From a virus, in IMG/VR virus record IMGVR_UViG_3300006919_000383, positions 1 through 25,927 of that record: a stretch of 25,927 nt of DNA, one strand, 5' to 3'. The position numbers were made by a program, and so were the translations under genes. The notes under the pieces are model-generated. The model had not been told where the DNA came from. It did no database searches and saw only the letters and a program-made list of their open reading frames with translations. Of the stretch, positions 1 to 25,927 are shown piece after piece. The stretch's first letter is position 1; each line of letters starts with the position of its first letter.

Positions 1-1
1 A

Positions 2-196
2 CTGCGACCACTGTTCCAACGCAAACTGTGGAAACTAATGAGGAAGAAGCGTGTATTCGACAAGCGAGTCAAGATGTACATGCTGAACCAGGACTGGCTC
101 AAGATACGGAAACAGAAGGATCGAAGGAGGCGTAGGGTGCTAAGGAAGGTGTTCAAGGCCACACAACTGGCCTATATCCGACGTGTTTGTGCGTGA
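2..196 (+). CDS. Basic hypothetical protein, probably 5'-truncated by the window edge
   Basis: The frame is open from base 2 to a TGA at 194-196 and encodes about 64 very basic residues, with a run of five arginines near the middle and many Lys, Trp and Tyr. An in-frame ATG at 38-40 would give a 52-aa protein, so the gene may be either partial or complete. Its stop codon directly abuts the stop of the minus-strand gene beginning at 197, which supports a real convergent gene in this tightly packed genome. The charge suggests nucleic-acid binding, but that is inference. I do not recognise the family. Only one other plus-strand gene occurs in the window, at 17135-17413. Confidence 0.5.
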   Translation: MRPLFQRKLWKLMRKKRVFDKRVKMYMLNQDWLKIRKQKDRRRRRVLRKVFKATQLAYIRRVCA

Positions 197-472
197 TTAT
201 TTGACGAACTGATCCATGGCATCAGCGTACCATTGGCGGTAGTGCTGTTCTATGCGTTCATAGGGGATTTCATCCCTCTGTGCCACCGGTATTCCTGGTA
301 GTTCGTTCTTTATGACTTCCTTGTTCACGAGATCCAGTATGACTGTGTATTCCTGCATCTTGCCTGTGCCTATCTTCTTCTTTGACAGTTCAACGAACTC
401 ATCGAATTTCTTGTCTGCCTTGATCACGTACTTGACGCAGAAGTATCTTTTCTTGTTGTGTTTGCTACCCAT
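197..472 (-). CDS. Small conserved-looking hypothetical protein downstream of the clamp loader gene
   Basis: This 91-aa protein has a basic N-terminus (a GSKHNKKRYF segment), a central alpha/beta-looking part and an acidic, aromatic C-terminal helix. Its ATG overlaps the end of the gp44 gene by 8 bp, so the two are probably translationally coupled. In T4 the position after gene 44 is near gene 62, the second clamp-loader subunit, but T4 gp62 is about 187 aa and no clear similarity is visible here. It is not RegA by eye either. A replication-associated role is inferred from position only. No membrane segment or known catalytic motif is seen. Confidence 0.75.
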   Translation of the reverse strand: MGSKHNKKRYFCVKYVIKADKKFDEFVELSKKKIGTGKMQEYTVILDLVNKEVIKNELPGIPVAQRDEIPYERIEQHYRQWYADAMDQFVK

Positions 473-1391
473 TCTGTAACCTCGCTAGTTTTATCATGCA
501 ACTGGCTAAATTTATCTCAGGGTCGGCTACGAATGAATGATCCACCAACGCCTGCTTGATAATTAGCACCGCCTTGTCCTGCTGGTCCTCATCTTTGGAC
601 ACCAGTTCCAGGTTGTCATACAGCCATCTGTATATCTCCTCACACTCCTCTGGTCTGGCCTGTGCGCAGACAAGTTTACGTGCTTCTTGTATTTTGCCCT
701 GCTTGAACAGTTCCACCATCTCCAACCTGTAGTCCTGTTGACCACTGTCGCCCTTGGCAGGTGGCATCAATCGTCCGTCTCGGACATTCTGTTGCACCAT
801 GTTGATGCACTTCCTCAGATCCGGATACGAAGCCTTCACATACGTGTCCAAGGTGTCTATGTCTTGGTCCACTTTCTCTGCTATCAAGATCTCCGCGACC
901 CTGGCGGTGAATTCCGTCTTGTCTATGGTCTCCATGTGGAAGCCCTGGCATCTGCTGTGGAGTGCTGGTATGACCCTGTTGGGATAGTTACAGGTCAGTA
1001 TGAATCTCGCTGACGTATGATAGGCCTCCATCACGCCACGCAGTGCGGCCTGTCCGTTTGGTGACATGTAGTCCGCCTCGTCTAGTAGTACATACTTGTA
1101 TGCTCCGAAAGGCATTATCTGTACGAAGTTGTTGATCTTCTCTCTAACTGTGTCAACACTATTTTCTCTTGAAGCATTTATCTCTAAGATGTCATAACTG
1201 GAAACATCCAGTTCATGGAACAGCATCTTGGCCAGTGTGGTCTTGCCCACCCCCGGCGCTCCTGATAGCAACAAGTGTGGTATGGACTTCTCGTCTATCC
1301 AGCTCTGTATCTGTTGTCGCTGTGCGTCGTCTCGGACGACATATTCCTTTAATGTTTTTGGCCTGTATTTTTCTACCCAGAGGTCTTTCAT
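465..1391 (-). CDS. 44: Sliding clamp loader ATPase subunit, T4 gp44-like
   Basis: This 308-aa AAA+ protein carries every expected clamp-loader motif. A WVEKYRPKTL N-terminal box lies at residues 5-14, the Walker A GAPGVGKT at 44-51, the Walker B DEAD at 104-107 and the SRC sensor/arginine-finger motif at 146-148, followed by a helical C-terminal collar domain. The length fits T4 gp44 (about 319 aa). In T4, four gp44 and one gp62 open the gp45 clamp and load it at primer ends for the gp43 polymerase. No gp45, gp43 or recognisable gp62 lies in the window. The start codon overlaps the upstream 55-aa gene in an ATGA arrangement, which points to coupled translation in a replication operon. Confidence 0.95.
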   Translation of the reverse strand: MKDLWVEKYRPKTLKEYVVRDDAQRQQIQSWIDEKSIPHLLLSGAPGVGKTTLAKMLFHELDVSSYDILEINASRENSVDTVREKINNFVQIMPFGAYKYVLLDEADYMSPNGQAALRGVMEAYHTSARFILTCNYPNRVIPALHSRCQGFHMETIDKTEFTARVAEILIAEKVDQDIDTLDTYVKASYPDLRKCINMVQQNVRDGRLMPPAKGDSGQQDYRLEMVELFKQGKIQEARKLVCAQARPEECEEIYRWLYDNLELVSKDEDQQDKAVLIIKQALVDHSFVADPEINLASCMIKLARLQNG

Positions 1392-1555
1392 CTACGTAAC
1401 CATTTCCTCGCCGCTTCTATGGGATTCTTAAGTCCCTCATAAGTGCTGTCTATGAACTTGATGTGAGTGTACAGTTTGTCTCGAAGTTCCTCAACGGTCT
1501 TCTGTAAGTGATCGATCTTAGTGTTGAGTTTTTTGATCTCTTTTTCGTCTACCAT
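1388..1555 (-). CDS. Small coiled-coil protein (55 aa)
   Basis: An ATG at 1553-1555 opens a 55-aa frame that ends in a TGA overlapping the gp44 ATG (ATGA, 1388-1391). The first 30 residues are charged with leucine, isoleucine and valine spaced as heptads, as in a coiled coil. The tail is basic and ends in WLRR. The gene exactly fills the space between the methyltransferase and gp44 and would otherwise leave a 168-bp hole. Coupling to gp44 suggests a small replication accessory or coiled-coil adaptor, but no family is recognised. A promoter-like TAGACA-17-TAATAT sits just upstream. Confidence 0.7.
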   Translation of the reverse strand: MVDEKEIKKLNTKIDHLQKTVEELRDKLYTHIKFIDSTYEGLKNPIEAARKWLRR

Positions 1556-1559
1556 GTTG

Positions 1560-2216
1560 TTATATTACAGAAGTTTCCTTGGTTTGTCTATTGAAATGTA
1601 AAATATATCTATCACCCTCGTAGGTCTGTCCTTTGCCAGAATCACTTTTTCCAGCGTAATCATATAGATGTTTTCCTGTAAGCACGAACCCTTTGTGTTT
1701 TTCTAGAAAGTCTATGACATCGTTCATGTGGACCTGGTTTTTCTCTTCCCAACAGTCTAAAATTATATTTTGACATTTAAATTTGTTTAAGATATTTTTT
1801 ATCTGAGGTATTTGATGTGCGACTGACAACATCATTATTGTGTCAGTTTCACACGAAACTTTTTCTGCAGGTAACACATTGAGTTCTGTGTCGACATCCA
1901 CGATTTTTGACATGATTTTAGCGTACCTTATACGCTTTTCGTTCATATCTACTCCGACATATTTTTTTACTAAGTTTTCCATGCTACCCAAGTACCAGGC
2001 TATGCCGCATCCAATATCCAAAACTTCTTTGTTCTTCAATGAAGTGTATCCTAAATCAAAAACAAGTCTGTGGTATTCAATTAGATGATCGGGGAATTGC
2101 CACACTGACGGATCACATGGAACATGAGAGTGGAATGGCATGTCCTTATCTGTTATATTTTTGTTGTACAGATGCCAGATATATTCAAATCTATGTTTGT
2201 TCAAATCAGAAATCAT
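1560..2216 (-). CDS. SAM-dependent methyltransferase (class I, Rossmann fold)
   Basis: This 218-aa protein has a textbook class I methyltransferase motif I (VLDIGCG, residues 65-71), which binds S-adenosylmethionine, and an acidic motif II end at Asp90 (VGVD). A hydrophobic strand (IIL, about 150) follows an LSVAHQIPQI segment around the motif IV region. There is no DPPY-type motif of a DNA adenine or cytosine methylase, so a small-molecule, protein or glycan substrate is more likely. The gene is visibly richer in A+T than gp44 and uvsE on either side, suggesting separate acquisition. The substrate is not determinable from sequence. Confidence 0.8.
   Translation of the reverse strand: MISDLNKHRFEYIWHLYNKNITDKDMPFHSHVPCDPSVWQFPDHLIEYHRLVFDLGYTSLKNKEVLDIGCGIAWYLGSMENLVKKYVGVDMNEKRIRYAKIMSKIVDVDTELNVLPAEKVSCETDTIMMLSVAHQIPQIKNILNKFKCQNIILDCWEEKNQVHMNDVIDFLEKHKGFVLTGKHLYDYAGKSDSGKGQTYEGDRYILHFNRQTKETSVI
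1562..1590 (-). promoter_or_regulatory. Weak sigma-70-like promoter before the coiled-coil gene
   Basis: Read on the minus strand, TAGACA (1585-1590), a 17-bp spacer and TAATAT (1562-1567) lie inside the last codons of the methyltransferase gene, with six bases between the -10 and the ATG. The geometry equals that of the stronger promoters at 21670-21697 and 22095-22123, but the -10 matches consensus at only four of six positions. Confidence 0.35.
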
Positions 2217-2237
2217 TTTTATAGGTGCCTGTTAACA

Positions 2238-3278
2238 CTATAAAGTGTTTTCCAGATATTGTCTATATAATTGTTCAGAGGCCATGTTTTTACCTTTTGC
2301 CTCCACCTGTATGTCGAAGTTCTCCGAAAATGAAAGTGCCCAGTCATTTACCGCTCTGTTTGGTAATAGGTCCGAGTGTGCCCGCAGTTTCTGTTTCTTG
2401 CAACCACGCTCTAATAACATTTTAATATCATGCATCTCGGTGTGTGTCCTATCACCAAGATCTGCTACCGCTAGGTGTTCGTCCCTAGAATAAGAGTAGT
2501 GCATACTAGGTCTCTGTCCACGCCACGAATCTATAACACGTTTGACCCTGTCGTCTGTGGGTTCGATGTATTCCTCGTCTCTGATCCAATGATGATGTAT
2601 GTCAAGGACCAGTGCAAGGTCCTTCTCCAGTTCAAGGCTCTTCTCCAGTCCATGTCCCATCTCGTCATTCTCAATTGTGATGAGGTTACGTGCTTCTTGA
2701 GATAGTCTCGGTAGTGCCTTTCTGATACCATCTGGACCTTGACGTCCTGATATGTGTACGTTGATCTTGCAACCATCTTGGAATGTTTTGCCAAAGCCCA
2801 TCCATCTTGCCATGTCCGCATGGTATTCGAATTCTTCTATGCTACGTTCAACTATGTCCGGAGTCTCTGATGCCAGCACACAGAACTGTCCTGGATGGAA
2901 TGAAACCTTAACGTCCAACTTGCGTGCCATCTCTCCCACGGGAGCGAATAAATTCTGTAAATGATCCTGTATGTACCGTTGTTGCCACCATGACTTCCAG
3001 TCCTTCTCTGTGTAGCCCTGTAGCATCTCCGATCCCAGCCTCACCATCCTGCGTTCAGGTGGTAGTGTGCCCACTCTTTCTATCAGTCTACGTGCGGCCG
3101 TGGTGTTGTGTGTCATGATGTCCCACTGTCGCTGTTCGGCTTCGTCTCGGTGTTCACGTAACCAACGCATCGTGGTTGACCTGCCATTGAGATCCCGGTC
3201 CTTGGCGTTGACTTTCATTCCGCCAAACTCCGACTCGTCATTGAGCCATTTGCAACAGAAACCAAAACGCTGAATCAT
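2238..3278 (-). CDS. uvsE: UV damage endonuclease, UvsE/UVDE family
   Basis: A 346-aa TIM-barrel endonuclease that nicks DNA 5' of UV photoproducts and abasic sites using clustered metal ions. Numbered from the ATG at 3276-3278, the visible metal-site motifs are HPGQF (128-132), a His in NVHISG (175), IENDE with Glu203, LDIHHHW (225-231), MHYSYS with His260, HSD (301-303) and EAKGKN with Glu326. The open frame extends to a GTG at 3291-3293. I prefer the ATG because family members begin with a similar M-x-x-RFGF sequence and because a promoter -10 element (3284-3289) lies between the two candidates. The role is repair of sunlight damage to phage DNA, a known theme in marine phages. Confidence 0.92.
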   Translation of the reverse strand: MIQRFGFCCKWLNDESEFGGMKVNAKDRDLNGRSTTMRWLREHRDEAEQRQWDIMTHNTTAARRLIERVGTLPPERRMVRLGSEMLQGYTEKDWKSWWQQRYIQDHLQNLFAPVGEMARKLDVKVSFHPGQFCVLASETPDIVERSIEEFEYHADMARWMGFGKTFQDGCKINVHISGRQGPDGIRKALPRLSQEARNLITIENDEMGHGLEKSLELEKDLALVLDIHHHWIRDEEYIEPTDDRVKRVIDSWRGQRPSMHYSYSRDEHLAVADLGDRTHTEMHDIKMLLERGCKKQKLRAHSDLLPNRAVNDWALSFSENFDIQVEAKGKNMASEQLYRQYLENTL

Positions 3279-3283
3279 AGTAT

Positions 3284-3311
3284 ATTGTAACACTTTTCTG
3301 TGTGCTGTCTA
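3284..3311 (-). promoter_or_regulatory. Sigma-70-like promoter before uvsE
   Basis: On the minus strand TAGACA (3306-3311), a 16-bp spacer and TACAAT (3284-3289) precede the uvsE ATG by five bases. The -35 box contains the TAG stop codon of the upstream SGNH-like gene. Each box differs from consensus at one base. Confidence 0.5.
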
Positions 3312-4007
3312 CTGATGAAAATCCAGTTGCTCACGCACTGATTGTAGCCATTGCTTGTACACAGGGTTCTTGAAGTGACAGTTGTCCTCCAGCAGTCCGT
3401 TGTTACGGTAACAATATGTGTGGGGATCTGAATCTATCCAATGGGTCTTGTCAAGTATCTTTGGAAATTCATTGACTCGACCGTCATAATTTTCTTCGTC
3501 TGGGTGTGCCGGATTGCATATGTCGTAGAAGAAAGTCCAGTTGAATGGTATCTTGTTCTGTTGCAGGAACCATATGGTGCCGGCCACTGCTTGTACACTT
3601 TCACGAGCCACATGATCGTATTCATCAGTGCGCCAATACACGGGCATGAAAATTTCTGTGGTCTTGTCTGTGCCCATCCAACTCCCTACCTTGCCTCCCG
3701 AACATAGGTATCTCCGTTTATAAGTTTTTATGGCGTAGTCATACCCAGGCATCGGAGCTTCTTCGTCGATGCAGATGTCATGCCTTGCCAGTCCTGTGAA
3801 CTGACAGTACACGTAGTCAACTTTATGATCTGATATGTAGTCCACACAGTTACCATATATGAATTGGTTGCCAACACCGTGGTATGACAGGTTAGTGATT
3901 TCGACGTCATCACCAAACACAACGTCCTTCCATATCTGCTCTTTGTTGATTTCCTGTTTATCCTCGGCCAAATTGCTACAGCCCAGGAACAATATCTTCT
4001 TAGTCAT
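3309..4007 (-). CDS. SGNH/GDSL-hydrolase-like protein
   Basis: This 232-aa protein begins with a strand and a FLGCSN motif (residues 7-12) where SGNH hydrolases carry the GDS nucleophile motif, here Ser11. A GVGN segment (44-47) resembles the block III Gly/Asn oxyanion residues, and DNCHF (208-212) resembles the C-terminal block V D-x-x-H with Asp208 and His211. The order and spacing fit the SGNH fold, whose members are esterases, lipases or carbohydrate deacetylases. No signal peptide is seen, so it would act in the cytoplasm or in the virion. Its start overlaps the end of the co-chaperonin gene by 8 bp. The substrate is unknown; glycan O-deacylation is only a guess. Confidence 0.6.
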   Translation of the reverse strand: MTKKILFLGCSNLAEDKQEINKEQIWKDVVFGDDVEITNLSYHGVGNQFIYGNCVDYISDHKVDYVYCQFTGLARHDICIDEEAPMPGYDYAIKTYKRRYLCSGGKVGSWMGTDKTTEIFMPVYWRTDEYDHVARESVQAVAGTIWFLQQNKIPFNWTFFYDICNPAHPDEENYDGRVNEFPKILDKTHWIDSDPHTYCYRNNGLLEDNCHFKNPVYKQWLQSVREQLDFHQ

Positions 4008-4443
4008 TGCCCGGCAGGGAGGTCATCTGTCTCATGCCGCCGGTGTTGATGTATCCGGCCTGTCTGTTGTTGAAGTCTGGTTCATCGTCTGACAGTAACA
4101 GGATATCGTTCTCATCGATCATCCTCACTTCCAATTCAACATCGTTTTTCTTGACCTTAAGTGCCCTGCTCCACCTACCGTGTGCCACCAGCACCCACTG
4201 TCCAACCCGAACGTCGTCCTGTTGATCTCCAATGGCGTACACTTTGGCCCAACGTGGGTGTATGCCCGCTTCGGTGCCGTCGTCGTCCATGAGTATGATT
4301 CCGCCCTTGGTCTTGGTTGCACCGAACTGCATGTCAGATACCAACACCCTCTTTTTAAGTGGTGTTATGTCGTAGTCAACGGTGTACTGTTTTCCACCGT
4401 GTGATCCGAATCCCTTTGCCTGTAAGTCTTCTATCTGTCCCAT
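4000..4443 (-). CDS. GroES-like co-chaperonin (functional analogue of T4 gp31)
   Basis: A 147-aa protein with the GroES core: ITPLKKRVLV (26-35) matches the first strand, TKTKGGIIL (43-51) matches the mobile loop with its GGIVL-type hydrophobic tip that docks on GroEL, and RMIDENDILLL (107-117) matches the C-terminal strand. It is longer than host GroES (about 97 aa), with extra N- and C-terminal extensions of roughly 25 residues each. In T4, gp31 replaces GroES so that the host GroEL can fold the major capsid protein gp23; a similar job is likely. A strong sigma-70-type promoter ends nine bases before the ATG. A missing canonical ribosome-binding site fits near-leaderless translation. Confidence 0.88.
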   Translation of the reverse strand: MGQIEDLQAKGFGSHGGKQYTVDYDITPLKKRVLVSDMQFGATKTKGGIILMDDDGTEAGIHPRWAKVYAIGDQQDDVRVGQWVLVAHGRWSRALKVKKNDVELEVRMIDENDILLLSDDEPDFNNRQAGYINTGGMRQMTSLPGND

Positions 4444-4452
4444 TGTAGAAGT

Positions 4453-4481
4453 ATTATAGCGGATCTATTCCAATCCGTCAA
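4453..4481 (-). promoter_or_regulatory. Sigma-70 promoter before the co-chaperonin gene
   Basis: On the minus strand TTGACG (4476-4481), a 17-bp spacer and a perfect TATAAT (4453-4458) end nine bases before the co-chaperonin ATG. The -35 box and much of the spacer are the last codons of the upstream gene (LDGLE plus stop). A start point about 7 bp past the -10 would leave a leader of only a few bases. Confidence 0.7.
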
Positions 4482-4914
4482 GAGCGGCGTCGATGCCTTT
4501 TTTCTCTGTGGTCTCGGTCTTTGGCTTGAATGTCGAGACCGGTGTGGGCTCCGCCTCCACCTTTGTTTCCACTTTCTTTGGTTGTGACGCAACTGTTTTC
4601 TTGGGTTCAGGTTTTGCCGCAACAGGTGTCATCTTCTGCACAGTCTTCACTGTCTCTGACTTGGGTGCTGGCATAGGTTTGCCCTTGGTCGGTGTGTCAC
4701 TGACCATGCCCTTGGGTTGTTCGTAGTATTTCTGTATGATCTTTTCCTTTGGTGTCACTATCTGTCCACCCGCTCCCAACACGTCTCCCTTGGCGTTGAC
4801 GTTCATGTTGCCCACTGCCTGCACGGATTCGTTGGCCGCTCTCAGTTTCTCTATGTCTACCATCCGACCCTGCATGGTTCTGTACATTCTCTTTCTGGGT
4901 GCTCTTGCTACCAT
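4465..4914 (-). CDS. Hypothetical protein with a low-complexity Pro/Lys/Thr/Glu tail
   Basis: This 149-aa protein has two parts. Residues 1-70 look conserved: a basic start, TMQGRMVDIEKL, then VGNMNVNAKGDVLGAGG and a KEKIIQKYYEQP helix. Residues 72-140 are a disordered stretch dominated by Lys, Pro, Thr, Glu and Ala, followed by a short DAALDGLE end. From memory, small proteins with a comparable N-terminal part occur in marine T4-like phages, but I cannot verify this. The flexible tail suggests a virion or scaffold component or a linker protein. A good ribosome-binding site (TAGGAG) lies 12 bases before the ATG. No enzymatic motif is visible. Confidence 0.7.
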   Translation of the reverse strand: MVARAPRKRMYRTMQGRMVDIEKLRAANESVQAVGNMNVNAKGDVLGAGGQIVTPKEKIIQKYYEQPKGMVSDTPTKGKPMPAPKSETVKTVQKMTPVAAKPEPKKTVASQPKKVETKVEAEPTPVSTFKPKTETTEKKGIDAALDGLE

Positions 4915-4942
4915 TTTAATATACTCCTATATTGATTACTTA

Positions 4943-5464
4943 TCATCGCAGGAATTCCGTGATGTCCAAATTGTACAGCAGGGGATTTATCTTGTGTACC
5001 CCGATCAGGAACAAGCAGAAACTGGCCACGCTTGATCCACGACCCACTCCCCAGACTATGTTGTTGGCCCTGAGTGTGTCTACGAAATAGATCAAGAACT
5101 GTAGCACTCGGACGAATTTCTTCTTTTCAAAGAGGTCGTATTCCATCTGCACACGCAATCGTTCCTCGTCGTTTTGGCATCGTTCCAACAACCATTGTAA
5201 AACGTTGATTTGGTAATATTTCTCTGGCATGTGCCAGCGGTCGATGTTCGACCTGTCAAACTCTGACAGTGTTTGTCTTTCTGGTGCGGTGTTTATGCTT
5301 GGCAGATTCAATCCAAGTTGTTTCAAGGCCGTGGAATACTTCTCTGTGTCATCGAAGAACAGTCTTGATATGTCAAATTCTGGATTGGTGTAGATTAGTT
5401 CTATGGCATCCTCTTCCGAGAAGATCACATCACCGTGTTCATTTGTCTTTGTCTTTTCCGCCAT
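4943..5464 (-). CDS. Fragment-like homologue of DNA polymerase III alpha (GRGS segment only)
   Basis: A 173-aa protein whose last 60 residues match the DnaE/PolC region entering the palm. A YFV-type helix (126-137) is followed by WGVGRGSSVASFCLFLIGV (138-156) and NPLLYNLDITEFL (160-172), which parallel the bacterial pattern of GPGRGS, GSLVAY, a DPL turn and FERFL. In bacterial polymerases the catalytic PDFDxD aspartates come directly afterwards; this protein stops at the corresponding point. The N-terminal 110 residues are acidic and helical with no visible PHP domain. It cannot be a complete polymerase. A role in nucleotide or DNA binding, or in interfering with host replication, is inference. 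It overlaps the upstream gene by 26 bp. Confidence 0.7.
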   Translation of the reverse strand: MAEKTKTNEHGDVIFSEEDAIELIYTNPEFDISRLFFDDTEKYSTALKQLGLNLPSINTAPERQTLSEFDRSNIDRWHMPEKYYQINVLQWLLERCQNDEERLRVQMEYDLFEKKKFVRVLQFLIYFVDTLRANNIVWGVGRGSSVASFCLFLIGVHKINPLLYNLDITEFLR

Positions 5465-6074
5465 CTAGCACCTTTGGGTTGAATTCGAATATTTTAGCAT
5501 GTTCCTGGTGCTGTTTGTCAATGGTGATCTGTTGGTTCGTCCAACTGAAGTGTCCTGTGTATATGCCCTTGTCAAGTTCCTCATCATATGTCGCCGTGTC
5601 TGGCCTCAACCACCATGGGTCGAAATGGCTGAATTCTTGCGAGAACCAGTCAGGCCTATCTAACAGTATAAGCTCTTTGCTGTCCTTGTCAACCGTGTAG
5701 GTAATACCATCACCCTGCCATGAGCTCAGGGCTATCCTCTCTATGATGATCTTGCTGTCCAATATGCTGTTGGCCTTGCAGTAGCACACCGCGGCCATGA
5801 TCTGGTCATAGGGTGGCCTTGGTAATTCAATGAATCTGTTGGTGCTGTTCTTCCTCAAAACGGAATAAAGTTTCTCCTCACGCCAGGTGGTTATGGTGTT
5901 GGCGAACACCTGTTCGAACAGGTTTTTTAACCTGTCAAAGTATGCAGTCTGTTCCTTGAGGTCTGCGGTGTGTGGTGTCAGCGTGAGTTCAACGGAGTAT
6001 TCGTTGGGGAACAGTTCTCCGTCCACGACTATGATTGATTTGAATTTGGTGTTCCAAGTGAAACTGCTTGACAT
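5439..6074 (-). CDS. Hypothetical phage protein (211 aa)
   Basis: The protein has an N-terminal half rich in beta strands and aromatic residues (FTWNTKF, IIVVDGELFPNEYSVEL), a helix with FDRLKNLFEQVF, and a helical segment YDQIMAAVCYCKANSI, then an acidic, tryptophan-rich C-terminal half (DRPDWFSQEF, DPWWLRP, HFSWTNQQ). The FDRLK-type helix after a strand pair vaguely recalls T-fold pterin enzymes, but the histidines expected there are missing. I do not recognise the family. Its 3' end overlaps the DnaE-like gene by 26 bp, so the two are likely co-expressed. Confidence 0.7.
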   Translation of the reverse strand: MSSSFTWNTKFKSIIVVDGELFPNEYSVELTLTPHTADLKEQTAYFDRLKNLFEQVFANTITTWREEKLYSVLRKNSTNRFIELPRPPYDQIMAAVCYCKANSILDSKIIIERIALSSWQGDGITYTVDKDSKELILLDRPDWFSQEFSHFDPWWLRPDTATYDEELDKGIYTGHFSWTNQQITIDKQHQEHAKIFEFNPKVLDGGKDKDK

Positions 6075-6086
6075 CTAGTTTACTTA

Positions 6087-6338
6087 CTAGTCGATGTTGA
6101 TCAAATCGCCGATATCTGGTTCGTTCCTCAACTTCTTGTTGTTCTTGTGCCATTCCTCGATGCGCCTTTGCCTTATGGCATCTTGATAGGTCCTCAGCGC
6201 CATCTGTAGGTTGGACAACATCTCTGGATTGCGACCACGTCTCGCTATGGCCACTTTCCTTGACAGCTCCTTGATGCGATTGGAGATCTCCTCCTCGCTC
6301 ATGTTGCCTATCTCTTCTTGTAGTGGATGGAAGTACAT
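6087..6338 (-). CDS. Small helical protein (83 aa)
   Basis: Starts MYFHPLQEEIGNMSEEE and continues as two predominantly helical, highly charged segments: ISNRIKELSRKVAIARR (about 18-34) and a Met/Leu/Gln/Arg-rich stretch (40-62), ending in an acidic tail IGDLINID. The pattern suggests a helical hairpin or a coiled-coil oligomer such as a structural or assembly factor. An AAGGGG ribosome-binding site lies seven bases before the ATG. It sits between the 211-aa hypothetical gene and the first fibre-like gene. No family is recognised with confidence. Confidence 0.7.
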   Translation of the reverse strand: MYFHPLQEEIGNMSEEEISNRIKELSRKVAIARRGRNPEMLSNLQMALRTYQDAIRQRRIEEWHKNNKKLRNEPDIGDLINID

Positions 6339-6354
6339 TATACCCCTTTATGTG

Positions 6355-6918
6355 TTAGGCGTACTGTTTGCCCAGTTGATGCATCAGCACCGTTGTACCA
6401 CCGTCTGGTGACATGAATTCGTAGAGTGCCCTGCCCAGTCCCGGCGCTATAGTGTCTGACGTACCGTCACTGCCTGTGACGTTGTCCGCTTTGATCACTG
6501 CACTAGGGAACACTAGATTGGTTGCACCTGCTGACACAGTCACATCTAATATGATCCTACCCAATGCTCCAGATGGTGGAAAATTTTGGAAAGCAAAAGT
6601 GGTGTCTGCTGTGATGGTCAGTGTTTGGTAATGTCCGTTCTCGTGGTCCAGTGTGACGTTTCCACTGCTGACTGTTCCATGCGGATACACGGTCTGACTG
6701 GTGTCCTTGAATTTGGCCCTGGTTACCTCGTTGTCAGCAAAGTTGCTGGCGGCGTTTAGATTGGCCTTGTTGGTCTGTAGGTCCTCTATCTCAGTTTTAG
6801 CATAGGTAAAGTTATTTTTGGCACCACTGAAGTTATCTCTGAAACCCTGTGAGCTGTTGTCCTGTCCTGCTTTCGGATAGGTCGCGTCTATGTTGCCTGG
6901 TACTATGTTACTTGCCAT
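6355..6918 (-). CDS. Virion structural protein, short tail-fibre-like
   Basis: This 187-aa protein begins with an adaptor-like segment (PKAGQDNSSQGFRDNF, 16-31; then NNFTYAKTEIEDLQ) that resembles the GTGDTLRTAFTKVNANFTE segment opening the four larger fibre paralogues of this region. A beta-rich C-terminal domain follows, with LTITADTTFAFQNFP and a GRIILDVTVSAGATNLVFP strand pair, ending close to a YEFMSPDGGTTVLM strand like those at the tips of phage fibres. Its ATG overlaps the last codon of the 836-aa gene, and an AAAGGA ribosome-binding site lies upstream. A late-type promoter box lies within the end of that upstream gene. Confidence 0.75.
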   Translation of the reverse strand: MASNIVPGNIDATYPKAGQDNSSQGFRDNFSGAKNNFTYAKTEIEDLQTNKANLNAASNFADNEVTRAKFKDTSQTVYPHGTVSSGNVTLDHENGHYQTLTITADTTFAFQNFPPSGALGRIILDVTVSAGATNLVFPSAVIKADNVTGSDGTSDTIAPGLGRALYEFMSPDGGTTVLMHQLGKQYA

Positions 6919-9428
6919 TATTGTATTCCTTTGTCTCTAAATTTAAGGTATTTATCGTTGCTTCTCTCCACCTTTATTATTGTGCCAGCGCTTGGCACCT
7001 CCTTGGTGAACGTTATGGTGGTCTTCCTGTTTACCGTGTCGTGTGAGAGTTCTATGCCGTATTCGTGGTCCGATGACCGCAGGGTGTTGTCAGCAGTCAG
7101 CCAAGACGGATCGATGTTGTTGTCCGCTGTTACGCCCTCACCAACGTAAACCTGCTCTGTGCCCTCCAGCACGTAAATGTCCTGCTCATGGACTATCTCG
7201 TCCAATTCAAAAGAAGTGGTCGATCCATCGCCCGTGAATTCGTCTGGGGTCACTGTACTGTTGCTGACCAGATATCTGTCTATGATGAATTTGATATCTT
7301 TGAAGTCCAGATTTTTGTCCTCGATCCTTTTCTTTAAAAGTGCTGAGGTGCCTGGTTGACAGTAACATATCGGAACTGCCATCACATAACCCAGTGGTGC
7401 GAGATCTCCCGCCTGTGTGGTCTTCATCCATAAAGGAAGATAGTCCCATTCCTTGTGTCCTAAACTCTTCATCCTAGATCTCATGTTGGCCACCGCGTTG
7501 GGGTACAGTGTTTCCATGTATCCCAAGTCCGCTGACAGTTGGTTCGCGTACCTGACCTTGGATCCTGCTGTGCTGAACGATAGACCCCCGTCTGTGGTGA
7601 CCTCATAGTCCACGTAGTCGGTTGTAGCGTTCATACTGGATGCCCTGGGACCTAACATAGGTTTGACCACCGCGTCTCGTAACCTTATGGAACTGGAAAC
7701 CGCAACGCCATCTTTGTTGACCATGCTGTCTTTTATCTCTATGTACACAACCTCATACTTGGTCGTTGTGCCTTCTTTGGCCACAGCAGTCTTTAGGTCA
7801 CCGAAGTAAAGTGTTTTGGGAGCATGGTTCTGCTCCATCTGTTGTTGGAACTCGGTGAGGGTCTGTGCCTCAAGACCGGCCATCATCAGCATGTCTGGTT
7901 TCAAACGCATACCGAAGTTAGGATCCTCCGGTCTGTAGATGTATGCCGGTGAGTTGATGTTGGGATCCTGTGCGATGTTGTAGAATATATTCTGATCTAT
8001 CAATGATGTGGCGTGTCCGGTCATGTTACCGTACTCGGTCTGTGTGAATGGAATGTCAATGTTGACAGTGAACTCTTTGGATGTGGCGGAGATCTGATAC
8101 TGATCACTGACGGTGACCGTGAATGTGTATGATCTAGTGGAGTCTGTGAAATCACTGGCATCTATGGTGCCCACTAGGTTGCCGGACTGTGATAAAGTTA
8201 TGCCCGGAGGCAGTGTGCCACTGGTCACGGAATATGTAAGCACCCGGTTAGGTGTGTCATTGACTGCTTCTATTGCCAACAGGCTAGGAATTCCGGCCTG
8301 TAGAGTGCCAACTTGTGCTGGCGTGGTGAATGATATGCCGATGTCTATCTCTCCCACGACCTTCATTGTGAATGTTTGATCTTCGAAAACGTTGACTCCG
8401 GGCGATATCACTCTGTTGGCCCGCACTGTAAAGGAATAATCAACCTCCACTGCCGTCTGTCTGGCCAATGTGCCGTAAATTTCACCTGAGTTGATGTCTA
8501 TCTGCAGTCCTGGGGGTAGTGATCCAGACTGTATGCTGTACTCGAGGTCACCCTGCAGAGGATCAAAGTTCTCAACGTCGATAATAATGACCACGTTGTT
8601 GTCATGTCTGAAAGTTCCTAAATCCGGAGCAGTTCTGAACACCGGTCGCCTGTTGGCGCTCAGGTCCATTGTCAGTGGTGACCCATCTATCTGTGTGGCG
8701 TCAATGGTGATCTGTGTGTTTGACACGCGCCAGTAGTCTGCTGAGTACACAAATATTGAATTGTTTTGTTCCACATAACTGGTCCCGTCTGATACTCTCA
8801 CTATGAAATCGAAATTCTTGCTGATACTTTTTGTTACTACTGTCTTGTCATAAACTACGTCGTCGTAGTCCTCATTGTTGGCATCAAACCCTCCACGTGG
8901 TCCAAATCTTTGATCCTCCGTGAGTCGCACGATGCCGGAGATCAAGCCGGTCTTGCTCATGGTCACTCCTGGTGGCAGTTCGCCCTTGACTATCTCGTAC
9001 ACCAGGGTCTGCCCCGCCTCGGTGTCAGTGTCCGTGGCCTGCATCTGGAAGTTGACGCTGGATCCGTCAATGACCCAGTAGAGACCCACGCTGGTGGAGT
9101 CATCCAACAACAGTTGTCCGGACGCGGTGGTGAACACGGGTGCGTCCGCACCTTTGACATCTAAACTGAAAGTCCTGTCTGTGATAGAGGCACCGGCCGT
9201 GGCTCGCACGACGAAGGTGTAAAGAGTTCTCTTGGCAACCTCGGCCGGGGTACCTGTCAGTAGCCCATCTGTTGTGACCCTCATTCCTGGGGGCAGGCTA
9301 CCTGCTATCACGGAGTAAGTTATGGCCGTAGAGTCACTGGTGTTCGCTTCTAGTTGAAGAGAATAAGCGACCTGCTCGTCTATGGATGCAATTTTACCTG
9401 CCGTGGTGGTCCACACTGGTGTTGCCAT
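6918..9428 (-). CDS. Large virion protein with four Ig-like (putative Ig / He_PIG) repeats
   Basis: An 836-aa protein. Its first 460 residues hold four Ig-like repeats of the putative-Ig type, each recognisable by a YS/YE strand, an LPPG turn and a G-x-L/I-x-G strand: LPPGM at 45-49, LPPGV at 151-155, LPPGL at 304-308 and LPPGI at 406-410. Residues 460-690 form a non-repetitive domain (for example NSPAYIYRPEDPNFG) and the last 120 include a beta domain with TPDEFTGDGSTTSFEL. Such proteins sit in baseplates or tail fibres, where Ig domains bind carbohydrate surfaces. An AAGGAG ribosome-binding site and an AATAAATACC late box precede the ATG. It is probably an adhesion or baseplate-to-fibre connector. 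Confidence 0.85.
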   Translation of the reverse strand: MATPVWTTTAGKIASIDEQVAYSLQLEANTSDSTAITYSVIAGSLPPGMRVTTDGLLTGTPAEVAKRTLYTFVVRATAGASITDRTFSLDVKGADAPVFTTASGQLLLDDSTSVGLYWVIDGSSVNFQMQATDTDTEAGQTLVYEIVKGELPPGVTMSKTGLISGIVRLTEDQRFGPRGGFDANNEDYDDVVYDKTVVTKSISKNFDFIVRVSDGTSYVEQNNSIFVYSADYWRVSNTQITIDATQIDGSPLTMDLSANRRPVFRTAPDLGTFRHDNNVVIIIDVENFDPLQGDLEYSIQSGSLPPGLQIDINSGEIYGTLARQTAVEVDYSFTVRANRVISPGVNVFEDQTFTMKVVGEIDIGISFTTPAQVGTLQAGIPSLLAIEAVNDTPNRVLTYSVTSGTLPPGITLSQSGNLVGTIDASDFTDSTRSYTFTVTVSDQYQISATSKEFTVNIDIPFTQTEYGNMTGHATSLIDQNIFYNIAQDPNINSPAYIYRPEDPNFGMRLKPDMLMMAGLEAQTLTEFQQQMEQNHAPKTLYFGDLKTAVAKEGTTTKYEVVYIEIKDSMVNKDGVAVSSSIRLRDAVVKPMLGPRASSMNATTDYVDYEVTTDGGLSFSTAGSKVRYANQLSADLGYMETLYPNAVANMRSRMKSLGHKEWDYLPLWMKTTQAGDLAPLGYVMAVPICYCQPGTSALLKKRIEDKNLDFKDIKFIIDRYLVSNSTVTPDEFTGDGSTTSFELDEIVHEQDIYVLEGTEQVYVGEGVTADNNIDPSWLTADNTLRSSDHEYGIELSHDTVNRKTTITFTKEVPSAGTIIKVERSNDKYLKFRDKGIQ
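6949..6955 (-). promoter_or_regulatory. Late-type promoter box GATAAATACC
   Basis: The minus strand reads GATAAATACC here, one base short of the T4 late consensus TATAAATA. It lies 30 bases before the ATG of the 187-aa gene and inside codons for the DKYL segment near the end of the 836-aa protein. Confidence 0.5.
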
Positions 9429-9448
9429 TAAGTTACTCCTTACAAGGG

Positions 9449-9455
9449 TATTTAT
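9449..9455 (-). promoter_or_regulatory. Late-type promoter box AATAAATACC
   Basis: On the minus strand, AATAAATACCC lies 20 bases before the ATG of the 836-aa gene and is followed by an AAGGAG ribosome-binding site. It sits just beyond the stop of the 51-aa gene and matches T4 late TATAAATA at seven of eight positions. Confidence 0.65.
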
Positions 9456-9461
9456 TGGCGA

Positions 9462-9617
9462 TTACTGGCTAGAATTCTGCGTGCGAATCCAGTGTTCCCG
9501 GTGCTGTCTCAGGCGTTCCCGTTCCACCTTGTCACCCTCACGACGTATGGCGTCATCCAGCCTGGTGATCTCTGATCGGGGTGATCTGTGCTGTCTGCCC
9601 GTGTGGCGTTTCCTCAT
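9462..9617 (-). CDS. Small basic, charged protein (51 aa)
   Basis: A frame from the ATG at 9615-9617 to a TAA at 9462-9464 encodes 51 residues, rich in Arg, Glu and His, with a disordered basic start (MRKRHTGRQH) and one amphipathic helix (about 15-43) ending REHWIRTQ. It fills the otherwise empty 207 bp between two large structural genes, lies in the same direction, and its codons show no disabling feature. Its ribosome-binding site is weak. The gene could be a small virion or assembly protein; no family is recognised. Confidence 0.55.
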   Translation of the reverse strand: MRKRHTGRQHRSPRSEITRLDDAIRREGDKVERERLRQHREHWIRTQNSSQ

Positions 9618-9635
9618 AATCTCGTCTTTATATCA

Positions 9636-11045
9636 CTATGCGTTGTAGAACGGGATGATCCTGTCGGCACCCGCGATCTTGATCTTAAGGTAGCCCACTG
9701 GGTTGGCGGTCAATGCCGACGCCGCTCCGTTGGCGCCTATTGTGCTCTGTGTAGCGGTGTTGAAGTCCACCACTCCTGTTCCTTGTGTGCTCACGACAAT
9801 GTCTCCGTTTGACGTGTCGTTTTGTATTGTGTCAGCCCTCAAAGTGGTTATCTCTGCCAGGGTTGCCTGGAACTCTGCGGCTGTCACCACTCCACCCAGT
9901 GCCAAAGTTTCATTGGCCAGTGGTGAGATTGTGATTCCACCCGAAGTAGATGATATTGTGTTGGCGTCCATTCTCAGGTTGTCGACGTTTAGTTGTCCGG
10001 TGACTGTTGCCGTGCCTGTGATGTTGGTAGGGCCTGTCAGATTGATGGCGCCCGTGCCCGATGGATCGATGTCCACATCACCGTTGGTGTCCGTTGTGAT
10101 CTTGCCCTGTGCGTCGATGTTGAGATCCCCTATGTTGAGCGTACCCGTTGTCAGTGACCCTGATATGGTCTGGTTACCGGTTGTGGTTATGTCAGCGGTG
10201 CTCAGTGTTCCTGAAACCGATGCGTTACCTGTTATGTTTGTTGCCGCACCTAATTCGATTGTTCCTGTTCCTTGTGGATTTATGGTTATGTTGGCGTTTG
10301 ATCCATTTGATGTGATATCATTTGTGGTCAACGACGTCGTTGTGGTCACCCCGTTGATCGATGGTGAAGATATAGTAGGACTGGTCAAAACTTTGTTGGT
10401 CAATGTTTGTGAACCTGTCAAAGTGACAACCGTTGAATCGATCGCTGTAGTAACTGTGTTACCTGTCGCGCTTGTAGTGATACCTGTGCCCCCTGAGAAC
10501 TGCATCACTTCTGAATCTAGGTCTATTGAATTTGTAGTGGAGTCGTCTGCCGTAAAGTCGAGATCCTGCGCAGTGTTTTGTGCATCGATGTAGGCCTTAA
10601 TAGACTGTTGTGTGGCAAGTGCTGTGGCTGAATCTGATCCCATCGCGTCCTCGTCTAGAATAGTAGTAACAGTTGCCCCTGATGCCAAAGTCAGTGAAGT
10701 TGCTAGAGTGGTTGCTCCCGACACGTTCAGTGTGCCTGTGGTCTGTATGTTCTCCGCCACGGTGATCTGTGTTGAATCGTTGGCACTGATGGTGCTTCCG
10801 TTTATGGTCACTGATCCCAGGTTGATGTTTCCCGTGCCGTTTGGTGTCACAGTGATGTCACCGTTGGTGACTCCCGTGGTTATGGCGAAGTTGTTGACGT
10901 TCATATTGGCGTCCAACGTGTTTATGTCGTTGTCCGTGCCGTACAACTCTGTAAAGTTGTCGTTGATCTTGTCGAATGCTGTTCTTAATGGATCACCCGT
11001 GCCGTCATTGGCGCTGGATCCTATGTTGATGGTTTGTTTGGCCAT
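9636..11045 (-). CDS. Tail-fibre-like repetitive protein, paralogue A (469 aa)
   Basis: The protein starts with the shared adaptor segment ANDGTGDPLRTAFDKINDNF (residues 12-31), then consists of repeated beta units in which NGDITVTPNGTGNI-type motifs (strand, Asn/Pro-Gly-Thr-Gly turn, strand) recur about every 40-50 residues, as in beta-helical or trimeric fibres. Asn, Thr, Ser and Gly dominate and Cys is absent. The tail ends with VGYLKIKIAGADRIIPFYNA, a strand pair often found at the tip of phage structural proteins. A CTAAATA late-type box and an AGGAG ribosome-binding site lie before the ATG. It probably contributes to host recognition or decoration of the tail. Confidence 0.8.
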   Translation of the reverse strand: MAKQTINIGSSANDGTGDPLRTAFDKINDNFTELYGTDNDINTLDANMNVNNFAITTGVTNGDITVTPNGTGNINLGSVTINGSTISANDSTQITVAENIQTTGTLNVSGATTLATSLTLASGATVTTILDEDAMGSDSATALATQQSIKAYIDAQNTAQDLDFTADDSTTNSIDLDSEVMQFSGGTGITTSATGNTVTTAIDSTVVTLTGSQTLTNKVLTSPTISSPSINGVTTTTSLTTNDITSNGSNANITINPQGTGTIELGAATNITGNASVSGTLSTADITTTGNQTISGSLTTGTLNIGDLNIDAQGKITTDTNGDVDIDPSGTGAINLTGPTNITGTATVTGQLNVDNLRMDANTISSTSGGITISPLANETLALGGVVTAAEFQATLAEITTLRADTIQNDTSNGDIVVSTQGTGVVDFNTATQSTIGANGAASALTANPVGYLKIKIAGADRIIPFYNA

Positions 11046-11072
11046 TGGTGTAAATCTCCTGGTTTGTAGGTA

Positions 11073-11079
11073 TATTTAG
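11073..11079 (-). promoter_or_regulatory. Late-type promoter box CTAAATATACC
   Basis: On the minus strand CTAAATATACC lies 27 bases before the ATG of paralogue A and upstream of an AGGAG ribosome-binding site. The 62-bp intergenic stretch holds no other clear element. Confidence 0.5.
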
Positions 11080-11107
11080 CAAGTATTCTATAAACCTAAT
11101 GTGATTA

Positions 11108-12493
11108 TTATAGGTCTATCAACACACGCTGTATCTTGAACACCGTGCTGTCATCGGTTATGTTTGTGGCCTTCAGCCTCACGGTCTCGTTCAGCACGTC
11201 CACTGTGTACGTGGCCAGAGGAGCAGTGTGGTTGGTGGTGTTGCCGAAGATGCTGATGTAGGCCTCTGTGGTGCTGTCAGCACTGGGCCCGTGTACCACG
11301 TTGGCCTCCACTATCTCGAACCTGCTGTTGGTTGCGTCAGACACCGAGATGTAGTACTTGGCGCTCCTGTATGCGGTGGCGTCCCAGGTGTCGATCACAG
11401 AAGTTGCCGACGTTGCCACTGTGGCGGTGCTGTCTCCGATCTCGGAGTGGTTCAGCGTGGTGGGTGCTGAAAGATTGGCGAAACTGAGTTGGCCCGCACC
11501 GTTGGTCTGTAGGAATTCACCTGTTGATCCGTCCACTGTGGGGAATGTGAAACCGTTGATGGTGATGGTGCCTGTCCCACTGCCTGACAGTTCTAGGTCA
11601 TCATTGCTCCTGTTGGCGGATATGGTGTTGTCAGTTATGGTCACTCCGTCGATGTTCACGGCAGTGCTGGTGGTCACGGTGGTGAACGTGCCCGCGGCCG
11701 GGGTCGTTGCGCCTATCACTGTGCCGTCTATGGTGCCACCGTTGATGTCCACGTCCGATGTTATCACCACACTGCCAGTGCCCGCGGCGGTCAGCACCAG
11801 GTCGGAGTTGCTCTGCGTGGTGGTGATCTCGTTGTCGGTGATGTTGACGTTGCCGTCCACTGTGAGGTTGTCTATGATGACCGCACCTGTGCCACCTGGC
11901 TCAAGTCGTATGTCCGCGTTGGAGGTGGATGATATGATGTTGTCATTGAATGTGAGGTTGTCTATGGTGGTCGTGCCTGCCAGGCTCGTGGTACCGGTCA
12001 CTGTCAATGTTGATAGACTGGTCAGCCCAGAGGGAACGTCCAATGTGGATCCTAAACTCACGGCACCATCTATGGTGGTGGTGCCAGACACATTCAGGGC
12101 TCCGTCCACGAGTAGATCTTCGTTCACATTGATGGCCGCTGAGTCGTCCGAGCTCAGTGTCGTGCCACTTATCTTGATTGAGTTGACCATGACCGACCCC
12201 GTGCCAGATGGTAAGAGATTTATGTCATCGTTGGACCTCGTGCCCTCTATGTTGTTGTCGTTGAATCGTATGGCTGGCATAGACACCGCACCCGTGCCCG
12301 CGGGCTTGAAAACTATGTCGTCGTTGCTCCTGGTGGCCCTGATCTCGTTGCCGGAGAATTCCAGGTCTCCGCCCGACAGTGGCGACAGGTACAGTTCGGT
12401 GAACATCTCGTTGACCTTCTGCATGGCCACACGCAGGTTATCACCCGTTCCATCATTGGCGTTGGTTCCTACGTTCAGTGTCTGTTGTGCCAT
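11108..12493 (-). CDS. Tail-fibre-like repetitive protein, paralogue B (461 aa)
   Basis: Residues 1-35 repeat the adaptor (ANDGTGDNLRVAMQKVNEMF). Residues 40-320 are a string of beta units marked by RSNDDIVFKPAGTGAV-like motifs. The last 120 residues form a separate C-terminal domain starting near SVIDTWDATAYRSAKYYISV and ending FKIQRVLIDL. That domain is shared with the neighbouring 463-aa paralogue. The architecture is adaptor, repetitive shaft and globular tip. Only four bases separate its start from the stop of paralogue C and there is no late box between them, so the two are expected on one transcript. Nucleotide blocks nearly identical to its neighbours suggest duplication and recombination. 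Confidence 0.82.
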   Translation of the reverse strand: MAQQTLNVGTNANDGTGDNLRVAMQKVNEMFTELYLSPLSGGDLEFSGNEIRATRSNDDIVFKPAGTGAVSMPAIRFNDNNIEGTRSNDDINLLPSGTGSVMVNSIKISGTTLSSDDSAAINVNEDLLVDGALNVSGTTTIDGAVSLGSTLDVPSGLTSLSTLTVTGTTSLAGTTTIDNLTFNDNIISSTSNADIRLEPGGTGAVIIDNLTVDGNVNITDNEITTTQSNSDLVLTAAGTGSVVITSDVDINGGTIDGTVIGATTPAAGTFTTVTTSTAVNIDGVTITDNTISANRSNDDLELSGSGTGTITINGFTFPTVDGSTGEFLQTNGAGQLSFANLSAPTTLNHSEIGDSTATVATSATSVIDTWDATAYRSAKYYISVSDATNSRFEIVEANVVHGPSADSTTEAYISIFGNTTNHTAPLATYTVDVLNETVRLKATNITDDSTVFKIQRVLIDL

Positions 12494-12497
12494 CTTT

Positions 12498-13889
12498 TTA
12501 AACCTCTATCACTCGTTTCACCAGTTTAACAACCTGGTCGTTTGTGTTATTTACTGTTCCTAGCAATCTAACGTTACCGCCTGAGACGTCCACGGACAGT
12601 TGTAAGGGCTCGTACGCGGTGGATCCGTCGCCTGTGCCATTGCCTGACCTGCCAAAAGTGCTGATGTAGGCCGTGGATCCGTCGTGCGTGACGTTGGCCT
12701 CTGTGAGGCTGTACCTGTCGGCCGTTGTGTCCGACACCTGTACGTGGTACTTGACGCTACGGTATGTGGTAGCGGACCACGAGTCTATGACCTGTGCGGC
12801 GGAACTCGCGCCCAGCACCGTGGCGGTGGCGTCCTGTACATCAGTGTTTGAGACCACGAACGGTGGTGCGCTCTCCCAAGTAACTGTCTTGGCGCCGTCG
12901 GTCCTTAGCAGTTGTCCGCCGAACCCATCTGTGTTGGGCAGTTGGAATCCGTTCATCTTGACGTGCCCGGTGCCACTGGCTGTGATCGTCAGTGACTCGT
13001 TGGACCTAGTGGTAGTGATCTTGTTGTCTGTTATCGTTATGCCCGCGGTGTTGGCGGTGTGTAATGACAGAGATTCGAAAGTGGCCTCCACTGGAGTGTT
13101 GCCACCTATCACCGTGTTGTCTATGTTTCCTTGGTCCAGATCTATCTTGCTGATCCTTACCACGCCGGATCCGTTTGCGGACAACACCAGGTCCGAGTCG
13201 GAGTTGATCACACGGATGACGTTGTCCGTTAGGTTGATGTTGGAATCAATGGTGAGGTTTGACACGTTGACCACCCCCGTGCCCCCGGGCGTCAGCCTCA
13301 GGTCAGCGTTGGATGAAGTTGAAATGATGTTGTCATTGAACGTGAGGTTGTCCACTGTGGTCACCCCAGCGAAACTGCTGTTGCCGGAAACCGTCAGCGA
13401 GGACAATGTTGTGAGTCCATCGACGTCCAAAGTGGAGTTTATTGTGACTGGTCCGGAATCCACCAGGCCTCCCGTGCTGTTGGCAGTCAGTGATCCGTCA
13501 ACGTTCAAGGTCTCGTTGATGTTGACCAGGGAGGAGTCAGAGGACGACATAGACGTGCCTGAGAATGACAGTGAACCGATCACCACGGAGCCAGTGCCAC
13601 TGGCCTTGATCACGAGGTCATCGTTGCTCCTGTTGGCTCGGATGTTGTTGTCATCTATGGTGATTCCCGGGAACACAATGGCGCCCAGGCCCCCCGACGG
13701 TTTGAACACCAGGTCCGCGTTGCTCTGCGTGGTGCTGATGTTGTTGCCCAACAGTCCTATCTGGGTCTGGGCTAGCGCTGTAGCGTACAGTTCCGTGAAG
13801 TTCTCGTTGATCTTGATGCCCGCGCCTCTGATGGTATCGCCCGTGCCGTCGTCCGCCGTTACACCTATGTTGATCAGTTGTTGTGCCAT
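12498..13889 (-). CDS. Tail-fibre-like repetitive protein, paralogue C (463 aa)
   Basis: Same architecture as paralogue B: adaptor (ADDGTGDTIRGAGIKINENF, 11-30), repeats of the SNADLVFKPSGGLGAI and SNDDLVIKASGTGSV type, and the same C-terminal domain (VIDSWSATTYRSVKYHVQV to VKRVIEV). The C-terminal domain carries an extra GRSGNGTGDGSTAYEP loop that paralogue B has in shorter form, so the exposed tip has diverged more than the framework. A GCTAAATACC late box lies 11 bases before the ATG, too close for a long leader. It is presumably a virion protein that contacts the host surface. Confidence 0.82.
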   Translation of the reverse strand: MAQQLINIGVTADDGTGDTIRGAGIKINENFTELYATALAQTQIGLLGNNISTTQSNADLVFKPSGGLGAIVFPGITIDDNNIRANRSNDDLVIKASGTGSVVIGSLSFSGTSMSSSDSSLVNINETLNVDGSLTANSTGGLVDSGPVTINSTLDVDGLTTLSSLTVSGNSSFAGVTTVDNLTFNDNIISTSSNADLRLTPGGTGVVNVSNLTIDSNINLTDNVIRVINSDSDLVLSANGSGVVRISKIDLDQGNIDNTVIGGNTPVEATFESLSLHTANTAGITITDNKITTTRSNESLTITASGTGHVKMNGFQLPNTDGFGGQLLRTDGAKTVTWESAPPFVVSNTDVQDATATVLGASSAAQVIDSWSATTYRSVKYHVQVSDTTADRYSLTEANVTHDGSTAYISTFGRSGNGTGDGSTAYEPLQLSVDVSGGNVRLLGTVNNTNDQVVKLVKRVIEV

Positions 13890-13899
13890 AATTTAATGG

Positions 13900-13906
13900 T
13901 ATTTAG
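13900..13906 (-). promoter_or_regulatory. Late-type promoter box GCTAAATACC
   Basis: Between the stop of the LamG-like gene and the ATG of paralogue C, the minus strand reads GCTAAATACC, beginning 17 bases before the ATG. The spacing allows only a few transcribed bases before the start codon and no purine-rich ribosome-binding site is visible. Confidence 0.55.
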
Positions 13907-13912
13907 CGGATA

Positions 13913-14683
13913 CTACAGGCCGTAGATGGCCTTGGCGTCGTTGTAGTTTGACGTGACTTCCGCACCGCTCAGGGCCCTGTCGTACACACGCATTATGCCC
14001 ACACGACCGCTCAACCAACCCGCCGTTGAGCTGTTATAGGTGGTTGTGTCCTCCGCTCCGAACGCCAGGTACCAACTGCTCTCGCCATCGTCATCGGGAC
14101 TGTCGAATGTCATTGCCACACCGCCGCCCCCGTTGGCGCCGTTTAGGTAACCCCTCAGAGTGGTGCCATCATAGGTCCTGACCACGTGCTTCCACGCACC
14201 CGTCAGTGTGCCCGAACCCGCCACGTCACGTGTGATGGCCGTGCCGTTCCACAGTCCCGTTATGATCTGCTGGAATGGTCCCACCTGTAGGATCTGTGAG
14301 CCAGCGAAGTGATAAGTTGATGTGGCTGGATTGTTTGTGCTACCCAGGTCACTCCACAACGAGTCATTTACCGCATTGAGGTAAACCCACATCTCCACGG
14401 TGTGCGTGTCCGCGGCGCTGATGGCCGAGTAGCAGTTGCCGGTCACGATGTAGTCGTTGACACCGTCCAGTGTGAAGTATGTGTTGTCCGTGTGTGTGGC
14501 TCCCACTATGGTGCCGTCGATGCCGTTGCCGGAGAGGTCCGTCAGTGTGCTTCCTGATCCCGAATAACTCAGTGGGTTGGCTGGATCATAGTAGGCAGTC
14601 AACCCAGAGCTGACAAAGTCCGGTGCCGAGTAACCCGCTCCTGCTGTTGTGGTCAGCACTGATGATGAGAATCTCAATGGCAT
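13913..14683 (-). CDS. LamG/concanavalin-like lectin-domain virion protein
   Basis: This 256-aa protein has a short N-terminal region, then a LamG-type jelly-roll (about residues 28-250). Typical landmarks are GLTAYYDPANPLSY, LTDLSGNGIDGTIVGAT, YFTLDGVNDYI, VEMWVYLNA, WKHVVRTYDGTTLRGYLNG, WLSGRVGIMRVYDRALS and the closing EVTSNYNDAKAIYGL. This set is characteristic of the laminin G/concanavalin A superfamily (Laminin_G_3-like). Such domains bind sugars and occur in phage fibre and baseplate proteins. It lies between fibre paralogues, 8 bp from the 803-aa gene, with GGGGAC as ribosome-binding site. No signal peptide is seen. A glycan-binding tip or decoration protein is the likely role. Confidence 0.85.
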   Translation of the reverse strand: MPLRFSSSVLTTTAGAGYSAPDFVSSGLTAYYDPANPLSYSGSGSTLTDLSGNGIDGTIVGATHTDNTYFTLDGVNDYIVTGNCYSAISAADTHTVEMWVYLNAVNDSLWSDLGSTNNPATSTYHFAGSQILQVGPFQQIITGLWNGTAITRDVAGSGTLTGAWKHVVRTYDGTTLRGYLNGANGGGGVAMTFDSPDDDGESSWYLAFGAEDTTTYNSSTAGWLSGRVGIMRVYDRALSGAEVTSNYNDAKAIYGL

Positions 14684-14691
14684 GGTGTCCC

Positions 14692-17103
14692 CTATGCCGC
14701 GTACGCCTTGGCTATGTTGCCCAGATAGTTGGTGCCGTCGTTGAATATGGTCACAACGTCAATGGCGTTGCCCGCCGTTGAAAGCGTTGGTGTGCCACCC
14801 GCGAACTTGACCGCTGTGGATCCATCAGTGCCGAATGAGCCCGTGTTTGATCCGCCACCGTCCTGTGTGATGATTATGGTGCCCGTCGCACCCGTTGGTA
14901 GATTTGTGACAACGAATTGTGTGTTCTCCGCCAGTGTCACAGTGTGTACTGATGCTACTGAAAAGTCCACAGTGATGGTCGAACTGGATGTCAATGTGTT
15001 GATGGCCTCGATGTAACCTTTGTTGATCTTCAATGCCGAGTTGGCCACGACCTGTCCCGTGCCTCCTGGATTTAGATTTAGGTCAGCGTTGGATGATGTT
15101 GAGATGATGTTGTCGTTGAAACTGATGTTGTCGATGGTCTGTGTGCCCGTGTTCTGTAGGTAGTTTGACAGATCAGGACCAGTGACGGTTAAAGTATCAC
15201 CTGATACTGCTGTTGTAATATTTTGAGTTCCTGCTATCTTGATGGTCTCACCTAAATTGATAGTCGTTCCAGTCGAATCATCACCGACCACAATAAATTT
15301 ACCTGCGTCTGTGATAATGTAGCCCTGTGATGTGACAAATGACTGCGTGGCGTATGAACTCAGATCCGGTCCTGTTATGGTCAGTGTGTCACCACTGACG
15401 GCAGTCGTTATGTTCTGTGTTCCCGCTATCTTGATGGTCTCGCCCGAATTCAAAGTTGTGCCTGTAGAGTCATCGCCAACTATGGTTGTGGTTGAATTTG
15501 TTATGTAGCCCTGTGATGTCACGTATGACTGAGTGGCGTATGAACTTAGGTCTGGTCCTGTTATGGTCAGTGTGTCACCTGACACCGCTGTGGTGATGTT
15601 CTGTGTTCCAGCGAATTTAAAAGTTTCGCCCTGTGTTACCGCAGTTCCCGTTGAGTCATCACCAACGAACGTGATGTTGTGTGATGAAGAAGACAGTTGC
15701 GTGTCCACGTAGCCCTTGGTGGCCGCGTCCGTGGTGGCCGTCGGCGTGCCCAGGTCCGTGATCTTGTTGGAGTTCATCGATATGGTGTTGTAGGCGTCCA
15801 CGCTGTCGTGTAGGAACAGGTTGCTGTTGACGTTCACACTGCCCGTGAACGTGGAATCTGACTGTATGGTTCCCTGTGGGTTGGCCGTTCCCAGCACTCC
15901 ACTGTATGGCGTGACCGCGTATGTGGTGATGGGGTCTCCCACCCTGAACGCCAGGATGTTGTCCGTGGCCCCCGCCCCCAGTCCGCTACCGCCGGTCAGC
16001 AGTTTGAGGCTGACCAGGTTGTTGCCTGATGTGGTGGCCGAGAATGTTGCCGGGACTATGGTGGTTCCTGATGGATCATCGAAGGTGCCCGTTATCGGAT
16101 CAGTCGGCAGTGCGTCACCGACTACCCAGCCGCTGTAGCCCGCCACGTTCTCCACGTAATATTTGATATTGGTCCATGTGCTCTGTTCATAGAACACAGT
16201 GGTACCGTCGTAGTTGAACAGTGATCCTAATACGTCGTTCTCTCCACCGTAGGGCAGAGAGGTGGGGTCAACGAAGAGACCTGACAGTCCCTGTGTGCCT
16301 TCCACTCCACCTGGTATCTTGAGTATGCCACCCACGTTGGTTATGGACGCGCCCGCTATGTTGATCGATCCTGGTCCCACATACAAGGTGTGCCATCTCT
16401 TGGAGGCACTGCCCAGGTATTGCGAGTTGTCCGTGGCCGGAAGGATGTCTCCTCCCACCTCCATCGCGCCATCCACGTTCAACTGCTCGTTGATGTTGAT
16501 CGCCGTTGAACTGCCTGAACTGATGCTGGTGCCACTGAAGGTGAAGTCACCTATCCTGTTGAACGTGCCATCCACTGTGATGTCGCTGGACACCCCCAGT
16601 GTGCCCTGCACTGATGTGTTGTCGAAAAGTGATATGTTGCCCGTACCTGACGTGGTCAGTGTGAGGGCCGCGTTCGACGGTGCTGATATCGTGCTACCGG
16701 TTATTGTTAGGTCACCGGTCCTTGATGTTGCGTCCACGTAGGCCTTGGTGGCGGCGTCCTGTGCTGAAGTGGGATCTGTGACATTTATTATCCTGCTGGT
16801 GTCAACGTCGATGGCCCCAGTGCCGTTGGGCGATATGGTGATGTTGGAATTCGTCGTAGTGTTGGTGATGGTGGCGTCTATGACCAGCCTGCCCGTGCCA
16901 TTGGGATCGATGGTAAGATCGCCATTGGTGTTGTCAGTGCTGATGGTGTTGCCCGCGAACGAGATGTTGCTGAACGTGCCGTCCGAGCCCAGTTCGTTGT
17001 AGATCTCCGTGAAGTTGGCGTTGACCTTGGTCATCGCCGTGCGTAGGGTGTCGCCCGTTGCCGGATTGCCCGCCGCCCCTGTGTCTATCGTAAGTTTCGC
17101 CAT
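14692..17103 (-). CDS. Long tail-fibre-like protein, paralogue D (803 aa)
   Basis: The longest of the paralogues begins with the same adaptor (NPATGDTLRTAMTKVNANF, 13-31). Beta repeats with GTG turns follow, plus two PTSAQDAATKAYVDA/TPTATTDAATKGYVDT segments, a classic phage fibre repeat around 108-122 and later. A central globular insertion (about 235-420) contains the YVENVAGYSGWVVGDALP stretch. Three near-identical units follow, built from GTQNITTAVSGDTLTITGP and SSYATQSYVTSQGYI, each about 63 aa. The C-terminus is a compact beta domain (TQFVVTNLPTGATGTIIIT, then NYLGNIAKAYAA). An AATAAATACGC late box lies upstream. The function is probably a long tail fibre or a shaft protein. Confidence 0.83.
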   Translation of the reverse strand: MAKLTIDTGAAGNPATGDTLRTAMTKVNANFTEIYNELGSDGTFSNISFAGNTISTDNTNGDLTIDPNGTGRLVIDATITNTTTNSNITISPNGTGAIDVDTSRIINVTDPTSAQDAATKAYVDATSRTGDLTITGSTISAPSNAALTLTTSGTGNISLFDNTSVQGTLGVSSDITVDGTFNRIGDFTFSGTSISSGSSTAININEQLNVDGAMEVGGDILPATDNSQYLGSASKRWHTLYVGPGSINIAGASITNVGGILKIPGGVEGTQGLSGLFVDPTSLPYGGENDVLGSLFNYDGTTVFYEQSTWTNIKYYVENVAGYSGWVVGDALPTDPITGTFDDPSGTTIVPATFSATTSGNNLVSLKLLTGGSGLGAGATDNILAFRVGDPITTYAVTPYSGVLGTANPQGTIQSDSTFTGSVNVNSNLFLHDSVDAYNTISMNSNKITDLGTPTATTDAATKGYVDTQLSSSSHNITFVGDDSTGTAVTQGETFKFAGTQNITTAVSGDTLTITGPDLSSYATQSYVTSQGYITNSTTTIVGDDSTGTTLNSGETIKIAGTQNITTAVSGDTLTITGPDLSSYATQSFVTSQGYIITDAGKFIVVGDDSTGTTINLGETIKIAGTQNITTAVSGDTLTVTGPDLSNYLQNTGTQTIDNISFNDNIISTSSNADLNLNPGGTGQVVANSALKINKGYIEAINTLTSSSTITVDFSVASVHTVTLAENTQFVVTNLPTGATGTIIITQDGGGSNTGSFGTDGSTAVKFAGGTPTLSTAGNAIDVVTIFNDGTNYLGNIAKAYAA
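15163..15675. repeat. Three tandem coding repeats of about 190 bp in the 803-aa gene
   Basis: A shared word (GAGTCATC or GAATCATC on the plus strand) recurs at 15275, 15467 and 15653, giving periods of 192 and 186 bp. Each unit encodes a GDDSTGT segment, a GTQNITTAVSGDTLTITGP strand pair and, in the first two, SSYATQS, VTSQGYI. The copies differ mostly in silent or conservative positions, so the number of units could change by slippage or recombination and alter shaft length. Confidence 0.85.
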
Positions 17104-17116
17104 AATCTGTTATGCG

Positions 17117-17123
17117 TATTTAT
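17117..17123 (-). promoter_or_regulatory. Late-type promoter box AATAAATAC before the 803-aa gene
   Basis: On the minus strand AATAAATACGC lies 13 bases before the ATG at 17103. The motif is half of a near-palindrome with a plus-strand TAAATAC at 17124-17130. It is the only clear element in the 31-bp gap between the two divergent genes. Confidence 0.6.
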
Positions 17124-17134
17124 TAAATACTGGT

Positions 17135-17413
17135 ATGTTCATAGAGACGCTCAAGACCCTCAGGTTACACAAGAGGCAGAGCAAATTGGGTGTCCCCCAC
17201 ACCTTCCGCCGCACCTACACCATATATGTTTTCCGTTGCGACAGTTGTTCTACGATATTCATGAGGCCCAAGTCACGTGTTGACGTGCAGAGGGCATCCA
17301 ACGATTACAAGCACGTGTGTCACCTGTGTGACAGCAAGAAGTTCGCGCAGTCAGTGGGTGTCAAGATGAGGCGGATCTACCAACTGGACGCCAGCAGTTC
17401 CAAGACCCTATAA
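17135..17413 (+). CDS. Zinc-ribbon protein (92 aa)
   Basis: An ATG at 17135 opens a plus-strand gene with two CxxC knuckles, Cys35/Cys38 (FRCDSC) and Cys62/Cys65 (HVCHLC), 23 residues apart, in a basic protein. This is a typical four-cysteine zinc ribbon, as in many small phage DNA-binding proteins and in the zinc cores of HNH nucleases; the HNH His-Asn-His residues are not evident. The open frame extends further upstream (to 17009) but that part is a shadow of the 803-aa gene. Its 3' end overlaps the next minus-strand gene by six bases (convergent). A regulatory or DNA-binding role is inference. Confidence 0.72.
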   Translation: MFIETLKTLRLHKRQSKLGVPHTFRRTYTIYVFRCDSCSTIFMRPKSRVDVQRASNDYKHVCHLCDSKKFAQSVGVKMRRIYQLDASSSKTL

Positions 17414-18151
17414 TTTCTGCCAGCGTATGAGATCACGCTCGCCCGTGATCCATCTCTGCAGGTCAGCGTATATGCCCGACTTTATGTTTGGTTGATCAAA
17501 GTACCAACGCAGGAACGGATTGCCCTCCAGGTACTCCCTGCGATTGATGAAATAGAAATCGGTCTTTGGGAATCTACGGAAAATCTGTCGCAGTTGGTAC
17601 ATCCATTCATACTTCAAATACGCTTTCATGCTCTCGCGTCCTTGGTAGTTCCTGGTCTCTTTGTAGATGTTGTTCTGTATGCGACTGGGTGTCTCCATCT
17701 CCCACTGCCGGGCGCCCATGATGTCGAACGCCAGTATCACCACGTTACGGATCCCACTCTCCGCCGCCATCAGCACCGCACTGCAACCAGACCCCCTTGC
17801 CTTTGAGAAGTCATTGGTCTTGATCTTGCCACCTTTCTTTATGTTACCGCCACGCCAGATCCTGTACAGTTTCAGTCCCGCGGGAACATCGGTCTCTCGA
17901 TCGCCATCGCAGATGTAGTCCCAGCCGCTGACGTCGTTGATGCCATGTATGCGGACCTTGGTGTTTGCTGACCCATGCCACTCTTGAAGCTCTTGGAACA
18001 TCTCTGGTCCCACCGCCACTATGTGATCACACAGGGTTGGATGGTCTCGGTAGATGGCGTTACAGCCATACACCACGCCCTTGCCTCTCAAATTTTGTAT
18101 TGGAAAGATGTTCCTGGACTCACCATTGCCTATGATGAAAGCCGTGTCCAT
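17408..18151 (-). CDS. GNGESR protein 1: GT42/DUF115-like putative glycosyltransferase
   Basis: The 247-aa protein starts with a hydrophobic strand and GNGESR (8-13), then GCNAIYRD, a late GSGCSAVLMAAESGIRNVVILAFDI segment and a basic, Trp/Tyr-rich C-terminus. The order GNG-S, CN-x-x-Y and a distal G..A..GY..I...G.D matches Campylobacter CstI/II sialyltransferases (GT42) and the DUF115 family, so a nucleotide-sugar-binding fold is inferred. The start is taken at the ATG 18149-18151, which overlaps the upstream TGA as TGATG; the open frame continues ten codons further, but the sister gene at 22759-23394 begins at the equivalent place. The sugar and acceptor are unknown. Confidence 0.65.
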   Translation of the reverse strand: MDTAFIIGNGESRNIFPIQNLRGKGVVYGCNAIYRDHPTLCDHIVAVGPEMFQELQEWHGSANTKVRIHGINDVSGWDYICDGDRETDVPAGLKLYRIWRGGNIKKGGKIKTNDFSKARGSGCSAVLMAAESGIRNVVILAFDIMGARQWEMETPSRIQNNIYKETRNYQGRESMKAYLKYEWMYQLRQIFRRFPKTDFYFINRREYLEGNPFLRWYFDQPNIKSGIYADLQRWITGERDLIRWQKL

Positions 18152-18486
18152 CAGATGCCGAATGATTCCCCGCAACCACACGAGCTGGAACTGTTGGGAT
18201 TTGATATATCGAACTGTGATCCAAACGTTTCCTCGATCCAGTCGATCCGGGTGCCCGCCACGTACAGCATTGAGGTCTCGTCTACGACGAACCGTCCCGT
18301 GCCCCAGTCCTCGACATGGTCGCCATTACCTATGCTCTCCTTGGTGTCCGCGAATCCCCATTCGTACTTGAAGCCCGCGCAACCACCACCCAGCACCGCC
18401 AGGCTCACAGCGTACTTGCCAGGGTTCTTCTCCAGCAGGCGTTCGATCTGTGATTTTGCGGCGTCTGTGATTTCAAATAAGCTCAT
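18151..18486 (-). CDS. A-type iron-sulfur carrier, IscA/ErpA/HesB family
   Basis: A 111-aa protein with the hallmarks of A-type carriers: a start like EITDAAKSQIERLL, LGGGCAGFKYEW containing Cys36, a VDETSMLYVAGTRIDWIEE segment (68-86), and the C-terminal CGCGESF with Cys103 and Cys105. The three cysteines match the ligand set that binds a [2Fe-2S] or [4Fe-4S] cluster and passes it to target proteins. It could support Fe-S proteins during infection, such as the radical SAM enzyme encoded at 23983-25476. It overlaps the GNGESR gene by one base and follows a hypothetical gene by eight bases, in one operon. Confidence 0.92.
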   Translation of the reverse strand: MSLFEITDAAKSQIERLLEKNPGKYAVSLAVLGGGCAGFKYEWGFADTKESIGNGDHVEDWGTGRFVVDETSMLYVAGTRIDWIEETFGSQFDISNPNSSSSCGCGESFGI

Positions 18487-18494
18487 ACTAGTAA

Positions 18495-18809
18495 TTATCT
18501 TTCATTTTTTGCTATGTGTTTTACCCCTAGGGTCAGCCAGAATCTCATGGCCTCCCTTTTACTCGCGAAACTCATGTAGGCATGTTGGTCTTCCCAGTTG
18601 TGCCATGCGGTGCTGTAGAGATCCTTCTGCTCGAACCACCACCCCCATCTGTGTTTGCAGTTTCGCTGGCACCATTCTATGCACTCACCGGAGATCCCGT
18701 TGTCGTTCATGTCTATGTTGTATCTGAACCTCTTCTCGTATCCACAGTCCTCAGGTATTTCATCTAGGTGGGATTTGACCCTCTTGACTTTGATCTGTCC
18801 ATAACTCAT
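18495..18809 (-). CDS. Hypothetical phage protein (104 aa), aromatic-rich
   Basis: This protein is notable for Cys and Trp in the middle: ECIEWCQRNCKHRWGWWFEQ (42-61) has three cysteines and four tryptophans, followed by WHNWEDQHAYMSFASKREAM and an ending WLTLGVKHIAKNER. Cys-x3-Cys-x3-Cys spacing could bind metal, but nothing decisive is seen. Its ATG overlaps the GT8-like gene stop in an ATGA arrangement. It is likely co-translated with its neighbours. I do not recognise the family. Confidence 0.68.
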   Translation of the reverse strand: MSYGQIKVKRVKSHLDEIPEDCGYEKRFRYNIDMNDNGISGECIEWCQRNCKHRWGWWFEQKDLYSTAWHNWEDQHAYMSFASKREAMRFWLTLGVKHIAKNER

Positions 18810-19507
18810 CGCCAGTTTTCCTCCACAAACTTGTCAGCACACTCCATGGGGTTTGGTAGACCATGGAACACGGCCACCCGATTGCCGGGTTCTATCTTGG
18901 CAGGTGTCCTGAAATATCTCTTGCCATCCTTGGTAAGCAGTTTGGTGTCCTTGAGTCCCACCATCTCCCACTTATAACTCCTTATCCATTCGTCTGGCCA
19001 CCAGGTGATGTCGTTGCTGGCCCTCTTGTTTATCCAGTCTTGGTCACCGTGGTTTTGTTGCATGATCTGTGCTGACCTATCCTTGAACTCCAGCCATAGG
19101 TAGTCCATGGTGCCCGACTGCCAACGCATACAACTGCTGTTGCTCATTTTCCAGTCTTTGACCCTGCATCTGTTGAAGTCTCTGATGATGTTGAACTTGC
19201 CGGTGTAGGAGAACAATGGATCTATGTTGTCGAATATCACCACGTCGAGATCAAAGAAAAGTAGATTGCCCTTGACTGGCATCTCGGGTGCGAACATCCA
19301 CAATTTGCTCCACCACGATTTGATCCATGGATCTTTAGGCAATCTGATCACATTGATTTCTGCTTCAATGCCTGTTGGATCATCTGTGAGGCAGTGGAAC
19401 TGGTAGGGCACCGTGGTGTGCCTCTTGACCATGCTGTTCAACACGTTGGCGTACTTGGCGCTGTACTTGTTGCCCCATTTCACGCACAACACGTGGTTAG
19501 TGTCCAC
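18806..19507 (-). CDS. Glycosyltransferase, GT8-like (GT-A fold)
   Basis: This 233-aa protein has a strand-helix start (HVLCVKWGNKYSAKYANVL), a conserved KSWWSKLWMF (63-72) and the GT-A metal-binding DxD motif in FFDLDVVI (Asp86-Asp88). HGDQDW (153-158) and FHGLPNP (214-220) occupy the places where GT8 enzymes have their acceptor-site and second metal-ligand (HxxGxxKP-like) motifs. The start codon is GTG at 19505-19507, preceded by AAGGA at a good distance; no ATG fits as well. It overlaps the upstream gene by 11 bp. It would add a sugar to a phage or host glycan, but donor and acceptor cannot be told. Confidence 0.8.
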   Translation of the reverse strand: MDTNHVLCVKWGNKYSAKYANVLNSMVKRHTTVPYQFHCLTDDPTGIEAEINVIRLPKDPWIKSWWSKLWMFAPEMPVKGNLLFFDLDVVIFDNIDPLFSYTGKFNIIRDFNRCRVKDWKMSNSSCMRWQSGTMDYLWLEFKDRSAQIMQQNHGDQDWINKRASNDITWWPDEWIRSYKWEMVGLKDTKLLTKDGKRYFRTPAKIEPGNRVAVFHGLPNPMECADKFVEENWR

Positions 19508-20657
19508 TTTTGAGTCCTTCCATTTGTATCTGCTCCCAGTCGTTACTTTCCAGAGTGTAAGGAAAATCGTTTTCTATGTTTTTATCACCAATTATTTTTA
19601 TTTTTCTTATATTTAAATTTTGTTTCATCACTTTATAAACTCCTAGGAAGGAAACATCATTGAATGAAGACACAAGATCCACTTGTCCAAGTTTGATGTA
19701 CCCCAAGGACAGTCTGGGGTTTTCCCAGTCAAAATTATTTTCCTTTAGCCATTGCCTGTATGCTATCATTTCCTCCCTTTTAAAGTCGTTTGTTGATTCG
19801 GTTATTGTGTTGCCCCATTCGACGTCGAACTCACCGGAATAGAATTTTTGGTGGTTTATCTCAGAACACAATGCTTCGGTCATTTTGGGTGCGTGTTCAT
19901 CCCTGAACACTTCAAACAGTGTTTTACCCACTTGCGACCAGTGTAGATACACACCGCCTAATTCCCTGTCGTACCTGTTTTGTTTGAAGAGTTCAAAATC
20001 CTCTTCGTGTAGGTCATGCCTTGGTGCATTTAGGAACGTGGTTATCTGCGATGGCCTAATCCAGTCTGGTTCGATCACACTTTTTCTATAGGACAAAACC
20101 CAACTTTCAATCTCATGACAGAGATTATTCAACTGTCTTATCGCATACCTTGTTTTGGCATCTGCCTGCTTGTAGTAGTCCGATGTTTTCCAAGCGGTTC
20201 CTTGTAGTTCTTCAAAATACCTATGAAGAAGATTACACGCCTCGTGTTTTAATCGTAGTCCGGGCTTGGCCATAAGATCCCCATCATTGACAATTCCTGT
20301 TTTGAGATTGGCACTGTACTGGAAATCGTCAGCCACAAATGGTTCTATCCTTTCATAGGCAGGTTTGAAATTGAAAGAGTTGAGCTGGTCTATGTTCTTG
20401 TTCAATTCCTTACACAAGAAATTGAGATCTCTATTGGAACTGGCCCATCCTAGGAAACAGAAATTCTTCTCCAGTACTCTTTTCTGTTGTAGATTGTCTG
20501 CCAGTGCTTCGATGAATCTCTTGCCCAACGGGGTGTCGTAGATATCTACTGTGACTTCTACATTGTCGTATTCTATACAGATTTTATTTTCTAGTGTAGA
20601 TCGCACTGTTGGCTCCGTGTTCCATGCACTCCACACTCTCCACGAAACATCTGCCAT
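19497..20657 (-). CDS. Large hypothetical protein (386 aa)
   Basis: No family is recognised. The protein is helical and charged, with conserved-looking stretches ERIEPFVADDF, LRLKHEACNLLHRYFEEL, RDLNFLCKEL and LGGVYLHWSQVGKTLFEVF, and FDVEWGNTITE near 275. The C-terminal quarter is AT-rich and has many Lys, Asn and Ile. The ATG at 20657 has a fair ribosome-binding site but overlaps the queD-like gene by 74 bp, and that region is constrained by the conserved QueD C-terminus; a GTG at 20604-20606 with a GGAG site would shorten the protein by 17 residues and is an alternative start. It is coupled to the glycosyltransferase downstream. Confidence 0.75.
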   Translation of the reverse strand: MADVSWRVWSAWNTEPTVRSTLENKICIEYDNVEVTVDIYDTPLGKRFIEALADNLQQKRVLEKNFCFLGWASSNRDLNFLCKELNKNIDQLNSFNFKPAYERIEPFVADDFQYSANLKTGIVNDGDLMAKPGLRLKHEACNLLHRYFEELQGTAWKTSDYYKQADAKTRYAIRQLNNLCHEIESWVLSYRKSVIEPDWIRPSQITTFLNAPRHDLHEEDFELFKQNRYDRELGGVYLHWSQVGKTLFEVFRDEHAPKMTEALCSEINHQKFYSGEFDVEWGNTITESTNDFKREEMIAYRQWLKENNFDWENPRLSLGYIKLGQVDLVSSFNDVSFLGVYKVMKQNLNIRKIKIIGDKNIENDFPYTLESNDWEQIQMEGLKSGH

Positions 20658-21033
20658 CGGTCTTTTCCTTGATCAATTGGTCGGCGAAGTCGAAGGCGTG
20701 CTTGGCGAACATCTCCGCACCCACCCCGTCGAACACCACGATCTCCGCGAGGTCGTGTTTCTCCAGTTCTTTGAGCTTGTCTAGGTGTGGATCGTTCTTG
20801 TCAACAGCGGTCTTGTGATCGAAGTGATCCTCTAACCATTTCTTCAATGGTTTGAGTCCTCCGAAGTCCACTGCCCAGTTTTTGTTGTCTAACTCCTTGC
20901 ATCCAAACGTGAATCTGAACGCCAGTGAATAGCCATGCAGTAGGTGGCAGTGTGAGTGGTCTGCGTTGGGTTGTCTGAACACACAGGCTAATCCTATGTT
21001 GTGTCCATATGTTTTGGTCGAGTAGTAAGTCAT
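20584..21033 (-). CDS. queD: QueD-like 6-carboxy-tetrahydropterin synthase / PTPS family
   Basis: This 149-aa T-fold protein has the PTPS/QueD motifs: His11 in TYGHNIG as a probable first zinc ligand, HCHLLHGYSL with the catalytic Cys29 and His33, DFGGLK (56-61), a FDHKT segment (71-75) and the closing VECMEHGANSAIYT that holds the catalytic Glu. Canonical QueD has HGH, where the second His also binds zinc; here that position is Tyr35. The product in bacteria is a precursor of 7-deazaguanine for queuosine or for modified DNA bases, but QueC, QueE and DpdA-type genes are not in the window. An AAGGAG ribosome-binding site lies upstream of the ATG. Confidence 0.85.
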   Translation of the reverse strand: MTYYSTKTYGHNIGLACVFRQPNADHSHCHLLHGYSLAFRFTFGCKELDNKNWAVDFGGLKPLKKWLEDHFDHKTAVDKNDPHLDKLKELEKHDLAEIVVFDGVGAEMFAKHAFDFADQLIKEKTDGRCFVESVECMEHGANSAIYTRK

Positions 21034-21103
21034 CTTGTCTCCTTGCGTTGATGACTTGCAGAATTTTTATAGAGGGATGAAAGTCTTGCAGTCCTCTCTG
21101 ACA

Positions 21104-21361
21104 TCAGTTCAACCTCTTGTTGATCTTGCTGTCAAGTTCGTGTTGGAACGCCTCCTCTCTGATGCGATCCGTTAGTTCGTTGGGTATATTTAACTCACCG
21201 TCAATGATGCTCTTGAGGAAATGTATCAGCACAGAGAACTCCGGCCTGTTGCTCACAGTTTCTGGGTCAACGCCGTGCTGTTCCATGGCGTTCAGCATGG
21301 CCTCCGATGTGTCCACCAGTGCGGTCAGGCTCTTCTTGTGCTTGTCGAAGTGCTGGCTCAT
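21104..21361 (-). CDS. Small helical hypothetical protein (85 aa)
   Basis: The 85-aa sequence is mostly helical and acidic: HKKSLTALVDTSEAMLNAME, an FSVLIHFLKSIIDGELNIP centre and an EEAFQHELDSKINKRLN end. The compact pattern suggests a helical bundle or a dimerising small phage protein. Its ATG overlaps the stop of the LSm-like gene by four bases (21358-21361), so the two are probably coupled. No motif assigns a function. Confidence 0.7.
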   Translation of the reverse strand: MSQHFDKHKKSLTALVDTSEAMLNAMEQHGVDPETVSNRPEFSVLIHFLKSIIDGELNIPNELTDRIREEAFQHELDSKINKRLN

Positions 21362-21663
21362 GTGATTATCTTGGGCTTGGCGGGCGTCTGTATGGTCGAG
21401 AATATCCGCTTGTACTCGCCCTCGATCTTGTCATTGATGTACGCGATGGATATTATCTGCAGTTTTGATATCATGATCACCTCGTCCTGGTTGGCAGTGG
21501 AGAAAAACGTACCGAACGCCAGACCCTGAGGTCCCTGCATCAGCACAAGTGCCTTCTCTATGCTCACGCTAGAGTCGTCGTTGCCTTGGTATTTCGCTAT
21601 GACCTCTTCCCCGGAAGCCAGTTTAAGAGTGATAAGATCTCCATCTTTGTATTTTTCAAACAT
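21358..21663 (-). CDS. LSm/SH3-like small protein
   Basis: A 101-aa protein with a strand-rich pattern GDLITLKLASGEEVIAKY, then SVSIEKALVLMQGPQG, FGTFFSTA and a MISKLQIISIAYI strand. The order (strand, G-E-E-V turn, strand, long strand, final strand) resembles the Sm1/Sm2 barrel of LSm/Hfq-like proteins, and related-looking proteins occur in marine phages as I recall. RNA binding is possible but not shown. A promoter with perfect TTGACA and TATAAT boxes ends six bases before the ATG, so it likely starts a transcript covering itself and the 85-aa gene. Confidence 0.65.
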   Translation of the reverse strand: MFEKYKDGDLITLKLASGEEVIAKYQGNDDSSVSIEKALVLMQGPQGLAFGTFFSTANQDEVIMISKLQIISIAYINDKIEGEYKRIFSTIQTPAKPKIIT

Positions 21664-21669
21664 AACCTT

Positions 21670-21697
21670 ATTATAGACTATTGTGCGAGCTTGTCAA
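21670..21697 (-). promoter_or_regulatory. Consensus sigma-70 promoter before the LSm-like gene
   Basis: On the minus strand TTGACA (21692-21697), a 16-bp spacer and TATAAT (21670-21675) are both perfect and end six bases before the ATG at 21663. The -35 box is inside codons for the end of the glycosylase and its stop codon is in the spacer. A start point seven bases past the -10 would fall on the A of the ATG. Confidence 0.75.
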
Positions 21698-22088
21698 TGT
21701 ATTTCCGCAACTCCTTGTCTTGTACGTTGGGCGGAATCCTATCCATGAAGAATATCTGGTAACTGTCTGATCCGTACTTGCCGATGCCGTGCAGGTCACT
21801 GGCCTCCCTCTTGTCCCAGGTGAGGTACTGTTCGGTCATTTTACGTATCCTTTTGGATCTCACCTCCCACATACCCAGGGGTCGCAACATCTCTTGTTGG
21901 GTCTTCAACCTGCCACGCAGGTATGCCTGGGGGTTGGGATATCGCTTAAACAGTCGTGGTAATATAATTTTAACGTGTTTCCTGTATGTCAGGTTCAGGC
22001 ACATCACGGACACCATGTGTTTCCACTCTCGGTGTGGTCCGCGTATCTGCTGTTGCACCATGAGGTGATCCACCATTGGTCTGATCAT
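21678..22088 (-). CDS. MBD4-like HhH-GPD DNA glycosylase
   Basis: A 136-aa protein that parallels the catalytic domain of the vertebrate MBD4 thymine/uracil DNA glycosylase. Landmarks in order are a CLNLTYRKHVKIILPRLFKRYP helix pair (30-51), LRPLGMWEVRSKRIRK (68-83), YLTWDKR, the hairpin LHGIGKYGSDSYQIFF (99-114) and QDKELRKYIDKL (123-134), whose Asp124 fits the catalytic aspartate. Tyr105 takes the place of the lysine used by bifunctional EndoIII, so a monofunctional glycosylase is expected. It probably removes T or U from G mismatches or another oxidised or deaminated base. Met10 (after GGTGGA) is an alternative start. A perfect sigma-70 promoter precedes it. Confidence 0.75.
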   Translation of the reverse strand: MIRPMVDHLMVQQQIRGPHREWKHMVSVMCLNLTYRKHVKIILPRLFKRYPNPQAYLRGRLKTQQEMLRPLGMWEVRSKRIRKMTEQYLTWDKREASDLHGIGKYGSDSYQIFFMDRIPPNVQDKELRKYIDKLAQ

Positions 22089-22094
22089 GCAATT

Positions 22095-22123
22095 ATTATA
22101 GATTTGATTTTTTATTTTGTCAA
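22095..22123 (-). promoter_or_regulatory. Consensus sigma-70 promoter before the MBD4-like glycosylase gene
   Basis: On the minus strand TTGACA (22118-22123), a 17-bp spacer and TATAAT (22095-22100) match the bacterial sigma-70 consensus fully. The -35 box is made of the last codons of the 2OG-oxygenase gene and its TAA is in the spacer. Only six bases separate TATAAT from the ATG at 22088. Confidence 0.8.
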
Positions 22124-22750
22124 CTGGACGCTGTCGCCCATGAACATCACAAGATGTCGTGTGCCTGCGCTGGCATTAGCGGAACCATGGAACATGTACC
22201 ATGGGAACACATATGTGTCTCCCTGTTTCCAATTGGTTATTGTCTGGTGTCCTGTGATGAACACCTGCCCCAACTCCCAATCATTACAGAATATTATTCC
22301 TCGGAAAATGTTCTCGGTAAGTGTATTGCTGTAATCGTAATTTCCTTTCGTGGTGTAACTTCTGTGCTTGTCGATGTGAACCCCGCACAGGGTTCCTGGT
22401 CGTTGGACATTGAGTCTTGCCTGTGTTTTTGTGATCTTGAATTTTTTTTGAATTGCTTGATGTATCTTGTGATCTGTGTCGAAGTGGTGTTTGCCCACCC
22501 AGTTTCCTGTGATCATCCCTTCGTGGCGTGTTTGGGCTATACCTCCTGACACTGGAGTGTGGAAAGGCACTTCATCTTCTGGTTTGAAATTTATTGCTAG
22601 AATCTCGTCAAAGTCCAGATCTATTTTGCCAGTGTAGGTGTTTTGTGGTTCCTTTATTCTTTCACTAGAAACTTCGTGACTGATCCTAGTAAGCTCTTCG
22701 ATGTCTTTGTTTAAGTCAACCCATTTAGTTTTTTGGTATGTTTCAAACAT
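22112..22750 (-). CDS. 2-oxoglutarate/Fe(II)-dependent oxygenase (Asp/Asn hydroxylase-like)
   Basis: A 212-aa double-stranded beta-helix protein. The iron ligands are visible as HID (His125, Asp127) and His188 in YMFHGSANA, and Arg198 in GTRHLVMF is the expected 2-oxoglutarate-binding residue. The strand LNVQRPGTLCGVHIDKHR leads into FRGIIFCNDWELGQVFI and WKQGDTYVFPWYMFHG, the pattern of the beta-hydroxylase group (PF05118-like). It would hydroxylate a protein or small molecule using O2, Fe(II) and 2-oxoglutarate. It sits among glycosyltransferase-like and radical SAM genes, so a glycan or lipid modification pathway is conceivable; the substrate is unknown. Confidence 0.8.
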   Translation of the reverse strand: MFETYQKTKWVDLNKDIEELTRISHEVSSERIKEPQNTYTGKIDLDFDEILAINFKPEDEVPFHTPVSGGIAQTRHEGMITGNWVGKHHFDTDHKIHQAIQKKFKITKTQARLNVQRPGTLCGVHIDKHRSYTTKGNYDYSNTLTENIFRGIIFCNDWELGQVFITGHQTITNWKQGDTYVFPWYMFHGSANASAGTRHLVMFMGDSVQLTK

Positions 22751-22758
22751 GCTTCTAC

Positions 22759-23394
22759 TTATTTTTTATGCAACTGCTTGTTGATGAATTTCGCCATGCC
22801 ATCATAGGTCTCCTGGAACACGTTGGAATGTTTAGACCAGTCCTTAGGCATCTCCCAACGGTCATGGTTGACCACGATCCATCTAGTGTCGGGATCCGAG
22901 TAGCCCATCAGTTTGTGGAACTGGTAGATCCAGTAACTGGGATCAACCGGTCTCTTGATGTAAGTGTAGCCTTCAGAACCTGTGTACATGTTGTTGATTT
23001 TGTCCTTCTCTAATGGGTGTAGGTCGAAGCCCAGCATGAATATGGCTTTGGGCTTGTAGGTCAGTGCCAGGTTGCCCGCATGGGGACCTGTGCCCCAGTG
23101 GAACTGATCGTCCTGTCGCTTGTCTCCCGAGTAAGGAAGGTCTGGTAATTTACGAACATTGGGCCAGGCCGCGAACTGGTCTGCCCAGTCCTTTCTAGTG
23201 AATATGGTGGTGCCCTTGCCCACAGCGTTCACAGCCTGTTGACACATGTGTCGATCGGCGCACACTAGATACTCTGTGACGAAATCTCTGTAGATCGCGT
23301 TACAACCGATCACTGTGCTGAACAGTTTTAATGGCGAGATGTCAAATCCACGCCTCGATTCACCGTTGCCTATTATGCTCACATACTTGGTCAT
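22759..23394 (-). CDS. GNGESR protein 2: GT42/DUF115-like putative glycosyltransferase
   Basis: A 211-aa paralogue of the 17408-18151 product: IIGNGESR (7-14), DISPLKLF, VIGCNAIYRDFVTEYLVCAD and a later GTGPHAGNLAL helix before IFMLGFDLHP, ending in WIVVNHDRWEMP. GNGES, the CN-x-x-Y segment and the GFD strand match the order in CstI/II sialyltransferases, suggesting the same nucleotide-sugar fold. The two copies share the N-terminal third closely but differ in their C-terminal parts, so they may use different acceptors. An ATTAAATAG late-type box lies just upstream. Whether it sialylates or transfers another acidic sugar is not determinable. Confidence 0.68.
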   Translation of the reverse strand: MTKYVSIIGNGESRRGFDISPLKLFSTVIGCNAIYRDFVTEYLVCADRHMCQQAVNAVGKGTTIFTRKDWADQFAAWPNVRKLPDLPYSGDKRQDDQFHWGTGPHAGNLALTYKPKAIFMLGFDLHPLEKDKINNMYTGSEGYTYIKRPVDPSYWIYQFHKLMGYSDPDTRWIVVNHDRWEMPKDWSKHSNVFQETYDGMAKFINKQLHKK

Positions 23395-23399
23395 AACGC

Positions 23400-23406
23400 T
23401 ATTTAA
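23400..23406 (-). promoter_or_regulatory. Late-type promoter-like box ATTAAATAGC
   Basis: On the minus strand ATTAAATAGC lies six to twelve bases before the ATG at 23394. It resembles the late boxes of the structural genes, although the upstream bases differ. It lies in the 85-bp gap between this gene and its AT-rich neighbour (23395-23479), where I see no other convincing element. Confidence 0.35.
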
Positions 23407-23479
23407 TCACCCCTTTAAACGCACACAGAAGCACACACACTGCTGGTAAACGATAACCATGGTGTGTTTGTTGTTCGTT

Positions 23480-24046
23480 TCATTTGTTGTTTGAATTTAC
23501 CAAAAAATTTAATCGTGCCAAATAGTTATTTTTCAACATCTGTTTTTCGTGCGAATTGATTTTTTGTCCACGCCCGTTGTACCATGCCAAAAAAAGTGTA
23601 ACTGGATTTTTATAAAACAGTTTCCATGGCCCATTAAAAAACAAATGCTCGGAGAAATTTAGCCTAGGGCCTTGATTTTCATTGTGGTAAATTGGTTTCT
23701 GTCTTCCTTGATAAATGTAGTTCTTGATGTCTACGTTGTCCATACATATTTTTTGGATTTTTAAAAATTTATCTTTTATTATTTTCCCATTTTTGACCAC
23801 TGTGTCGTCAGATGATTTATCGACCATTTCGATACTCAGAACATTTCTTTTTTTTATTTCTTTCACTGTGAATTCGATTTGTTGTGTGTTCCTAATCTCA
23901 TCGTTGAAATAAATGTTCTTACCCACTGAGATTCTCACTCGCGGATAACCATGCCTGCCTGCTGTGCCCTGCAATATTAATTTTATGATAGTTGGCTTAG
24001 GAGTGGTCGCTTGTTTATATTTGTTGTAATAATACCTTTTTTCCAT
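23480..24046 (-). CDS. AT-rich hypothetical protein with a possible beta-sandwich domain
   Basis: The 188-aa protein is rich in Lys, Asn, Ile and Tyr, as expected from its AT-rich DNA. Residues 20-105 have alternating strands (IIKLILQGTAG, PRVRISVGKNIYF, IEFTVKEI, VLSIEMVDKS, TVVKNGKIIKDKFLKIQKICM) that would suit a small beta-sandwich, possibly a carbohydrate-binding domain; the C-terminal part has FNGPWKLFYKNPVTLFLAWYNG and a basic end. The ATG at 24046 overlaps the radical SAM gene by 64 bp, which is unusual here, so a downstream start is possible, but no other ATG exists before residue 70. No catalytic motif is seen. Confidence 0.6.
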   Translation of the reverse strand: MEKRYYYNKYKQATTPKPTIIKLILQGTAGRHGYPRVRISVGKNIYFNDEIRNTQQIEFTVKEIKKRNVLSIEMVDKSSDDTVVKNGKIIKDKFLKIQKICMDNVDIKNYIYQGRQKPIYHNENQGPRLNFSEHLFFNGPWKLFYKNPVTLFLAWYNGRGQKINSHEKQMLKNNYLARLNFLVNSNNK

Positions 24047-25476
24047 AATAGATAATTCTCATGTGTTTTCAATAAACCTCCTATTTCTCTGTCAGCACTT
24101 ATAGTAGGCCATTTCAACATATCACATATTTCTTGTGCGAGCAATCTCCTTCTCAGACGTTCTTCCCAATCTAATGTTGGAATCACTGTTGAGGTCCAAC
24201 CCCACAAAGAATCTTCACTTTTATCTCTTGTAAAAACTTTTGGTTCCGCAGACGCTATCGGCATTCCTTCACTTATGCCCATTGTAACATTTAGAGTGGC
24301 GCCATGTATCGTTCCTGATGCCACATATTTTTGATGTTCATAAAATAGATCTAGTGTTTTTTCGAAGTCCTCCTCAGTTTCTGTGGGATATCCAAACAAC
24401 AGCATGTACTGGCATGTGATGTTGTGCGTATCAAAATTTTCTATGAAAGCGTCTAGGTCTTCCCTAGTGACTCCTTTTCTCATATGGGCCAACACAGTAT
24501 TAGAACCACTTTCGACTCCTAGAGACAGATTGTAGGCTCCACTATCTCTGGTGAGGGAAAAATAATCCTTGCTTAGGTTTTGACTTTTTCGCACGATGTA
24601 CTGTCCTCCCCAAGTTATTTTCGCTCCAGTTTTGTAATTAAAATCCGCTAGTTTCTCTACCATACTCATGTAAACCTTTAGATTACCATTGATAAGACTG
24701 TCAGTGAAAAAGAAATCTCTTACACCATGCGTCTCATAAGTGCGTTGAATTTCTGTAACGATACTTTCACTTGATCGCCAAGTAAATGATGGCCAGTGGT
24801 TGTTTATGTCACAAAAAGAACAGTTACGTACACATCCTCTTGATCCAGTAATCTGTACCACCTTTCTATCTTGATAAAAGGTTTCGTAGGGAGTGAGGTC
24901 ATAGTCATCATAGTTTGCCGTTCCCAGACCTGTAAGATCTTTGATTTGATCAACTCTACCGTTTATGCCTTTGTAATCTAAGTTGCCTTGTAAAAGGTTT
25001 TCAAACGCCAGTTCTCCTTCTCCCATAATGTAAAAATCTATTTTGTCTCTTACAGTGTCTAACCAACTTTCTGCCACTCCCATTCCGCCTAATACGATTT
25101 TAGAATCATGGTCGCGCCTTTTAAGTTTGTCTAGTAAAATTTCGCAGGCCGTTCGACTATCATATGTAAAAACACTTATTGCTATGAATTTTGGTTTTTT
25201 TTGTAAAATAGTATCCACCCACTCTTCACATAACATATCGATCTTTGATAATATGTCATCTGGAAAATTTTTTTCAGTTGTATTATTAAGAAAATAAGCA
25301 GACGCTATAGGTAACTCGTCTTCTTTGAATTTTTTACGCACTGTTATATTGAAATCATAAGTCTGTACTTTGAATCCTTTGCTTTCTAAATGTCCTTTTA
25401 ACACCGCTGGAGCGGCAGGAGGTAGGTAATATTCAATAAAAGGTATTGAAACAATCACACAGTCAAAATTAGTCAT
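23983..25476 (-). CDS. Radical SAM enzyme with N-terminal B12-binding-like domain
   Basis: A 497-aa protein. Residues 5-165 look like the Rossmann domain that precedes many radical SAM enzymes (CVIVSIPF, LGGMGVAE, FYIMGEGELAFE), though the DxHxxG motif that binds cobalamin from below is not seen. A TGSRGCVRNCSFCDI segment gives CxxxCxxC at Cys215, Cys219 and Cys222, which binds the [4Fe-4S] cluster that cleaves SAM. LSLGVESGSNTVL and MLLFGYPTETEEDF are typical of the domain. The C-terminal 100 residues have no motif. Substrate is unknown: methylation or rearrangement of a lipid, sugar or cofactor is possible. The gene is AT-rich compared with the fibre region, suggesting separate transfer. 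Confidence 0.85.
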   Translation of the reverse strand: MTNFDCVIVSIPFIEYYLPPAAPAVLKGHLESKGFKVQTYDFNITVRKKFKEDELPIASAYFLNNTTEKNFPDDILSKIDMLCEEWVDTILQKKPKFIAISVFTYDSRTACEILLDKLKRRDHDSKIVLGGMGVAESWLDTVRDKIDFYIMGEGELAFENLLQGNLDYKGINGRVDQIKDLTGLGTANYDDYDLTPYETFYQDRKVVQITGSRGCVRNCSFCDINNHWPSFTWRSSESIVTEIQRTYETHGVRDFFFTDSLINGNLKVYMSMVEKLADFNYKTGAKITWGGQYIVRKSQNLSKDYFSLTRDSGAYNLSLGVESGSNTVLAHMRKGVTREDLDAFIENFDTHNITCQYMLLFGYPTETEEDFEKTLDLFYEHQKYVASGTIHGATLNVTMGISEGMPIASAEPKVFTRDKSEDSLWGWTSTVIPTLDWEERLRRRLLAQEICDMLKWPTISADREIGGLLKTHENYLLWKKGIITTNINKRPLLSQLS

Positions 25477-25759
25477 TGTTGTTATTTACAGTGTTGATTA
25501 AATGCCAAATTGTTTTATATTGATCCCAGGACTTCTTGAGTGCTGGGTGCCGACGTCTCAGCTCGATGGCCTCCACACCCACCATCTCCAACTCATCATA
25601 CGCGGTCTGGTTGTCCCGGGCCCGCTGTGATTGTTCCACCAGTTTGCGTTCACCGTTTGGTAATTGTTCGTACACGGTCTCGCCACCATCCGGTGACGTG
25701 TAGATGGGCATGGGTATGATCTTCCTGCTGATTTTCTTTTTCCTTTTAATCTTTTTCAT
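25469..25759 (-). CDS. Small basic hypothetical protein (96 aa)
   Basis: Starts with a strongly basic stretch (MKKIKRKKKISRK), then YTSPDGGETVYEQLPNGERKLVEQS, a charged helical centre with ELRRRHPALKKSWDQYKTIW and an acidic Asn-rich tail. The SPDGGETVY pattern appears in marine phage proteins near structural genes, but I cannot name the family. The ATG overlaps the partial HIT gene by 14 bp and its stop overlaps the radical SAM gene by 8 bp, so it lies in the same operon. Confidence 0.65.
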   Translation of the reverse strand: MKKIKRKKKISRKIIPMPIYTSPDGGETVYEQLPNGERKLVEQSQRARDNQTAYDELEMVGVEAIELRRRHPALKKSWDQYKTIWHLINTVNNNND

Positions 25760-25927
25760 ATGTGTCTTCCTCTGAGTAGTATTCGTAATGATCCGCTCCG
25801 GGGTGTGCGTATCTTATTCCGCCCTTCTTGTCAGCGTCTCCCTCGTGCCTGGGTATGAGGTGTATGTGTGGCCAGTAGATGGTCTGTCCAGCACAGTTGC
25901 CGATGTTCATGCCCACGTTGAATCCTG
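25746..25927 (-). CDS. HIT-family nucleotide hydrolase, 3' part only (5' beyond window)
   Basis: The frame continues from the window edge to a TAA at 25746-25748. The last 59 residues read GFNVGMNIGNCAGQTIYWPH, then IHLIPRHEGD and a tail DADKKGGIRYAHPGADHYEYY. GFN.G.N.G..AGQT followed by H-x-H-LIPR is the signature of histidine-triad hydrolases such as Ap4A hydrolase. The usual first His of the H-x-H-x-H triad is Trp here (WPHIH), but the last two, including the nucleophilic one, are kept. Family members hydrolyse dinucleoside polyphosphates or AMP conjugates. Start and N-terminal half are not in the window. Confidence 0.8.
   Translation of the reverse strand, partial: GFNVGMNIGNCAGQTIYWPHIHLIPRHEGDADKKGGIRYAHPGADHYEYYSEEDTYEKD

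Follow-up and report, generated by a model that had tools for sequence, protein, structure and literature searches.

Gene content and lineage of the window

The window, positions 1-25,927 of the IMG/VR record, is a 25.9 kb fragment whose genes are nearly all encoded on the minus strand. The clamp loader shares 53% identity with those of PA5oct-type Pseudomonas jumbo phages and ~37% with cyanophage and Methylophilales phage homologs; the clade to which the window belongs is a marine member of the T4 superfamily, distantly related to the PA5oct/XacN1-type jumbo phages. Clamp-loader relatives occur in a Pelagibacter MAG and a Neomarinimicrobiota MAG, but assigning a host from these genome bins was rejected, as they are probably phage contigs binned with hosts; the Neomarinimicrobiota contig is 335 kb long and is itself probably a phage genome. 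No tRNA genes that might give a host clue were found by ARAGORN in three long records. Positions 9636-17103 hold a tail-fibre-like block of four long proteins, apparent paralogs with short internal repeats and an N-terminal motif like MAxQTxNxGxxANDGTGD.

Two consensus promoters that abut start codons

The following early-type features lie in the window:

22123-22118, minus strand: -35 box TTGACA of the MBD4-like (HhH-GPD) gene, exact match
22100-22095, minus strand: -10 box TATAAT of the MBD4-like gene, exact match, spacer 17 nt
22088..22086, minus strand: ATG of the MBD4-like gene, 6 nt (AATTGC) after the -10 box
21678..22088, minus strand: MBD4-like / HhH-GPD base-excision-type protein, 136 aa, weak Pfam HhH-GPD match
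21697-21692, minus strand: -35 box TTGACA of the LSm-like gene, exact match, within the MBD4-like C-terminal codons
21675-21670, minus strand: -10 box TATAAT of the LSm-like gene, exact match, spacer 16 nt
21663..21661, minus strand: ATG of the LSm-like gene, 6 nt (AAGGTT) after the -10 box
21358..21663, minus strand: LSm-like small protein, 101 aa, phrog_527 (unknown function); the LSm label comes from the initial annotation
4481-4453, minus strand: TTGACG-17-TATAAT, promoter of the co-chaperonin gene, gap 9 to ATG 4443
3311-3284, minus strand: TAGACA-16-TACAAT, promoter of uvsE, gap 5 to ATG 3278
1590-1562, minus strand: TAGACA-17-TAATAT, promoter of the coiled-coil gene, gap 6 to ATG 1555

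The match of the MBD4-like protein to Pfam HhH-GPD (E 3e-4) is under the curated cut-off, and relatives of this protein are present in viral contigs. The initial annotation had reported perfect sigma-70 promoters before the MBD4-like and LSm-like genes, and both are present where it placed them; they are the only perfect matches to TTGACA-16/17-TATAAT in the window, where 0.01 would be expected from dinucleotide shuffles. The three weaker sites that it had listed before the co-chaperonin, uvsE and coiled-coil genes (the last being the first gene before the clamp loader) likewise have the positions and gaps it gave them. Its statement that all these boxes sit in the last codons of the upstream gene is correct for the -35 boxes, which lie in or touch those codons, but not for most of the -10 boxes, which fall in the short stretch between the genes (the one at 1590-1562 overlaps the stop codon). 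The uvsE open reading frame as listed begins at GTG 3293, upstream of ATG 3278; judging from conservation and from where the promoter lies, ATG 3278 (MIQRFG...) is the probable true start.

Conservation of the promoters and their coupling to the ATG

The MBD4-like and LSm-like promoters are near-invariant in ~80 relatives per gene from viral contigs, counts which do not represent independent events since the relatives are phylogenetically correlated. The distance between the -10 box and the ATG is 6 in 70 of 73 relatives of the MBD4-like gene and 5-8 in 82 of 85 relatives of the LSm-like gene (6 in 55 of them); the remaining three have an extra upstream ATG that was chosen by the start-calling script. 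At uvsE the gap is 6 in 31 of 38 relatives, and at the co-chaperonin gene it is 8-9 in 38 of 45. The MBD4-like -35 box is kept in nearly all of 81 distinct relatives while the sequence upstream differs, and a different gene often stands upstream of an unchanged promoter.

The -35 boxes overlap the ends of upstream coding sequence, as they might if the boxes were held in place by coding constraint or had arisen by chance in AT-rich intergenic DNA. The LSm-like -35 box lies in MBD4-like C-terminal codons that are ATT in 85 of 85 relatives and GAC in 85 of 85; elsewhere in the same genes ~24% of Ile codons are ATT and 61% of Asp codons are GAC. The boxes are thus conserved beyond coding constraint, which the initial annotation had named as a test of its proposal. 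Together with the identical boxes behind unrelated upstream genes and the ~30-fold excess over shuffles described below, these fixed synonymous positions make an origin by chance or coding constraint so improbable that it can be regarded as already refuted.

The promoters also move with their start codons. In all three relatives in which the MBD4-like start is shifted by 3 nt the gap of 6 is retained, in several relatives with uvsE starts shifted by 6 nt the gap is 5-7, and in relatives that lack the coiled-coil gene the promoter cassette otherwise found before that gene is immediately upstream of the clamp-loader ATG. These comparisons show the predicted promoter following the ATG through start-codon shifts and gene insertions. 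Such coupling argues against the idea that the start codons are mis-called and that the true start is a downstream ATG served by a ribosome-binding site of its own, leaving short normal leaders. The MBD4-like protein does have methionines at residues 5 and 10, and its S-TIM54 homolog, before which no such promoter was found, starts at the equivalent of residue 5. However, the internal MBD4-like ATG in the window has no preceding Shine-Dalgarno (SD) motif, LSm-like proteins have no nearby alternative ATG (a second in-frame ATG near the N-terminus of the LSm-like gene was looked for and none was found), and in relatives the ATG is constant and codons 2-4 show the third-position variation of coding sequence. 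Mis-called starts are thus very improbable.

Clade-wide excess of abutting promoters

A set of 1514 non-redundant gene starts from 209 related records, called with our own simple script, was scanned for TTGACA-16..18-TATAAT with at most two mismatches, and sites with a gap of 5-9 to the ATG were counted as abutting. There are 109 abutting sites compared to a shuffle mean of 3.4 (sd 1.8, maximum 8), so that the excess over shuffled sequence anticipated in the initial annotation is found among the relatives. By gap of 5, 6, 7, 8 and 9 they number 22, 53, 17, 12 and 5, with other gaps having about one each, and their spacers are 16 nt (58 sites), 17 nt (47) and 18 nt (4). When no -10 box is required, exact TTGACA peaks 28-29 nt upstream of the ATG, which is about -35 if the A is +1. 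A -35 box accompanies 75% of the -10 boxes at gap 6 versus 16-21% of those at gaps of at least 14. Controls with reversed motifs (ACAGTT/TAATAT for the early type and ATATTTAT for the late type described below), together with dinucleotide shuffles, rule out a chance origin; ATATTTAT was used instead of ATAAATAT, which overlaps the late motif TATAAATA in register. In a pattern-only scan of viral contigs for TTGACA-16..18-TATAAT-6-ATG, 83 of 124 sites among the matches listed open an ORF of at least 60 aa or one that runs off the contig end, and in a rough control an ORF was opened in 63 of 366 among the matches listed; abutting promoters may thus be widespread at low frequency.

All 110 of 110 abutting starts use ATG. 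An SD motif precedes 1.8% of abutting starts versus 27-64% in other classes, a low rate that follows in part from the geometry, as the -10 box takes up the place of an SD site; genes without an abutting promoter have SD sites at ordinary frequency. Alternatively, the promoters might be real but chiefly boost downstream genes, with the first gene translated mostly from read-through mRNA and leaderless RNA poorly translated. The packing of genes in one direction makes read-through RNA likely, and many LSm-like leaders among the relatives carry AAGG 2-4 nt before the ATG. For some abutting genes, longer read-through transcripts could additionally serve as templates for translation. As a main route this is unlikely: the abutting genes would lack an SD motif on read-through RNA too, and the 5-9 nt gap is kept when the ATG changes position or an inserted gene becomes the first, although transcription of downstream genes alone needs no such gap.

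A late-type class with the same geometry

Promoters of a second type, missed by the initial annotation, abut start codons in the same phages. The T4-late-type box TATAAATA lies next to the ATG at 80 starts, versus 6.2 in shuffles. These boxes peak at gaps of 5-8 (25, 25, 10 and 16 sites) and have a second, leadered hump at 13-30 nt, in which SD sites are present in 64%; this combination indicates the coexistence of two start styles. In the clade, host-type promoters mainly abut the ATG, as do about half of the TATAAATA promoters. The predicted leaderless-geometry class is thus more than an early one, as it includes a T4-late-like class with the same geometry. The window has two candidates:

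23400..23407, minus strand: T4-late-like box ATTAAATA, late-type leaderless candidate, 5 nt before ATG 23394
25483..25490, minus strand: T4-late-like box TGTAAATA, weak candidate, 6 nt before ATG 25476

The ATTAAATA box and its gap are identical in 22 of the 22 relatives displayed, out of 80 distinct ones; in relatives it is mostly accompanied by an upstream block AAAGGGGTGATTAAATA, and the gene downstream occupies 22759-23394. The TGTAAATA box has two relatives only and is not kept in the diverged one. Weak matches to a gp55-like late sigma factor (E about 5e-7, 33-36%) are present in records G001 (259 kb) and G002, and none was found in the shorter records searched, which are fragments.

Initiator signature and predicted transcription starts

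Were the start point of transcription set by a constant distance from the box, the initiator bases would be expected to keep that distance as the gap to the ATG varies. After TATAAT there is a pyrimidine at position 6 and a purine at position 7, and these remain at a fixed distance while the gap changes. With a gap of 6, a pyrimidine precedes the A of the ATG in 46 of 53 sites; with a gap of 8, position 6 is a pyrimidine in 11 of 12 and position 7 an A in 9 of 12; and with a gap of 9 both hold in 5 of 5. The 17 sites with a gap of 7 display no clear initiator pattern. After TATAAATA the pyrimidine and purine are at positions 5 and 6: a pyrimidine precedes the A of the ATG in 22 of 25 sites with a gap of 5, and the two bases are found in 8 of 10 and 9 of 10 sites at a gap of 7 and in 16 of 16 and 16 of 16 at a gap of 8. 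Leadered sigma-70 promoters of the control phages (below), where no start codon is involved, have a pyrimidine at position 6 in 76% and A at position 7 in 67%, and their leadered late boxes have a purine at position 6 in 80%. The sigma-70 signature of the clade agrees with the preference for starting transcription at position 7 after the -10 box (PMC5730371), and that of TATAAATA agrees with T4, in which the late box starts at -13 (PMC2988020).

By this rule the MBD4-like mRNA is predicted to start on the A of its ATG (22088), the seventh base after the -10 box (see also PMC5730371), and the LSm-like mRNA likewise on the A of its ATG (21663). The co-chaperonin mRNA is predicted to start at 4446 with a 3-nt leader. 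As the initiator is fixed relative to the box, predicted leaders range from 0 to ~3 nt, and the base signature strengthens the prediction of leaderless messages.

Proposed expression strategy

The sequence-based tests proposed in the initial annotation, and several further ones, all favored its reading. The boxes, their excess, their conservation, their coupling to the ATG and the base signature at the start site are all observed, and it seems very likely that they reflect genuine sigma-70-type promoters from which RNA polymerase initiates at the ATG's A or 1-3 bases upstream, with leaderless translation of the product. In such a scheme the promoters would be placed so that RNA polymerase begins at or next to the ATG, the mRNA would thus have no ribosome-binding leader and would have to take the leaderless route, and the ribosome would bind the 5′-terminal AUG directly. 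The real 5′ ends should then coincide with the predicted ones, and host RNA polymerase would be the enzyme. Early timing is suggested by the type of promoter and by its use ahead of genes for DNA repair and replication (a UV endonuclease, the base-excision-type protein and the clamp-loader operon).

It also seems rather more probable than the converse that this whole marine T4-superfamily lineage has fused promoter and start codon in its early program (host sigma) as well as its late one (phage sigma), with the first gene of each unit leaderless and the inner genes led by SD sites. A leaderless first gene followed by SD-led inner genes is the layout of some archaea. Starting transcription and translation on one base would remove leader-based control and shorten the genome in an abundant marine lineage, and genes of the clade would depend on leaderless initiation. 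If the lineage-wide fusion is true, translation would need 70S or leaderless-competent ribosomes during infection. Levels of initiation factors alter leaderless initiation; no phage IF3 or bS21 that might help leaderless mRNA was found in the records searched. Transcription maps of T4-like phages assume leaders with ribosome-binding sites, and the arrangement described here would predict base-exact starts for hundreds of genes and aid the correction of start codons (uvsE in the present case). A single phage superfamily would then be seen to switch between leadered and leaderless layouts, and comparison of sister lineages could be used to test why leaders exist.

Comparison with other phages and known leaderless systems

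The control phages T4, S-PM2, PA5oct, Atu_ph07, Melnitz and S-TIM54 were analyzed with the same gene caller. Their early-type sites are 2 abutting and 124 leadered, compared to 35 and 23 in the clade (Fisher p=7e-20), and their late-type sites 6 and 133, compared to 49 and 44 (Fisher p=7e-18), p-values that are too small because the sequences were treated as independent. T4 shares strong consensus sigma-70 early sites and an 8-bp late box with the clade. However, none of its 19 early-type sites abuts an ATG, bearing out the remark in the initial annotation that T4 early promoters do not have this shape; their gap is 14-45 rather than the 5-9 of the clade, and 0 of 22 late-type sites lie 4-9 nt from an ATG. 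At the T4 late promoter, transcription starts at the sixth base after the 8-bp box (PMC2988020, PMC2988021).

The cultured jumbo relative Xanthomonas phage XacN1 is like the clade in having several exact TTGACA-TATAAT sites at gaps of 6-7, and three of the four abutting sites checked match the deposited CDS start. Unlike in the clade, however, abutting sites are a minority in XacN1 (6 versus 54 leadered). XacN1 and record G001 have mixed layouts that are mainly leadered; in G001 a sharp second promoter class with a gap of ~29-33 to the ATG and a few abutting sites are present in one genome.

Among known systems, lambda cI transcribed from PRM is the classical leaderless phage mRNA made from a sigma-70 promoter, but it is one gene, whereas the arrangement in the clade is genome-wide. 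The -10 box of the clade begins ~12 nt upstream of the start codon, the position it has in the TA-led leaderless genes of bacteria, an established class that also lacks an SD site (Zheng 2011, PMC3160421; PMC12340547). The TA-led class comprises cellular genes, however, and in Deinococcus it often lacks a -35 box, while the clade has a strong consensus -35 box at 16-18 nt. According to a remark in PMC5312081, leaderless transcripts are frequent in phages. In Thermus phage phiYS40 most middle and late transcripts are leaderless, according to the account in PMC3594737, which cites Sevostyanova 2007. The host of phiYS40 is Thermus, whose own genes are often leaderless, and its leaderless transcripts belong to the middle and late classes; the present clade, on the other hand, is a marine member of the T4 superfamily in which both host-type (TTGACA/TATAAT) and T4-late-type boxes abut the ATG. 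Among open papers we found no earlier report in T4-like phages of a leaderless layout at this scale, or in both early- and late-type genes, and earlier reports may exist. As far as could be found there, what is new is the scale of the arrangement, the combination of host-type and T4-late-type promoters, their coexistence with SD-led genes, and the contrast to other T4-superfamily phages.
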